From positions 1-64,000 of the forward strand of contig PWMQ01000010.1 in the NCBI GenBank assembly GCA_003558125.1: a stretch of DNA of 64,000 nucleotides, in the 5' to 3' direction. This DNA comes from Natronospira sp. (lineage in GTDB: Bacteria; Pseudomonadota; Gammaproteobacteria; Natronospirales; Natronospiraceae). The notes below the pieces were generated by a model. It did no database searches. It saw nothing but the letters and a program-made list of their open reading frames with translations, and was not told the DNA's origin. A program made the position numbers and the translations under genes. Below, one piece after another: positions 1 to 64,000 of this stretch; position 1 is the stretch's first letter; each line of letters starts with the position of its first letter.

Positions 1-14
1 ACACCCGCTGCGAC

Positions 15-1460
15 TTACTTCACGAACAGATTCATGAACTCGTGGACCGGGGTGTCGTCGAGGGCACCGTGGTCGTCGCAGAGTTCGATGATTTCGCGGG
101 CCTTGCGCGGGCTGAGGATGCGGGTGAGGGCATCGTCATACTTCTGTAGCAGGACCGGGATGCCTTCGTCGCGGCGACGGCGATGGCCGATGGGGTAATC
201 GATCTGGACCCGCTCGGTCTCGGAGCCATCCTTGAACACCACCTTGATGGCGTTGGGGATGGCGCGCTTGTCGGCGTCGTAGTAGTCCTTGGTGAACTGC
301 TCGTTTTCCTTGACGGTCATCTTCTCGCGCAGGGCGTCGATGCGATCGTCCAGGGCGATGTTGTCCTCGTAATCCTCGGCGGTCAGGCGGCCGAAGATCA
401 GCGGAATGGCAACCATGTACTGGATGCAGTGGTCACGGTCGGCCGGGTTGTCCAGGGGACCGGTCTTGTCGATGATGCGCACGCCCGGCTCCTGGGTCTC
501 GATCTCCACCCGCTCGATGTCTTCAAGGCGATCCTTGACCTGCTCATGCAGTTCCATGGCGCACTCCACCGCGGTCTGGGCGTGGAATTCGGCCGGGAAG
601 GAAATCTTGAACAGGACGTTTTCCATCACGTACTGGTTGAAGGCCTGGGGCAACTTGATGTCGTTGCCCTTGAACAGCACGTCCTGGAAACCCCACTTGG
701 GTGCGGTGAGGGCCGAGGGATAGCCCATCTCACCGGTCAGGGCGACGAGCGCCAGGCGCACACCGCGGGCAGAGGCATCGCCGGCCGCCCAGCTCTTGCG
801 GGAGCCGGTGTTGGGGGCGTGACGATAGGTACGCAGGGCGCCGCCATCGATCCAGGCATTGGAGATGGCGTTGAGCACGTCTTCGCGGCTGCCACCGAAC
901 ATGCGGGTGGCCACGGCGGTGGAGGCCAGGCGCACCAGCAGTACGTGGTCCAGACCCACGCGGTTGAAGCTGTTTTCCAGCGCCAGCACGCCCTGGATTT
1001 CATGGGCCTTGATCATGGCGTGGAGCACGTCACGGATCTTCAAGGGCTTCTTGCCTTCGGCCAGACGGCGACGGGACTCGTAGTCGGCCACGGCCAGGAT
1101 GGCACCCAGGTTGTCGGAGGGGTGGCCCCACTCGGCAGCCAGCCAGGTGTCATTGAAGTCCAGCCAGCGTACCTGGGCGCCAATGTTGAAGGCGGCGGTA
1201 ACCGGATCCAGCTCATGGGAGGTGCCCGGCACACGGGCGCCGCCCTTCATGTCGGCGCCGGGGACCACCGGGCCGAGCATCTTGGTGCAGGCAGGGTATT
1301 CCATGGCCAGCATGGCGCAGGCCAGGGAGTCCATCAGGCAGTAGCGTGCGGTATTCAGGGATTCCTTGCTGAAATCCTCGTAGTCGCACACATAGTCGGT
1401 CATCGCGACCAGAACGTCATCGGGATCGGGCCGTTTGGCGGAACGGATGTCGGCGGACAT
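15..1460 (-). CDS. prpD: 2-methylcitrate dehydratase PrpD
   Basis: PrpD dehydrates 2-methylcitrate to 2-methyl-cis-aconitate, the third step of the cytoplasmic methylcitrate cycle that oxidises propionyl-CoA to pyruvate and succinate. The 481-residue product has the usual family length. It shows MmgE/PrpD family features: an N-terminal helical half with the segment [19 protein letters not shown] around residues 99-117, and a C-terminal alpha/beta half ending in a helical tail. The ATG start at 1460 agrees with the family N-terminus. It is the last gene of a minus-strand prpB-prpC-prpD run, separated from prpC by 187 bp of repeat-rich sequence, so its expression may be partly uncoupled. Because PrpD is present, the AcnD/PrpF alternative is not needed. 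Confidence 0.95.
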
Positions 1461-1513
1461 TGCGGGTTCTCATGGGTTTTCTCTGTTCTGAAAGGTTTTA
1501 CTGGATTTGGTTT

Positions 1514-1634
1514 GGGCGGCTTCGGGCCGCCGAGTGAACAGTGAACAGTTCCCAGTGAGCAGAATGTGGCTCCGAGCCACTGTTCACTGGGAACTGGGAA
1601 CTGTTCACTCGTCGGGCGCGGGGCTCGAAGCCCC
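1514..1634. repeat. Inverted pair of degenerate 7-bp tandem arrays between prpD and prpC
   Basis: Two short arrays with 7-bp periodicity lie head to head. At 1532-1562 the units read GTGAACA, GTGAACA, GTTCCCA, GTGAGCA. At 1579-1613 they read ACTGTTC, ACTGGGA, ACTGGGA, ACTGTTC, ACTCGTC. The right array is largely the reverse complement of the left, so the segment can fold into a long hairpin. Small GC hairpins border it at 1515-1531 (GGCGGC TTCGG GCCGCC) and 1620-1634 (GGGGCT CGA AGCCCC). A comparable locus lies upstream of prpB at 3815-4008. Confidence 0.8.
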
Positions 1635-1647
1635 AGGCCCGTAGTAC

Positions 1648-2775
1648 TTATGAACGCTCTTCGATCGGCACGTAACGCTGCAGCTCGGGCCCGACGTACT
1701 CCGCATTCGGACGAATGATGCGATTCTTGGCCCGCTGTTCCTTCACATGGGCGGCCCAGCCGGTCAGGCGCGACATCACGAAGATGGGCGTGAACAGCTT
1801 GGTGGGGATACCCATGAAGTTGTAGGCCGAGGCGTGGAAGAAGTCGGCGTTGGCGAACAACTTCTTCTCGTCCCACATCACCTTCTCGATGGCCTCGGAG
1901 ATGGGGTAGAGGGTGGTGTCGCTCACTTCCTCGGCCAGCTTCTTGGACCATTCCTTGATGATGGCATTGCGCGGGTCGCGCTCACGGTAGACCGCGTGGC
2001 CAAAGCCCATGATCTTTTCCTTGCGCTCGAGCATGCCGTGGATGCCCTTGGTGGCCTCCTCGGCGCTGGAGAACTTCTCGATCAGTGCCATGGCCTTCTC
2101 GTTGGCACCGCCATGCAGGGGGCCGCGCAGGGAACCGATGGCGCCGGTGATGCAGGAATGCATGTCCGACAGAGTCGAGGCGCAGACTCGGGCGGTGAAG
2201 GTGGAGGCGTTGAACTCGTGCTCCGCGTACAGGATCAGCGAGACATTCATCACCCGGGCATGGAGCTCATTGGGCGCCTTGCCGTGCAGCAGATGCAGGA
2301 AGTGGGCGCCGACGGACTCGTCATCGGTCTCGGTCTCGATCCGCTTGCCGTGATGACTGAACTGGTACCAGTAGCAGATGATGGAGGGGAAAGCGGCCAG
2401 CAAGCGGTCGGCGGCATCATCCTGGTCGGCGAAATCTTCGGCCTCGGTTTCCAGGTTGCCCAGCATGGAGGCGCCGGTGCGCATGACATCCATGGGGTGG
2501 GCATCCGCCGGGATCCGCTCCAGCACCTCTTTCAGGGCCTGAGGCAGTCCGCGGCCACTCTTGATCTTGGCAATGTAGGCATCGAGCTCGGTCTTGTTGG
2601 GCAGCTTGCCGTGCAGCAGCAGATAAGCCACCTCCTCAAAGCGGGCCTTCTCTGCCAGTTCCTCGATATCATAGCCACGGTAGGTCAGACCGGTGCCTTC
2701 CTTGCCCACGGTGCAAAGTGCGGTCTCGCCGGCCACCATGCCTCGCAGGCCGGTCCCCATCTTCTTCTCAGCCAT
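1648..2775 (-). CDS. prpC: 2-methylcitrate synthase PrpC
   Basis: PrpC condenses propionyl-CoA with oxaloacetate to 2-methylcitrate. The 375-residue protein is a short, type I-like citrate synthase family member of the length usual for PrpC. It shows the active-site motifs HGGANEKAM, with the oxaloacetate-binding His, and GFGHAVYRERDPRN, with the second catalytic His and a substrate-binding Arg. Its C-terminus RPNAEYVGPELQRYVPIEERS (last 21 residues) has an Arg-containing ending typical of methylcitrate synthases. The start ATG at 2775 follows a good AGGAGAAGG Shine-Dalgarno. It sits 67 bp after prpB and before prpD, which separates it from the housekeeping TCA citrate synthase GltA. Confidence 0.94.
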   Translation of the reverse strand: MAEKKMGTGLRGMVAGETALCTVGKEGTGLTYRGYDIEELAEKARFEEVAYLLLHGKLPNKTELDAYIAKIKSGRGLPQALKEVLERIPADAHPMDVMRTGASMLGNLETEAEDFADQDDAADRLLAAFPSIICYWYQFSHHGKRIETETDDESVGAHFLHLLHGKAPNELHARVMNVSLILYAEHEFNASTFTARVCASTLSDMHSCITGAIGSLRGPLHGGANEKAMALIEKFSSAEEATKGIHGMLERKEKIMGFGHAVYRERDPRNAIIKEWSKKLAEEVSDTTLYPISEAIEKVMWDEKKLFANADFFHASAYNFMGIPTKLFTPIFVMSRLTGWAAHVKEQRAKNRIIRPNAEYVGPELQRYVPIEERS

Positions 2776-2842
2776 AGTCCTTCTCCTAGGGTTTTGCAGG
2801 CTGTGGGCGCAGCGTTCCAGCCCCCCACAATCAGTCAGTGAC

Positions 2843-3718
2843 TTACTGCTTGAAAAGCTTGTCCAGAGTCTGCTCGTAGTCGTGATAGCCGAGCACTTCG
2901 TACAATTCTTCCCGGGTCTGCATGCGATCGATCACATCTTTCTGCGTGCCTTCCTTGCGCAGGGTCTGGTAGACCTCCAGCGCGGCCTTGCTCATGGCCC
3001 GGAAGGCGGACAGGGGATACAGGGCCAGACGCACCCCGGCGTCACCCAGCTCTTCGGTGGTGAACAGCGGTGTCTTGCCGAACTCGGTGATGTTGGCCAG
3101 CACCGGCACGCCCACCGCATCGGTGAACTGACGATATTCGTCCAGGGTCTGCAGGGCCTCGGCGAAGATCATGTCCGCGCCGGCCTCTACATAGGCACAG
3201 GCCCGGTCGATGGCGGCCTGCTGGCCTTCCACGGCGTGGGCATCGGTGCGCGCCATGATGACGAAATTGTCATCCTGACGACCGTCCACCCCGGCGCGGA
3301 TACGATCCACCATCTCTTCCTGGGAGACCAGCGCCTTGCCCGGACGGTGACCGCAACGCTTGGCGGCCACCTGGTCTTCCAGGTGCAGGCCGGCGGCACC
3401 GGCGCGGGTCATTTCCCGCACCGTGCGCTGAATGTTGAAGGCCTGGCCGAAGCCGGTGTCGGCATCCACCAGCAGGGGCAGCTCGCTGGCCGCGGTGATG
3501 CGGCGGATGTCCTCACAGACATCGTTGAGACTGGTCATGCCCAGATCCGGCAGGCCATAAGAGGCGTTGGCCACCCCGGCGCCGGAAAGATAAATGGCAC
3601 GGAAGCCGGCCTGCTCGGCGAGCAGGGCGGAATAGGCGTTGATCGTGCCCGCCACCTGCAGCGGACGCTCGGCATCAAGGGCCTGCCAGAGGCGGGCGCC
3701 AGCGGATACTTGGCTCAT
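2843..3718 (-). CDS. prpB: Methylisocitrate lyase PrpB
   Basis: PrpB cleaves 2-methylisocitrate to pyruvate and succinate, the last step of the methylcitrate cycle. The protein has 291 residues and is of the isocitrate lyase/PEP mutase superfamily. The signature KRCGH is at 120-124, with Cys122 the likely catalytic residue, and the Mg2+-binding DAD is at 85-87. The start was placed at 3718 (MSQVSAG) rather than 45 bp upstream, because an AGAGG ribosome site lies just before it and PrpB proteins begin near this point. It is the first gene of the prpBCD run. No PrpR-type activator is visible on the 3.7-4.3 kb side, so the regulator is elsewhere or of another kind. Confidence 0.95.
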
Positions 3719-4077
3719 GCGGACCTCTTTAGAATTCGGGATCGGGCGGGGACTTGGCCCCATTGGGGCGGCAGATTCTACCGGATTGGGCGATTTGGCG
3801 CCATTTGGAGCGGCGAGCTACGAGCGCCGAGCGGCGAGACGGCAGCCCCGAGGTGGGAGGCATTAGCGTCGGCAGTGCCATCCGAGGGCAACCATCGAGG
3901 CTGAAGCCTCTCCCACAATACCAGTCAGCCGCCACCCACTTGGCACTCAAGCCCAACCCTTCTCCCTTGTCGGCTCGTAGCTCGTAGCTCGTAGCTCGTA
4001 GCTCGCAGCCGGCCGCTACAATCCGAACCGCTGGAAACAGGCCCCACCCCGCTCGAAGAAATATTTTTCGAAAAAGC
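3719..4077. other. Repeat-rich non-coding region upstream of prpB
   Basis: No credible gene is present between prpB and the cold-shock leader. The stretch contains a 7-bp periodic array on the prpB side (3815-3842), a GTGGGAGG...GCCTCTCCCAC palindromic element (about 3855-3923) with an inner GAGGCTGAAGCCTC hairpin, and the perfect heptamer array at 3974-4008. The short open frames that cross it are low-complexity products of these repeats. The prpB promoter should lie near 3720-3800, but no convincing sigma70 match was chosen. Confidence 0.7.
3974..4008. repeat. Heptamer tandem array (CTCGTAG)x4 + CTCGCAG
   Basis: Four perfect tandem copies of CTCGTAG and one variant CTCGCAG occupy 35 bp. 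A degenerate array of the opposite orientation (GAGCTAC GAGCGCC GAGCGGC GAGACGG) is at 3815-3842. The two form an inverted pair about 130 bp apart, with the same unit length and layout as the pair between prpD and prpC. Confidence 0.9.
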
Positions 4078-4106
4078 TTGCAATCCCCCCGCAAGGTGCG
4101 TACAAA
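4078..4106 (+). promoter_or_regulatory. Candidate sigma70 promoter of the first cold-shock gene
   Basis: TTGCAA (4078-4083) and TACAAA (4101-4106) are separated by 17 bp, an acceptable sigma70-like pair. Transcription would start near 4113 and give a 5' leader of about 215 nt before the csp ATG at 4328. Long leaders are a feature of E. coli cspA, where the leader controls translation with temperature. No exact cold-box match was found. Confidence 0.45.
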
Positions 4107-4327
4107 GGTTCTCGCTGTTGCAGCAAGTAGTTCGTAAAGAGAAGAATCCTTCCTGATTTCCCTCCGATCGAAAACCTTCTGCAGGAAGTCGGCCGCGGGC
4201 CAATTCGCCCCGCACGGTCGAAACTGCGTCCATCGGTCCGGCATTCCCGAGCAGCATTTAACAGAGCCTCACGATCCCGCGCGGATCCGGCTCGCTCAAT
4301 CAAGCAAGTAATAAGGTAGTTAGCAAC

Positions 4328-4531
4328 ATGCAAACCGGTACTGTGAAGTGGTTCAACGAAGCCAAGGGCTTCGGTTTCATCGCCCCCGAAGATGGCAGCA
4401 AGGACGTTTTCGTCCATTTCTCCGGCATCGCCGGCAATGGTTTCAAGACCCTGGCCGAAGGCCAGCAGGTCGAGTTTGAAACCAAGGAAGGCCCCAAGGG
4501 TCTCCAGGCGGTCGAGGTGGTGGGTCTCTGA
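4328..4531 (+). CDS. Cold-shock domain protein (CspA family), copy 1
   Basis: This is a small single-stranded nucleic-acid-binding protein acting as an RNA chaperone or antiterminator. The 67 residues form a single cold-shock domain with RNP1 KGFGFI (13-18) and RNP2 VFVH (27-30), plus the aromatic residues of the binding face (W8, F9, F15, F17, F28, H30, F31). It begins [11 protein letters not shown], as in many gammaproteobacterial CspA/CspD relatives. It is preceded by AAGGTAG and followed by a strong intrinsic terminator, so it is monocistronic. It is 60/67 identical to the product of the oppositely oriented gene at 8411-8614. Family copies differ in being cold-induced or constitutive, and sequence alone cannot tell which this is. 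Confidence 0.95.
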
Positions 4532-4575
4532 ACCACCGAAATCGGACCGGTTGACCGGCCCGAATTCGATCGACG

Positions 4576-4606
4576 AAAAAGCCCCGCCTCGGCGGGGCTT
4601 TTTCTT
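4576..4606 (+). terminator. Intrinsic terminator of csp copy 1
   Basis: GCCCCGCC-TC-GGCGGGGC (4581-4598) forms an 8-bp GC stem followed by TTTTTC. An A-run on the other side makes it potentially bidirectional. Confidence 0.9.
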
Positions 4607-4611
4607 TTTGG

Positions 4612-4853
4612 ATCTCGCGCGGAGACGCGGAGACGCTAAGACGCCAAGGAAAACCGGCAATAATATAAAGGACGTGCTTGTGGGAGAGGCAGCGATGCCA
4701 CTCCAGAACACAAACTTTCTTTGCTTTTCTTTGCGCCTTTGCGCGAGGCCCAAACAAGGCCTGGCACCGGCAACGGGCTAGCCGAGGCGGCACGGCGCGG
4801 CACCCGAGCACGGCCCCACCCCACTCAGCGTCTCCGCGCCTCTGCGCGAGTTC
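4612..4853. repeat. Dispersed repeat block with TCGCGCAGAGACGC-type ends, copy 1
   Basis: This non-coding block follows the csp terminator. It starts with TCTCGCGCGGAGACGCGGAG (from 4613) and ends with CTCAGCGTCTCCGCGCCTC and TGCGCGAG (4825-4851), so its ends are inverted repeats. An inner copy, TTTGCGCGAGG, lies at 4736-4749. The stretch around 4760-4820 (CGGCAAC, GCCGAGGCGGCACGGC) matches the block at 8230-8300 beside the second csp gene. Sequences of this kind recur between genes in many gammaproteobacteria. No gene is visible here. Confidence 0.75.
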
Positions 4854-5846
4854 TTACTGGATCTTGACCACGGTCCGCCCGCGGATCTTGCCGGCGATGA
4901 AGTCGTCGAAGACCGGCGGCAGCTCATCGAAGGCGACTTCCTGGCTGAGGATGAGATCGAGCTTGCCGGGTTTCAAATCGGTGCCGATGCGCTCCCAGAC
5001 CTGACGGCGCAGGGGCATGGGGGTGGCCATGGAGTTGATCCCCAGCAGATTGATGCCGCGCAGGATGAAGGGGAAGACGGTGGTCTCCAGCCTGGGACTG
5101 GCGGCATTGCCGATGGCGGCGATATTGCCCCACCAGCCCACGGTGCGGGTCAGCCAGCTCAGGGCCTCGCCGCCGACATTATCCACCGCGCCGGCCCACC
5201 GGGTTTTTTCCATGGGCCGCTTGCCGAAGTCGGTTTCATCCCGGAGCAGGATCTCGCTGGCGCCCAGTTTCTTCAGGTAATCGGCCTCGCTGGCCTTGCC
5301 GGTCAGGGCACTGACTTCATAGCCGAGCCCGGCGAGCATATTGATGGCGAAACTGCCCACACCGCCGGTGGCGCCGGTCACCACCACCTTGCCCTGGTCC
5401 GGGGCCTGGCCATTGTGCTCCATGCGGTGGATGGCGAGCGCGGCGGTGAATCCGGCGGTGCCGATAGCCATGGCCTGACGGCTGTCCATGCCCTCGGGAA
5501 TGGGCACGATCCAGTCGGCCGGGACCCGCACCTTCTCCGAATAGCCGCCATCATGGGCCTCACCCAGGCCACAACCGGTGACCAGGACTTTGTCGCCCTC
5601 GCTGAAACGCGAATCGCTGCTGCTTTCCACGGTCCCGGCCACATCGATCCCGCCAATGCAGGGGGAGGTACGCAGGATTTTGCCCTTGCCAGTGGCGGCG
5701 AGGGCATCCTTATAGTTGATGCTGGAATATTCGGCGTGGATCACCACCTCGCCAGGGTGCAGATCGTCCAGCGAAAGCTGCTCGAAACCGGACTCGATCT
5801 CGCCGTCGTGATCGTGAATGCGGAAAGCACGAAATTTTTCGGACAT
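4854..5846 (-). CDS. acuI: AcuI/YhdH-family acrylyl-CoA reductase or quinone oxidoreductase
   Basis: This is an NADPH-dependent medium-chain dehydrogenase/reductase of the YhdH/AcuI subfamily. AcuI reduces acryloyl-CoA to propionyl-CoA, whereas close homologues are annotated simply as quinone oxidoreductases. The 330 residues match the family length. They include an N-terminal GroES-like domain with SSINYKDALA (about 41-50), a GGIDVAG stretch, and a Rossmann domain with TGATGGVGS (about 158-166). There are no structural-zinc cysteine clusters. The location 1 kb from prpBCD suggests that it may feed propionyl-CoA into that pathway, for example from 3-hydroxypropionate or DMSP. This is inference, because the two are separated by csp and lie in different transcription units. 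Confidence 0.8.
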   Translation of the reverse strand: MSEKFRAFRIHDHDGEIESGFEQLSLDDLHPGEVVIHAEYSSINYKDALAATGKGKILRTSPCIGGIDVAGTVESSSDSRFSEGDKVLVTGCGLGEAHDGGYSEKVRVPADWIVPIPEGMDSRQAMAIGTAGFTAALAIHRMEHNGQAPDQGKVVVTGATGGVGSFAINMLAGLGYEVSALTGKASEADYLKKLGASEILLRDETDFGKRPMEKTRWAGAVDNVGGEALSWLTRTVGWWGNIAAIGNAASPRLETTVFPFILRGINLLGINSMATPMPLRRQVWERIGTDLKPGKLDLILSQEVAFDELPPVFDDFIAGKIRGRTVVKIQ

Positions 5847-5947
5847 TTTGCGGCTCCACGTTGAATTTCCAGAATTTGTGCCTATTCTGCCATGTTTGTG
5901 GCCTTAACTTTGATCATCCATCATACCGCCCAAGACCGGGGGGAATT

Positions 5948-8035
5948 ATGCTCAATCGCGCCTATCAACTCGCCGTCCTCCTGCTGATCGCGGGCCTTGC
6001 GGCCTGCGCAAGCCAGGAAGACGACGCCGACACCCGCATGGAAACCGACATGGATCGCGAAGAAACCGCTCAGCTTCCGCCGATCATTGACCGGGACATC
6101 TTCTTCGATGACCCGAAGATAAGCGGCGGCCAACTCTCACCAGACGGGGAGTGGGTAACCTTCCACCAGCCCCTGGACGATGTGCGTAACGTCTGGATCA
6201 AGCGTCGCGGGGAGGATTTTGATCAGGCCCGTCCGCTCACTGACGACCGTGACCGTCCCATCGGCAGTCATTGGTGGAGCCAGGACAGCCGTTATGTGAT
6301 CTTCATGCAGGACCGGGGTGGGGACGAGAACTTCCGTCTTTATCGAGTTGATCCCACCGAGGAGCCGGCAGAGGACAAGCGGGTGCCGGAGGCCTTTGAG
6401 TTGACGCCCTATGACAACATCCAGGCCCGGGTCATCAGCGCACCCCGTGAGCATCCCGAATGGATTCTGGTGGGCATGAATGACCGCAACCCCCAGTTGC
6501 ACGATGTCTATCGCGTCCACTTGGAGAGCGGTGAGCGGGAACGGGTGTTCCAGAATGATGTCGGAATCGCCGATTTCACCGCTGACCTGGACGGGAATCT
6601 GCGCCTCGGCATGCGTCAGCGGCAGGAGGGCGGGTGGTCCGTCCACCAGTTCGAGGACGATGAACTGGTGGAAGAGCCGCTGCTTACCTGCGGCATCGAT
6701 GAGGAATGCTCACCCATCCAGTTCCACGCCGATGGTGAGCGCTTCTACATGCAAACCAATACCGGCGACCGGGACCTGAGCGAACTGGTGCTGTTTGATC
6801 CGGCCAGCGGCGAAGAGGAACTGGTGGACCGGGACCCGCAGGGTGAGGTGGATTTCGCCGGCGCCGAGTTCGACCCCATCACCCGGGAGCTGGTGGCAAC
6901 CTATTACGTCGGTGACCGCCTGCGCGTCTATCCAAGGGAAGAACGCTTCGAGCAAGACTTCCGGCATGTGCGTGAATCCCTGGAAGGCGATGGCGATATC
7001 TATTTCACCTCCGCCAGTCATGATCGCCGCTATCGGCTGGTCACCCTGACCTCCGATACCGATCCCGGAGCGACCTATCTCTTTGATCGGGACAGTGGCG
7101 AGCTGGAACTCCTCTACCGGCCGCGGCCCAATCTGCCGGTGGAACACCTGGCCGAAATGAAACCCATCCGCTACGAGGCCCGGGACGGGCTCGAGATTCC
7201 CGGCTATCTCACCCTGCCCAAGGGCCTGCCGGCCGAGAACCTGCCCCTGGTGGTCAATCCCCACGGCGGCCCCTGGGCCCGGGACATGTGGGGCTACGAC
7301 GCCAATGCCCAGTTCCTCGCCAACCGGGGCTATGCGGTATTCCAGCCCAACTTCCGGGGCTCCACCGGCTTTGGCAAGGCCTTCCTCAACGCTGGTAATG
7401 AGGAATGGGGCACCGGCTACATGCAACACGACATCACTGACGGGGTGAACTACCTGATTGATGAAGGCATTGTTGATCCGGACCGAGTCGGGATCATGGG
7501 AGGCTCCTATGGCGGCTATGCGACCCTGGCCGGGCTCGCCTTCACACCGGACCTGTATGCCGCCGGGGTATCCATCGTGGGACCCTCCAACATCATCACC
7601 CTGCTCAATTCCATTCCGCCCTACTGGGGCCCGATCCGGCAGATCTTTGTCGATCGTGTGGGTGATCCGGATGATGAGGCCGATCGGGAACGACTGAAGA
7701 AGCAGTCACCGCTGTTCTCGGCGGAAGAAATCACCGCGCCGCTGATGGTAGTGCAGGGTGCCAATGACCCCCGCGTGGTTCAGCACGAATCCGACCAGAT
7801 CGTGGTGGCCATGCGGGACCTGGAACGGCCGGTGGAATACCTGGTGGCCGAGGACGAAGGCCACGGCTTCGCCGGGCGCCTCAACCGCCTGGCCATGTAC
7901 GCCGACGTGGAACGCTTCCTCGCCGAACACCTGGGCGGCCGCTACCAATCCGACATGACAGACGAAGTGGCCGACACCCTGGACACCCTGCGAGTGGACA
8001 TCGACACCGTCGAGCTCAAGGACTCGGAGGAATAG
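5948..8035 (+). CDS. S9-family serine peptidase, predicted lipoprotein
   Basis: This is a dipeptidyl/acylaminoacyl-peptidase-like enzyme that probably trims peptides in the periplasm. The start at 5948 follows a purine-rich GGGGGGAATT and opens a lipoprotein signal ([20 protein letters not shown]). The mature N-terminus is a highly acidic linker. A beta-propeller domain (about 45-400) precedes the alpha/beta-hydrolase domain. The catalytic triad is predicted as Ser520 (GGSYGGY), Asp607 (GANDPR) and His639 (DEGHGF). The 695 residues fit the family. It is divergent from the acuI-like gene and has no obvious terminator before the repeat block at 8036. A second S9 enzyme, of the prolyl oligopeptidase type, lies at 9908-12100. 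Confidence 0.92.
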
Positions 8036-8338
8036 TAGGAATCTCGCGCAGAGACGCGGAGACGCTGAGTTTTGTGGGGCACTGCCGGAGTAAGTCGCCG
8101 TGCCACTCCGGATAGGCCGTGCTGCTGCGGTAGCGGGGTGTTGCCTCGCGCAATGGGCGCCAAGGGCGCAAAGTTAAAATAATCTTGGCGGGTTTTCTTG
8201 GCGTCCTTAGCGCTCTCTGCGCGAGCCCCAGCCCAGGCAAGAAATCGGCAACTGTCCTCCCGAAGCGGCACGGCAGCCAACCCGGCCAAGGCCCCAGCGC
8301 ACTCAGCGTCTCTGCGTCTCTGCGTCTCTGCGCGAGGC
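8036..8338. repeat. Dispersed repeat block with TCGCGCAGAGACGC-type ends, copy 2
   Basis: This non-coding block of about 300 bp is bounded by TCTCGCGCAGAGACGCGGAG (from 8042) and by CAGCGTCTCTGCGTCTCTGC and the following GCGAGG (to about 8337), which are inverted repeats of one another. An inner inverted pair is present at about 8151-8225 (CCTCGCGCAATGGGCGCC and GGCGTCC...CTGCGCGAG). The segment GCGGCACGGCAGCC near 8263 matches the block beside the first csp gene. It abuts the csp copy 2 terminator directly, as copy 1 does. No gene is visible here. Confidence 0.75.
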
Positions 8339-8376
8339 CAAAAAAAGACCCCGCCGGATGGCGGGGTCTTTTTTTA
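8339..8376 (-). terminator. Intrinsic terminator of csp copy 2
   Basis: AAAAAAAGACCCCGCC-GGAT-GGCGGGGTCTTTTTTT is a long stem with A and T runs on both sides. It lies 35 bp past the stop of the minus-strand csp gene. Confidence 0.9.
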
Positions 8377-8410
8377 CCGGTGTCGATCCATGCAGACCGA
8401 CATCGGCGGT

Positions 8411-8614
8411 TCAGAGGGCGGAGACTTCCACCGCCTGGAGGCCCTTGGGCCCTTCCTTGGTTTCGAACTGAACCTGTTGGCCTTCGTGCAGGGTCTTGAA
8501 ACCATCCCCGGTGATGCCGGAGAAATGCACGAAAACATCCTTGCCACCGTCTTCCGGGGCGATAAAGCCGAAGCCCTTGGCCTCGTTGAACCACTTCACG
8601 GTACCGGTCTGCAT
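8411..8614 (-). CDS. Cold-shock domain protein (CspA family), copy 2
   Basis: This 67-residue cold-shock protein is nearly the same as the one at 4328-4531. The differences are at residues 24 (G for S), 35 (T for A), 37 (D for N), 43 (H for A), 49 (Q for E), 65 (S for V) and 66 (A for G). The RNP1 KGFGFI and RNP2 VFVH motifs are unchanged. AAGGAAGG precedes the ATG closely. The gene, terminator and following repeat block mirror the copy 1 arrangement in the opposite orientation, which suggests duplication of a cassette. An RNA-chaperone role is expected from the family, and differences in expression cannot be read from the sequence. Confidence 0.95.
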
Positions 8615-8824
8615 ACTTCTACCTTCCTTACTTGAGTCGATGAAATGCTGGCGGGGTGGGGGCCGGGAAAGTTCCAGTCAGGCCTGGGGCCCGATGCGGA
8701 ATGTCGCCGGGACCGCTCGCCCCTGTCAGGCTGAAAGCGTCGGCGGGAATCTGGCAATGCAGGCTAGTCTCGCGTTCACAGTCATCCTTCCAGCACAATC
8801 AATAATAGAACCGCTTTCCTGAAA

Positions 8825-8852
8825 TTGACAAGGTAAGCAGAATGAATATTTG
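8825..8852 (+). promoter_or_regulatory. Possible promoter of the aldo/keto reductase gene
   Basis: A perfect -35 hexamer TTGACA (8825-8830) is followed 16 bp later by TATTTG (8847-8852). This fits sigma70 moderately and lies about 45 bp upstream of the start codon at 8900. The start has a GGAGCAG ribosome site. Confidence 0.45.
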
Positions 8853-8899
8853 GTGATAAGCCAAGACTTTGGGACATTATGTAACTTAAGGAGCAGCCC

Positions 8900-9730
8900 A
8901 TGTGGACTGTCAACGCCAATGGCGCGGAAATTCCCGTTATCGGTTTTGGGACCTTTGAACTGGCCCCCGAAGACGCCCTACGCATGGTGGAGCACGCCAT
9001 CCAGGCAGGTTACCGCCATATCGACACCGCCCAGATTTACGACAATGAATCCGCGGTGGGCGAAGCCATCGCCCATGCCCCGGTTCGCCGGGAGGAGCTG
9101 TTTCTCACCACCAAGGTCTGGATCAACGCCATGCGGCCGGGGAAGCTGGAGGCCTCGGTGGAGGAGAGCCTGCGCAAACTGCAGACGGACTATGTGGATC
9201 TGCTGCTGCTGCACTGGCCCAACCCCAAAGTGGATTTTCAGGCCATGTTCGACAGCTTGAACGCGGTGCGGGAGCAGGGCCTGGCCCGGAATATCGGGGT
9301 CAGCAACTACCCCAGCGACTGGCTGGGCCGCGCCCGGGAGGCCTCCCGGGCGCCGCTGGTGAGCAATCAGATCGAATACCACCCCTTCCTCGGCCAAAAG
9401 ACCCTGCAGCCCATGCTCCGCGAGGCCGGCATGGCCCTGACCGCCTACTGCCCCCTGGCCCAGGGCCGGGTGTTCGAGAGCGAGACCCTCAAGACCATTG
9501 CCGACAAGCACGGCAAGAACCCGGGCCAGGTAGCCCTGCGCTGGCTGATCCAGCAGGACGGAGTGGTCGCCATCCCCCGCTCCAGCCGGGAGGAGCACGC
9601 CAGCGCCAATATCGACATCTTCGATTTCGAACTCAGCCAACAGGAGATGGGTGAGATCGCCGGGCTGGCCGATCCCCAGGGGCGGGTGATAAACCCAGAG
9701 GGGTTGGCGCCTAGCTGGGACGTCGATTAA
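8900..9730 (+). CDS. Aldo/keto reductase (2,5-diketo-D-gluconate reductase-like)
   Basis: This is an NADPH-dependent cytosolic carbonyl reductase of the AKR superfamily, in the group that holds DkgA/DkgB and prokaryotic AKR5 enzymes. These reduce diketogluconate, methylglyoxal and other aldehydes. The 276 residues form a complete (beta/alpha)8 barrel. The catalytic tetrad is Asp42, Tyr47, Lys72 and His105 (LLLLHWPNP). The NADP-binding segment AIPRSSREEH lies near the C-terminus. A GGAGCAG ribosome site precedes the ATG. The gene stands alone between a cold-shock gene on one strand and a convergent peptidase. Substrate cannot be assigned; a detoxification role is most likely. Confidence 0.88.
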   Translation: MWTVNANGAEIPVIGFGTFELAPEDALRMVEHAIQAGYRHIDTAQIYDNESAVGEAIAHAPVRREELFLTTKVWINAMRPGKLEASVEESLRKLQTDYVDLLLLHWPNPKVDFQAMFDSLNAVREQGLARNIGVSNYPSDWLGRAREASRAPLVSNQIEYHPFLGQKTLQPMLREAGMALTAYCPLAQGRVFESETLKTIADKHGKNPGQVALRWLIQQDGVVAIPRSSREEHASANIDIFDFELSQQEMGEIAGLADPQGRVINPEGLAPSWDVD

Positions 9731-9733
9731 ACC

Positions 9734-9855
9734 CCCGTGGGAGCGGATTCATCCGCGATTGGATGCCCTCGGCTGGCACACCATTCTTCTATCGCCCACA
9801 GAGAGCGGCGTGCCTTCGCTTGGATTGCAATCGCGGATGAATCCGCTCCCACGGG
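9734..9855. repeat. BIME-like inverted REP pair, locus 1
   Basis: CCGTGGGAGCGGATTCATCC plus GCGATT (ending at 9760) is repeated as a perfect reverse complement of about 28 bp at 9829-9856, with about 70 bp between. It lies between convergent genes. The same unit in variant form occurs at 13175-13251, 23455-23528 and 38294-38368. Such REP units are typical intergenic repeats mobilised in trans by RAYT-type transposases in gammaproteobacteria. No such transposase is in the window. Confidence 0.9.
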
Positions 9856-9857
9856 GC

Positions 9858-9885
9858 AAAAAAAACGGGCCCCTTCCGGGGCCCG
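9858..9885 (-). terminator. Intrinsic terminator of the prolyl oligopeptidase gene
   Basis: CGGGCCCC-TTCC-GGGGCCCG (9866-9885) with an A-run at 9858-9865 gives, on the minus strand, a GC stem followed by eight T residues. Confidence 0.9.
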
Positions 9886-9907
9886 CCGATTCCGCTTACC
9901 CGGCACC

Positions 9908-12100
9908 TCAATCCAGTTCCAATCCCAAGTGCTCCGCCAGGAAAGCCCAACGGTCTCGGGCTTCCTCGATGCGCATGGTGGTGGACATGCCGGCGCCGTG
10001 GCCGGCGCGGTCCTCGATGCGGATGAGCATGGGACTGGCGCTGTCCTCGGCCTGCTTGTACTGCAGCATGGCCGCGTACTTGAAGCTGTGGCCAGGCACC
10101 ACACGATCGTCATGGTCCGCCGTGGTCACCAATACCGGCGGATAGTCATGACCCTCGGCGATGTTGTGGTAAGGCGAATACTGCAGCTGCACTTCAAAGT
10201 CCTCCTTGACCTCCGGGTTGCCGTAATCCGGGGCCCAGCCCGCGCCCACGGTGAACTTGTGGAAGCGCAGCATATCCATCACGCCCACCGCCGGCAGTGC
10301 GGCCCCAAAGAGCTCGGGGCGCTGATTGATGACGGCGCCCACCAGCAAGCCACCGTTGGAGCGACCGTAGATGCCCAGGTTGTCGGCCGAGGTATAACCC
10401 TCGTCGATCAGATACTCGGCGGCCGCGATGAAGTCGTCAAAGACATTCTGCTTCTTGTCCTGCACACCGGCCTGGTGCCATTCACGGCCGTATTCACCAC
10501 CACCACGAATGTTGGCGGAAGCGTAGATGCCGCCCTGTTCCATCCAGGCCAGGTTCTCCACCGAGAATGAGGGCAGGATGGGAATGTTGAAGCCACCATA
10601 GCCATAGAGCAGGGTGGGGACATTGCCATCGGGCTCCACATCCCGACGGTGGGTAATGAACATGGGGACTTCGGTGCCGTCCTTGGACTCATAGATGACC
10701 TGCTGTGTCACATAGTCCTCCGGATCGAAGCCGCTCAGTTCAGGCTGTCGGAACAGTTCCGGCTCCTCCCACTCACCGGGCTTGTGGTGGAACACCGTGG
10801 TGGGATAGAGGAAGGAGCTGAAGGAGAAGAACATCTCGCCGTCACGGCCGCTGCTGACGCTGCCGACGGTTCCCAGCGTGGGGAGTTCCACGTCGCCCCT
10901 GTCCTCGCCATCACGGCCAAAGATCGACAGGCGGCTGTGGGCATCTTCCATGTAGTTGACGATGAAATAGTCACCCACGGCATTGACGCCTCGGATCACT
11001 CGCTCACGTTCCTCGACAATGGTTTCCCAGTTGTCACGATCCGGTTCGCCGGTATCAATGGCGATGATCCGACCACGGGGCGCATCGGCGGTGGTGTAGA
11101 AAAAGAAGGTCTCGCCGTCGTTATCAAGGAAGTGATAACCGCCGTCGAAATCATCCAGCAACTCCACCACATCTCCGTCGAAGGAGGGATCTTCCGGATC
11201 CTGCAAATCCAGGTAATAGACCCGGTTGCGGCGATCGGTACCTTCCCGAACGGTCAGGATCAGATAGCGACCATCGTCACTGACTTCCGGGGCAAAGCGC
11301 CAATCCGGCCGGTCGGGCCGTTCGTAGACCAGAACATTGTCTTCCTGATCCTGGCCCATGCGATGGTAGAAGACCCGATGATCTTCATTGGGCGCGGTCA
11401 AAGGATCCCCTTCCGGTTCCGGGTAACGGCTGTAGAAGAAGCCTTCGTGATCATGGGTCCAGGCGGCCGGTGAATACTTGATCCACTCGAGGAAATCACC
11501 GGTGTCCTCGCCCGATTCAATATTGCGGATATGGAAGGTCTGCCAGTCCGAACCGCCCTCGGCCTTGCCGTAGGCAATGTATTCCCCATCCTCGCGCACC
11601 GAGGTCATGGTCAGGGAAACGGTGCCATCCTCGGAAAAGCGGTTGGGATCGATCAGGACCTGCGGCTCGTCATCCAGCTCCGAAAGCCAGTAAAGGACAT
11701 CATGGTCCTGCAGGCCGTCGTTCCGGCGGTAGAAGTAGCGGCCCGCTTCCTCGCTGGGCACCGAGTAGCGCTCGAAGTCCCAGAGTTCGGTCATCCGCTC
11801 CTTGAAGCGCTGACGCCCGTCCAGGCTCTCGAGGTGCTCGAAGGTGAGTTCGTTCTGGGCATTGATCCAGTCACGAACCTCCTCACTGCCCAGCTCCTCC
11901 AGCCAGCGATAAGGGTCGGCAATCTCGTGGCCGTGGATTTCCTCCACCAGGTCCTGGCGGCGGGTTTCAGGGTAGGCCGGACGCTGGGTTTCTGCGACGT
12001 CGGCCCGGCTTTCCTCCTGGGTCTCTTGGTCGGGTGCCTCACAGGCGGCCAGGGCGAGCGCCGAGGCGACGGATAGACTGATAAGGGATTGTCTGTACAT
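9908..12100 (-). CDS. Prolyl oligopeptidase (S9A), predicted lipoprotein
   Basis: This is a prolyl endopeptidase that cleaves short peptides after proline. The 730 residues have the full S9A layout. A signal with a lipobox-like LALAAC ends near residue 20, followed by an acidic linker. The N-terminal segment DPYRWLEELGSEEVRDWINAQN is split here for length: DPYRWLEELGS at about 62-72, then EEVRDWINAQN. A seven-bladed propeller and the C-terminal hydrolase domain follow. The catalytic Ser581 lies in GRSNGG, the Asp at 664/665 in DHDDR and His701 in AGHGAG. The enzyme is probably anchored in the periplasm. A strong terminator follows. Together with the S9 lipoprotein at 5948 and the subtilase at 25351 it suggests peptide feeding. 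Confidence 0.94.
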   Translation of the reverse strand: MYRQSLISLSVASALALAACEAPDQETQEESRADVAETQRPAYPETRRQDLVEEIHGHEIADPYRWLEELGSEEVRDWINAQNELTFEHLESLDGRQRFKERMTELWDFERYSVPSEEAGRYFYRRNDGLQDHDVLYWLSELDDEPQVLIDPNRFSEDGTVSLTMTSVREDGEYIAYGKAEGGSDWQTFHIRNIESGEDTGDFLEWIKYSPAAWTHDHEGFFYSRYPEPEGDPLTAPNEDHRVFYHRMGQDQEDNVLVYERPDRPDWRFAPEVSDDGRYLILTVREGTDRRNRVYYLDLQDPEDPSFDGDVVELLDDFDGGYHFLDNDGETFFFYTTADAPRGRIIAIDTGEPDRDNWETIVEERERVIRGVNAVGDYFIVNYMEDAHSRLSIFGRDGEDRGDVELPTLGTVGSVSSGRDGEMFFSFSSFLYPTTVFHHKPGEWEEPELFRQPELSGFDPEDYVTQQVIYESKDGTEVPMFITHRRDVEPDGNVPTLLYGYGGFNIPILPSFSVENLAWMEQGGIYASANIRGGGEYGREWHQAGVQDKKQNVFDDFIAAAEYLIDEGYTSADNLGIYGRSNGGLLVGAVINQRPELFGAALPAVGVMDMLRFHKFTVGAGWAPDYGNPEVKEDFEVQLQYSPYHNIAEGHDYPPVLVTTADHDDRVVPGHSFKYAAMLQYKQAEDSASPMLIRIEDRAGHGAGMSTTMRIEEARDRWAFLAEHLGLELD

Positions 12101-12170
12101 GGCGATTTAAAGTCCGTTTGCTTTGCTCGGGGAATTGGAAAGACTAGGACAAACTGGGCCCCGGGCCAAG

Positions 12171-12356
12171 TCACCCGCCGTGGGATTCACCGCGATGGAT
12201 CGGCCATTCGCTGAAGGCGAGGATGAGGAGAAGGACGAGATGGACAATGGGAATGGCGGCGAGCAGGCCCAGCCAGGGGTTGTAGCCGGCCTTGCGGGCG
12301 ATCTGATAACCGCAGACGGCGAAGAAGATCATCAGGACAATGGCAATAATTTGCAT
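12171..12356 (-). CDS. Small membrane protein, 61 residues
   Basis: This is a short integral membrane protein of unknown function. The start at 12356 (MQIIAIVLMIFFAVCGYQIA) was chosen over longer frames because hydrophobic coding character begins there. Two membrane segments are visible, at about 2-17 and 31-48, joined by a short RKAGYNPW loop. The tail is polar and His/Glu-rich. Small two-helix proteins with this GYNPWLGLL-type loop are common in proteobacteria, but no function is known to me. It lies 70 bp upstream of the prolyl oligopeptidase gene on the same strand, and it is divergent from the membrane protein at 12424. Confidence 0.65.
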   Translation of the reverse strand: MQIIAIVLMIFFAVCGYQIARKAGYNPWLGLLAAIPIVHLVLLLILAFSEWPIHRGESHGG

Positions 12357-12423
12357 AATCGATCCTCGCGGTAGAATGTCGCGTATTCGCAGCCAATGCC
12401 GCAGATTGCCACGGAGCCCACGC

Positions 12424-12786
12424 ATGTACCAGTTGCTCGCCGCCGGATTTGCCCTTTTGATCATCGCCACCGGCATCGCTCTGCTCGCCTGGCTGGTGAG
12501 CGCCGGGCTGTGGGCACCCATCGATCCGCTGGGGGCCGGGCTGTTTGCCGGGGCGGCGGGCACCTTCTGGCTGCTGGCCGCCACCCGCCTGCTGGGCAAG
12601 GCCCGGGCCCGGGCACACTACCTGAGTGCAGCGGCGCTGGTAATGGTGGTGACGGTGGCGGAGCTGGGCCTGATTCTGCTTACCGGTACCTACACCGGGG
12701 TCGGTCTGACGCTGGCCATTCTGGGCACCAGCGGGGGACTGGTGTTCACGGTGGTCTGGTCGATGCTGGCCGGCTCTGGTCGGTAA
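12424..12786 (+). CDS. Hypothetical membrane protein, 120 residues
   Basis: This is a four-helix hydrophobic protein of unknown function. The ATG at 12424 (MYQLLAAGFALLIIATGIAL) was selected because upstream codons read as non-coding Arg-rich sequence. Membrane segments are visible at about 5-25, 37-55, 70-88 and 93-115. Its stop codon TAA shares a base with the ATG of the alkyltransferase-like gene (12784-12788, TAATG), so the two are very likely translationally coupled. I do not recognise a family. A link to DNA repair is suggested only by the overlap. Confidence 0.6.
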   Translation: MYQLLAAGFALLIIATGIALLAWLVSAGLWAPIDPLGAGLFAGAAGTFWLLAATRLLGKARARAHYLSAAALVMVVTVAELGLILLTGTYTGVGLTLAILGTSGGLVFTVVWSMLAGSGR

Positions 12787-13103
12787 TGGCGTCGTCGGAG
12801 TATTACGAGCGCATCTATGCCGCGGTGGCGGCAGTGCCCAGGGGCTATGTCAGTACCTACGGTGATATCGCCCGTGCGGCCGGTCTTCCCGGCCAGGCCC
12901 GCCTGGTGGGTTATGCCCTCCACGCCCTGCCCTCCGGCAGCACCCTGCCCTGGCACCGAATCATCAATGCCCGCGGTGAGCTCAGCCTGCCGGACGACGG
13001 GGCCGGCTCCATCCAGCGGGATCGGCTGGCGGAGGAAGGGGTGGAATTCGGCTTGCGCGGGCGGATTGATTTGGGGCGCTATCGGTTTGGGTTTTCTGAT
13101 TAG
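12786..13103 (+). CDS. Alkyltransferase-like protein (ATL), MGMT family
   Basis: ATL proteins bind O6-alkylguanine in DNA without removing the alkyl group and direct the lesion to nucleotide excision repair. The 105-residue protein has the MGMT DNA-binding domain (GYVSTYGDIARAAG, 20-33), but the methyl-acceptor motif PCHR is replaced by PWHR (55-58). Trp56 therefore stands where the reactive cysteine would be, which defines ATLs such as E. coli YbaZ and Thermus TTHA1564. Asn61 and Arg63 (NARG) of the binding turn are kept. It overlaps the stop codon of the membrane protein before it. Strand-specific context gives no partner repair gene. Confidence 0.92.
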   Translation: MASSEYYERIYAAVAAVPRGYVSTYGDIARAAGLPGQARLVGYALHALPSGSTLPWHRIINARGELSLPDDGAGSIQRDRLAEEGVEFGLRGRIDLGRYRFGFSD

Positions 13104-13174
13104 GCTTCGATTAGGGTAATACCCTTCGATGGCGGTGACGGTGGGGCATTTCGGTCCAGGTCCTGGTGGCCTTC

Positions 13175-13251
13175 AATCGCGAATAAATTCGCTCCTACGG
13201 TGCCTATAAGCTTACGCCGAAGCCGCCGTAGGAGCGGCTTTAGCCGCGATT
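13175..13251. repeat. BIME-like inverted REP pair, locus 2
   Basis: AATCGCGAATAAATTCGCTC with CTACGGTGCC following (13175-13204) faces CCGTAGGAGCGGCTTTAGCC plus GCGATT (13226-13251). This is an imperfect inverted pair of the unit seen at 9734. The variant centre (AATAAATT versus CTTTAGCC) shows two REP subtypes combined. Confidence 0.85.
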
Positions 13252-13296
13252 AAACGGCCCAAATCGAAGGCAATTTGCTCAAATTCCAGAATAAGC

Positions 13297-13570
13297 CATC
13301 AGCAGGCACTACCCAGGTGACCACCCCCCAAGGTAGGCCTTGGAGCCGACAGGGCTTTCCAAGGCAGTGTGAGCCAGGGTGAGGCAAGACCGATGGTCCG
13401 GTGGACCATCGCGGCTTGCCGAACGCCCGCACAGGGATGTGCGGGCTGGACCGGGAGGCGGAGCAGGAATGCGCAGCCTTTCGACCGAACCCAGAGCCCC
13501 CATGGATGGGTTTACGGTGTCCTTGGAAAGCCCTGTCGGCTCCAAAGCCGGAATGCGCCCCGTCACCGAT
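13297..13570 (-). repeat. Structured repeat element, copy A
   Basis: On the minus strand the element reads ATCGGTGACGGGGCGCATTC, then a first arm (13518-13547 in + coordinates), a core, and a second arm (13334-13360), ending CCTACCTTGG...GGTCACCTGGG. The arms CCTTGGAAAGCCCTGTCGGC and CCGACAGGGCTTTCCAAGG are reverse complements for about 25 bp. The core carries CCCGCAC-ATCCCT-GTGCGGG (about 13426-13445) and GATGGTCC-ggt-GGACCATC (about 13392-13410). The flanks and core motifs match copy B at 38081-38262, but the arms do not. Confidence 0.85.
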
Positions 13571-13599
13571 AACAAAGGGTCCTGCATGAATCGAGGCCT

Positions 13600-14574
13600 T
13601 TACCTAGAAGCCGCCTTCTCCTGCTGAGTCAGCCAGACATCCAGGCCCTGGGCGTCCAGCTTGAGGTCCATGCCCAGAATATCCCCTGCCTTCTGTTCCG
13701 GCTCACTGATGCCATGCCGCGCCAGGCGTTCAGCCTGATGGTCGATCAGAGCGGCCTCGATCTCGTCGACACGATTATCACTTTGCTGGTGCTCGCGGGC
13801 GATGGCCACGAAGGCGTCGATCTCCGCGTGCAGGGTTTCGGCGTGGCGGTCCAGGTCGGTCACGCGGCTGTAGTGGGTGAGGAAACAGGCATTCGGCTCC
13901 AAGCCCATGATCCGGTCGATGGAAGCATGCATGGCCTCGGGGTCGAAATGGACCGGGGTGGTGGTGGGGAGGATGAACTCGCCCTGGTCGGTATCCAGTT
14001 CCCGGTAGGAAACGCCGAAGGTATCGCCGGTGAAAACGGCGTGGGGCCGGTCATCGAAGATGCAGTAGTGATGCTTGGCATGGCCCGGGGTATGCAACAG
14101 CGTCAGGTGGCGCTCGCCCAGGGTCAGGGTCATGCCATCCTGCGATTCCCGAACCCGCTCGGCCGGGATCGGGGGAATCTCGCCATACAGCTGATTGAAC
14201 ATCGCCTCGCCATACACGGCCTTGGTGCCGGCAATCAGCTTGCCTGGGTCAACCATGTGTCGCGCACCGCGAGGATGGACGACACAAACGGCATTGGGCA
14301 GGTGGCGCATCAGCTCGCCGGCGCCGCCGGCATGATCCAGATGCACATGGGTCAGCAGGACATAATCCACCGCCTCCCGGTCCAGGCGGAATTCATCCAG
14401 TGCCGCCAGCAGCGACGGCACCGAATGGCTGGTGCCGGTGTCCACATAGGCGGCGCGGCCTTGATCGACGATCAGGTGGCTGGCATCGAAACGCGGCCGG
14501 TGGTAATCGGTATCGATGGCCGTGATACCGTGCGGGAAACGGGTCAGTCTCGGGCGAGTGGCGGTCACACTCAT
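13600..14574 (-). CDS. MBL-fold metallo-hydrolase
   Basis: This is a metallo-beta-lactamase-fold hydrolase of the glyoxalase II-like group and is probably a thioesterase or esterase in the cytosol. The 324 residues carry the dinuclear metal motif HVHLDH (76-81), a downstream HTPGHAKHH (about 157-165) and GDTFG (about 177-181). A C-terminal His (FLTHYSR) is the likely last metal ligand. The C-terminal 80 residues are helical and charged. The start at 14574 was chosen for its GGAGG ribosome site; an upstream in-frame ATG at 14604 has none. The gene is divergent from the diaminopropionate ammonia-lyase-like gene with only 59 bp between, so they probably share a control region. Substrate unknown. 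Confidence 0.85.
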   Translation of the reverse strand: MSVTATRPRLTRFPHGITAIDTDYHRPRFDASHLIVDQGRAAYVDTGTSHSVPSLLAALDEFRLDREAVDYVLLTHVHLDHAGGAGELMRHLPNAVCVVHPRGARHMVDPGKLIAGTKAVYGEAMFNQLYGEIPPIPAERVRESQDGMTLTLGERHLTLLHTPGHAKHHYCIFDDRPHAVFTGDTFGVSYRELDTDQGEFILPTTTPVHFDPEAMHASIDRIMGLEPNACFLTHYSRVTDLDRHAETLHAEIDAFVAIAREHQQSDNRVDEIEAALIDHQAERLARHGISEPEQKAGDILGMDLKLDAQGLDVWLTQQEKAASR

Positions 14575-14633
14575 AGCGCCTCCAGTCGATGCGTGTCGGC
14601 CCATTTTACAGGCCTTGTGACGGAGAACAGGGG

Positions 14634-15752
14634 ATGTGGATCCATCACCAGCAGAAAACAGCGACCACTGAGTTGCCGGCGGGCTTCAGGGCCCGGGATT
14701 TCGGCCAGGCCGCCGACTTCATTCGGGCCTGCCCGGCGTACCGGCCAACCCCCCTTCACAGTGCACCCGATCTGGCCCACGCGCTCGGGCTTGACGGGCT
14801 GCTGCTCAAGGATGAATCGGCCCGCTTCGGCCTGCGCAGTTTCAAGGGCCTGGGCGGACCCTATGCAGTGGTCATGCTGGCCTGGGAGGCGCTGCGGTCC
14901 AACGGTTTCGACGGCCCACCCAGGGCCCTTTTCGATCCGGCCATGCGGCCTGCCGCGAATCTCACCATTGCCTGCGCCAGTGCCGGCAATCATGCCCAGG
15001 CGGTGGCGGCCGGTGCGCGCCTGATCGGGGCGGCCTGCCGGGTCTTTCTGCCCGCCCACACCGAGGCCTCGCGTGTCGCGGCGATCCGGGACAAGGGGGC
15101 CCACATCGAGACCATTGACGCGCGCTACGATGAAACCGTGGCACAGGCCCGGGAAAGGGCCAAGGCCCATGACTGGATTTTCGTGCCGGACAGCAACCTG
15201 CTGGGTGACCGGGAATCGGCCCGCCGGGTCATGCTCGGCTACGGCCAGATACTGGAAGAAAGTGAAGCTCAGTGGCAGTCCCAGGGCCTGGCGGCCCCCA
15301 GCCATCTGGTCATTCAGGGCGGCGTGGGCGGGCTGCCCGGGTCGCTGGCGGCCTGGAGCGTCTGCCGCTGGGGCCGGTCGCGGCCGACGCTGATCGTGGT
15401 GGAGCCGGCCGAGGCCGACTGCCTGCTCACTAGCGCCCGTGCCGGTGAGCGCCGTCGCAGCGCGGGCTCACTGGACACGGTACTGCGAGGGATGGATTGC
15501 GCCGAACCCTCGCCCCTGGCCTGGGAGATTCTTGCCCGACAGGCTGAACATTTCCTGAGCGTGGATGATGACAGCTGTCGGCGAATGGCTCGAAGGCTGG
15601 CGGAAGGCCAGCCATCACTTGCCACCAGCCCTACCGGCACCGCCGGGCTGGCGGGCCTGGCGAAGCTGGTAGATGATCCGGCGGCACGAAAGGCCGCGAA
15701 CCTGGATGAACATGCTCGGGTGCTCGCAATACTCACCGAGGCCCCGGCGTGA
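14634..15752 (+). CDS. Diaminopropionate ammonia-lyase-like PLP enzyme
   Basis: This is a fold-type II PLP enzyme of the threonine synthase/serine dehydratase superfamily, closest in pattern to DpaL/YgeX, which converts 2,3-diaminopropionate to pyruvate and two ammonia. The characteristic segment LLKDESARFGLRSFKGLGG spans residues 57-75, and Lys71 is the predicted Schiff-base lysine. SAGNHAQA and the later GGVGGLPGS phosphate-binding loop are also present. The 372 residues are slightly shorter than the usual 400. The ATG at 14634 follows GGAGAACAGGGG. A related secondary-metabolite or osmolyte amino-acid lyase is possible. The next gene is an HDAC-like amidohydrolase, 95 bp away. Confidence 0.8.
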   Translation: MWIHHQQKTATTELPAGFRARDFGQAADFIRACPAYRPTPLHSAPDLAHALGLDGLLLKDESARFGLRSFKGLGGPYAVVMLAWEALRSNGFDGPPRALFDPAMRPAANLTIACASAGNHAQAVAAGARLIGAACRVFLPAHTEASRVAAIRDKGAHIETIDARYDETVAQARERAKAHDWIFVPDSNLLGDRESARRVMLGYGQILEESEAQWQSQGLAAPSHLVIQGGVGGLPGSLAAWSVCRWGRSRPTLIVVEPAEADCLLTSARAGERRRSAGSLDTVLRGMDCAEPSPLAWEILARQAEHFLSVDDDSCRRMARRLAEGQPSLATSPTGTAGLAGLAKLVDDPAARKAANLDEHARVLAILTEAPA

Positions 15753-15847
15753 CAGGGGTCAGGCATGACTCAGGACAACGAGAACGACCGTTACTGATCG
15801 CTTCCACTGGGCTATGCTGCAACTGAGGTGGCGAAGGGAGTGCGAGC

Positions 15848-16960
15848 GTGAATGACAATGCCAAGCAACGCAAGGTCCTGGTCCTCAACGATCCCCGCGT
15901 GCTGGAGCACCGCCCTGACGTGGAGGATGAGTTCCTGCCGGGACGGCTCAACAAGCGGGTGCGGGGAATTCTCTCCAGCCTGGTGGTGAAATGGAACTAC
16001 CCTGAGCATCCCGGTCGGATCACGGCGATCACCGACTTGCTGGCAGCCGAGCCCATTGCTGGAGTGGAGCTGGCACCCGGCCGGGTGGCGACCCGCGAAG
16101 AGTTGCTGCGGGTTCATACCGACAGCTATCTCAAATCCATCTACAAGCTGCGTGGCAAGCATGCCTGGCTGGACGTGGACACCACGGCGGTCTCACCCGG
16201 CAGTGTGGAGGCCGCGGAAGTAGCGGCGGGCTCGGCGATCCGGGCCGTCGAGGCGGTAATGACCGGCGAAGCGGACAGCGCCTTCGCCCTCTCCCGGCCG
16301 CCGGGGCATCACGCCACCTCGGTGCGTGCCCGCGGTTTTTGTCTGTTCAACAACGTTGCCGTGGCCGCCGCCCATGCGCAGATGGCGATGGATTGCGAGC
16401 GTGTCTTGATCGTTGACTGGGATGCCCACCATGGCAATGGGACCCAGGATATTTTCTGGGCCAACCCCGATGTGATGCTTTTCGATACCCATCGCGCCGC
16501 ACCCTTTTATCCGGGCAGCGGCCATCTGGAGGAGGTGGGTGAGGGTATCGGCGAGGGTACCACCATCAATGTGCCCCTTCCGGAGGGGGCCGGCGATGAG
16601 GCGATGATTCGCGCCTTCCGGGAGATTCTGGTCCCGGCCGCAGAGTGGTTCCAGCCCGATCTGATCCTGGTCTCGGCCGGTTTCGACCCTCACCGTCTGG
16701 ATCTTTGCCTCAACTGCAGTGACGAGGGCTTCAGCCAGCTCACCGGAATCATGCGTGATCTGGCGGACCAGCTCTGCAAGGGGCGACTGGCCTTTGTGCT
16801 GGAAGGCGGCTACAACCTGCAACCACTGGCCCGCGGGGTCCACGCCGTGCTGGAGGTCCTGGCCGGTGGCGATCCCAAGGTCCCCACCGATCCCGGGGTG
16901 GCGGCGGTTACCGAGGCGCGGGATTTTCATCTCAGTGCGTTTGGCGATGACATTGATTGA
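15848..16960 (+). CDS. Histone deacetylase-family amidohydrolase (acetylpolyamine-type)
   Basis: This is a zinc amidohydrolase of the bacterial class II HDAC-like group. Members remove acetyl groups from polyamines or other amines; true protein deacetylation is less certain. The 370-residue protein keeps the whole active site: His154/His155 (PPGHHA), Asp192 and His194 (WDAHHGNG) with Asp280 (SAGFDPH) as zinc ligands, and the transition-state Tyr322 (LEGGYN). The N-terminal 40 residues are longer than usual. A GGGAGTGCGAGC sequence precedes the start. It follows the PLP lyase on the same strand and may share its transcript, which would suit amine or polyamine catabolism. This link is inference. 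Confidence 0.88.
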   Translation: MNDNAKQRKVLVLNDPRVLEHRPDVEDEFLPGRLNKRVRGILSSLVVKWNYPEHPGRITAITDLLAAEPIAGVELAPGRVATREELLRVHTDSYLKSIYKLRGKHAWLDVDTTAVSPGSVEAAEVAAGSAIRAVEAVMTGEADSAFALSRPPGHHATSVRARGFCLFNNVAVAAAHAQMAMDCERVLIVDWDAHHGNGTQDIFWANPDVMLFDTHRAAPFYPGSGHLEEVGEGIGEGTTINVPLPEGAGDEAMIRAFREILVPAAEWFQPDLILVSAGFDPHRLDLCLNCSDEGFSQLTGIMRDLADQLCKGRLAFVLEGGYNLQPLARGVHAVLEVLAGGDPKVPTDPGVAAVTEARDFHLSAFGDDID

Positions 16961-17011
16961 GCGGAGTTGCACGATCAGTTCGTTACTTTAGAGAAGTAGT
17001 AGTAACGAAGA

Positions 17012-17779
17012 TCATGATGATAGGCTGGCGTTATTGTACGTTTCGAAATCGAATCTGCTTATGGATACAATGTTGTCTCTGCAAACGCAAACTTGGTATT
17101 TCGATAATAATTCTTGAATAGAGGCCTTTTCGCTTTCGTCACTGGCCAACTCGACAATAACCTCATCGTAGCTCGTTGTGAGTTCAACTTCGAGATTATC
17201 TTTCCGAAACCCAGAAGCCAAGGGCAATAACGTCAGCCATTCGTTTTCCGACCCAGGCTTTGGCCAGCTGTCTACATAGCCGATATAGATTTTCCCGTTA
17301 TCAACGGTAAGTAGCAAAGGGAATTCATTGGTCGTCGCATCGAAGACTAGGGAATCAACATCGTCAGCACGAATAGCTTCTTCTCTCCATGCTTCCAGAT
17401 CACGACCTAGATTCAGCCTACATGGGATCCAACGAATAAATCGACACCTGCTTTCGCGTAGTTGGCGCATAGACCGATTGATCCCTAGGGCCAAAAACTT
17501 ACCTAGGAACAATGTGAGAATCGATGCAGTTGCAAAAACGTGAGTTTCTGGGGGAACGCCAAGATAGCCAGAAACGTGGGCTAGGGAAACGGGAAAAATT
17601 TTCTGGAGGGCCTGAATCAAGATAGAAAATGCTATAAGAATTGCAATCCCTGCAACCGCGCTACGAAAATAAAGCCTATGTCCATCTTCCCGCAGTGAGA
17701 CGAAAGATGTCATTTCCCAATCTCGAATGAAGAAATAGCCACCCGCCAAAGCGAGTAGCAATAGTAAGCCAAATATCAT
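17012..17779 (-). CDS. Hypothetical membrane protein in an AT-richer island
   Basis: This 255-residue protein is not recognised. Its N-terminal half has three membrane segments (about 2-18, 41-61 and 81-100). The C-terminal half is a soluble mixed alpha/beta domain (about 105-250) with alternating hydrophobic strands (LLLTVDNGKIYIGYVDSW and VELTTSYDEVIVELA). The arrangement recalls small membrane-anchored sensors or effector-associated proteins, but no motif supports either. Base composition and codon use are clearly AT-richer than in the neighbours, which suggests recent acquisition. The ATG at 17779 lies 6 bp after the stop of the small upstream gene, so the two form an operon. Confidence 0.7.
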   Translation of the reverse strand: MIFGLLLLLALAGGYFFIRDWEMTSFVSLREDGHRLYFRSAVAGIAILIAFSILIQALQKIFPVSLAHVSGYLGVPPETHVFATASILTLFLGKFLALGINRSMRQLRESRCRFIRWIPCRLNLGRDLEAWREEAIRADDVDSLVFDATTNEFPLLLTVDNGKIYIGYVDSWPKPGSENEWLTLLPLASGFRKDNLEVELTTSYDEVIVELASDESEKASIQELLSKYQVCVCRDNIVSISRFDFETYNNASLSS

Positions 17780-17785
17780 TAGCTC

Positions 17786-17947
17786 TCAGCTCGCTTCGCG
17801 CCTCCGTTCAAAGTAATCCTTCGCAGCTTTGGCTTGTTCTTTTGTCTTTTTGCCGGTAAGAATTTGCTCTAGATGAACGTCAACGCCACCACGAGCATTG
17901 ATTTCGAACCTTACTCGCTTTCGTTCTTGAGCTTGTTTTTTAGCCAT
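17786..17947 (-). CDS. Small basic hypothetical protein, 53 residues
   Basis: The product MAKKQAQERKRVRFEINARG... is a short, Lys/Arg-rich protein that ends in a helical RREAS tail. Residues 11-30 look like two beta strands around the phrase GGVDVHLEQIL. The start at 17947 was chosen because the upstream extension has no coding pattern. It precedes the membrane protein at 17012-17779 by 6 bp and shares its lower GC content. No family was recognised. The charge suggests nucleic-acid or ribosome binding, or an antitoxin-like partner, but none of these is shown. Confidence 0.6.
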   Translation of the reverse strand: MAKKQAQERKRVRFEINARGGVDVHLEQILTGKKTKEQAKAAKDYFERRREAS

Positions 17948-18060
17948 GGCTCTTGGCCTTGCGGTGGGAATTCTACTGAATCTACTCGAAGCATGGCAGA
18001 GGGTACCGGTTCTGTCCAGGCGAGGAAATACTAAAGCGTGATTATGAGCCCTCTTAAGGC

Positions 18061-19836
18061 TCAAAACGGCCAGATCAGCAGAATCATCGGCAACCCGAGG
18101 GCAAAGACCAGCAGGCTCAGGGGCAGGCCAAGTCGGGCATAGTCAGTGAAACGGTAGCCGCCCGGACCCATGACCAGGGTATTGGATTGGTGACCGATGG
18201 GCGTGAGGAAGGCGCAGGAGGCACCGACCGCCACGGCCATCAGGAAGGGATCAGGTGATACGACCAGGGCATTGGCGACAGCGACCGCCACCGGCGCCAG
18301 CAGCACGGCTGCCGCGGCATTATTGATGATATCGGACAGTGTCATGGCGACGATCATCAGCACCGCCAGGGTCGCCACCGGCGGCCATTGCCCGGACAGG
18401 GCCACCAGCCCGTCGGCAAGCATGCCGGCCGCGCCGGAGCTGTCAAAGGCCATGCCCACCGGAAGCATCGCCCCCAACAGCACGATGATCGGCCAATCCA
18501 CCGCGCCATAGGCCTGGCGCAGGTTGAGCACATTGCCGAGCACCATGCCCAGGGCGGCACCGGCCAGGGCGATCTGTACCGGCAGCAGACCGCTGACCAC
18601 CAGTGCGATGGCCAGGGCAAACAGGCCCAGGCCGGTCAATAGCTTGCGGGGCGCGCCGACACTGAGCTCGCGATCGGCCAGTGGTAGACAGCCCAATCTT
18701 GAGGCCGCTTCCTGCAGGGCCTCCCGCTCACCCTGCAACAAAAGTACATCACCGCTGCGAAAGCGGATCCGACCGAGTCGCTCACGCAGACGTTCGCCCT
18801 GACGGGCCACCGCCAGCAGGGCCACGCCGAATCGCTGGGGCAGATGCAGGGTTCGCAGCGTATGACCGCTCATCATGGCTTCGGGGAGCACCACCGCCTC
18901 CATGGTGGCCAGCTCCTCACTGTCGAGCCGCTCACGGTCCAGCTTGCCGCTGCCCCGCAAGCTGAGGCCCAGCTTGTCGGCCGGGCCCTGCAACTCCTCC
19001 GGGTCGGCTTCCATCATAATCACGTCGCCGGCGCGCAGGCGCTCGAAGGGTCGCACCGGGCTGATCACGCGCTTGCCCCTGGCGATGCCCACCAGGGTGT
19101 AATCCACCTTCTCCAAGGGTTCGGCCAGAGCACGCACCGGTTCATCGACCAGCTTGGCGTCCTCCTCGACGGTCAACTCCAGAAGGTAGTTCTCGATCTC
19201 GAACAATTCATCGGGACTGCTTTCCCCCTTGCGGTCCGGCAGTACCCAACGGGGCAGCAGCGACACCAGGATGATGCCGGCGACCATCAGTACCAGTCCG
19301 ACCGGCGCGAATTCGAACAGGCCGAAGGCCTCGCCCAGCTCGGTCTGGCGATAGGTGGCGACAATGATATTGGGCGGGGTGCCGATCAGGGTGGTGAGCC
19401 CGCCCAGCAAAGAGCCAAAAGCCAGGGGCATCAGCAGGCGAGAGACAGGAAAGCCGTGGGTCCTTGCGATCTGGATTGCCACTGGCAGCATCAGCGCCAG
19501 GGCGCCAACATTGTTCATGAAGGCCGAACACAGGGCGACCACCACCGTCAGGGCCAGGGTCTGGAGAAAAACGCGGTCGCCGATGCGAGTCACCTGGGCG
19601 GCGATCAGGTCCACCACCCCAGCGCTACCCAGGGCACGACTGATCACCAGCACCGCGGCCACGGTGATCACGGCGGGGTGGGCGAAACCATCGAAGGCCT
19701 CGGCCGCCGGCACCAGGCCGAGCAGGACTGCCGCCAGCAGCGCCATGCCGGCGACCAGGTCATAGCGCCAACGACCCCAGATGAAGAGCCCCAGGGTGGC
19801 CAGCAGGAGGATCAGAATGATCTGATGGTCCGGCAT
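18061..19836 (-). CDS. SLC13/DASS-type permease with two RCK_C domains
   Basis: This is an inner-membrane secondary transporter of the ion-transporter/SLC13 superfamily. Members of this large form move sulfate, dicarboxylates or other anions, usually with Na+. The 591 residues consist of an N-terminal membrane half (about 1-195), a central cytoplasmic region with two RCK_C (TrkA-C) domains (about 205-375), and a C-terminal membrane half (about 390-591). IGTPPNIIVA (about 151-160) and the late PIGHQSNTLVMGPG are the paired signature loops of the family. The RCK_C domains usually bind regulatory ligands. It overlaps nothing and is divergent from the DCC-family gene. Substrate cannot be read from the sequence. 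Confidence 0.9.
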   Translation of the reverse strand: MPDHQIILILLLATLGLFIWGRWRYDLVAGMALLAAVLLGLVPAAEAFDGFAHPAVITVAAVLVISRALGSAGVVDLIAAQVTRIGDRVFLQTLALTVVVALCSAFMNNVGALALMLPVAIQIARTHGFPVSRLLMPLAFGSLLGGLTTLIGTPPNIIVATYRQTELGEAFGLFEFAPVGLVLMVAGIILVSLLPRWVLPDRKGESSPDELFEIENYLLELTVEEDAKLVDEPVRALAEPLEKVDYTLVGIARGKRVISPVRPFERLRAGDVIMMEADPEELQGPADKLGLSLRGSGKLDRERLDSEELATMEAVVLPEAMMSGHTLRTLHLPQRFGVALLAVARQGERLRERLGRIRFRSGDVLLLQGEREALQEAASRLGCLPLADRELSVGAPRKLLTGLGLFALAIALVVSGLLPVQIALAGAALGMVLGNVLNLRQAYGAVDWPIIVLLGAMLPVGMAFDSSGAAGMLADGLVALSGQWPPVATLAVLMIVAMTLSDIINNAAAAVLLAPVAVAVANALVVSPDPFLMAVAVGASCAFLTPIGHQSNTLVMGPGGYRFTDYARLGLPLSLLVFALGLPMILLIWPF

Positions 19837-19898
19837 AAGGGATAATACTCGCAGCGCTGATCAGGCAAACTGATCATAGCAGCGCGAGGAGTGCAAGC

Positions 19899-20330
19899 AT
19901 GGCAAGGCCGAGAGAATGCGCGATCCTGCTATTCGACGGTTATTGCGTGCTCTGCAATGGCTGGGCGGCGTTCGTGGTCAGGCGACGCGGGGATTGGCCG
20001 GTCTATTTCGCCACCCTGCAGTCCGAAGCGGGACAGGCCGCCCTTGCCCGGGCGGGCATTGAGAAACCACCCGGTCTCGACAGTGTGCTGCTGATACGGG
20101 GTGAGCGGGTCTTTTCCCACTCCCGAGCCATCCTGGAAATCCTGCGCTCCCTGCGCTGGCCCTGGCCGCTTTTCTACGTCTTCATTCTCGTCCCTCGTCC
20201 GCTCAGGGATGGGCTCTATCGCTGGTTCGGGAATCGCCGCTATCGCTGGTTCGGACGCCGTGACGCCTGCGGCATCGCCAGCGCCCATGTCCGCGCCCGG
20301 ATGCTGTCGAAGGACAGCGACGCGGTGTAG
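19899..20330 (+). CDS. DCC-family thiol-disulfide oxidoreductase-like protein (DUF393)
   Basis: This small protein belongs to the DUF393/DCC family (YuxK-like), which has a thioredoxin-like fold and is predicted to act in thiol-disulfide exchange. The family motif FDGYCVLCN (12-20) carries Cys16 and Cys19. The middle portion (VFSHSRAILEILRSLRWPWP, about 75-94) and the C-terminal YRWFGRRDAC segment match the usual domain. The 143 residues are of family length. A GAGGAG ribosome site precedes the ATG. The gene is divergent from the permease and lies upstream of two DUF945 genes, with an 80-bp gap that may hold a promoter. Confidence 0.87.
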   Translation: MARPRECAILLFDGYCVLCNGWAAFVVRRRGDWPVYFATLQSEAGQAALARAGIEKPPGLDSVLLIRGERVFSHSRAILEILRSLRWPWPLFYVFILVPRPLRDGLYRWFGNRRYRWFGRRDACGIASAHVRARMLSKDSDAV

Positions 20331-20409
20331 AATCCCCATCTTCCGTTGGGAGGCGGAAGACCCATTCACTCCATTGACAGACCATCACTGACAGACAAAA
20401 GGGGAAGAC

Positions 20410-21825
20410 ATGAAATCACGACTCAAGCTTTGGCTCGGGGGTAGTGCCCTCGTCCTGGTACTGCTGGTGCTGGTGGCACCGGTAGCGGTTGGGACCATGA
20501 GCGAGCATCGCTACAAGGCGCTGTGGGCAAACGCGCTGGACAGTGAGCCGGGCTATCAGGCCGAGGTGGTCGAATACGACCGCGGCTGGTTCAATGCCCG
20601 CAGCCGGGTGCGCATCGAGGTCAGCGATCCAATGGCATCCGAATGGCTGTTGGAGTTCGGCATGGCCGAAGCCGGCCCCGGTGACACCGCGCTGGTTTAT
20701 CTGGAAGAACGGATCCATCACGGGCCATTCCCGATTTCCTCCGCCGCGCCCCTGGATCAGCGCCTGAAGCCGGGCTTCGCGGTGGTGGATACCCGGCCGG
20801 CTTCGGAACTGCCTTTTTTCCGTGACAATGACATCTTCGTGATCAGCAGCACTCGTCTCGGCCTGTTCGGCGGGGTGGACGGTTTTCTCCGCGCCATGCC
20901 TTTCGACGTCCATGTCGGCGACGGTCTGCGACTGGTCAATGAAGGGGTGATCCGGGTCGAGATTCAGAGCAATCTGAAATTTGAGCGGATCCGCTCCAGG
21001 ATGGGCAGTGATGAATTGCGACTGGAGGATAGCCAGTTTGGTGGCGTGATTCTGGAAGGTTTCGACGGCCGCTCGGACCAGCGCCGTGGTCCGGCCCAGC
21101 TCTGGCTGGGTGAGGTGGAGTTTGGTCTGGATAGCGTGCGGACGCTGGGATCGGATCCGGCATTTGAATTGAGGGATTTCGCCTGGTCGGCGCTGACTGA
21201 TAATCGAGAGGATTTCCTGGTACAGAATCACACGGTCGACATTGGGGCCATTGCGGGCCCGGCCCTGGAGGTCGGCCCCATTTCGGTGGACTATGATTTG
21301 TTCAATCTTCACCCTCAGGCCCTGGCGGATCTTCAGCTTGCCTTTGCCGAGGCCCCGGCCCTGGATGAGGACAGTGTCGAGGCGGCGGGGGACAGCTTTA
21401 GCGATCACTGGCTGGACGCGTTGCTCGAAGTCGCCCTGCACCGCCCGGGGAGCACGCTGAACTCCATGGATACCCGCCTGTTTGACGATAGCATCAGCGG
21501 TGCCGGGGAAATCCAGTTACGGCCACTGTCCCGGGAACAGCTTGAGACCTACCTGAACGAAGATCGCTTCGGTCGTCTGGCCAACGGCCATGGCCGGCTG
21601 AGCACCTCAAGGGCACTGCTGCAGCGACTGTTCGCCAACAGCATGATGGGAGTGGCGGCCGATGAGGAACTGGATGAAAACACGAAGACCATGGTGGATC
21701 AGCAGATCGATGGCTTCATCAATCAGGGCATGCTGCGGGAAACGGACGCGGGCCTGCTTGAGCTGCATGTTGAGCTGGAAGACGGGGTCCTGCGACTCAA
21801 CGGCGATGAGATGATGCATTTCTAG
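20410..21825 (+). CDS. DUF945 (YdgA-like) membrane-anchored protein, paralogue 1
   Basis: This is a YdgA-type protein with one N-terminal membrane anchor (about 7-29) and a long periplasmic part. E. coli relatives are inner-membrane proteins of unknown function. The domain starts with the family pattern in which a Tyr-containing EHRYKALW is followed by a DRGWFNARSRVRIEV strand. Beta-rich repeats extend to residue 471. A clear GGGGAAG ribosome site precedes the ATG. The next gene (21968) is a paralogue with the same order of motifs, including HHGPFPISSAAP versus HHGPIPFTAPAP. A terminator lies between, so they are separate units or partially coupled. Confidence 0.85.
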   Translation: MKSRLKLWLGGSALVLVLLVLVAPVAVGTMSEHRYKALWANALDSEPGYQAEVVEYDRGWFNARSRVRIEVSDPMASEWLLEFGMAEAGPGDTALVYLEERIHHGPFPISSAAPLDQRLKPGFAVVDTRPASELPFFRDNDIFVISSTRLGLFGGVDGFLRAMPFDVHVGDGLRLVNEGVIRVEIQSNLKFERIRSRMGSDELRLEDSQFGGVILEGFDGRSDQRRGPAQLWLGEVEFGLDSVRTLGSDPAFELRDFAWSALTDNREDFLVQNHTVDIGAIAGPALEVGPISVDYDLFNLHPQALADLQLAFAEAPALDEDSVEAAGDSFSDHWLDALLEVALHRPGSTLNSMDTRLFDDSISGAGEIQLRPLSREQLETYLNEDRFGRLANGHGRLSTSRALLQRLFANSMMGVAADEELDENTKTMVDQQIDGFINQGMLRETDAGLLELHVELEDGVLRLNGDEMMHF

Positions 21826-21851
21826 GCCCATTGCCGGAATGTGCTGAATGG

Positions 21852-21877
21852 AACGGCCCCTTTTGGGGCCGTTTTTT
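21852..21877 (+). terminator. Terminator between the two DUF945 genes
   Basis: AACGGCCCC-TTTT-GGGGCCGTT is a 9-bp stem followed by TTTT. It lies 27 bp past the first DUF945 stop codon. Confidence 0.9.
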
Positions 21878-21967
21878 CTTGCCGAGGCCGCAGCCTGCTA
21901 AAGTATCGGGATTGCGACGGCCCGGATTGGGCCGGGACACCAGACAATCAGCCACGGGGAAGGAGTC

Positions 21968-23395
21968 ATGGCCAAAGGCAAGAGCAAGAGCCAGAAGAAA
22001 TTGCGGCGGATGGGGATCGGCCTGTTGCTGGTCCTGCTGCTGGTGGTGCTGGTACTGCCAGCCGGCGTGGGCATGATGGCGGAGGGCCGCTACAAGCAGA
22101 TGTGGTCGGCCATGTTCGCCGCCGAGCCTGGCTTTAGTGCCCAGGTCACGGATTTCGAGCGGGGCTGGTTCAGCTCCACCGCCCGCGTCAGCCTGCAGGT
22201 GGATGACGCCTTTCTGGGTGAACTCATTCAGGAGATGGGCTGGGCGGATGAGCAGCCGGATGGGCAAGGGCCAATTATCGAAATTGATGAGCGGGTCCAT
22301 CACGGGCCGATTCCGTTCACGGCCCCCGCACCCTTTCACCAGCGTTGGCGGCCGGGTTTTGCCGTGGTCGAGAGCCGCCTGGGAGACAGCCTGCCGGCCG
22401 TCAGCGAGCACGGCATTGATCTTCAAAGCACCACCCACCTGGGTCTGACCGGCAGTCTTCGTGGTCACCTGCGGGTGGCGGCCTTCGATGTCGCGGTTGA
22501 AGACGAGCTGCGGCTGGTCAATGAAGGCGAGTTGTTGCTGGATTTCCAGGCCAACCGCAATCTGGACCGGGTCAGCATGCGGCTGCGTGGCGGTGCCCTG
22601 CATCTGGCTGACGCCGACGGCTATGGCGTCCATCTGCAATCGCCCTGGCTGGATGTGAGCCAACGCCGTGGCCCATCGGATATCTGGGTGGGTGGCAGTG
22701 AACTCCGCCTCGCCGCCATTGAGATGCGGCTGCCCGGTGAAGGGCCCAACACCATGCGCGGCCTGATGTGGGCGACCGATACCCGGGAAAGCAATGACTT
22801 GCTGACCCAGAGCCACGAGATCCAAATCGACGCCCTGCAAGCCGATGAGTTCGAGGCCGGTCCCCTGTTGATGGACATCGACCTGTTCAATCTGCACCCG
22901 GAATCACTCTCCCGCCTGCAAGTGGCAAGCAGTGAACTGCGACTGGATGATCCGGAAAGCATCGATCAGGACATCGGCGCACTCATGGAACCCATTCTGG
23001 ACCTGATCACCCATGAACCCGGCTTACGCCTGCAGCAGCTCCAGCTCAGCCTGCCGGGCGGGATGATCGAGGCCGATGGTCAGGCCAAGGCCCGGCCCAT
23101 GGACCGTGCGCAGCTGGAAGGCTTCCTGGCCGAGGCGGCCTGGTTCCGGATGATGGATGGTGAACTCCAGCTCAGCACCAGCCGGGAACTGGCCCGTCGT
23201 GCCCTGGCCATGTGGACCCTGGGTGGCCCCCTGGATGAAGAGGCCGATGAAGCCAGCCTGCGCCTGATGGACAGCCAACTGGATGCGGCCATCGCCCAGG
23301 ACATGCTGCTGGAGACCGATGACGGTCTGGCCATTCATATTGAGCTGGCCGATGGCGTGCTGTTCATCAATGAGCGCGAGATTCTGCGCTTCTGA
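21968..23395 (+). CDS. DUF945 (YdgA-like) membrane-anchored protein, paralogue 2
   Basis: This is the second of two tandem YdgA-type genes. A basic N-terminus (MAKGKSKSQKKLRRMG) is followed by a membrane anchor (about 17-36) and a periplasmic beta-rich region to residue 475. Shared landmarks with paralogue 1 are GRYKQMW, DFERGWFSSTARVSL, a conserved HHGP turn, LRLVNEGELLLDF and a C-terminal ETDDGLAIHIELADGV-type strand. Identity is moderate, so the duplication is old. GGGGAAGGAG precedes the ATG. The function of the family is unknown; its periplasmic beta-strand layout recalls AsmA-like proteins. Confidence 0.85.
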   Translation: MAKGKSKSQKKLRRMGIGLLLVLLLVVLVLPAGVGMMAEGRYKQMWSAMFAAEPGFSAQVTDFERGWFSSTARVSLQVDDAFLGELIQEMGWADEQPDGQGPIIEIDERVHHGPIPFTAPAPFHQRWRPGFAVVESRLGDSLPAVSEHGIDLQSTTHLGLTGSLRGHLRVAAFDVAVEDELRLVNEGELLLDFQANRNLDRVSMRLRGGALHLADADGYGVHLQSPWLDVSQRRGPSDIWVGGSELRLAAIEMRLPGEGPNTMRGLMWATDTRESNDLLTQSHEIQIDALQADEFEAGPLLMDIDLFNLHPESLSRLQVASSELRLDDPESIDQDIGALMEPILDLITHEPGLRLQQLQLSLPGGMIEADGQAKARPMDRAQLEGFLAEAAWFRMMDGELQLSTSRELARRALAMWTLGGPLDEEADEASLRLMDSQLDAAIAQDMLLETDDGLAIHIELADGVLFINEREILRF

Positions 23396-23454
23396 GTTTA
23401 GGCGTCGGGATGGTGCGGTTGAGCGGTCTGGCGAGGTGCCAGGATTAGCTGATC

Positions 23455-23528
23455 AATCGCGGATGAATCCGCTCCCACGGTGGCGTGGCCACCGGCAATA
23501 GGCACCGTGGGCGCGAATTTATTCGCGG
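23455..23528. repeat. BIME-like inverted REP pair, locus 3, overlapping a gene end
   Basis: AATCGCGGATGAATCCGCTC with CCACGGTG following (23455-23482) faces CACCGTGGGCGCGAATTTAT and TCGCGG (23502-23527). The right half covers the last codons and stop (23519-23521) of the minus-strand gene at 23519-25369, so the REP unit supplies its C-terminal residues. Confidence 0.85.
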
Positions 23529-25369
23529 TAAGCGCCGTTCAGGCCGGACGCCGCAAACCGCCGCCGCCCGATCAGGATCGCGCTAAGGAGGATCAGCACT
23601 TCCCAGGGCCCGCGCCCGATACTGCAGCCGGAAGAAGAGCTTGATTCAGCGGCGGGTACGCTGAGGGAAAATGCGCCGTCACGCGTCTCGGGCGAGAGAT
23701 CGCGCTGGTCGGCGGCAATGCGCAGGTCCAGCGTGAAGTCCGTGCCTTCATCAGCCTCTGTTTCCAGCGCCAGATCCAGGATCCGAAAATCTCCCGGGGC
23801 GATGTACTCGATCCAGCAGACCCCGGCATCGAAATCATCATCAAACCAGCAGGGCGCATCTGCCCCGGTTAGGGTCAACTCCTCTGGCAACTGCAACCGC
23901 ACCAGTACATTCGTGGCCCCCGCCTCGCCGGCATTGTCCACCCGCAACTGCTGCGTAAACGCGGGCGATCCTGATTCCGTGCCAGCATCCGACCAGCTCA
24001 AATCGGCGGGCGGCGCGTCCGGCTCCACGATCCAGGTGATGCCCTGACTGCCGTCCAGAAAGACACCGGATGCTCGAGTGAGGAAGCCGGTCTCGCCAAT
24101 TAGCGCCAGTCGAGAACCTGTTCTATTGCTGGTAATCGGGCTGGGATTCGGCCAGGGTTCGGTAATCCGCTGGTGGAGTACCCAACCCTCGGGGGCGGTT
24201 TCGTCTCGGTCATAAATCCAGACCGCGCCCGTGAAATCGCCGCTTGCATTTGAATCTGATGGATAGCCGACATAAAGGCGATCATCCCGGATTGCTGATG
24301 AGAATCCGAAGTTATTGGCACGCATCTCCTGCGGATCAGGATCATCCAGCTGAGCCGTCTTCTCCCAACTCGCATCGTTGCCCTGCCCCGTTCTCTTCCA
24401 TACATGTAGGCGCCGCTCGTTGAAAAGGCCATCGTCGGCGGTACGGATTACCGTACTAAAAAGTAAATGCTCTCCATCGAAAAAGACCCCCCCGCCGGTC
24501 TCGCGCAATTCGAATCCCTCCGGAGTTGTCTGGTCATGGACCTTGTCATGAAGCACCCAGCCCTCGTCAGGCTCATGGCGATAGAGATAGATGGCACCGA
24601 TATCCCGTTCAACACCCTCCACCCAAGCGGTGCTGGCCAGAACCGCCAGCCAGGGATAGCTCAGGGCCACCATCGCACCGAAACGATCCGTCACTTCCTT
24701 TTCATCCCGGTCTTCCTGGGGCGCCAGAAGCTTTTGCCGATAATCCCAATCGCCGGTGGCCTCTTCCCAGCCATAAAGATAGACCGCGCCGGTCATATCG
24801 GTCGATTCACCCAAGGTCGCGCCCACGGCCAGCCAGCCACTGTCGGCATCCACCGAGCCACCAAAATGCACCGTGTCAGGTTCGGGGCGTTCGATAATCC
24901 CTTCAAAGCTTACCTCGCCGGTGCTCGGCTCCCGCCGAAAACGATAGACGGCGCCGCGGTCGCCACTGGCGGCCCAGTCACCATTAATACCACCAAGGTA
25001 AATTTCATCCTCGTAGATCGCCGCGCCCAGTCCCATCAGACTGGATAGGGTCAAACCGAAGTCCGCCCCATGGATGTTGGATTCCGTCCGCCATTGGCCG
25101 TTTTCATCCGGCGCCAGAACGATTGCGGCACCCACATCACCAACCCCACCGCCCGGGGCATTGGGATAGGGCACCACCGCAAAATGTTCGCCGACGGCGA
25201 TCTCGCCACCAATGCGACCCCACCCAGGCGGCGGAAAGGCCCCGGAGGCAAATTCATAGTCGCCGTCGCTGTTTGCTACGGCCGGCCCCGCAAGCAGCAG
25301 CCCGGCCAGAAGGACCAGGCTGATGCCATGTTGGGGGCTTTGAAAAATCCTTACGGACAATGCACCCAT
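23519..25369 (-). CDS. Secreted repeat protein with C-terminal sorting-type anchor
   Basis: This 616-residue exported protein has a signal sequence (about 11-34, ending at GPAVANS). Seven or so beta-propeller-like repeats follow (about 45-440) with FG-GAP-like phrasing such as GAVYRFRREP, GAVYLYGWEE and GAIYLYRHEP. An Ig-like or DUF11-like domain covers about 455-580. The C-terminus is tripartite: a Ser-rich SSSSGCS, a membrane helix and an Arg cluster (GRRR). This resembles CTERM protein-sorting signals processed by rhombosortase-type or related enzymes. The start at 25369 was chosen for its GGAGG site and makes a 19-bp overlap with the subtilase gene, so the two are coupled. Function is unknown; a surface or exported role is likely. 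Confidence 0.8.
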   Translation of the reverse strand: MGALSVRIFQSPQHGISLVLLAGLLLAGPAVANSDGDYEFASGAFPPPGWGRIGGEIAVGEHFAVVPYPNAPGGGVGDVGAAIVLAPDENGQWRTESNIHGADFGLTLSSLMGLGAAIYEDEIYLGGINGDWAASGDRGAVYRFRREPSTGEVSFEGIIERPEPDTVHFGGSVDADSGWLAVGATLGESTDMTGAVYLYGWEEATGDWDYRQKLLAPQEDRDEKEVTDRFGAMVALSYPWLAVLASTAWVEGVERDIGAIYLYRHEPDEGWVLHDKVHDQTTPEGFELRETGGGVFFDGEHLLFSTVIRTADDGLFNERRLHVWKRTGQGNDASWEKTAQLDDPDPQEMRANNFGFSSAIRDDRLYVGYPSDSNASGDFTGAVWIYDRDETAPEGWVLHQRITEPWPNPSPITSNRTGSRLALIGETGFLTRASGVFLDGSQGITWIVEPDAPPADLSWSDAGTESGSPAFTQQLRVDNAGEAGATNVLVRLQLPEELTLTGADAPCWFDDDFDAGVCWIEYIAPGDFRILDLALETEADEGTDFTLDLRIAADQRDLSPETRDGAFSLSVPAAESSSSSGCSIGRGPWEVLILLSAILIGRRRFAASGLNGAYRE

Positions 25370-26751
25370 GTACCGTCCTCCGTCATGTAGGGGCAATCGA
25401 TAATGGGCGGCGGCGTCTCGTCGTCGTCATCATCTTCATCTTCATCGTCGCCGTCATCCCCGCAATCACCGTCTGGACAAATTTCCCCGCCATTGCCCGC
25501 CGAAACAGCTTGATAGAGAAGCTTGTTGGGCGTGCCAGAGGTAAGGTTAGATAGCCGATCTTGTGTTGCATCCGACAGAAGCAAGTAGCGTACCTGTTCC
25601 GGGAGAATCTCTTTACCACCTGCCTCGGCAAACAATGCGGCAGTGCCGACAACCAATGGTGCGGAGAGCGAAGTCCCTGTACGCTTAAGGGTATGATCAT
25701 CACTTTCTGCGCCGACGCTCTCAACTTGAACAGCCGGCGCGAGGATATCGACTGCAGAGCCAGAATTGGAATCCGACCAAAAATTATCTGTACTGTCGGT
25801 GCCACCTACGGTGAGCACTTCCTCCATGCGTGCGGGGGAGTAATCACTTGCAGGCGCACCTGCATTGCCGGCGCTTGTAACGACCAAGATGTTGTCAGGT
25901 AGCTGCCTTATGGCGTGCTCCAGGCTGAAGTTCCCATCGAGATCTGACACGGCGGCGCCGAAACTCATGTTTATGATAGCTACTCCATCCTCGCTCTGCT
26001 CTTCGGCGACGATCGCATTCAATCCATCAATGATCTCAGAGAGGAACTGCTGTCCATCACAGCGAAAAGCGCGGACATCCTTAATGTCAGCTCCGCGAGC
26101 GACACCGAATTCGGAGGCGCCAGCGAGACCCGCGACCATGGTGCCATGCTCGTTTGGGTTTCCCATTACGGAATGTTCATCGTCGTTGGCCGGACTGTCG
26201 GAGCCAGAGTTGACACTACAACGTGAGGGGATAAGGCAGGGTTCCGGGCCTTCGTCGTCCCGACAAGTATCTTCATAGGCCTCTTCGTTGCCGTTGAACT
26301 CATCATGGATTCGCTCTACCCGGCCTTCAAACCGCTGATGACTTGCACGTACACCATTATCGAGGATATAGATTCGCACACCTTCCCCATCCAGCTCCCA
26401 TTGGTAGGTGCCGTTTAACGGTAGATCGCGCTGGGCGATACGGTCCAATCCCCAGTCGGGGTTGGACTGGACGTAGCCATCACCAGATGCGAGATGGAGG
26501 TTAAACTTGGTGTTAGCCTCCACGGCCCGAATGTTGGGGTTATTCCGAAGAGCCTGGGCTTGTCCGTGATTGAGTTCGGCGGTGAATCCCTTGAGGGCAT
26601 GTTCAAAAACACGGCTTGGCTGCACGCCGACTTGAGTGGCGACACCATTAACTAGGCCTTGCATGGCGTGAGCCGGGATTTCGGCACCGCGATTAAAACT
26701 TACAATGTATGTTTGCCTGTCGTCATGCCCCCTCCCTTCAATGGAGTGCAA
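25351..26751 (-). CDS. S8 subtilase with I9 propeptide but no signal peptide
   Basis: This is a subtilisin-like serine protease of 466 residues. An inhibitor I9-type propeptide (about 14-84) precedes the peptidase domain. The triad is the Asp in IYILDNGVRASHQ, the His in NEHGTMVAG and the Ser in GTSLSAPLV. A highly acidic linker (DDGDDEDEDDDDD) and a short Cys-containing tail follow. Only a TTG at 26751 opens the frame; the upstream codons run to a TAA with no ATG, and no secretion signal is visible. A well-placed GGGAGGGGGC-ATG lies out of frame at 26724-26726. Start or N-terminus may be damaged. The C-terminus overlaps the sorting-anchored protein gene by 19 bp, which suggests a protease-substrate or co-secreted pair. 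Confidence 0.85.
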   Translation of the reverse strand: MHSIEGRGHDDRQTYIVSFNRGAEIPAHAMQGLVNGVATQVGVQPSRVFEHALKGFTAELNHGQAQALRNNPNIRAVEANTKFNLHLASGDGYVQSNPDWGLDRIAQRDLPLNGTYQWELDGEGVRIYILDNGVRASHQRFEGRVERIHDEFNGNEEAYEDTCRDDEGPEPCLIPSRCSVNSGSDSPANDDEHSVMGNPNEHGTMVAGLAGASEFGVARGADIKDVRAFRCDGQQFLSEIIDGLNAIVAEEQSEDGVAIINMSFGAAVSDLDGNFSLEHAIRQLPDNILVVTSAGNAGAPASDYSPARMEEVLTVGGTDSTDNFWSDSNSGSAVDILAPAVQVESVGAESDDHTLKRTGTSLSAPLVVGTAALFAEAGGKEILPEQVRYLLLSDATQDRLSNLTSGTPNKLLYQAVSAGNGGEICPDGDCGDDGDDEDEDDDDDETPPPIIDCPYMTEDGTWVHCP

Positions 26752-26906
26752 AAAATTCGCGTGCGTGTCACCCGTCTGAATTCGACTGTTTTACCCGAGT
26801 AACAAGAAAAACGTAGTCGACAGGTAAATGCCAGTCAATTTTCTGGAGAAATGATCAGAGTGCTGGGGGAATTTGGGGGTTGCCGTGGCGAGCACCGCTC
26901 GGCTTT

Positions 26907-28802
26907 TCAGGCCGAGCGCCGCACACGCCAGCCGGCCTTGCGCTTCTTGAGGTGGACCAGGAGCAGGGAGATGGCTGCGGGGGTGACGCCCTGGAGTCGA
27001 CCGGCCTGACCCAGGGTGGCGGGGCGGGCCTCGGCGAGACGTTGGCAGACCTCATTGGACAGGCCGCGCACCGCCGAGTAATCCAGATCCTCGGGCAGGG
27101 GCGTGTCTTCGTGGCGGCGGGCCTTGTCGATTTCCAGTTGCTGGCGCTCGATGTAGCCGGCGTACTTGATCTGGGTTTCCACCTGCTCGGCCACCCGCGG
27201 GTCGGCCACCGGCTCGCCCACGGCGCTTAAGCTGGTGAGGCCGGCGTAGTCCACTTCCGGACGGCGCAGGATGTCGGTCGCGTGCTGGTCCTTGGAAAGC
27301 CCCGTGCCGCCCAGCACCCGCTCGGCTTCCTCGGCAGACACCTGATTGGGGCGAATCAACAGCCCGTTCAGCCGCTGCTTCTCCTTTTCCACCGCCTCCC
27401 GCTTGGTCTCGAAGACGCCCCAGCGGTGATCGTCGATCAGGCCCATCTCCCGGGCAATGGGGGTCAGGCGCAGATCGGCATTGTCCTCGCGCAGCAGCAG
27501 GCGGTGCTCGGCCCGGCTGGTGAACATGCGATAGGGCTCGGAGGCGCCGCGGGTGATCAGGTCATCCACCAGCACGCCGAGATAGGCCTCGTCCCGGCGC
27601 GGACACCAGCTGTCCTGGTCACGCACCAGGCGGGCGGCATTGAGCCCGGCCAGCAGGCCCTGGGCGCCAGCCTCCTCATAGCCGGTGGTGCCGTTGATCT
27701 GCCCGGCAAAGAAGAGCCCGCCCACGAATTTCGTTTCAAGACTCGGCTTGAGATCGCGGGGATCGAAGAAATCGTATTCAATGGCGTAACCCGGGCGGGT
27801 GATGTGGGCATTCTCGAAACCGGCCACGGTGCGCACGAAGGCGGCCTGGACCTCGAAGGGAAGGCTGGTGGAGATGCCATTGGGATAGATCTCGTGGGTC
27901 TCGAGGCCCTCGGGCTCGACAAAGATCTGGTGGGAATCCTTGTCGGCAAAGCGTTCGACCTTGTCCTCCACCGAGGGGCAATAACGCGGTCCCACCCCGT
28001 CGATGGCGCCGGTGAACATGGGCGACTCGTGCAGGTGGGCGCGGATGATCTCGTGGGTCTTTTCGTTGGTGCGCGCGATCCAGCAGGAGACCTGGCGGGG
28101 GTGTTCCTCGGCCGAGCCGATATAGGAGAAGACAGGGGCCGGATCGTCGCCGGGCTGTTCCTCCAGGCGGCTGAAGTCGATGGAGCGCCCGTCGATCCGC
28201 GGCGGCGTGCCGGTCTTGAGCCGGCCGACGCGGAAGGGCCGGGCCCGGAGTTTCTCGGCCAGGGCATTGGAGGGTGCGTCACCGGCGCGGCCACCGGCGC
28301 TCTGGGTGCCGCCCACGTGGATGCGTCCGCCGAGGAAGGTGCCCACGGTCAGCACCACCGCCGGCGCCTCGAAGCGCAGGCCCATGCTGGTGACCACGCC
28401 GCTAACCCGGTCGTTGTCGATGATCAGGTCATCGACGCCCTGCTGGAAGAGAGACAGGCCGGGCTGGTTTTCCACCTGGGCGCGGATGGCCTGGCGGTAG
28501 AGATTGCGGTCGGCCTGGGCACGGGTGGCGCGCACCGCCGGGCCCTTGCTGGCATTGAGGGTGCGAAACTGAATACCGGCCCGATCAATGGCGCGGGCCA
28601 TGGCTCCGCCCAGGGCGTCGATCTCGCGGGTCAGATGGCCCTTGCCGATGCCGCCGATGGCCGGATTGCAGGACATCTGACCGATGGTGTCCAGATTCTG
28701 GGTCAACAACAGGGTTCGCGCACCGGCGCGCGCCGAGGCCAGGGCGGCCTCGGTGCCGGCGTGACCGCCACCCACAACAATGACATCGAATTGCCTGCGC
28801 AT
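26907..28802 (-). CDS. mnmG: tRNA uridine 5-carboxymethylaminomethyl modification enzyme MnmG
   Basis: MnmG (GidA) works with MnmE to put the cmnm5 or nm5 group on wobble U34 of certain tRNAs, using FAD, NADH and a folate derivative. The 631 residues are of full length. The FAD site is [12 protein letters not shown] (8-19). The conserved [11 protein letters not shown], with an active-site cysteine, and [16 protein letters not shown] are present. The C-terminal helical domain binds MnmE and tRNA. The start at 28802 (MRRQFDVIV) agrees with other MnmG proteins. Unlike in most relatives, no rsmG-parA-parB follows. The partner gene mnmE is 9 kb away at 35751-37094. Confidence 0.97.
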
Positions 28803-28957
28803 AATTCCCGCCTCGGCCAAGCCCGCCTGCTGGCGGAATCGGCCTGACTATCAGCTCAATCTGACATTATAAGGGCTAAGGGCGGGTGGCGGCCAAGAAG
28901 GTCGGCACTTTCGAGTCGAGTAGTGCGGCGACATGACTGAGAATGCCGGCCCGGGAA

Positions 28958-28966
28958 TGGTATATT
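28958..28966 (+). promoter_or_regulatory. Extended -10 promoter upstream of the ABC exporter operon
   Basis: TGG followed by TATATT (28961-28966) matches an extended -10 element. A start near 28972 would give a leader of about 55 nt before the GTG at 29026. No strong -35 was found. Confidence 0.45.
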
Positions 28967-29025
28967 GAGCCGCTTTGGACGATGCCTGCCCCGATCGGGG
29001 ACGGGTCTATTGGGGGGGAAGCAAC

Positions 29026-29985
29026 GTGACCGAATCGATTCTGTCGGTCGAGGCCATTCGCAAGCAGTACGCCACGGTCACCGCCGTGGATCGACTCAAC
29101 TTCCAGATCCGGGAAGGGGAAATCTTTGCCCTGCTGGGCCCCAATGGGGCCGGCAAGACCAGCACGGTGCGGATGCTGATCGGCATTACCCGACCGGACA
29201 GCGGCCGCATCCGCTACCAGGCACGGGCCGGCGAGCAGGCTGCCATCACCGGCCCGGAGCTCGGCTATCTGCCGGAGGAACGGGGGCTGTACCAGGATCA
29301 GCCGGTACTGGATGTGCTGGTCTATTTTGGCCGCCTGCAGGGACTCAGCCGCCGCGATGCCCGTGGGCGCGCCACCCAGTGGCTGGAGCGACTGGATCTT
29401 GGCGAGCGGGCGACCGAGAAGCTGGGCGCACTGTCCAAGGGTAATCAGCAGAAGGTGCAGCTGATTTCCACCATCCTCCACCGGCCCCGCTTCGCGGTCC
29501 TGGATGAACCCTTTTCCGGGCTCGACCCGGTCAACCAGGAGCGCTTTCTGGATCTGGTGAGAGAGTTGCGGGCGGAAGGCATGACGGTGCTTTTGTCGGC
29601 TCACCAGATGGCCCTGGTGGAGCGTCTCGCCGACAACATCCTGCTGATGAATCAGGGCCAGGAGGCCATGACCGGGACGCTGGAAAGCCTGCGTCACGAC
29701 AGCGGTCTCGGTACCGCCCTGGAAGTCCAGTTCCGCGACCAGCCCCCCCGCGAACTGCCCTCACTGTCGGGTGTGCAGGATAGCCGGCGGCTCGACGAGC
29801 GGCGGCTGCGGCTGAGTCTGGCCTCGGACAGCGACATGAACGAGCTGCTCGGCGCCTTGCAGGGCCTGGGCGCGATCGAGGCCCTGCACAGTGAGCGACC
29901 GAGCCTGCATGACATTTACCTCCATGCCGTCGGCGAAAAGGGGCCGAACAGCGAAAAGAATGACGCCGAGGAGATGACGGCATGA
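29026..29985 (+). CDS. ABC transporter ATP-binding protein (NatA/DrrA type), exporter 1
   Basis: This is the cytoplasmic ATPase of an ABC-2 type exporter. The 319 residues include Walker A GPNGAGKTST (about 38-47), a YLPEERGLY Q-loop region, the signature-like LSKGNQQKVQ (about 138-147) and Walker B FAVLDEPFSGLD (about 161-172), followed by an H-loop in LSAHQM. A C-terminal domain of about 90 residues is typical of the DrrA/NatA group. The start is GTG at 29026, after a run GGGGGGGAA. The stop overlaps the permease ATG (ATGA, 29982-29985), so the two are coupled. It heads a five-gene run with a secreted hydrolase and a second exporter. Confidence 0.9.
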   Translation: MTESILSVEAIRKQYATVTAVDRLNFQIREGEIFALLGPNGAGKTSTVRMLIGITRPDSGRIRYQARAGEQAAITGPELGYLPEERGLYQDQPVLDVLVYFGRLQGLSRRDARGRATQWLERLDLGERATEKLGALSKGNQQKVQLISTILHRPRFAVLDEPFSGLDPVNQERFLDLVRELRAEGMTVLLSAHQMALVERLADNILLMNQGQEAMTGTLESLRHDSGLGTALEVQFRDQPPRELPSLSGVQDSRRLDERRLRLSLASDSDMNELLGALQGLGAIEALHSERPSLHDIYLHAVGEKGPNSEKNDAEEMTA

Positions 29986-31181
29986 ACAGGGGAAATGGTC
30001 CGGTCTTGAGTGTGGCGCGCTGGGAGTTCATGCGCTATTTCAAATGGCGGCAGGAACTGATTGCCCTGCTGGTGATGGGGGTGATAATCGGTCTGGTCTA
30101 TGGCGGGGTCTGGCTGATGGACCGCTACCAGAGTGGTCAGCAGTTCAAGGTTGCGGTCATCGGCGGCGAGCACCTGGCCCTGCCGGCGGGTGAGCTGGAC
30201 CGCTTTTATTTCCAGAACGCCGAGGCCGACGCAAGGGATACGCTTGCCGAATCGGTAGCGGCGGGTACGCTGGACGGTCTGCTAATCCTGCATTCGAACA
30301 GCAACGCCGTGCTGCTGGCGGCCCGAGAGGCCCGCTGGCAGGAATCCCTGGACCAGATATTGAACCAGCTGGCACGGCAGCAGGCACTGATGGATGCCGG
30401 CCTCTCAGTGGCCGAGTATGAGGCCCTGTCACGCCCCCTGGCCCTGCGTATCGATACCGGCCAGGCAGGGGAAGCCGTTGGCTCCCGGATTTTCGCCCTG
30501 GTGGTGCTGGGGCTGATGTTGCTCGCCGTATTCAACAGCTTTGCCTACTATTTCGCCAGTATCACCACGGAGAAGCAGCAGCGGGTCTGTGAACAGATGC
30601 TGGCCATGATCCGGCCGCAAACCTGGGTGGATGGCAAGATTCTCGGTCTCACCGTGCTGGGCCTGAAATCACTGCTCAATGTCGCCCTCTGGGGGCTGGT
30701 GGGGCTGCTGGCCTACCGCATTGTCAGCGGCAGCTTGCCCGATCTTTCGGCCTGGTTGCCGCCCCTGGGCAGCGCATTCTGGATCCTGGGCTTCGCGCTC
30801 CTGGGTCTGCTGTTCTGGAACAGCATCCTGGCGGCCATCGCAGCCACCATTGATGACCCCAACAGCTCCTCCCGGTCGAGCCTGATGCTGTTGCCCATAT
30901 TGCCGCTGGTGCTGGTATTCACCGGTCTGGACATGCCCGACAGTCCCTTCATGGTGTTCATGTCCTGGTTCCCGCCGACCTCCTGGGCGGCGATGCCTGC
31001 CCGCCATGTGATGGCCGGCGTTGATCCCCTGGCCCTGGCCGCTTCCCTGGTATTGCTGGCGGCGGCGGTGTGGTGGGTCCGACGGGCGGCGGGACGGATA
31101 TTTGCCACCGGTATTCTCATGTACGGCAAGGAGCCCGGCTGGGGCCAGATGCTGCGCGCCCTGTGGCGTCGCGAAGGCTGA
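29982..31181 (+). CDS. ABC-2 type permease, exporter 1
   Basis: This is the integral membrane part of exporter 1. The 399 residues show an N-terminal membrane helix (about 27-45), then a large extracytoplasmic domain of about 120 residues, and a C-terminal group of five or six helices (about 165-375). This layout is that of NatB/YhaP-type ABC-2 permeases. It contains SRIFALVVLGLMLLAVFNSF and the conserved-type segment EKQQRVCEQMLA (about 195-206), which sits near the expected interface with the ATPase. The first codons overlap the ATPase stop. The transported substrate is unknown. Na+ efflux, lipid, peptide or antibiotic export all occur in the family. Confidence 0.85.
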   Translation: MNRGNGPVLSVARWEFMRYFKWRQELIALLVMGVIIGLVYGGVWLMDRYQSGQQFKVAVIGGEHLALPAGELDRFYFQNAEADARDTLAESVAAGTLDGLLILHSNSNAVLLAAREARWQESLDQILNQLARQQALMDAGLSVAEYEALSRPLALRIDTGQAGEAVGSRIFALVVLGLMLLAVFNSFAYYFASITTEKQQRVCEQMLAMIRPQTWVDGKILGLTVLGLKSLLNVALWGLVGLLAYRIVSGSLPDLSAWLPPLGSAFWILGFALLGLLFWNSILAAIAATIDDPNSSSRSSLMLLPILPLVLVFTGLDMPDSPFMVFMSWFPPTSWAAMPARHVMAGVDPLALAASLVLLAAAVWWVRRAAGRIFATGILMYGKEPGWGQMLRALWRREG

Positions 31182-31216
31182 GCTCGGCTCGGGCTTGGAA
31201 TCGGAGATCTCAAGCG

Positions 31217-32638
31217 ATGTGGATAGCTGCCCTGTTCTTTGCCGCGAGCGCGGCGCCAGCCGACTACGAGGCCTGCAGCCTGCGCAGTGGCCAATTGCCA
31301 CAGACCATCTCGGCACAGTGTTTTGAAGTCTCCGTGCCCCTGGACTGGTCCCAGCCGGATGGGGAGACCATTCAGTTGGCGGCGGCATGGATTGCGCCCC
31401 GGGCCGGCGAAGCCGAGGGCGAGCCCTTGCTGATGCTGGCGGGTGGGCCGGGCCAGGCGGCACTGGAAGCCTTCATTCCCCATGTTCGCGCGCTCGGCGC
31501 GGTGCGCCAGAACCATCCGATCGTCCTGGTGGACCAGCGAGGCACCGGTGGCTCGGCCCGCCTCGAATGCCCGGACGCGGGATTGGCGGAAGCGGAATCG
31601 GCGGAGGAAATTGGCCAGGCCATGCAGCGCTGTCGCGAGGCCCTGGACAGGGATCCCCGCCATTTCACCACCCAGGCCTCGGCGAAGGACCTTGACGCGG
31701 TGCGCGAACATCTCGGCATTGAGGAATGGCATGTCTATGGCGTGTCCTACGGCAGCCGCCTCGGCCTGCACTATTTGCGGCGGTTCGAGGAGCGGGTGGC
31801 CTCGCTGATTCTGGATGGGGTGGTCCCTGCGGACGAAGTGCTGGGGCCCATGCTGGCACCGTTCGCGGAACGGGCTGTGAAACGAATGCTGCAACGATGC
31901 GAGTCCTCTGAAGATTGCCGGGAGGCCTTTCCGGATCTGGAAGAAGGCTTGCGCTCTTTGCTGGAATCCGTGGCGGAAGAGGAACGGGAGGTTTCCATTC
32001 GCCACCCCCGCAGCCACGAATGGACCGAGGTGGCGCTTAACCGGCAGCGGATCGGGCAGCTACTGCGCTTTGCCGCCTACCAACCGGATGTTCTGGCCAT
32101 CATGCCGCTGCTGATCCACCGTGCCGCCCGGGAGGATGACTGGGCACCGCTGGCGGCACAATGGGTCACCCTTGGAGAATCGCTGGAAGGCAGCCTCAGC
32201 ATTCCCCTCCATTATGCGGTGGTCTGCAGCGAAGACATCTCCTTTATTGACGAGGACTCCCCGTTCAGCGAGGAGGACGGACTGCTGGGCCTGAATCCCC
32301 TGGCTTTGCTCCAGGCGGCCTGCGCGGAATGGCCGCGGGCCGACATTCCCGCGGACTTTCATCAGGCGGTGGCCTCCGAGCGGCCCGTGTTGCTGCTGTC
32401 CGGGGAACTGGACCCGGTGACGCCCCCGGAGTGGGGAGACCAGGCCGCAGCGACCCTGGACAATAGTCGCCATGTGATCCTCAAGGGCAAGGGCCACAAT
32501 GTGATTCATCATGGCTGTCTGCCGTTTCTGGTCCGGGATTTTCTGAGAAACCGCGATCCCGCTGGGCTGGACAGCGACTGTCTGTCGGCGATGCGGCCGA
32601 TGCCTTTCTTTCTGGATTTCTCCGGCCCGGCACCTTAG
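31217..32638 (+). CDS. Secreted S33-type alpha/beta hydrolase (TAP-like)
   Basis: This is a predicted exported proline-iminopeptidase or tripeptidyl-aminopeptidase-like hydrolase of 473 residues. A short signal-like N-terminus (MWIAALFFAASAAPA) precedes the catalytic domain. The oxyanion loop GGPGQ is at 76-80, followed by VDQRGTGGS (105-113). The triad is Ser177 (GVSYG), Asp399 (SGELDPVTPP) and His427 (GKGHN). Family members trim peptides from the N-terminus or hydrolyse small esters. The ATG at 31217 follows GGAGATC. It lies 35 bp after exporter 1 and 9 bp before exporter 2, within one apparent operon, so it may act on material moved by one of the pumps. That role is inference. Confidence 0.88.
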   Translation: MWIAALFFAASAAPADYEACSLRSGQLPQTISAQCFEVSVPLDWSQPDGETIQLAAAWIAPRAGEAEGEPLLMLAGGPGQAALEAFIPHVRALGAVRQNHPIVLVDQRGTGGSARLECPDAGLAEAESAEEIGQAMQRCREALDRDPRHFTTQASAKDLDAVREHLGIEEWHVYGVSYGSRLGLHYLRRFEERVASLILDGVVPADEVLGPMLAPFAERAVKRMLQRCESSEDCREAFPDLEEGLRSLLESVAEEEREVSIRHPRSHEWTEVALNRQRIGQLLRFAAYQPDVLAIMPLLIHRAAREDDWAPLAAQWVTLGESLEGSLSIPLHYAVVCSEDISFIDEDSPFSEEDGLLGLNPLALLQAACAEWPRADIPADFHQAVASERPVLLLSGELDPVTPPEWGDQAAATLDNSRHVILKGKGHNVIHHGCLPFLVRDFLRNRDPAGLDSDCLSAMRPMPFFLDFSGPAP

Positions 32639-32647
32639 GAGTCGATC

Positions 32648-33403
32648 ATGATCGAGGCGAATGGCCTGCAAAAACGCTTTGGCGACGTCGAGGCAGTGAG
32701 AGACGTATCGCTGCGTGCCGAGGACGGTCGGATCACCGGTCTGCTGGGCCCCAACGGGGCCGGTAAATCCACCAGTCTGCGGATGATTTCGACGGCGATC
32801 CGGCCCGATGCTGGCCAGATTCGGGTCGATGGCATCAATGTGGTGGACGCCCCCCAGCAGGCGCGTCTGGCGATGGGCGTGATGCCTCACAATGCGGGGC
32901 TCTACCCCCGCCTCAGCGGTCGGGAGAACATCCGCTATTTCGGCCGCCTGAACGGGATCGACCGGGAATCGCTGGATGCCCGGATCGAGCATCTCGCCGA
33001 GCGACTGGACATGAAAGCCTTCGTGGACCGCCCGGCGAAAGGCTATAGCCAGGGACAGAAACTGAAAACCGCCCTGGCGCGGTCGATTGTCCACAATCCC
33101 CGCAACCTCATCCTGGATGAACCCACCAGCGGCCTGGACGTGATGGCGACCCGGGCACTGCGGGATCTGATCCGCGACCTGCGCCAGGATGGCTTCTGCA
33201 TTCTGTTCTCCAGCCATGTGATGCAGGAAGTGGCCGCCTTGTGTGACCAGATCGTGATCATTGCCCACGGGCAGGTGGTTGCCCGGGGGGAACCGGACCA
33301 GCTGCGCCAGGCCATGGGCAGCGAGGATCTCGAAGAGGTCTTTGTCCGGGCCATCGCCAAGGCCGAGGCACCGCAAACGGCGGACGCGGGGGAACAGAGC
33401 TGA
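32648..33403 (+). CDS. natA: ABC transporter ATP-binding protein NatA-like, exporter 2
   Basis: This is a short ABC ATPase of 251 residues, NatA-like in size and pattern. It has Walker A GPNGAGKSTSLRM (about 37-49), the signature YSQGQKLKTALAR (about 133-145, with the usual SGG changed to SQG), Walker B NLILDEPTSGLD and the H-loop SSHVMQE. NatA/NatB export Na+ in Bacillus; homologues may carry other substrates. GGAGTCGATC precedes the ATG. The stop overlaps the ATG of the following permease by one base (TGATG). It is the fourth gene of the exporter-hydrolase-exporter run. Confidence 0.88.
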   Translation: MIEANGLQKRFGDVEAVRDVSLRAEDGRITGLLGPNGAGKSTSLRMISTAIRPDAGQIRVDGINVVDAPQQARLAMGVMPHNAGLYPRLSGRENIRYFGRLNGIDRESLDARIEHLAERLDMKAFVDRPAKGYSQGQKLKTALARSIVHNPRNLILDEPTSGLDVMATRALRDLIRDLRQDGFCILFSSHVMQEVAALCDQIVIIAHGQVVARGEPDQLRQAMGSEDLEEVFVRAIAKAEAPQTADAGEQS

Positions 33404-34569
33404 TGCGCACCTGGATCGTTTATCTCAAGGAATGTCAGGACAATCTGCGGGACCGGCGAACACTGCTCTCGGTACTGCTGTTCGGCCCATTGTTCGGGCC
33501 CATCCTGTTCGCGGTGTTCATGGGCACGGCCATCACCATGGGCATGGAAGAGGCGGAACGGCCACTGGATCTTCCGGTCATGGGGGCCGAGCATGCACCG
33601 GAGTTGATGGCCTTTCTGGCAGAGAATCGCCTGCAGATCGAAGACTTCGATGGCGAGCCGCAAAAGGCGGTGCGGGAACGGGAGGTGGATTTCGTCCTGG
33701 TCATCGACGAAGACTATGGTCAGGCGCTGCGCGATGGCCGGCCGGCACCGTTGGCCTTTTATGCGGATCGCTCCCGCCAGCGCCTGAGTGGCCAGATCCA
33801 GCGGGTGCGCAACACCATCAATGCCTGGGACCGGCAATTGACCGAGCTGCGCCTGCTGGCGCGGGGTATCGATGGCCGCGTCATCAGGCCGCTGCAGTTA
33901 CAGGAAGTGGACGTGTCCACCCCCGAGACCCGAGGCCTGATGATTGCCGCCATGCTGCCCTATTTCATCCTGCTGACCGTGCTCATGGGCGGCTTTTACC
34001 TGGCCATCGACACCACCGCCGGGGAGCGGGAACGGGGTTCCCTGGAACCGCTTCTCAGCACGGCGGCCCGGCGGGGGGAGATCCTGGCGGGCAAGCTGCT
34101 CGCAACCGCCACCTTTTCACTGCTGGCACTGGCGATCGTCATTGCGGCCTTCTCGGTGGCATTACGCTTTGTGCCCATGGAGACGGTGGATATGGCCCTC
34201 TCCCTGGATCTGGCCACGGCGGTGATGCTGTTTCTGACGGTCTCGCCCTTTGCCTTTCTGGGGGCTGCAGTAATGTGTCTGGTGGCCTCCTTCACCAAGA
34301 GCTACAAGGAAGCCCAGACCTGGCTGTCGGTGGTGATGATCGTGCCCCTGGCGCCCATGATCGTGCATTTTGTCCGACCTTTCGAACCCACCATCCTCAA
34401 TCTGGCGATTCCGGTTCTGGGTCAGCATGTGGCCATGCTTGAGCTGTTGGGGGCGGAAACCCTGCCGGTTCTGGGTCTGGTGCTCAACACCGGGGTGACC
34501 CTGGCACTGACTGGCGTGGTGGCCTGGGTAGCCTGGCTGTTCTATCGCCGGGAATCGGTGCTGGGCTGA
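33403..34569 (+). CDS. natB: ABC-2 permease NatB-like, exporter 2
   Basis: This is the partner permease of exporter 2, with 388 residues. It has an N-terminal helix (about 20-40), a large extracytoplasmic domain (about 50-175) and six C-terminal helices (about 180-380). Segment ERERGSLEPLLSTAARRGEILAGKLLA is a family hallmark seen in NatB/CcmB-like permeases: ERERGSLEPLLSTA lies at 208-221. It is coupled to the ATPase by the TGATG overlap. No terminator is evident before the diguanylate cyclase 59 bp later. A role in Na+ efflux would suit a salt-loving host, but this rests on the family only. Confidence 0.87.
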   Translation: MRTWIVYLKECQDNLRDRRTLLSVLLFGPLFGPILFAVFMGTAITMGMEEAERPLDLPVMGAEHAPELMAFLAENRLQIEDFDGEPQKAVREREVDFVLVIDEDYGQALRDGRPAPLAFYADRSRQRLSGQIQRVRNTINAWDRQLTELRLLARGIDGRVIRPLQLQEVDVSTPETRGLMIAAMLPYFILLTVLMGGFYLAIDTTAGERERGSLEPLLSTAARRGEILAGKLLATATFSLLALAIVIAAFSVALRFVPMETVDMALSLDLATAVMLFLTVSPFAFLGAAVMCLVASFTKSYKEAQTWLSVVMIVPLAPMIVHFVRPFEPTILNLAIPVLGQHVAMLELLGAETLPVLGLVLNTGVTLALTGVVAWVAWLFYRRESVLG

Positions 34570-34628
34570 TCCGGGGGAAATCTCCTGCTGGTGGGATGGG
34601 GATTCCCGGCCTACACTGTCGCTAAGGG

Positions 34629-35735
34629 ATGACGGGGCTCGCCATGCTGCAATTGCATCGGGATCGCAAACAGGCGTTAAGGGCGCAGCGGGTGTTGCTG
34701 GGCCTGGTTGCCTACCTGATGTGGATCGCGGTCGGCATCTACCTGTATTGGATTGATCTGCTCCATATCGGTCCTGCGGGCTTGGGTATCTACTTCCTGC
34801 TCATGCTGCTCACCAATGCCGCTTTCCTTGCAGCGGTCCGATGGAATTGGAACCTGCGCTTTCGGGATCCGGGCATGACCCTGGGTCAGATTGCCTGCGG
34901 CATCTTCTGGGGGATGGTGCTACTCTCCCAGGCGGCGCCTGAAGCACGCGGCGGCATGTTGCTGGTTTTCGTCACCGGCTTTTTCTTCGGTGTCTTTCGC
35001 CTCAATACCCAGCAGTTTCTTGGACTCGCCCTATTCGCATCACTGGCCTACGCCAGCCTGATCCGCGCTGAATGGGCGGATCTCGATGCGGAAACCCGTC
35101 AGATTGAGCTGGCACAGTGGGTCTTTCTGAGCCTGATTTTGCTCTGGATGTCCTTCATGGGGGGGTATGTCGCCCGCCTGCGAAGCAATCTTCGTCAGGC
35201 CATGGGCCGGATCGAGGAATTGGCCAATCGGGATCACCTCACCGGCACCCGAAATCGACGTGCAATTACCGGCTCATTGGAGGAGGCGGTGGCCCGGGCG
35301 GAGACAGAGGGCGAAGTTCTCACTATCGCCATGCTCGATCTGGATCATTTCAAAGCTCACAACGATGACCATGGGCATCTGCTCGGCGATGAACTGCTCA
35401 AGCAATTTGTGGAACGGGTGGAACGGGAGCTGCGGGCCGATGACATTATCCGAGGTCAGCAGGATCAACCGCTGGGGCGGTTTGGGGGCGAAGAATTTCT
35501 GGTGGTCTTGCCAGGTACCGGGCTTGACGGCGGGATGCTGGCGGCGGAGAGGATCCGGCGGGGGATTGCCGAATTGCCGTTCGAGACCGAGGCGGGTGCG
35601 GTAGCCATGACGGTCTCCATTGGCCTGACGGAGTGGCGGCCGGGGGATGACTGTGAAAGCCTGCTCAAGCGGGCCGACAAGGCTCTTTATGAAGCCAAGG
35701 AAGGGGGACGGAACCAGGTGGTGGCGGCCGAGTGA
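34629..35735 (+). CDS. Membrane diguanylate cyclase (GGDEF)
   Basis: This is a c-di-GMP synthase of 368 residues. Six membrane helices fill residues about 20-190 (MASE-like, with no named family recognised). A GGDEF domain follows, with the catalytic loop GGEEF (286-290) and the preceding DLDHFKAHNDDHGH segment carrying the metal-binding Asp. The usual inhibitory-site RxxD is not in the normal position: RGQQD stands before QPLGRF, so the spacing is off. Feedback control by c-di-GMP may be weak. The start at 34629 is provisional, and an in-frame ATG at 34644 is possible. It is convergent with mnmE, only 15 bp apart. Confidence 0.9.
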   Translation: MTGLAMLQLHRDRKQALRAQRVLLGLVAYLMWIAVGIYLYWIDLLHIGPAGLGIYFLLMLLTNAAFLAAVRWNWNLRFRDPGMTLGQIACGIFWGMVLLSQAAPEARGGMLLVFVTGFFFGVFRLNTQQFLGLALFASLAYASLIRAEWADLDAETRQIELAQWVFLSLILLWMSFMGGYVARLRSNLRQAMGRIEELANRDHLTGTRNRRAITGSLEEAVARAETEGEVLTIAMLDLDHFKAHNDDHGHLLGDELLKQFVERVERELRADDIIRGQQDQPLGRFGGEEFLVVLPGTGLDGGMLAAERIRRGIAELPFETEAGAVAMTVSIGLTEWRPGDDCESLLKRADKALYEAKEGGRNQVVAAE

Positions 35736-35750
35736 GAGCGACTGATTGCT

Positions 35751-37094
35751 CTACTTGCCGATGCAGAAGCTGGAGAATATCCGCCCGAGTAGATCGTCGC
35801 TGCTGAATTCGCCGCTGATCTCGCCCAGTGTCTGCTGGGCCAGTCGCAGTTCCTCTGCCAATAGCTCGCCGGCGCGGCTCTCAATCAATTCCGCCTGGCC
35901 CGCATCCACATGGGCCCGGGCCCGCTCGATGGCATCGAGATGGCGGCGGCGCGCCATGAATACATCCTCGCCCGCCGGGCGATAGCCGGCCACGGCTTTG
36001 AGGCGCTCACTGAGTGCCTGAATACCTTCACCGGTAAGAGCGGAAAGCCCGATACGGCGTCCTTGATCGTCCCGATAACCCGCCGTGCCGCCGCTGAGGT
36101 CGATCTTGTTGTGGGCGATGATCACCGGTAGCTGGGGCGGCAGGTCACGACGCAGTTCGGCGATGTCCTCAGGGGACTGGTCATCGACCACCAGCAGGAC
36201 GCAATCAGCCGTTTCCATGGCCTCGCGGGCCCGACGAATGCCCTCCTGTTCAACCGCATCACCACCCTCGCGCAACCCCGCGGTATCGATCAGGTGGAGG
36301 GGCAGGCCATCCAGGTGCACGTATTCCCGCAGGACATCCCGGGTGGTGCCGGGGATATCGGTCACGATGGCGGCATCATGTCCGGCAAGGCGATTGAGCA
36401 GGCTGGACTTGCCGGCATTGGGACGACCGGCGAGGACCAGGCGCAGACCTTCACGCATCACCCGACCCTGCTCGGCCCGTTGCATGAGCTGATCGAAGGC
36501 TTCCGTGATCTCACTCAACTGCCTTTCCACCCGCTCGTCGGAAAGGAAGTCGATCTCCTCGTCGGGAAAATCGATGGCGGCTTCGACAAAGATCCTCAAT
36601 TCGATTAGCTGTTCCACCAGGGCGTGAACGGCGCGGGAGAACTCGCCGCTGAGCGATCGGGTGGCGGCACGGGCGGCCTCGGCGGAGCCGGCGTCGATCA
36701 GATCGGCCACTGCCTCGGCCTGGGCCAGGTCGAGCTTGTCATTGAGAAAGGCCCGCTCGGAAAACTCACCGGGCCGCGCCGGGCGGGCGCCCAGTGCAAT
36801 CACGCGTTGTAGCAGCATGTCCAGGATGACCGGCCCGCCGTGGCCCTGAAGCTCGAGGACATCTTCGCCGGTATAGGAGGCCGGGGCGGGGAAATAAAGG
36901 ATCAATCCCTGATCAATGCTATTTCCTTGAGCGTCCAGAAAATCGGCGAGATGGGCGTGTCTTGGCCGAGGCCTGAAGCCGCAGAGTCGGGCGGCAAATT
37001 CGGCCAGGGATGGGCCGGAGAGCCGAACGATGCCGACCCCGCCCCGTCCAGGGGGGGTGGCAATGGCGGCAATGAGGTCCTGGCTGCTCTGCAT
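35751..37094 (-). CDS. mnmE: tRNA modification GTPase MnmE
   Basis: MnmE is the G protein partner of MnmG in U34 tRNA modification. The 447-residue protein has an N-terminal folate-binding domain, a helical domain and an inserted GTPase domain. P-loop GRPNAGKSS (about 225-233), switch [15 protein letters not shown] and the C-terminal FCIGK with the catalytic Cys are all intact. K-loop and IPGTTRD are present. It lies in the usual place upstream of yidC on the same strand but is separated from it by a 254-residue hydrolase gene on the other strand and by a repeat-rich region. Confidence 0.97.
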
Positions 37095-37210
37095 GGGCCC
37101 AGTGTACCGTAAGAGTCGGCGATGCCGGACTGTAACGGGCGGTACCCGTTGGCATCGACTAATGGATTAGGAAGTAGGCGTTTACGAATTTAACAACGAG
37201 GCGGCGACAG

Positions 37211-37975
37211 ATGGGGCAGGAAACATTTTCCTTCGAAGGCGATCAGGGGCAACGGCGGGATGGTGTCCTTGAGCAAGGGTCGGGGCCGACGCATGCCTGG
37301 GCGGTATTCGCGCATTGTTTCACCTGCGGGAGCAGTTCACTCGGGGCGGTTGCCATTAGCCGAGCGCTGGCGGCGCGGGGCATTGGCGTCTTGCGCTTTG
37401 ATTTTGCCGGCCTGGGGGAGAGCGAGGGTGAATTTGGCGCCGAAGGGATTGGTGGTGACATTGCGGATCTGAAGGCGGCCAGCCGCGCCATGGCGGAGTC
37501 GGGTCGGCCGGTTTCCTTGTTGGTGGGCCATTCCCTTGGGGGTGCGGCCGTGCTGCATGCGGCGGGGGATCTGGATGAGGTCAAGGCGGTGGTGACCTTG
37601 GGTGCGCCGGCGGACCCGGCCCATGTCCTTCACTTGCTGGGTGATCAGCGGGAGAAGATCGAGTCGGCGGGCGAGGCGGAGGTCAGGATTGGCGGCCGAC
37701 CGTTCACGATTCGCAAGCGCTTTATCGACGACATGGAAAACCGGCCATGGCGGGAGCGGATCGCCGATCTCAGGCGACCGTTGCTGGTGATGCACGCGCC
37801 AATGGACAATATTGTTTCGGTGAACAATGCGGCGGCGATTTTCCAGGCAGCCAAGCATCCCAAAAGCTTTGTCTCCCTGGATGGGGCGGATCATCTGTTG
37901 ACCGGGAGAGAGGATGCAGACTGGGCAGCCGATATGATCACGGCGTGGGCCAGACGGTATCTGGCTGACGGTTAG
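37211..37975 (+). CDS. Alpha/beta hydrolase (OsmC-associated type)
   Basis: This is a 254-residue alpha/beta hydrolase resembling the hydrolase part of fusion proteins that carry an OsmC domain. The N-terminal FAHCFTCGSSSLG loop and GLGESEG segment are typical of this group. The nucleophile lies in VGHSLGGAA (about 105-113), the acid is likely in HAPMDNIV and the His is in GADHLL. No OsmC domain is present here, so the single-domain form is used. The ATG at 37211 follows ACGAGGCGGCGAC, a weak ribosome site. Substrate is not known. It lies between mnmE and yidC on the opposite strand, a place that is usually empty in relatives. Confidence 0.82.
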   Translation: MGQETFSFEGDQGQRRDGVLEQGSGPTHAWAVFAHCFTCGSSSLGAVAISRALAARGIGVLRFDFAGLGESEGEFGAEGIGGDIADLKAASRAMAESGRPVSLLVGHSLGGAAVLHAAGDLDEVKAVVTLGAPADPAHVLHLLGDQREKIESAGEAEVRIGGRPFTIRKRFIDDMENRPWRERIADLRRPLLVMHAPMDNIVSVNNAAAIFQAAKHPKSFVSLDGADHLLTGREDADWAADMITAWARRYLADG

Positions 37976-38080
37976 CGACAGGTTTGAAGACGTCAGGCGT
38001 CATCGTTTTAGGGAAGCGCGGATGTTCCTAAGTTCAAGGGTTACTGCTGGGATAGCTTCGGCGGGGTGTGTGCCCATTGA

Positions 38081-38262
38081 GTCCGGTGACGGGTGCGCTC
38101 CGGTCCCTGTCCTGGGGGCCTGGCTCAGGGACGTCGTGGACCCGTCCCTGGGGACTCTGCACGCGACATCCTGTCGCTCACAGCCCTGAGTCAGGCCCCC
38201 AGGACAGGGACCTACCTTGGGTGCTGGTCACCTGGGCCGTGCCAATGGATGGGTTGGTTCAT
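38081..38262 (+). repeat. Structured repeat element, copy B
   Basis: On the plus strand the element reads GTCCGGTGACGGGTGCGCTC, then arm 1 (38102-38132), a core, and arm 2 (38184-38212), then CCTACCTTGGGTGCTGGTCA and CCTGGG. The arms GGTCCCTGTCCTGGGGGCCT and AGGCCCCCAGGACAGGGACC are perfect reverse complements. The core has a GCGACA-TCC-TGTCGC hairpin (38163-38177). Flanks and core motifs match copy A on its minus strand; the arm sequences are different but each pairs with itself. Confidence 0.85.
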
Positions 38263-38293
38263 GCCTGAATCCTTTTGCCAGCCCTTGGCGTTT

Positions 38294-38368
38294 ATCGCCA
38301 ATGAATATGCTCCTACGGTGCCGGTTGGCTAGGCCGAAGGCACCGTGGGAGCGGATTTATCCGCGATG
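38294..38368. repeat. BIME-like inverted REP pair, locus 4
   Basis: TATCGCCAATGAATATGCTC with CTACGGTGCC following (38294-38322) faces GGCACCGTGGGAGCGGATTT and ATCCGCGAT (to 38367). It is an imperfect inverted pair of the same unit as at 9734, 13175 and 23455. Confidence 0.8.
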
Positions 38369-38436
38369 GCTTGGGCCGATTCGAAGGCAAGCCACCCCCG
38401 GAACCCAGCTTTCAGATCAAGAATTCAATCCGCAAA

Positions 38437-38476
38437 CAGAACGGGCCCCGTCCCGGAAGGAACGGGGCCCGTTCTG
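38437..38476 (-). terminator. Terminator-like hairpin after yidC
   Basis: CAGAACGGGCCCCGT and ACGGGGCCCGTTCTG form a 15-bp perfect stem around an 11-base loop. It lies 25 bp past the yidC stop. The following T run is short, so termination strength is uncertain. Confidence 0.75.
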
Positions 38477-38500
38477 TCAGCCTGGCTGATCGGACAGAAG

Positions 38501-40204
38501 CTAGTTTTCCTGGCCGCTTTCGATGACCCGGTTGATCTTCCACTGCTGGGCCACCGAGAGGATGGTGTTCACGGCCCAGTAGAGGACCAGGCCGGCCGGC
38601 ATGAAGATACCGATACCGATCAGCATGAGCGGCATGAACATCAGCATCTTCTGCATCATCGGATCCGGCGGCGGCGGATTCAGTTTCTGCTGGAAGAACA
38701 TGGACGCACCCATGATCACCGGCAGGATGAAATAGGGATCCGGTGATGACAGATCCTGGATCCACAACATCCAGGGCGCGTGACGCAGCTCGGCGGATTC
38801 CAGCAGCACCCAGTACAGGGCGATGAAGACCGGAATCTGAATCAGGATGGGTAGACAACCGGCAGCGGGATTGACTTTCTCCCGCTTGTAGAGCTCCATC
38901 ATGGCCTGGTTCATCTTTTGCTTGTCATCCGCATAGCGTTCGCGAATGGTCTGCAGTCTCGGTTGCAGCTTGCGCATCCGGGCGATGGAGCGACCGCTGG
39001 TCTCGGACAGCTTGTAGAATGCCAGCTTGATCAGGAAGGTGAGCAGGATGATGGCCCAACCCCAGTTGCCCACCACCTTGTGAATCCAGTTAAGGGCAAT
39101 GAACAGCGGCTGGGAGATGATCCACATGATGCCGTAGTCAACGACCCGTTCAAGGTTCGGGGCAGCGGGGCGCAGCTCACTCTGGATTTTGGGGCCGAGA
39201 TAAAGGGTCTGTTCGAAAACGACCGCGTCCCCGGCCTGGAGATTGCGGGCACGCTGGTCCGCCATGCCAATGAGATAGCGATCCTGACCTCGATGACGAG
39301 TGTAATAGCGGACGCCCTGATCGGGACTGGAGGGAATCATGGCGGCGACGAAATAATGTTCCACCATCGCCGCCCAACCACCTTGCACATCCAGACGCAG
39401 GTCCTGATCGGCGAGATCGGAGAAGCTCAGGCGCTCATAGCGCTCGCTGTCGTGATAGGCCGGCCCATTGTGGGAGAAGGTCGAGGGATTGAACATGGAG
39501 CGGGAAATATCGGGATCGGTCCGTTCGATCTGCAGATAACTGCCACCCCGCCAGTCGTTCTCGCCACGGTTCTCGAGACGCTGCTCCAGCTTGACCTGAT
39601 AGCTGTTGGGAAGAAAGTAGAAGGTGCGGGTCAGATGCAGGCCGTCTTCGCCCTCCCAGACCAGGCGAACGGCACGACCGTCGCTTTCGGTTTCATCGAC
39701 CCGCTCACGGTCGCTGTTGATGGCCCAGGTTTCCTCGTGGGTGAACTCGATTCGACGGGGAATGCTGGTGGAGTCGCCGGCAGCGATCAGACCCGGTTGC
39801 ACCACGAACAGGCGGTCAGGACGATTGTCCAGCAGGCGGATCGGGTCGTCGCGATCCAGGTCCTCACGATAATCCAGCAGGTCCAATCGGCTGAGCTCAC
39901 CACCAATGGTCTGGATGGCAGCACGGAGGCGCGGGGTTTCGAGGGTGATCTCTTCACCGCCGGGGCGCTCGGGGACGGTCTCCAGGGTCGGCGCGTCGGC
40001 TGGATCATCATCCGGACGCGGAGCGTCGGGTTCATCGTCGGGCCGGGGTACGGCATCGTCGTCCAGGGACTCATCCAGGGTGAGTTCCTCGGCCGCTTCC
40101 GGGGCGTCGGCGTGCGGTTCGGCGAAATACTGGTTCCACTCCATCCAGGTCCAGAAGGAGAGGGCCACCAGGGCGAGGATGAGGAAGAAACGCTGATTAT
40201 CCAT
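38501..40204 (-). CDS. yidC: Membrane protein insertase YidC
   Basis: YidC inserts and folds inner-membrane proteins, alone or with SecYEG. The 567-residue protein has the proteobacterial form: an N-terminal membrane helix (about 6-20), a large periplasmic beta-supersandwich (about 60-345), and five C-terminal helices with the conserved core (about 350-550). The helical hairpin between TM2 and TM3 ([20 protein letters not shown], about 440-459) is present. The linker after TM1 is very rich in Asp/Glu/Pro, which may reflect a salt-adapted host. The ATG at 40204 overlaps the yidD stop by 8 bp. It is part of rpmH-rnpA-yidD-yidC. Confidence 0.97.
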
Positions 40205-40433
40205 GATGATGATGTTTACAACTTCCAGGAACGGGGTCGAAACCACCTTCATTAAAAGGGTGGCAGCGCAGAACACGGCGCAGGCTCAGCCAGGCACCAC
40301 GGAGGGCGCCGTGGGTCTGGAGCGCCTCCATTGCATACTCGGAACAACTGGGGTGAAAACGGCAGCATTGGCCGAACAAGGGGCTGATCAACAGCCGATA
40401 GGCCTTTACGAGGAAGAGGAGGAAGAATCGCAT
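40197..40433 (-). CDS. yidD: Membrane protein insertion efficiency factor YidD
   Basis: YidD is a small amphipathic membrane-associated protein that helps YidC-dependent insertion. The 78 residues have the family pattern: [22 protein letters not shown] (about 5-26), then [12 protein letters not shown] with the conserved Cys pair, and [17 protein letters not shown]. It ends in a natural His run (KHHHHG). It overlaps the end of rnpA by 28 bp and the start of yidC by 8 bp, as is usual for this compact cluster. Confidence 0.95.
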
Positions 40434-40789
40434 CGCTTCATCAGCCGCTGCCAGTGACGATCCAGGCTCTCAAAGAGCGTTCGGTTATCGGCCCGGCTGG
40501 CCTCCGGCCGGCTCATCACCACCAGATCAAATCCGGCCAATGTTGACTGCCGGTGCCGAAAGCTTTCTCGGGCCAAGCGCTTGAGCCGGTTTCGCTCAAC
40601 AGCCGAGCCGGCATTCCGGCGGGAGATGGCCATTCCCAGGCGGGCTTGCGGCAAACCATTGGCGCAAGCCAATATCGTGAAAAAGCGGTCTTTCGACCGC
40701 TTTCCCTGGCGGAAGACCCGCCGAAAATCCTCTGCCTTGGTCAGACGCGCATTAGGCGGGTACGCCGCCGCGGCCTGCACGTGCGCCAA
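40406..40789 (-). CDS. rnpA: Ribonuclease P protein component RnpA
   Basis: RnpA is the protein subunit of RNase P, which matures tRNA 5' ends. The 127 residues contain [16 protein letters not shown] near the start, the second conserved strand, and the RNR motif [16 protein letters not shown] (about 67-82) that contacts the RNA. A Ser-rich tail ends the protein. The first possible start is a TTG at 40789, 7 bp after rpmH; a GTG at 40780 is equally possible, and no Shine-Dalgarno decides between them. It overlaps yidD by 28 bp. Confidence 0.93.
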
Positions 40790-40796
40790 AGCGGGC

Positions 40797-40931
40797 TTAC
40801 GGGGTCAGTCGGGCACGGCCCTTGGCACGCCGGGCCTTGAGCACTTTCCGCCCGCCCTTGGTGGCCATGCGGGCACGAAAACCGTGAGTGCGCTTGCGGC
40901 GCAGGTTGCTGGGCTGGAAGGTTCTCTTCAT
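40797..40931 (-). CDS. rpmH: 50S ribosomal protein L34
   Basis: L34 is a 44-residue basic protein of the large ribosomal subunit. It reads [20 protein letters not shown] in its first part and ends in a normal Arg/Lys-rich tail (RARLTP). It opens the rpmH-rnpA-yidD-yidC run on the minus strand. The dnaA start lies about 200 bp away on the other strand, with a DnaA box between them at 41041, which is the classic divergent layout at the origin. Confidence 0.97.
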
Positions 40932-41040
40932 GACGCTTGATCCGTGTGTTGCCGGGCCCCGGTAAGCGGTGGCTCCAGGGACGCAAAAGGTAAGCCGCGA
41001 AATATACCCATTTCAGCGTTTCCGGTCAACCCTGAGAGGC

Positions 41041-41049
41041 TGTGGATAA
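41041..41049 (+). promoter_or_regulatory. DnaA box in the rpmH-dnaA intergenic region
   Basis: TGTGGATAA is a perfect R-type DnaA box (complement TTATCCACA) in AGGCTGTGGATAA context. The same 13 bases occur at the two boxes after dnaA, at 42480-42492 and inverted at 42519-42531. It may serve dnaA autoregulation or be part of the origin. Confidence 0.8.
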
Positions 41050-41134
41050 CAGGCTGCGAGAAGTATAGACTGCGGGATTTCCGGCCGTGCTGGCCGAGCC
41101 CTGCATTCCCCCGACATTCGCATTGGAGTATTCG

Positions 41135-42472
41135 GTGAGCGACTCGCTTTGGCAACGCTGTCTGGACCGCCTGGGTCGAGACCTCAGCGAACAGGAACTG
41201 AACACCTGGATCAGACCGCTGCAGGTGGTTGAATCGCGGCACAGACTGCGCCTGCTGGCGCCCAATCGCTTTGTCCGGGACTGGGTTCGTGACCAGTTCC
41301 TGACCCTGATCGAGGATGCGGTCGGTGAGCTGAGCGGGGACAGCCAGGCCCCACAGGTGAACCTTGAAGTCGGAAGCGCCGGCGTTCGGCCGCGACGGCA
41401 GAAAGCGGAAGAGAGCTCGGATCAGCGACCGAAGGCAGCGGAAGTAGTGATCGGCAGCAGGCTGGTGGCGGATCACACCTTTGAAAATTTTGTCGAGGGC
41501 AAGTCGAATCAGCTCGCTCGCGCCGCCGCCCGTCAGGTGGCGGAGAACCCCGGCCAGGCCTATAACCCGCTGTTCATCTATGGCGGGGTGGGGTTGGGCA
41601 AGACCCATCTGATGCATGCGGTGGGCAATCGTCTGCTGGAGCAGAATCCGCGCGCCCGGATTGCCTATGTCCATTCGGAGCGCTTCGTCGGCGACATGGT
41701 CAAGGCACTCCAGCACAACACGATCAACGACTTTAAGCGGCTCTATCGTGGCCTTGACGCCCTGATGATCGACGATATCCAGTTTTTTGCCGGCAAGGAA
41801 CGATCCCAGGAAGAGTTTTTTCATACTTTCAATGCCTTGCTGGAAGGCCAGCAGCAAGTGATTCTCAACTGTGACCGCTATCCCAAGGAAGTCAACGGCC
41901 TGGAAGAACGGCTCAAGAGCCGCTTTGGCTGGGGGCTTACGGTGGCGATCGAGCCGCCGGAGCTGGAAACCAGCGTGGCGATCCTGTTTCGAAAGGCGGC
42001 CCAGGACGGCGTCGATCTGCCGGATGAGGTTGCCTTCTTCATTGCCCAGCGAATCCGCTCGAATGTTCGAGAGCTGGAAGGCGCCTTGCGGCGGGTGATT
42101 GCCAACAGTCGTTTCACCGGCCAGCCCATTACCCTGGATTTCACGAAAGAGGCCCTGCGGGATTTGCTGGCGCTGCACGAAAAACTGGTGACCATCGACA
42201 ATATCCAGAAAACGGTGGCCAATTATTACAAGATGGGCATCAAGGATTTGCTGGGGAAACGGCGGAGTCGGTCCATCACCCGGCCGCGCCAGGTTGCCAT
42301 GGCGCTGTCGAAGGAGCTGACCAACCATAGCCTTCCGGAAATTGGTGAAGAATTCGGCGGCCGTGATCACACCACGGTCCTGCATGCCTGCCGCAAGGTA
42401 AAGGAGCTGCGGGAGAGTGATGCGCGGATCAACGACGACTATCAAAACCTGTTGAGAACATTGACGAGTTAG
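41135..42472 (+). CDS. dnaA: Chromosomal replication initiator DnaA
   Basis: DnaA binds oriC and opens it for replication. The 445-residue protein has domain I (about 1-75, [20 protein letters not shown]), a short variable linker, the AAA+ domain III with Walker [13 protein letters not shown] (about 150-161) and Walker [10 protein letters not shown], and domain IV with the DNA-binding signature [14 protein letters not shown]. The start is a GTG at 41135, preceded by GGAG 7 nt upstream; a longer frame begins at 41087 without that support. dnaN follows after an AT-rich gap with DnaA boxes. Confidence 0.98.
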
Positions 42473-42713
42473 TGTGGGTAGGCTGTGGATAAAACGGGGT
42501 TCCGAGATTCATCCCATTTTATCCACAGCCTGTCCCCGCTCTGTGCCGACTCTATACAACGGTGGAATTGCGTGGATATGGACGGCAAGAGATTGAAATA
42601 AAAAGGAAAAATAATTCAGTCCACAGAGTTGTGGTTCGCTAGTAACAACAACAGGTTTATTTATTCACTTAAATAATTAATTATCATCACGGTGGACAAA
42701 ACAGGGTGGAGCC
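42473..42713 (+). other. oriC-like region between dnaA and dnaN
   Basis: This 241-bp gap holds two perfect DnaA boxes in inverted orientation, TGTGGATAA (42484-42492) and TTATCCACA (42519-42527). They lie in a 15-bp perfect inverted repeat AGGCTGTGGATAAAA/TTTTATCCACAGCCT (42480-42494 and 42517-42531). A strongly AT-rich tract follows at about 42585-42690, with runs such as TAAATAATTAATTATCAT, which suits a DNA-unwinding element. The tract also includes a degenerate CAGTCCACA. It fits an origin of replication and may also regulate dnaN. Position relative to dnaA and dnaN agrees with origins of many gammaproteobacteria. Confidence 0.75.
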
Positions 42714-43814
42714 ATGAAATTCGAACTGAATCGCGATCAATTGCTCAAGCCAGTCCAGGCCGTCAGCGGGGTCGTGGAAAGACGGCAGACGATGCCGGTG
42801 TTGGCCAATATTCAGATCGCCGCGGAAGGAGACCGCTTGACCTTCACCGGTACTGACCTTGAAGTGGAGATGGTCGCGTCCGGTGAGGGGCGTGTGGAGA
42901 GCGGCGGCGAGGTTACCGTGCCGGGTCGCAAGCTGCTCGATATCTGCAAGGCGCTTCCGGAAGGGGCAGAGATTGTGGCGGAGCTCAAGGGTGAGCGGAT
43001 GACACTGCGCTCCGGGAAAAGCCGCTTTACCCTGTCGACGTTGCCGGCGGCGGAGTTCCCGGTGGTGGAAGATATCCAGGTCCAGCGCCGCTTCGAAATC
43101 CCTCAGGCCATGTTGCGGGAGTTGGTGGAGAACACCCAGTTCTCCATGGCACAGCAGGATGTGCGGTATTACCTCAATGGGCTCCTGCTTGAAGTCAGTG
43201 ACAATCGGCTGCGGGCAGTGGCGACCGATGGCCACCGCCTCGCCCTGTGCGAACGCGAAGTCACCCTGTCGGATGTCGGCACCCATCAGGTGATCGTGCC
43301 GCGGAAAGGGGTACTGGAATTGCAGAAACTGCTGTCCGATGAGGACACGCCCGTGGAAGTGGCACTGGGCGCCAACCATCTGCAAGTCCGGGTGGAAGGG
43401 CTGCAGTTTACGTCCAAGCTTATCGATGGTCGCTTTCCCGACTACGAGCGGGTTATTCCGCGGACCGGGGAGAAAGTGGTTGAGGCAGACCGACTTCGGC
43501 TGCGGGAATCGCTTCAGCGGGCGTCGATCCTGTCGAATGAAAAGTATCGCGGGGTGAGACTGGAATTGGTCCCCAACGCGCTGAAGATTCAGGCTCACAA
43601 TCCGGAACAGGAAGAAGCGGAAGAAGAAGTCGAAGTGGGTTTTGACGGGGAAGGCATGGAGATCGGCTTCAACGTCAATTACCTGTTGGATGCCCTATCG
43701 GCCCTGGACTGCGAGACGGTCCGGATGGACTTGATTGATTCCAACAACAGCTGCTTGATTCGGGATCCGGGCCGTGAGGATTGCAAGTATGTGGTCATGC
43801 CGATGCGACTGTGA
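42714..43814 (+). CDS. dnaN: DNA polymerase III beta subunit (sliding clamp)
   Basis: DnaN forms the ring-shaped homodimer that holds DNA polymerase III on DNA. The 366 residues match the family length and have three similar domains of about 120 residues. It begins MKFELNRDQLLKPVQAVSGV and ends with the usual YVVMPMRL, where the hydrophobic pocket at the C-terminus binds clamp partners. GGTGGAGCC lies just before the ATG. recF follows 21 bp later. Confidence 0.98.
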   Translation: MKFELNRDQLLKPVQAVSGVVERRQTMPVLANIQIAAEGDRLTFTGTDLEVEMVASGEGRVESGGEVTVPGRKLLDICKALPEGAEIVAELKGERMTLRSGKSRFTLSTLPAAEFPVVEDIQVQRRFEIPQAMLRELVENTQFSMAQQDVRYYLNGLLLEVSDNRLRAVATDGHRLALCEREVTLSDVGTHQVIVPRKGVLELQKLLSDEDTPVEVALGANHLQVRVEGLQFTSKLIDGRFPDYERVIPRTGEKVVEADRLRLRESLQRASILSNEKYRGVRLELVPNALKIQAHNPEQEEAEEEVEVGFDGEGMEIGFNVNYLLDALSALDCETVRMDLIDSNNSCLIRDPGREDCKYVVMPMRL

Positions 43815-43835
43815 CGGTCGGAGTGTCGTGACCCG

Positions 43836-44903
43836 ATGTCACTGAAGCGGCTGCGGCTTAGGGATTTTCGCTGTTTCGAGGCCTTGGACTGGTCCCCGGG
43901 ACATAGCTGGAATCTGATTAGTGGTGAGAACGCCTCGGGCAAGACGAGCTTGCTCGAGGCGATTTTTTTTCTGGGCCGCGGCCGCTCTTTCCGAACGGCC
44001 CAGGTGGACCGTATGGTCCGAAGCGGCGCGGATTGTTTTGATCTTGTGGGTGACATCCAGGGGCAGCGTGCCCATCGTCTCGGGGTGAGAAGAGGGCGTG
44101 GGCAAGGGCGGTGGCGCCTGGATGGAGAGGATCTTCGTCGGATGGCGGAGATTGCCAGCTTGTTTCCGGTGCTGGCGGTCGATACCGGGGCCCAGGTGAT
44201 GATCGAAGGGGGACCGCAGAATCGTCGACGGTTTCTCGATTGGGGATTGTTCCACGTGGAACCGGCGTTCCTTCCGATCTGGCGGCGGTATCGTCAGGCG
44301 GTGGCGCAACGCAATGGGGCATTGCGCACGGGCGTCGATGACCGAAGTCTTTCGAGCTGGGATCAGGCCGTCGCGGAGAGCGGCGAGGCATTGGATCGCT
44401 ATCGGCGGGAGCAGGTCGGAAATCTCGCGGGTCAGTTCTCCGTGATGGCGAGTGCGGGTCTGAATGTTGCCGAGGTCGGCCTGGATTATCAGCCGGGTTG
44501 GCGCAAGGGCTTGTCGCTGGCAGAGGCCCTGATGCGGAATCGAGAGGCGGATCGCCGGATGGGGCATACGCTGTCGGGGCCGCATCGGGCTGAGCTGGTG
44601 GTGTCGGTTGAGGGGCGACCGGCGCGGGAGCGGGTCTCTCGGGGGCAGCAGAAGATGTTGGCGGCGGCGTTGCTGTTGTCGGGAGCCGCGCTGTTCGAGA
44701 CGGTGAGGGATCGGGGGGTGGTTGTTCTTTTGGATGACCTGCCGTCGGAGCTTGATCGTGACCACGCGAGCCGCCTGGGCGAACTCCTGGGTTCGCTGAC
44801 CGGGCAGATCTTTGTGACCGGCATCGAGGGCTCCCGTCTTCAGGCATTTGCTCCCGCCGAGAGTCAGTTGTTCCACGTGGAACAGGGCCGGCTCAGACAG
44901 TAG
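43836..44903 (+). CDS. recF: DNA recombination/repair ATPase RecF
   Basis: RecF is an SMC-like ATPase that helps RecR/RecO load RecA at gaps and stalled forks. The 355 residues contain Walker A GENASGKTSLLEA (about 29-41), the RecF-specific middle part, signature SRGQQKMLAAAL and Walker B VVLLDDLPSELD. The gene is the third in dnaA-dnaN-recF-gyrB. Two parS-like palindromes are embedded in its sequence (44248 and 44869), the second overlapping codons near its end. The intergenic gap of 175 bp to gyrB carries a third. Confidence 0.96.
   Translation: MSLKRLRLRDFRCFEALDWSPGHSWNLISGENASGKTSLLEAIFFLGRGRSFRTAQVDRMVRSGADCFDLVGDIQGQRAHRLGVRRGRGQGRWRLDGEDLRRMAEIASLFPVLAVDTGAQVMIEGGPQNRRRFLDWGLFHVEPAFLPIWRRYRQAVAQRNGALRTGVDDRSLSSWDQAVAESGEALDRYRREQVGNLAGQFSVMASAGLNVAEVGLDYQPGWRKGLSLAEALMRNREADRRMGHTLSGPHRAELVVSVEGRPARERVSRGQQKMLAAALLLSGAALFETVRDRGVVVLLDDLPSELDRDHASRLGELLGSLTGQIFVTGIEGSRLQAFAPAESQLFHVEQGRLRQ
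44248..44263. promoter_or_regulatory. parS-like ParB-binding site 1 (within recF)
   Basis: TGTTCCACGTGGAACC matches the published bacterial parS consensus TGTTCCACGTGGAACA at 15 of 16 positions. It is inside the recF coding sequence. Confidence 0.8.
44869..44884. promoter_or_regulatory. parS-like ParB-binding site 2 (end of recF)
   Basis: TGTTCCACGTGGAACA is a perfect 16-bp palindrome identical to the consensus parS of Pseudomonas and relatives. It lies about 20 bp before the recF stop codon. Confidence 0.9.
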
Positions 44904-44916
44904 TGGCTATATCGAT

Positions 44917-44932
44917 GGTTCCACGTGGAACC
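44917..44932. promoter_or_regulatory. parS-like ParB-binding site 3 (recF-gyrB gap)
   Basis: GGTTCCACGTGGAACC is a perfect palindrome that keeps the 14-bp parS centre; an extra T and A flank it. It is 33 bp from site 2. A degenerate relative, TTGTCCACCTGGAAAC, lies at about 44984. Confidence 0.8.
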
Positions 44933-45031
44933 ATTCCTTTGTTTTTTTCACCCCATCACAGAAGCCCCCGCCGGCTACTTGCCTTGTCCACCTGGAAACC
45001 CCCATCAGAAGCTGCCGCGAAGGCCCCACAC

Positions 45032-45040
45032 TGGTATACT
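45032..45040 (+). promoter_or_regulatory. Extended -10 promoter of gyrB
   Basis: TGG followed by TATACT (45035-45040) is an extended -10 element 39 bp upstream of the gyrB start at 45079. The -35 region is poor, as is common for this promoter class. Confidence 0.5.
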
Positions 45041-45051
45041 GGGACCCTTGA

Positions 45052-47496
<2,445 letters not shown>

Positions 47497-47518
47497 CGCC
47501 GGCGCCTGTGTCGCGACA

Positions 47519-47545
47519 AAGCCGCCCCCCGGGGCGGCTTTTTTT
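47519..47545 (+). terminator. Intrinsic terminator of gyrB
   Basis: AAGCCGCCCC-CC-GGGGCGGCTT (47519-47540) followed by TTTTT gives a strong stem and T-run 22 bp after the stop. Confidence 0.92.
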
Positions 47546-47712
47546 ATATGCCTGGAGCAGTCGCTGTGAAACAAAATAATATACGAAGTTGGGCGTCTTC
47601 CTGGCTTGGCCCAAGCCTTCCCCGAAAGCCCACCGAAGACAGCGTGCTGCCGGCGTCAAAATGACCCCCCTTTCCACCCGCGTCACTGATCGTCGGCCCG
47701 GCCCATCAGCGC

Positions 47713-47745
47713 AAAAAAAAAGGCCGCCCCGGCGGAGCGGCCTTT
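47713..47745 (-). terminator. Intrinsic terminator of the alanine symporter gene
   Basis: On the minus strand AAAGGCCGCTCCGCCGGGGC and GGCCTTTTTTTTT form a stem with nine T residues. It lies about 27 bp past the symporter stop. Confidence 0.85.
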
Positions 47746-47771
47746 CCCTCTGATTACCTCAAAACGCTGGA

Positions 47772-49514
47772 TCAGTCGTCAACCCGCTTGCCGAGAATGA
47801 TCTCCCGGAACTTGGGCGGATTGTCGGAATACTTGATCTCGCCCGATTTCAGGCGAGCGATGTACTCCTTGTAGGCCTTCATTGCCTTCCAGCCGAGGAT
47901 GAGGATGATGGGCACGTTCACCCACAGCATCGCCCCGGTACCAAAGGCCGTGAAGTTATTGAGTTCCTCATCGGTGCGAATGAGGCCCAGGGTGGCGACC
48001 ACGATCAGGGCGCAGAAGATCAGGCGATAGGCCATTACCGCACGCTCGCCAAACAGGAAGACCACGCCCTGCTCCCCGTAATAGCTCCAGGTAATCATGG
48101 TCGACAGGGCAAACAGCCAGACCGCCAACAGCACCATCCAGAACCCGTACCCTGGAATTGCACTGTCAAAAGCCATGGCCGTGAGCGTGGCGCCGGGATA
48201 ATTCACATACAGGCCGCCATCGGTGTGCTGGGGTGGGCTGTCGGTCTCCAGGCTCCGCCAGCTGCTCACCCAGAACTCACCGTCACGCTCTTCAACCTCA
48301 CCCATCAGGCGGTGGCGGTTATTGCCGCGACGCTCGCTGTGATCGGCCTCGACCACCACAAACACATCCTCGCCGCCCCGCAATTCCACATCACCCTGGA
48401 TCTCGGGGACCCTGATCGGCTCAAGGCTCCAGCGCGGTGCCTCGCCCTCGGCGGCCACCATCACGAACTCCGGTTCGGGATCGAACTGCATTTGAGCATC
48501 CCGATTCCAGATCCCCGTGGACAGGATGACCAGGGCAGTGATGGTGCAGACCACGATGGTATCGATGAATGGGCCCATGGCACCCACCAGGCCTTCGCGG
48601 ACCGGTTCCTTGGTTCGGGCAGCGGCGTAGGCGATCGGCGCCGAGCCCTGACCCGCCTCCGAAGAGAAGAAGGCCCGCTGCATGCCGATCAGCACCGCCA
48701 TGCCGACACTGCCCCCGATAAAGGCATTGACGGCCTCGTGGGGCGAGAAGGCGTGAACCACGATCATCCGCAGCAAGCCGGGGATGTCGACGAAATTCAT
48801 GCCCAGGACGATGAAGCCGGAAATCAGGTAAACCACCACCATGATGGGTACCAGGTTGGCGGCCACCGCGCCGATCCGTTTCACGCCCCCGATGATCACC
48901 AGGCCCACCAGGGTGGCCAGGATGAGGCCGGTAATCCAGGTGGGAACACCAAACTGGGCATTGGTGATTTCCGCCACATTGAAGGCCTGGAACATATTGC
49001 CGCCGGTGGTGGTGGAAATCAGCAGGGTGATACAGAACAGCGCGCCGATGGTTTTACCGAGCCAGGCCCAGTTGGGCTTCCAGTCGGCCACTGCGCGGGA
49101 AACCACCCACATGGGACCGCCGTGGGGATTGTCCGGATCATCCATATTGCGGTAGAGCATGGACAGGACCACCTCGGTGATCTTGATGCCCATGCCGACG
49201 ATGCCGATGACCCACATCCAGAAGATCGCGCCAGGACCGCCCAGCGTGACCGCCAGTGCCACACCGGCAATATTGCCGAGACCCACTGTGGCGGAAAGCA
49301 CGGCTGAGAGTGCCTGGAAATGGCTGAGTGCGCCTTTCTCGTCGCGGTCATCGTAGCGACCGGAGAGCACGGCCGGGCCGTGTGTCAGTGCCCGATACTG
49401 GGAAAAACCACTCCAGACGGTGTAGAGAATACCAGTGGCCAGCAGCGTGAAGAGCACATAGTCGTGCCACATCACGTCACCGATGCTGGCCATGACTGCA
49501 TTGAAGGTTTCCAT
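47772..49514 (-). CDS. Alanine/glycine:cation symporter (AGCS) with a large insert
   Basis: This is an inner-membrane transporter of the AGCS family that takes up alanine or glycine with Na+ or H+. The conserved segments are HFQALSAVLSATVGLGNIAG (65-84), the GPGAIFWMW helix, FFSSEAGQGSAPIAYAAA (283-298) and the WSYYGEQ region. The protein has 580 residues, about 80-130 more than usual. The excess is a hydrophilic, acidic segment (about 336-440) between membrane helices, with predicted beta strands (EDVFVVVEADH, GEFWVSSWRSLE). This is likely an extracytoplasmic domain. A strong terminator follows the gene. Confidence 0.92.
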   Translation of the reverse strand: METFNAVMASIGDVMWHDYVLFTLLATGILYTVWSGFSQYRALTHGPAVLSGRYDDRDEKGALSHFQALSAVLSATVGLGNIAGVALAVTLGGPGAIFWMWVIGIVGMGIKITEVVLSMLYRNMDDPDNPHGGPMWVVSRAVADWKPNWAWLGKTIGALFCITLLISTTTGGNMFQAFNVAEITNAQFGVPTWITGLILATLVGLVIIGGVKRIGAVAANLVPIMVVVYLISGFIVLGMNFVDIPGLLRMIVVHAFSPHEAVNAFIGGSVGMAVLIGMQRAFFSSEAGQGSAPIAYAAARTKEPVREGLVGAMGPFIDTIVVCTITALVILSTGIWNRDAQMQFDPEPEFVMVAAEGEAPRWSLEPIRVPEIQGDVELRGGEDVFVVVEADHSERRGNNRHRLMGEVEERDGEFWVSSWRSLETDSPPQHTDGGLYVNYPGATLTAMAFDSAIPGYGFWMVLLAVWLFALSTMITWSYYGEQGVVFLFGERAVMAYRLIFCALIVVATLGLIRTDEELNNFTAFGTGAMLWVNVPIILILGWKAMKAYKEYIARLKSGEIKYSDNPPKFREIILGKRVDD

Positions 49515-49792
49515 TATGACCCCCGCAGGTCGGATGAGCGGGCCCCGCAGGCACCCGCGTGATTGACTTCAACAGGGCCCGGGACAGGCACGGGCCGATT
49601 CATGACAGCGCAACATGATGGCGACAACTGGCCGCCCTCGCAAGTTGCGGAGACACAACAGGCCCAAACCGCACTTGTTTTGGGCTACGAACACCATGAA
49701 TATCATCGTGAGCATGACGCGCGGCAAAATCGATTGCACAAAAAAGCCGGGCGCTTGGCCCGGCTTATCAACTGCAACGATGGCGCTCGGAA
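49515..49792. other. Intergenic region between the symporter and thiolase genes
   Basis: I see no gene here. The only clear element is the thiolase terminator (49744-49766). The symporter promoter must lie in this stretch, but no convincing sigma70 box was found. Confidence 0.5.
49744..49766 (-). terminator. Intrinsic terminator of the thiolase gene
   Basis: AGCCGGGC-GCTTG-GCCCGGCT, read on the minus strand, is a stem followed by TTTTTTGTG. Confidence 0.88.
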
Positions 49793-51076
49793 TCAGCGTT
49801 CCACAATCGCCGTCACGCCCATACCACCCGCCGTGCACACAGACAGCAGCACCCGGCCACTGCCCTTTTCCTTCAGCAACTTGGCGGCACTGGCAAGCAC
49901 CCGTGCCCCGGTCGCTGCGAAAGGATGGCCCAGGGCGACGCTGCCACCCTTGACGTTGAGCTTGCTACGGTCGATCTCGCCCAGGGGCTGATCCAGACCC
50001 AACTTGTCCTTGCAGAACTCGGCCGATTCCCAGGCCTTGAGGGTACAAAGCGTCTGGGCGGCGAATGCCTCGTGGATCTCGTAATAGTCAAAATCCTGCA
50101 GGCTGAGACCATTGCGCGCCAACAGCCGGGGCACGGCCAGGGCGGGCGCCATCAATAGCCCTTCACCCTTGACGAAATCCAGTGCGGCCACTTCCACATC
50201 CTTGAGATAGGCCATTGGCTCCATCCCCTGTTCCTTGGCCCAGTCCTCGGAGGCCAACAGAACCGCCGCCGCCCCATCGGTCAGGGGTGTCGAGTTGGCC
50301 GCGGTCAGCGTTCCCTTGCCAGACTTGCGATCGAAGGCCGGCTTCAGAGTCGCCATCTTCTCCAAGGAGCTGTCCGGGCGGACGTTATTGTCCCGGTCGG
50401 CATTGCGGAAGGGAGTGACCAGGTCATCAAAGAAACCTTCTTCCCAGGCCTTGGCCGCCTTCTGGTGGCTTTCCAGCGCCAGCTCATCCTGCTCGCGCTG
50501 GCTCAGGCCCCATTCCTGGGCCATCAACTCGCAATGTTCACCCATGCCCTTGCCGGTGCGCGGCTCGCCCACACCCGGGAAGGCAGGTTTCAGATGCCTG
50601 GGCCGCAGCTTGAGCAGCGCTTTCAGGCGCTGTCCACCGCTGCGGGCAAAGCGCATCTCCATCAGAATCCGGCGATAATCGTCTCTGACCGTCACCGGCA
50701 CATCGCTGGCGGTGTCGGTACCGGCGGCAATCCCCGCTTCGATCTGACCGGCCGCAATCTTAAGCCCAATCAGGTTGGCTGCTTCCAGGCTGGTCCCGCA
50801 GGCCCGCGTGACGTCGAAACCGGGCGTTTCCGGATCCAGGTCCGTGCCCAGAACCGTTTCACGCGCCAGGTTCCAGTCCCGGGAGTGCTTCAGGACCGCG
50901 CCCAGACTGACGTCGCCCAGGCGAACGCCCTTGAGACTACAACGCTCAACCAGGCCCTGGACGGCCGCCGTGGCCATCTCCTGATTGCTGGCACTGGCGT
51001 AATGGGTTCCAACGCGACAGAAGGGGATACGGTTCGCCCCCAGGATCGCGACTCGACGCATGGGCTTGTCGCTCAT
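49793..51076 (-). CDS. Acetyl-CoA C-acyltransferase (thiolase, FadI-like)
   Basis: This thiolase cleaves 3-ketoacyl-CoA in beta-oxidation or condenses acetyl-CoA. The 427 residues have the FadI-like length. The nucleophilic Cys is in TRACGTSLEA (about 89-98). The other active-site motifs are intact: YEIHEAFAAQ (about 335-344), GGSVALGHPFAATGAR (about 374-389) with the His, and CTAGGMG (about 416-422) with the second Cys. The gene is alone, without the FadJ partner nearby, so a role in fatty-acid breakdown or in acetoacetyl-CoA formation is open. A terminator follows. Confidence 0.9.
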   Translation of the reverse strand: MSDKPMRRVAILGANRIPFCRVGTHYASASNQEMATAAVQGLVERCSLKGVRLGDVSLGAVLKHSRDWNLARETVLGTDLDPETPGFDVTRACGTSLEAANLIGLKIAAGQIEAGIAAGTDTASDVPVTVRDDYRRILMEMRFARSGGQRLKALLKLRPRHLKPAFPGVGEPRTGKGMGEHCELMAQEWGLSQREQDELALESHQKAAKAWEEGFFDDLVTPFRNADRDNNVRPDSSLEKMATLKPAFDRKSGKGTLTAANSTPLTDGAAAVLLASEDWAKEQGMEPMAYLKDVEVAALDFVKGEGLLMAPALAVPRLLARNGLSLQDFDYYEIHEAFAAQTLCTLKAWESAEFCKDKLGLDQPLGEIDRSKLNVKGGSVALGHPFAATGARVLASAAKLLKEKGSGRVLLSVCTAGGMGVTAIVER

Positions 51077-51190
51077 GACTCAACCTCCGGCTGGCAGATA
51101 GGGAAAGGTAATGATGCCCGGATGATGCCACAGCCAAGGCCATTGAGTCGAACGCTTGTTTGAAACGAGGGCCACGCGCGGTCAGCGGGG

Positions 51191-51223
51191 CCCGGGCCGC
51201 CCGTCACTCACGGGCGACCCGGG
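51191..51223. terminator. Strong GC hairpin after the TonB_C-like lipoprotein gene
   Basis: CCCGGGCCGCCCGT and ACGGGCGACCCGGG form a 14-bp stem with one wobble around CACTC. It lies about 20 bp past the stop at 51244. No T-run follows, so it may be a Rho-helped or bidirectional stop, or an RNA-end stabiliser. Confidence 0.55.
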
Positions 51224-51243
51224 ACAATCATCGCAGGCTCAAC

Positions 51244-52023
51244 TCAGCGAATCCGGGTCGCGGTATAGGTCGGAGACTGAAAGGCCGTCTGCCGTTCCAG
51301 ATTGACGTCAAACTCGAATCGCTGGCGCAGCAACACCGGACGAGGCTCGGCATCCTCTGACCATTCAAAGCGCCACTGCCGGAGCGCGGCCTGGACCGCC
51401 TCATCGAAGATCCCTTCGGGATCGGCGTTTAGAACCGAGCCGCGCCGAATCATTCCATCCTCGTCCACCACGAAAGCGACCTCCACTTCCGCAGGGCCCG
51501 GCTGACGATAGGCGGCCATGGGAATCTGGGGCATGACATGGCGACTCAGGACCAGTGCTGCAATGTCCTCCTCACTCGCGGCCCGACCGCGATCAGATTC
51601 CTGCAGCGGATCCAGACCACCATGTAGCAGGACGTGGTAGGCACCCAGTCCAATGGTGTCGCGAATCCGCACGGTCCGCGGCTCCACATCATCCCGCCAC
51701 TGGAACCGGGAGTGCCGGAAGACCTCGCGAGCACTCTGGATATAACGGCCCGCATTATCCGAATCAACAACCTCAAAGGCTTGAAGACGACCGTTCTCAT
51801 CCACGACCGCTTCAAAGACGACATAGCTCGGCGCGTCGAGGCCACCGTGATTGCTGGAATACTGCACCACCCCCCGGTCAACACCTTGGAACAAGGCATC
51901 CGGCTCCTCGATCAGAGGCAATGCTCGCTGGGATTCCGAGATCATCGGTGTTGGCGTTGTACTGCACTGCCAGGACAGCAGCGCACACAGCAACACGGAC
52001 ATGGTCGTAAGCAAACGAGACAT
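51244..52023 (-). CDS. Predicted lipoprotein with two TonB_C-like domains
   Basis: The 259-residue protein starts with a signal region and a possible lipobox (LLCALLSWQC). Two repeats resembling the TonB C-terminal fold follow: VFEAVVDENGRLQAFEVVDS...SRFQW (about 70-120) and VAFVVDEDGMIRRGSVLNA...WRFEW (about 175-235). Such repeats occur in TonB-type energy transducers, but the usual N-terminal membrane anchor with a Pro-rich linker is replaced by a lipoprotein signal. Function in the periplasm is likely. The start at 52023 was chosen because AAGGAGGGGG precedes it. No ExbB/ExbD gene is nearby, so classic energy transduction is unlikely. Confidence 0.75.
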   Translation of the reverse strand: MSRLLTTMSVLLCALLSWQCSTTPTPMISESQRALPLIEEPDALFQGVDRGVVQYSSNHGGLDAPSYVVFEAVVDENGRLQAFEVVDSDNAGRYIQSAREVFRHSRFQWRDDVEPRTVRIRDTIGLGAYHVLLHGGLDPLQESDRGRAASEEDIAALVLSRHVMPQIPMAAYRQPGPAEVEVAFVVDEDGMIRRGSVLNADPEGIFDEAVQAALRQWRFEWSEDAEPRPVLLRQRFEFDVNLERQTAFQSPTYTATRIR

Positions 52024-52301
52024 GCTTTCCCCCTCCTTGAAGTTCCGTTTCCGGACAATCAGGCGCTCGTCCTCGCCATGATGGCAGCCAGGAAGCCGCA
52101 CCAGGCAAGTCATCGAGTGAGCCGATGTCCCCACGAAGGAGCGAATCCGCTTCGTTTGAGTCTGCCTAGCCTCGGACTTTATCCACCGCTCTGTCAGACA
52201 AGATCAATGGATTCGCTCGGCATCGATTTTTACAGAGTTCCCTTGGGCTCACAAGCCCAATCTTCGCCCGATTGAGGATCCCTTTTTGGTCGGCATCTTC
52301 C

Positions 52302-53339
52302 TCAGACCAACAGGTAGCTCAGCAGGAGTACCGTCATTCCCACCAGGATCGCTGCGCCAATCGCGACCAACGCTGGCCGCCCGCCTTGACTGCGCAACAC
52401 CGAGACCCGCACACCGAGCCCCAGTGCCGCCATTGCCATGATGAAGAGAAAAGCGCTGAGATGAGCGGCAAGTGACAGCAGTGCCTGCCAGTTTTCCAGC
52501 CAGGCGCCCTCAAGCCACAGGTCGCCGGCCGAGCGGACCATGACCATGAGCAGGAACAGCCCGATGAAAAGCGGCGGTTTCGGCAGGCGGCCCGGGCCGT
52601 CTCCCGGTTTGCTCGCCAGCATCACTACCAGGGGAATCACCGCCACCATGGACAGATTGCGGAGCAGCTTGCTGACGGTTGCCGCCTCCACGGTCCCCTC
52701 CGTCTGGAAGATATTCTCGTGGAAGGCCGCCGCACCCATTACCTGGGCGGTGTCGTGGATGGCACCGCCCAGGGCCAGACCGACCCGGAGGCTATCGCCC
52801 AGCAACCACTGGAACAAGGGTGGATAGACCAATGTTGCCGCGAGCCCGAACATCGCTACGCAAGCGATCGCATAGGCAATCTCATCGGCACGCGCTCGCA
52901 AGGCCGGTGCCGTTGCCCCAATGGCGGACGCACCACAGATCGCGGTGCCCACGCCAAGCAAGGCCGTCAGCCGGCCGCTGACGCCCAGGATTCGTCCGAG
53001 AAGGGCGCTCACGCCGAGACCCACGATGATGGCCCCTAGCACCACGGGCAGCGCTGCCATCCCCGTGGTTGCAAGTTCCGCCAGACTCAGCCTTAGTCCA
53101 ATCAACACCACCGCCAGCTTCAATAGCGGACCGGCTGCCAAGGCAATGCCACTGCTCCACGTTGGTCGCTGTTGGGCCACGGGGGCGAGCGCCATCCCGG
53201 CCAGGATGCCAAGCAGGATCGGGCTGAGCGGCAACCAGGGCAGGCTGGTGCCAAGGATGGCGGTTAACAGCGAAGCCAGCAAGGCGATTGCGAACAGCGG
53301 CAGCAGACCCGGCAAACTGGGGGGGAGGGAAACAGACAT
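52302..53339 (-). CDS. YeiH/UPF0324-family putative membrane transporter
   Basis: This is a membrane protein of the UPF0324 family (YeiH-like), annotated as a possible sulfate exporter. Ten or so helices fill the 345 residues. Family landmarks are a GILAGMAL helix, an ICGASAIGA motif (about 138-146) that is highly conserved, and GGAIHDTAQVMGAA (about 193-206). Substrate has not been proved for the family. The ATG at 53339 was preferred to an upstream TTG, although its ribosome site is weak. It lies alone; the DUF4282 gene upstream on the same strand has its own terminator. Confidence 0.87.
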   Translation of the reverse strand: MSVSLPPSLPGLLPLFAIALLASLLTAILGTSLPWLPLSPILLGILAGMALAPVAQQRPTWSSGIALAAGPLLKLAVVLIGLRLSLAELATTGMAALPVVLGAIIVGLGVSALLGRILGVSGRLTALLGVGTAICGASAIGATAPALRARADEIAYAIACVAMFGLAATLVYPPLFQWLLGDSLRVGLALGGAIHDTAQVMGAAAFHENIFQTEGTVEAATVSKLLRNLSMVAVIPLVVMLASKPGDGPGRLPKPPLFIGLFLLMVMVRSAGDLWLEGAWLENWQALLSLAAHLSAFLFIMAMAALGLGVRVSVLRSQGGRPALVAIGAAILVGMTVLLLSYLLV

Positions 53340-53428
53340 GATCAAGGCAACCTGGCGACAAAAATTGGCAGCCTATGATAGCGGGACACGCCCGAGGATT
53401 CAGGGCGTGGAGTCCTTTGCTGCGTCCC

Positions 53429-53466
53429 AGCAAAAAGCCCCTGAACCGGAATAACGGCCCAGGGGC
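53429..53466 (-). terminator. Intrinsic terminator of the DUF4282 gene
   Basis: On the minus strand GCCCCTG...CAGGGGC is a 7-bp GC stem followed by TTTTTGCT. It lies about 28 bp past the stop at 53494. Confidence 0.85.
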
Positions 53467-53493
53467 GAATTCCGGCTTCTCCAGGGAAATACC

Positions 53494-53733
53494 CTAGACC
53501 CCGGTCTTATCCGAGATTTCCGTCAGTCGCTCGTGAATCTTGAACAGAATAAGCATCAGTTCACAGTAGATCCGCCAGACCAGCAGACCCACGACAATCG
53601 CCACCAGTCCTCCCAATACGCTTTGGCTGGTGGCAAACAGGCCACCAAGGACAATGCCGATTACGCCAATCCAGAAGATAATCTGGATAAAGGCAGGGGT
53701 TATCATTTTTCGAAAGGTGAGATATTCCTGCAT
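53494..53733 (-). CDS. DUF4282 small membrane protein
   Basis: This 79-residue protein has two membrane helices (about 12-32 and 38-60) and a charged tail (FKIHERLTEISDK). The opening FRKMITPAFIQIIFWIGVIG and the RIYCELMLILFKIHE segment match the DUF4282 family, whose role is unknown. GGGAGGC lies 7 bp before the ATG. It is followed by a terminator and is divergent from the outer-membrane protein gene. Confidence 0.85.
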   Translation of the reverse strand: MQEYLTFRKMITPAFIQIIFWIGVIGIVLGGLFATSQSVLGGLVAIVVGLLVWRIYCELMLILFKIHERLTEISDKTGV

Positions 53734-53894
53734 GCAGCCTCCCTAAAGAGCTGACCAAATCATTGTTGAGCGTTTCTGAGCCCGTGCGGCCCATGAGAGA
53801 TAAGATAGACCACAATCGCCACGCTTGCCGCCCGAGCATTCCTGGGCAGTGCATCGGTCGTTTACACTGCGGCACTAATGGAGTAGAGAACGAC

Positions 53895-54710
53895 GTGAAA
53901 CGCCAAACACCCACCAGCCAGCCCGGGGCCTCCGATCGGCCCCTTCCTGGACCGCGACTGTTCCTGTTGGGCAGCCTGACGATTCTGCTCGGCCTGCTGG
54001 CAAATGACGCCCTTCATGCAGAGGAGCCTCGCCAGGCACGCTGGGTGCTTGAGTTGGGAACCGCTGATTTCCATGCGGTACTCCCCGAGGATGGCGACTG
54101 CCCGGATCTGACCGATGGTGAACCCCTCCTGCGTTGCCATCGGCCCCTGAGTTTCAATGGTGATCGGGGTGGCAGCTGGGCCATTGGCGTGGATGTACCA
54201 CTGATTGCCACTCCCGGTCAGGGCAGTTGGCACCTGGGCGTTCGCCTGGGTCGGCACGGCCCGGCCAATCTCGACGGCGAAATGCCCGACGCCGTCGGCG
54301 GCAGGTTGCAGGGACGCCTTGGCAGTGACTACGCACTTCTCCAGCTGCAGAGGGAATTTCCTCGCATCGCCGGCGGTCTTGGTTTTAATATGAATGCTGG
54401 CGTCGGCGTTGCCCGCGTGGCTGTACGCGACCTGCAACGTCTTCGAGCAGACCAGCGTTGGCAGGCTGAAGGTGGTGATCGTAGTGGTTATCTATTACGG
54501 CTCGGCCTTGGCGTGGACTGGCGCTTCGAAAGTGGTAACACCGTGGGGCTGCTCTGGCAGCATGACGCCCTGGATGGTTACGCAAGCGATTCTGGCGAGG
54601 GTCGCTTTTTCGACGGCGAGGACTGGCAGCCACAGTCCTTTGCCGCCGTGCGTGGTGGTTTGGCCCGCCAATCCTTGTCCCTCAAGCTCACCGTCCCTTT
54701 TCGCTACTGA
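53895..54710 (+). CDS. Putative outer-membrane beta-barrel protein
   Basis: This is a 271-residue exported protein not recognised by family. The signal region (LFLLGSLTILLGLLANDALHA, about 24-44) is followed by amphipathic beta strands that alternate through to the end (GSWHLGVRLG, DYALLQLQREF, SGYLLRLGLGVDWRF, TVGLLWQHDAL). The protein ends in an aromatic residue (LKLTVPFRY), which is a typical BAM signal. GTG at 53895 was chosen as the start; it has GGAG 13 bases upstream, so the site is weak. Fold and length suggest a small lipid A deacylase or PagP-like barrel, but no catalytic motif supports this. The gene is 15 bp before the split lipoprotein gene. Confidence 0.7.
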   Translation: MKRQTPTSQPGASDRPLPGPRLFLLGSLTILLGLLANDALHAEEPRQARWVLELGTADFHAVLPEDGDCPDLTDGEPLLRCHRPLSFNGDRGGSWAIGVDVPLIATPGQGSWHLGVRLGRHGPANLDGEMPDAVGGRLQGRLGSDYALLQLQREFPRIAGGLGFNMNAGVGVARVAVRDLQRLRADQRWQAEGGDRSGYLLRLGLGVDWRFESGNTVGLLWQHDALDGYASDSGEGRFFDGEDWQPQSFAAVRGGLARQSLSLKLTVPFRY

Positions 54711-54725
54711 ATGAGATCCCAATGT

Positions 54726-55415
54726 ATGGCCCGCATGCTGAAAATGCTTCTGCTCCTGCTCACTGGTCTCGCTCTCGTTGCTTGCGCCACGGTGGAGCCG
54801 GCGCCCGATGAAGAGGCCTAGCCGGCGACGATGGATGATAGCTGGCACCCCGACCCCATGGCGGAAGCGCGCTATGTCGAGCTGGTGGAGCTGGCACAGC
54901 ACAGCGCTCGGGATGTGGATTACGCGGAACTCCGTGATGTCTATGTTCGCACCCCCTATTACCAGCCCTATGCCGGCGCCGAGCAGCAGTTCTCCCAGGC
55001 CATGTTCGAGGCCCTCGACGATGGCCGCCATCAGCGTGCCCTTGCATTGGCCAGTCGCATTCTCCAGGAGAATTACGTTTCCCTCGATGCCCATTACGTT
55101 GCTCGTCAGGTCTATGCAGCCCGCGGTGACCAGCGTCGGCATCAACGCCACGACTACATTCTGCGGGCACTGTTTGCGGCCATCCGCGACAGTGGCAGTG
55201 GTGAAAGCCGCCGTGCGGCCTTTCAGGTCATCAGCAGCCGCGAGATTCAAAGCTTTGTCGCCCTCTATGGCTTGAACCTGATCGACAGTGAATTGGAGGC
55301 CGACGAGATCGGTACGCATGATCGCGTGACGGCCCGGGACCCTGATTCCAATGAGGAATTCGAGCTCTGGTTCGACATCTCAACCCAATGGCGGCGGGGC
55401 TTTGATGGATTCTAG
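54726..55415 (+). pseudogene. DUF4919-like lipoprotein gene interrupted by an in-frame TAG
   Basis: The first 31 codons (54726-54818) encode a lipoprotein signal (MARMLKMLLLLLTGLALVAC, then ATVEPAPDEEA), which stops at TAG (54819-54821). The frame continues without a shift as CCG GCG ACG, then an ATG at 54831 and 194 further residues. The body (WHPDPMAEARYVELVELAQH...) is a helical, TPR-like protein resembling DUF4919 and ends QWRRGFDGF. Joined, the product would be about 229 residues, a normal signal-plus-body protein. Without readthrough, the body has no signal and no good ribosome site. A recent nonsense mutation, a sequencing error or programmed readthrough are the options. It follows the barrel gene by 15 bp. 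Confidence 0.75.
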
Positions 55416-55518
55416 GCCGGTCTCTCGGCATTACTGCTTCGACAGTGGCGCCATAAAGGCTATGCTTGGGTCATGGAGCCGGGCTCGAGCAGCCCCGCAA
55501 TAAGAGATTGTTGCCAGG

Positions 55519-55561
55519 CAGGGACGCCCGCGATTCCTTGATCGGAAGCGGGCGTTTTTTA
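55519..55561 (+). terminator. Intrinsic terminator after the DUF4919-like gene
   Basis: ACGCCCGC...GCGGGCGTTTTTTAT forms an 8-bp stem with an 18-base loop and six T residues, 15 bp upstream of the start of the propeller GGDEF gene. It can terminate the upstream transcript, or act as an attenuator in the leader of the next gene. Confidence 0.8.
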
Positions 55562-55576
55562 TCCTGGGAGGTCCGC

Positions 55577-58500
55577 TTGAGAGCCATCGCCATCAGCCTG
55601 ACGCTACTCTTGCTGCCCTGTCTGGCCCTTGGGTCAGAGCCGGACCCCCGTGCCGAGAAGCGATTCCAGGACTTCGTGCGTGACAGCTGGTCCCTGGAAG
55701 CCGGCCTGCCCCAGATTACCGTCAGCGCCATTAGCCAAGGTCCCGAAGGTTATATCTGGGTCGGGACCCAGCAGGGATTGGCCCGCTTCGATGGCGTCCG
55801 CTTTCGCACCTGGACGCCCGATCAGGAGCCGGCGCTGCATGGCAGTTTCATCAATGACTTGCATCTGGACAGTCGTGGCCGGCTGTGGATCGGCACTTAC
55901 AAGGGACTTACGCTGTATCAGGATAGATCCTTTGCTCCGATCACCGGTCCCCTGGCAGCTGACGGTCGACCGCGGGAAATCACCATCCAGGCCATTAGCG
56001 AAGCACCCGATGGCCGTATTCTTGTGGGCGCCGACGAAGGTCTTTTCGTGGTTGACGGTGACGGGCTGGAATTGGCGGGCCCGGCTAGTCGACAACCCAT
56101 TTCCGCCCTGACTCGTCTTGATGACCGCGTCTATATTGGCGGGCTGGGAACCTGGCGCGTGCTTGACGAGGAAGGTTTCGGTAACCGTCATGATTTGCCG
56201 GAAGGGATGAGTGCCGCCCGAGTGACTGGCTTTGCCCACCATGCCGGTGGTCTCTGGCTCGGTACCAGTGCGGGACTGCTCCGCCACGACCAGGACGGGA
56301 CTGTCCATTTTGCCCCCGAAGGCTGGGATCCGGGCGAGCCGGTGGACGCCATTCGCGAGGATTCCCATGACAATCTCTGGGTCGGCACCAACCGGGCCCT
56401 GCTACGTCTGCGGGCCGGAAATTTATATGAGCGGATTGACCCGGATCACCCCAACGCCCATCGTCAAATCCAGAGTATTTACCAGGACCACGAAGGCAGT
56501 TTATGGCTAGGCAGCTTTCGTGACGGACTGGCTCGCTACTGGCCGGGCTGGGCAGAACGTTTCAATGAACCCCAGGGTCTGCACGAACCCCTGATCTGGA
56601 GCATTGCCGACGCCGGTGATGGCGACGTCTGGGTAGGCACCAATGATGGCCTCAGTCTCCTTCGTAACGGCCAATACCAGTTGATCCTGCCGGGCCAGGA
56701 TCTGCCCCACCCCCATGCCTACACCCTGACCATGGCCGAAGAGGGCCTGTGGATCGGCACCCGCCGTGGCTTGGTGTTAATGGACCCTGAAACCCGGCAA
56801 ACCCATCGCCCCGATGCCCTTGCGCCACTGGACGCCCACCAGATCAACGGTATTGTCCCGGCCGGGCGACATGGCCGCTATTTCATCGCCACATCCGGCG
56901 GACTCTGGCTGTGGGGGGATGATGAGCAACTCCGGCGTATCTCCGAGCGCATCGGCAGTACCATGGTCCGTCAGCTTAAGGTCGAGGAAAACGGCACCCT
57001 GCTGGTCGCCACCCAACAGGGCGTCTATGCCGGCTTCCCCGATAACCTGGTCCGACTGGATCACCGCCATGGCCTTGATCCGCAAACCGATTATTCCGCC
57101 ATCCTTCGACTGGATCGCGACACGGTGGTATTCGCCTCCATCGATAGTGGCTTGTATGTCGGTCGAGACGGTGAGTGGCACCATCTGAATACCGCCGACG
57201 GCTTGCCCACCAATGCGGCCTATTTTCTTAGTCATGACGATCAAGGCCATCTTTGGGTGGCCGGTTTTCACGGCCTTTACCGTGCACCGGTGGACGAAAT
57301 CATTGCCGCCGCCCAAGGGCGAGGTCCGGAGCGCATCGGCGCGGAAATGATCTTGAGCGAAAGCGGCCACCACATCGGCAGCCAGCAAGCCTACTGCTGC
57401 AATGGGGCGGGTCACGCCAAGGGCATGTTGCGCGAAGACGGGCTTTGGCTCCCCACACGCGGCGGCGCGGTACGAATACGCCCCGAGGCCATTCACCGCA
57501 ACCCGGTCCCCCCGCCAATCCGCCTCGAACGGGTACGCTACGGCGACCAGTGGCATGTGCATACCGCGGATGAAACACTGTCCTTGCCCATAGGTCGGCG
57601 GGATCTGAATTTCGAATTCACTGCCCTCAGTTTTCAGGACCCACGCAGTGTTCGGATCAATTACCGCCTGCAGGGATACGATGATGATTGGCGGGCCCTG
57701 GAAAGCAGCCTCCAGCGCAGCGCGGCCTATACCAACCTGCCGCCCGGCGACTACCAATTCCAGGTCCGAGCCGCGAATAATGCCGGTGTATGGGCCGAGG
57801 ATTACGCCACACTGGATTTCCATGTTCCCCCCCGCTTTCATGAGACCCTCTGGTTCCAGGCCTTGCCCCTGGTGGCGCTGTTGCTGCTGTTCCTGGCCGG
57901 CTATCGCTGGCGGGTTCGCCGCCTGCGCCGCCAGCAACTGCAGCTCCAGCGGGAGGTGGAACAGCGGACCGAGGAATTGCGAGTCACCAATAATCGCCTG
58001 GTGGAGGCCAATCGTGCCCTGCGGGACGCCAGCCAGACCGACCCGCTGACCGGCTTGCGCAATCGCCGTTACCTCTATGGCCAGATGACCCGCGACCTTG
58101 CCCATTTCGAGCGTCTCCGTGACCGCTTGCCGGAAGACGACCTCGTCCTTGTCTTTGCCTTGGTGGATGTGGATCACTTCAAACAGGTTAATGACGAGCA
58201 TGGCCACCGTGCCGGAGACCTGGTCCTGAAACAGTTGGGTGAGCGATTGTCTGCTCTAGTCCGGACCGGGGATTACGTGGTTCGCTGGGGTGGCGAGGAA
58301 TTCCTGGTGGTGTTCCGTGAAATGGCCCGAACCCACACCGAAAGGATTATTGATCGCCTGCAGCGCAATCTGGTTGAACAGCCCTATCGAATCGATGAGG
58401 ACAAGAGCAGTCAGGTGAGCGTTTCCATTGGCTATGCCGAGTTTCCCCTGCGTTCGGAGAGCGACTCGGCAAGTCTCAGTTGGGAAGCCATCGTCGATCT

Positions 58501-58708
58501 GGCTGACTATGCTCTCTATGCCTGCAAGAATCACGGTCGCAACGGCTGGGCCGTGGTCCGGCCGGGCAGCGAAAAGGATCCCATTGAGTTTCTGCGCACG
58601 GTGCGCAATGATCTGGAGGCGGCTGTCGAGGATGGTCGTGCCAGCCTGTCCGCCAGTTGGCTGAAGCCACTCAGGCCGGTGCAGGATGACGGCAAGTTCA
58701 AGCGTTAA
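55577..58708 (+). CDS. Beta-propeller sensor diguanylate cyclase (Reg_prop/YYY-GGDEF)
   Basis: This large one-component diguanylate cyclase has 1043 residues. A signal sequence (about 1-20) is followed by a periplasmic two-component regulator propeller with many short repeats such as GYIWVGTQQGLARFDG and LWIGTYKGLTLY (about 30-670). A Y_Y_Y domain (about 672-750) is next, then a membrane helix (about 758-778), a coiled coil and a GGDEF domain. The active loop GGEEF is at 905-909 and the inhibitory site RTGD at 896-899 has the correct spacing, so c-di-GMP feedback is expected. The start is a TTG at 55577 after GGAGG. The Smr-like gene follows 9 bp later. Confidence 0.9.
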   Translation: MRAIAISLTLLLLPCLALGSEPDPRAEKRFQDFVRDSWSLEAGLPQITVSAISQGPEGYIWVGTQQGLARFDGVRFRTWTPDQEPALHGSFINDLHLDSRGRLWIGTYKGLTLYQDRSFAPITGPLAADGRPREITIQAISEAPDGRILVGADEGLFVVDGDGLELAGPASRQPISALTRLDDRVYIGGLGTWRVLDEEGFGNRHDLPEGMSAARVTGFAHHAGGLWLGTSAGLLRHDQDGTVHFAPEGWDPGEPVDAIREDSHDNLWVGTNRALLRLRAGNLYERIDPDHPNAHRQIQSIYQDHEGSLWLGSFRDGLARYWPGWAERFNEPQGLHEPLIWSIADAGDGDVWVGTNDGLSLLRNGQYQLILPGQDLPHPHAYTLTMAEEGLWIGTRRGLVLMDPETRQTHRPDALAPLDAHQINGIVPAGRHGRYFIATSGGLWLWGDDEQLRRISERIGSTMVRQLKVEENGTLLVATQQGVYAGFPDNLVRLDHRHGLDPQTDYSAILRLDRDTVVFASIDSGLYVGRDGEWHHLNTADGLPTNAAYFLSHDDQGHLWVAGFHGLYRAPVDEIIAAAQGRGPERIGAEMILSESGHHIGSQQAYCCNGAGHAKGMLREDGLWLPTRGGAVRIRPEAIHRNPVPPPIRLERVRYGDQWHVHTADETLSLPIGRRDLNFEFTALSFQDPRSVRINYRLQGYDDDWRALESSLQRSAAYTNLPPGDYQFQVRAANNAGVWAEDYATLDFHVPPRFHETLWFQALPLVALLLLFLAGYRWRVRRLRRQQLQLQREVEQRTEELRVTNNRLVEANRALRDASQTDPLTGLRNRRYLYGQMTRDLAHFERLRDRLPEDDLVLVFALVDVDHFKQVNDEHGHRAGDLVLKQLGERLSALVRTGDYVVRWGGEEFLVVFREMARTHTERIIDRLQRNLVEQPYRIDEDKSSQVSVSIGYAEFPLRSESDSASLSWEAIVDLADYALYACKNHGRNGWAVVRPGSEKDPIEFLRTVRNDLEAAVEDGRASLSASWLKPLRPVQDDGKFKR

Positions 58709-58717
58709 GTCAGAACC

Positions 58718-58972
58718 ATGGCGAAGCTGAAACTCGACCTACATGACATTTTTAACAAGGGTGATCGTATTGAGGCCGCCCTCAATGACATCATCGATGA
58801 GGCCGAGCGCAAGCGCATCAAGACGGTGGAAATCATTCCCGGCAAGGGCAGCGGTCAGCTGAAGAAACGCGTCCTCAAGTTCCTGGAGCGCCCGGAGATC
58901 AAGCAGCGTTATCACCGAATTGACAAGGATAGCCGCAATTTCGGTCGTCTCTTCGTCTATTTCAAGTTCTGA
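58718..58972 (+). CDS. Small Smr-like domain protein
   Basis: The 84-residue protein resembles a compact Smr (MutS2 C-terminal) domain. LDLHDIFNKGDRIEAALNDI (about 5-24) opens it, followed by VEIIPGKGSGQLKKRVLKFL (about 38-57), where the GKGSGxLK loop is the typical Smr signature, and the last strand RLFVYFK. Smr domains can nick DNA or RNA or bind ribosomes. The LDLH motif at the start of the domain is present. The gene lies 9 bp after the diguanylate cyclase stop and should be co-transcribed with it, a pairing not obviously related in function. Confidence 0.8.
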   Translation: MAKLKLDLHDIFNKGDRIEAALNDIIDEAERKRIKTVEIIPGKGSGQLKKRVLKFLERPEIKQRYHRIDKDSRNFGRLFVYFKF

Positions 58973-59110
58973 TTCCCATATGGCAAACGGGACTTGTCTT
59001 GTTCCCCGTTTGAACCGACACTGTTTCTCATCGTCAAACGACTGTTTGACCCCTGCCGCCACGGCGGGGGTGAGCCCCATGTTCGAGCGCTAGACCAGGG
59101 AGAAGCGCCT

Positions 59111-62100
59111 GTGACCGATACCCCCGCTGATCTGCGAAACAGCCTTTATCGCCGCCATTTCGAGCGCGATAGCTGTGGTTTTGGCCTGGTTGCCGATATG
59201 CAGGGCCGGGCATCCAGCTCTCTGGTTCAAGTCGCCGTTCGGGCCCTGGAGCGCCTGACCCATCGTGGCGCGGTCGCCGCTGACCGCAAGACCGGCGATG
59301 GCTGCGGATTGTTGTTGCGACGACCAGAGGCCTTTCTCCGCGCCCTTGCCGCTGAGCAGGGTCTGGATCTCGAAGATGGATTTGCCGTCGGCTGCGTGTT
59401 TCTGGACCCCCAGGCAGCCGATGCCGGTCGCGCGGCATTGCAGACTGCCCTTGAGGCTCATGGCCTGAGCGCCGCGGGCTGGCGCAAGGTGCCCAGCAAT
59501 CCCGAGGCCCTTGGCAAGGAAGCGGCTCGCAGTCAGCCGCAGATCGAGCAGGTATTCGTGGATCGGCCGGCGGCGCTCAGTGATCGCCGTTTTCGACTCG
59601 CCCTGACCTTCGCCCGTCGTCGCGCCGAAGGAATGATGGCGGACAATCCGTATTTCTACATCCCCAGCCTCTCTCCGGATACCCTTAGCTACAAGGGTCT
59701 GGTGATGCCGGCGAATCTCCCGCTGCTCTATCCCGACCTCACCCATCCGGAACTGGCGACTGCCTCGGTGGTCTTCCACCAGCGCTTTTCCACCAACACC
59801 CTGCCACAGTGGCGGTTGGCGCAGCCCTTCCGCTACCTCGCTCACAATGGCGAGATCAACACCATCGCGGGCAATCGCGCCTGGGCCAAGGCGCGGGAGC
59901 GAATCTGGATACCCCGGGGCGAAGACGGCAAGCCACTCGAGGGCTGGGAAGACATGACCCCCTTCGTGAAAATGGATGGCTCGGATTCCGAAAGCCTGGA
60001 TAACCTGCTTGAAGTGCTGATTGCCGGCGGCATGGATCTTCCACTCGCCATGCGGGTCCTGATTCCGCCCGCCTGGCAAAACGACGAGACCCGGCCTGCT
60101 GACGTTCGCGCCTTCTTCGAGATGGTGGGCATGCATCTGGAGGCCTGGGATGGCCCCGCCGGAGTGGTTCTTTCCGACGGCCGCTACGCGGCCTGCGCCC
60201 TGGATCGAAATGGCCTGCGGCCGGCGCGATATTGCCGCACCGACAAGGACATCATCATGCTGGCCTCCGAGGCCGGGGTGATGGACGCCGCGCCCGGCGA
60301 GATCGTGGAAAAGGGGCGCCTGGGCCCCGGCCAGATGATCGCCGTCGACACGGCCAAAGGCAGACTGATCTACCCGGACGAGCTGGATCGGGAAATCGCC
60401 GCACGCTGGCCGGCTCGACAATGGTTGAAGGACGGTACCACCTGGATCGGCTCCATCCTGGTTGACGAGACGTTGAGCATCGAGCCTCTGGAGGCCGAGG
60501 CCCTGGCCCGGGCGGAGAAGCTGTTTGGGCTCAGTTTCGAGGAAAGAGACCACATCCTGCGCCCATTGGCCTTGAATGAGGCAGAAGCCGTCGGGTCCAT
60601 GGGTGACGATACCCCTCTGCCCATGCTTTCCCGTCGGCAGCGTTCCCTGTACGACGGCTTCCGCCAGCAATTCGCCCAGGTGACCAATCCCCCCATTGAT
60701 CCCCTGCGGGAACGCCTGGTCATGTCCCTGGAGACTCGTCTGGGGCCGGAACTCAATCCCTTCGAGCCGGGCCCGCGATTGGGTGAAAGGGTGTTGATGG
60801 GTTCGCCGGTGCTCTCAACCCGGAAATTTGAACTGATTCGGGCCCTGGATCCGGAGCGCTGGCCTCGTCACGAAATCAACCTCAATGTGGAGCGGGGGCT
60901 GGGCCAGAAGGCCGCGGTGGCCCGGCTCACCGAAGAGGCCGAGGCCGCCGTACGGGACGGCGCCCGCATCCTCATTCTCAGTGACCGGGCCATCGCCCGC
61001 GATCAGCTACCCGTCCATGCCCTGCTGGCCACCGGGGCGATCAACCGCCGGCTGGTGGAAACGGGTCTCAGGGCCTCGGTCAATCTCGTTGTGGAGACCG
61101 CCACGGCGCGGGATCCCCACCATTTTGCCTGCCTGATCGGCTATGGCGCCACCGCCGTGCATCCCTGGCTCGCCTATGAAGTGATCGCCGACATGGTCCG
61201 GTCCGGTGAACTCGATCCCCAGAGACGACGGGAGCCGGGCCGAGCCTTTCGCCGCGGCATCCGCAAGGGTCTTTTCAAGATCCTCTCCAAGATGGGTATT
61301 TCCACCATCGCCAGTTACCGGGGCGCGGCCCTGTTTGAAATCGTCGGTCTCAATGACGAGGTGGTGGATTGCTGTTTCGCCGGCACCACCAGCCGCATTG
61401 GCGGTGTCGGCTTCGCCGATCTCGACCGGGACCAGCGCCAGCTCGCCGACCGGGCCTGGGATAGCCGCGCCCTGCGTGACCAGGGCGGGCTACTGAAATG
61501 GATTCATGATGGTGAATACCATGCCTGGAACCCGGCGGTGGTCCACGCCCTGCAGCGAGCGGTAAGGAGCGGCGAATGGTCTGACTGGGAGGCCTTCCAG
61601 CAACTGGTCAACGACAGACCGCCCATGGTCCTCCGCGACATGATGCAGCCCAGACAGGCCAGCGAGCCCGTCCCGCTGGAGGAAGTGGAGCCGATTGAAA
61701 AGATTCTGCCCCGCTTTGACACGGCCGCCATGTCATTGGGCGCCCTTTCGCCCGAGGCCCATGAAGCATTGGCCATTGCCATGAACCGGATCGGCGGTCG
61801 TTCCAACTCCGGGGAAGGGGGCGAGGATGCCGCCCGCTTCCGTGATGAACGCATCTCCAAGATCAAGCAGGTTGCTTCCGGGCGCTTTGGTGTCACCGCC
61901 GAATACCTGGTCAATGCCGAGGTGCTGCAAATCAAGATGGCCCAGGGCGCCAAGCCCGGTGAAGGGGGGCAGTTGCCCGGGCATAAGGTCAATCAATTGA
62001 TCGCCCGCCTGCGCTACGCGCGCCCCGGTGTTGCCCTGATCTCGCCACCCCCCCATCACGATATCTATTCCATCGAGGACCTGGCCCAGCTGATCTTTGA

Positions 62101-63586
62101 TTTAAAGCAGGTCAATCCGGAGGCACTGGTCTCGGTCAAGCTGGTGGCGGCACCCGGGGTGGGTACCATCGCCGCCGGTGTCGCCAAGGCCTATGCCGAC
62201 CTGATTACCATCGCCGGCTACGATGGGGGTACCGGCGCCAGTCCTCTGACCTCGGTGAAGTACTGCGGTGGCCCCTGGGAAATGGGCATTGCAGAGGTCC
62301 AGCAGACCCTGCGGGGCAACGATCTGCGCGGGCGTATCCGCTTGCAGGCCGATGGCGGTTTCAAGACCGGTCTGGACGTGATCAAGGCCGCCTGTCTCGG
62401 TGCCGAAAGCTACGGCTTCGGCACTGCTCCCATGATTGCCCTTGGATGTACCTATCTGCGGGTCTGTCACCTCAACAACTGCACCACCGGGGTGGCCACT
62501 CAGGACCAGCGACTGCGTGACGCCTTCCGCGGGACGCCGGAGCGAGTGGTCAATTATTTCTGCTTCATTGCCGAGGAAGTCAGGCGGTGGATGGCGGCCA
62601 TGGGTGTCCGTAGCCTGGACCAGCTTATCGGCCATCCGGAATATCTTGAAAAGATAGCGCCCCAATCCGAGCGCCAACAGGGACTCGATTTGAGTGCCAT
62701 ACTCTCCGACGGTGGCCTGCCGACGACTCGTCCGCGCCGTTGTGAGCAGGAACGTAATCCGCCCTGGGATCGGGGGGAGCTGGCCGAGGAAATGCTCGAC
62801 GATACCCGTCCGTCCATTGAGGCCAATGCCGGTGGCGAATTCCACTACCGCATCGAGAACTATCACCGTTCCATTGGTGGCCGTCTGGCTGGCGAGATTG
62901 CCCGTCACCACGGCAACCAGGGTATGGCCGAGCACCCCCTCAATATCAAGCTGAGCGGCACGGCCGGTCAGAGCTTTGGCGTCTGGAACACCGGTGGTCT
63001 TCACCTCACCTTGTCCGGAGAGGCCAACGACTATGTCGGCAAGGGAATGACCGGCGGCCGGATCGTCATTCATCCGCCCGAGGGCAGTGTCATTACGGCC
63101 CGGGATTCCGCCATCATCGGCAACACCTGCCTCTATGGGGCCACCGGTGGTGACTTATTCGCCGCCGGCCAGGCGGGTGAGCGTTTTGCCGTGCGCAATT
63201 CCGGGGCAACCGCCGTTGTCGAGGGTTGTGGTGACCATGGCTGTGAGTACATGACCGGCGGCGTGGTGGTGGTACTTGGTGAGACAGGACTCAACTTCGG
63301 TGCCGGCATGACCGGTGGCTTTGCCTATGTCCTCGATGAACACAGGTACTTCGTTGATCGTTACAACCACGAGCTCATCGATATCCACCGTATTTCACTG
63401 GAATACCTGGAGCAGCATGTTCATTACCTTCGCGAGCTGATAGAGCGTCATGTGGAATACACGGGCAGCGAATGGGGCCAGGAAATCCTGGATGATTTCC
63501 GCGCCTGGATCGGCCGGTTCTGGCTGGTCAAGCCCAAGGCCGAGGATATTGAATCCCTGCTGGATACCTTGAGCAGCGCCGCGTAA
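59111..63586 (+). CDS. gltB: Glutamate synthase (NADPH) large subunit
   Basis: GltB makes two glutamates from glutamine and 2-oxoglutarate, using electrons passed by GltD. The 1491 residues hold an N-terminal class II glutaminase whose nucleophile is Cys22 (RDSCGFGL) after removal of a 21-residue propeptide. A central domain follows, then the FMN-binding synthase domain with the 3Fe-4S loop CTYLRVCHLNNC, and the C-terminal beta-helix domain (GGRIVIHPPEGS...GGDLFAAGQAGERF). The GTG at 59111 was chosen for GGGAGAAG and because the propeptide then has family length. gltD follows 70 bp later. Confidence 0.97.
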   Translation: MTDTPADLRNSLYRRHFERDSCGFGLVADMQGRASSSLVQVAVRALERLTHRGAVAADRKTGDGCGLLLRRPEAFLRALAAEQGLDLEDGFAVGCVFLDPQAADAGRAALQTALEAHGLSAAGWRKVPSNPEALGKEAARSQPQIEQVFVDRPAALSDRRFRLALTFARRRAEGMMADNPYFYIPSLSPDTLSYKGLVMPANLPLLYPDLTHPELATASVVFHQRFSTNTLPQWRLAQPFRYLAHNGEINTIAGNRAWAKARERIWIPRGEDGKPLEGWEDMTPFVKMDGSDSESLDNLLEVLIAGGMDLPLAMRVLIPPAWQNDETRPADVRAFFEMVGMHLEAWDGPAGVVLSDGRYAACALDRNGLRPARYCRTDKDIIMLASEAGVMDAAPGEIVEKGRLGPGQMIAVDTAKGRLIYPDELDREIAARWPARQWLKDGTTWIGSILVDETLSIEPLEAEALARAEKLFGLSFEERDHILRPLALNEAEAVGSMGDDTPLPMLSRRQRSLYDGFRQQFAQVTNPPIDPLRERLVMSLETRLGPELNPFEPGPRLGERVLMGSPVLSTRKFELIRALDPERWPRHEINLNVERGLGQKAAVARLTEEAEAAVRDGARILILSDRAIARDQLPVHALLATGAINRRLVETGLRASVNLVVETATARDPHHFACLIGYGATAVHPWLAYEVIADMVRSGELDPQRRREPGRAFRRGIRKGLFKILSKMGISTIASYRGAALFEIVGLNDEVVDCCFAGTTSRIGGVGFADLDRDQRQLADRAWDSRALRDQGGLLKWIHDGEYHAWNPAVVHALQRAVRSGEWSDWEAFQQLVNDRPPMVLRDMMQPRQASEPVPLEEVEPIEKILPRFDTAAMSLGALSPEAHEALAIAMNRIGGRSNSGEGGEDAARFRDERISKIKQVASGRFGVTAEYLVNAEVLQIKMAQGAKPGEGGQLPGHKVNQLIARLRYARPGVALISPPPHHDIYSIEDLAQLIFDLKQVNPEALVSVKLVAAPGVGTIAAGVAKAYADLITIAGYDGGTGASPLTSVKYCGGPWEMGIAEVQQTLRGNDLRGRIRLQADGGFKTGLDVIKAACLGAESYGFGTAPMIALGCTYLRVCHLNNCTTGVATQDQRLRDAFRGTPERVVNYFCFIAEEVRRWMAAMGVRSLDQLIGHPEYLEKIAPQSERQQGLDLSAILSDGGLPTTRPRRCEQERNPPWDRGELAEEMLDDTRPSIEANAGGEFHYRIENYHRSIGGRLAGEIARHHGNQGMAEHPLNIKLSGTAGQSFGVWNTGGLHLTLSGEANDYVGKGMTGGRIVIHPPEGSVITARDSAIIGNTCLYGATGGDLFAAGQAGERFAVRNSGATAVVEGCGDHGCEYMTGGVVVVLGETGLNFGAGMTGGFAYVLDEHRYFVDRYNHELIDIHRISLEYLEQHVHYLRELIERHVEYTGSEWGQEILDDFRAWIGRFWLVKPKAEDIESLLDTLSSAA

Positions 63587-63605
63587 ATGAACACCTTGGA
63601 AATGA

Positions 63606-64000
<395 letters not shown>

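Follow-up and report, generated by a model that had tools for sequence, protein, structure and literature searches.

Several described systems resemble the element examined here, which we term the H element. Like bacterial MITEs such as RUP, NEMIS, ERIC and Nezha, the H element is short, interspersed, folded inside and apparently non-coding, and in Methylotuvimicrobium buryatense it is itself MITE-like, with TIRs and 9-bp target-site duplications (TSDs). Known MITEs, however, are defined by their ends, whereas the H element is one folded core found across many genera, and unlike in those MITEs a single genome can contain the core within two or more TIR types that are unrelated. REP/BIME sequences, REPINs and TIRtrons (PMC3733652) are, like the H element, intergenic, palindromic and often arranged as inverted dimers. 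By contrast, the H element is a three-way junction of about 80-150 nt that does not flank RAYT genes, and the REP/TIRtron tags GTAG and CGTC (PMC3733652) are absent from its core; where it is joined to REP pairs, as in the genome studied here, the adjoining REPs are separate units.

Likenesses also exist among RNAs and recombination sites. CsrB, RsmX/Y/Z and certain mRNA leaders share with the H element two ANGGAN-loop hairpins at dimer-bridging spacing, but the H element differs from these RNAs in its dispersed mobile copies, its long variable stem and its lack of a detectable promoter or Rfam match. TwoAYGGAY RNA (Weinberg 2010, PMC2864571) is similar by its name, which describes two A-Y-G-G-A-Y loops; against this, eight H element loci gave no match to it up to E = 5, and at the second loop position the H element has G and T about equally often. 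Integron attC sites are also sequence-diverse copies with a conserved strand-specific fold, but their RYYYAAC and GTTRRRY boxes were not found in the H arms of a 28-copy alignment, the conserved H core sits in the tip, and we saw no cassettes or integrase nearby.

The window, a 64,000-nt stretch of a Natronospira sp. contig, belongs to a gammaproteobacterial assembly of 2.78 Mb in 110 contigs and contains two copies. The preliminary description had given copy B as 38081-38262 (plus strand) and copy A as 13297-13570 (minus strand), with common ends, a CATCC(C)TG hairpin loop and arms that are unlike between the copies and self-complementary within each; all of these features were confirmed. Read on the strand carrying the GGA motifs, the element is a three-way junction, with a long stem (P1) bearing two small hairpins (P3 and P2) on top. 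Copy B occupies 38085-38237, with the fold-relevant GGA strand on minus (covariance model R1 match at 38117-38197, minus strand, E = 3e-13). Its P1 arms at 38102-38130 and 38184-38212 pair at 28 out of 29 positions. The P2 hairpin (38133-38155, minus) has GUC/GAC and CCC/GGG stems and the loop AGGGAC, the outer pairing (GTC/GAC as DNA) replacing, in a covarying manner, the GCC/GGC of most copies; P3 (38163-38177, minus) reads GCGAC[AGGAT]GTCGC. The right half of this copy is decayed. Copy A occupies 13316-13567, with the GGA strand on plus (covariance model match at 13443-13533, plus strand, E = 1.5e-4), and its P1 arm at 13521-13546 pairs with 13340-13364. It is a long variant, also seen in four more copies (L014, L020, L026 and L041), in which a branch about 105 nt longer stands in place of P3; that branch also bears a GGA hairpin, CAC[AGGGAT]GTG. 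Compared with shuffled sequences, copies B and A folded with z = -6.5 and -8.8 as DNA, and with z = -7.2 and -8.1 when the opposite strand was folded as RNA.

Both copies had been described as lying near a REP pair. A REP pair (BIME) does adjoin each of them, at 38303-38366 (partly decayed) for copy B and at 13178-13252 for copy A, but the unit is larger than had been recognised, comprising two inverted H elements around a REP pair. Next to copy A, the REP pair is followed by a truncated H element in the opposite orientation (13103-13173), consisting of one arm and the outer end (GTCACCGCCATCGAAGGG..AATCGAAGCC). Across the genome, the composite unit of two opposite H elements flanking a REP pair measures about 0.4-0.65 kb, and many inverted H pairs are spaced by ~170-300 bp with the REP pair between them.

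The repeat family proposed from these two copies extends to about 25-30 copies in the genome, where the 3' end motif matched 28 times and the core 18 times; there are several arm types (for example CCTAGGTGGCGACAGGCCTTTCCAAG, CTTTGGTCCCGGTGGCCTTGCTCAGGG and CCTTGGTGCCGGCAGACGTTTGCAAGG), each opposite its own complement. The H element was absent from both orthologous intervals (after yidC and after a lactamase-like gene) in two congeneric genomes and one genome of the same family. With all three relatives empty at both sites, the window copies are lineage-specific insertions. A Y1/RAYT transposase gene (G000:C27:152-478) is flanked by REPs like those within the composite unit. In the window's genome and a sister genome, a long hairpin repeat of another kind (TTCACAGTGAGATTCGTCGCTCC..CTCGCTTTGTTGCGCCTCGCTCATGTAGC) has inserted into an H element arm, upstream of the H core (L012, L007).

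To describe the distribution of the family, we used pattern searches and a covariance model. The core ACGCCGTRAACCCATCCNTGGGGGCTY, written on the strand of the preliminary description, occurred by pattern in 12 out of 369 genomes of the class, and with unrelated, still pairing arms in at least 118 stretches of GTDB contigs. Hosts among the matches listed include Stenotrophomonas, Xanthomonas, Arenimonas, Marinobacter, Microbulbifer, Rheinheimera, Halopseudomonas, Oceanisphaera, Methylotuvimicrobium and Sedimenticola. The covariance model, scoring up to 25 candidates in each genome, recovered both window copies and matched at least 34 out of 185 genomes and at least 34 out of 177 genera; the lowest E-values reached 1e-20. 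The highest copy number was 134 per genome (M. buryatense 5G, pattern count). At four Xanthomonas loci (L196:2499-3346, L119:826-1514, L192 and L202), as many as six H elements stand in an array with alternating, inverted orientation. The core was found in none of the phage and viral sequence sets and in 3 out of 72,556 plasmid records, and we rejected spread by phages. On the plasmid pDCA of the alphaproteobacterium Ancylobacter novellus, which is conjugative, an H element with intact arms (L222:2975-3075) has a haloalkane dehalogenase gene on one side and an ISAs1 transposase gene on the other, which suggests transfer of this region from a gammaproteobacterium. No conserved gene was found beside the copies across genera; gene clusters were confined to close relatives or to common protein families, and a helper gene next to the copies was rejected.

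In Rfam 15, no family matched the element at gathering score in the window and 18 further loci, and at E <= 5 the eight loci of the window's genome had no match, including to TwoAYGGAY (RF01731). A literature search by core sequence found no description. As far as tested, the H element family was previously uncatalogued. Elsewhere in the window, the Rfam cspA thermoregulator matched 8341-8768 (minus strand) with 81 bits, where the gathering score is 78.

A relation to non-autonomous transposons, one of several options raised in the preliminary description, could be examined directly in M. buryatense (G265). This genome contains 52 complete elements with the paired termini CAGCAATTCCCA(A/G)TTTG, all of them carrying the core. 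Duplications were present at 43 of the 52, and 38 of these were 9 bp long with at most one mismatch. In at least one host, the H element has thus moved by a transposition that duplicates 9 bp of the target. The target-site duplications that the preliminary description had suggested looking for were present in M. buryatense but were not found by eye in the window's genome. A second M. buryatense element type, with CTACTCCCTTTTGAT-like ends, has the same core; since element types with different ends have it in common, the core is a module shared by different carriers. Modules inserted in P3 of many M. buryatense copies (L053, L078-L103) add further hairpins with GGA or AGGA loops, in both orientations (GCCAAGGATGGC, TGCAGGAGCA and TTACATCCATGTAA). 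Copy orientation in M. buryatense did not track GC skew, and orientation by replication strand was rejected. None of 14 Y1 transposase loci in eight carrier or related genomes had a core within ~3 kb, and a RAYT/TIRtron origin was rejected because the Y1 transposases lack an adjacent core.

Selection on pairing, which had been proposed from two copies, held across the family. Among 136 distinct copies from many genomes, whose arms fall into 70 clusters with a mean identity of 34%, 98 had at least 15 out of 20 Watson-Crick arm pairs, compared with 3 out of 2205 when arms were re-paired at random; pairing is thus not lost in most copies. A gapless alignment of 28 copies, chosen for pairing in P1 but not in P3, showed double-sided changes at 14 out of 14 P1 pairs and 9 out of 10 P3 pairs. 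Overall, 23 of its 30 pairs covary, six (all in P2) are invariant, and one departs by unpaired cells only; shifting the partner by one column reduced paired cells from 94% to below 47%, and neither arm contains an invariant column. In the window's genome, P2 also covaries (CCC/GGG to TAC/GTA, GCC/GGC to GTC/GAC) while its loop is kept. Within copy families, double changes were compensated 126 times and left unpaired six times.

The remaining arm mismatches indicate which strand folds. In 184 copies from 90 arm clusters, 122 isolated mismatches were A.C on the strand as given, equivalent to G.U on the GGA strand, and 28 were G.T (p = 3e-15). Counting one mismatch per cluster in the first set gave the same asymmetry (38:7), and the excess had the same direction in each genome group having such mismatches; the sole arm mismatch of copy B is of the rarer kind, G.T as given. 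Strand-symmetric mutation predicts equal counts, so the 122:28 ratio favours folding of the GGA strand, as RNA or as single-stranded DNA. Recent single events within copy families numbered 25 versus 14 and included both T>C and G>A. We therefore rejected mutation (deamination) as the cause; the asymmetry looks like later selection. The fold of one strand is under selection, and the data favour the strand opposite to the one used in the preliminary description.

The loops of this fold resemble protein-binding sites. GGA lies in the apical loop of P3 in 113 out of 116 copies (85 out of 88 distinct), on 66 distinct stems; the loop types include CANGGANG (70) and CAGGANG (19). In the 28-copy alignment the P2 loop is ANGGAT, invariant save for N, and the two GGA motifs are 23 nt apart in 27 out of 28 copies. 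CsrA has the SELEX consensus RUACARGGAUGU with an ANGGAN hexaloop, N being a free position in RsmE and CsrA ligands, and its dimer bridges sites 10-63 nt apart with an optimum above 18 (PMC7652899). Judged from sequence, two ANGGAN loops 23 nt apart are the recognition geometry of CsrA/RsmA, and we infer that the H element would bind these proteins. Typical CsrA SELEX ligands (PMC7652899) are less stable than the P3 stems, which have 8-10 GC-rich pairs. All 25 element-positive genomes at least 90% complete contain csrA, as do 146 of the 162 genomes at that completeness (chance of this co-occurrence 0.06); csrA being nearly universal in the class, the co-occurrence is weak evidence. No csrA was seen in three incomplete element-positive MAGs.

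Gene context was counted approximately, simple ORF choices serving as gene calls. Singleton copies lay between convergent genes 72 times and between divergent genes 29 times, against a background of 67 versus 109 (p = 1e-7). Between tandem genes, the GGA strand was antisense in 75 cases and sense in 38 (p = 6e-4). No sigma-70-like promoter signal was found upstream of the GGA strand, and we rejected a promoter of the element's own. Together, the gene context and the lack of a promoter speak against both a dedicated sRNA and a 3'-UTR element under selection, and would be compatible with GGA hairpins being counter-selected in mRNAs.

Taking these results together, we tentatively favour, at just under even confidence, a non-autonomous mobile repeat of MITE/REP-like type that carries a CsrA/RsmA-type RNA element. 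The payload would be a folded nucleic acid made from the GGA strand, free in P1 sequence and held to P1 pairing. It would be RNA from read-through transcription, whose two GGA loops a CsrA/RsmA dimer may bind, so that each insertion would either equip a transcript with a CsrA site or enlarge a pool of CsrA decoys. The folded strand could instead act as single-stranded DNA, a hairpin for a recombinase, a transposase or a replication/repair protein with GGA as the recognition feature. We regard this function, of the kind known from integron attC or IS200/IS605-type ends, as rather unlikely, although it suits an element that is mobile, dispersed and promoterless. A strand-specific fold suits single-stranded DNA as well, DNA also tolerating G.T better than A.C, and 20 out of 28 close pairs are REPIN-like inverted dimers with the GGA 5' ends inside. 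However, the mobile ends in M. buryatense are separate, DDE-like TIRs with 9-bp TSDs, the Y1/RAYT genes of carrier genomes have no flanking core, no conserved partner gene lies near the copies, and the consensus to which the GGA loops conform is one of RNA-protein recognition.

Two further explanations concern the stem. Quasipalindrome correction by template switching at replication could keep the arms of a plain selfish DNA complementary; it suits arms that are near perfect and free in sequence, and would also yield the compensated excess of 126:6. We nevertheless consider it decidedly unlikely, because it does not predict the 122:28 asymmetry, whose recent within-family counterpart is nearer symmetric (25:14) and fits later selection, and because it leaves the invariant core, the GGA loops on 66 stems and the constant 23-nt spacing unexplained. 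The least probable of the explanations weighed is an mRNA 3'-end hairpin, serving as a bidirectional terminator or as a stabiliser or RNase III site, roles that have been suggested for other MITEs and REPs. The fold is very stable and the copies are enriched between convergent genes (72 versus 29), but promoter avoidance accounts for that location, the mRNA strand between tandem genes usually carries the less conserved fold, and the copies read have no T-run.

The H element combines a near-invariant core with free arms, in at least 34 genera and at up to 134 copies per genome, and we found neither an Rfam family nor a literature description for it. CsrA aside, it is a clear example of a mobile repeat in which the folding of one strand is selected. 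It is quite possible, though on balance doubtful, that the family is a transposon-spread CsrA/RsmA-binding RNA, a ready-made dual site lodged between genes of Gammaproteobacteria that would serve as decoys or rewire the CsrA network. If the CsrA reading is true, the modelling of CsrA/RsmA titration would be affected, and in plant-associated, marine and opportunistic bacteria mobile DNA would supply binding sites to a regulator that acts globally after transcription.
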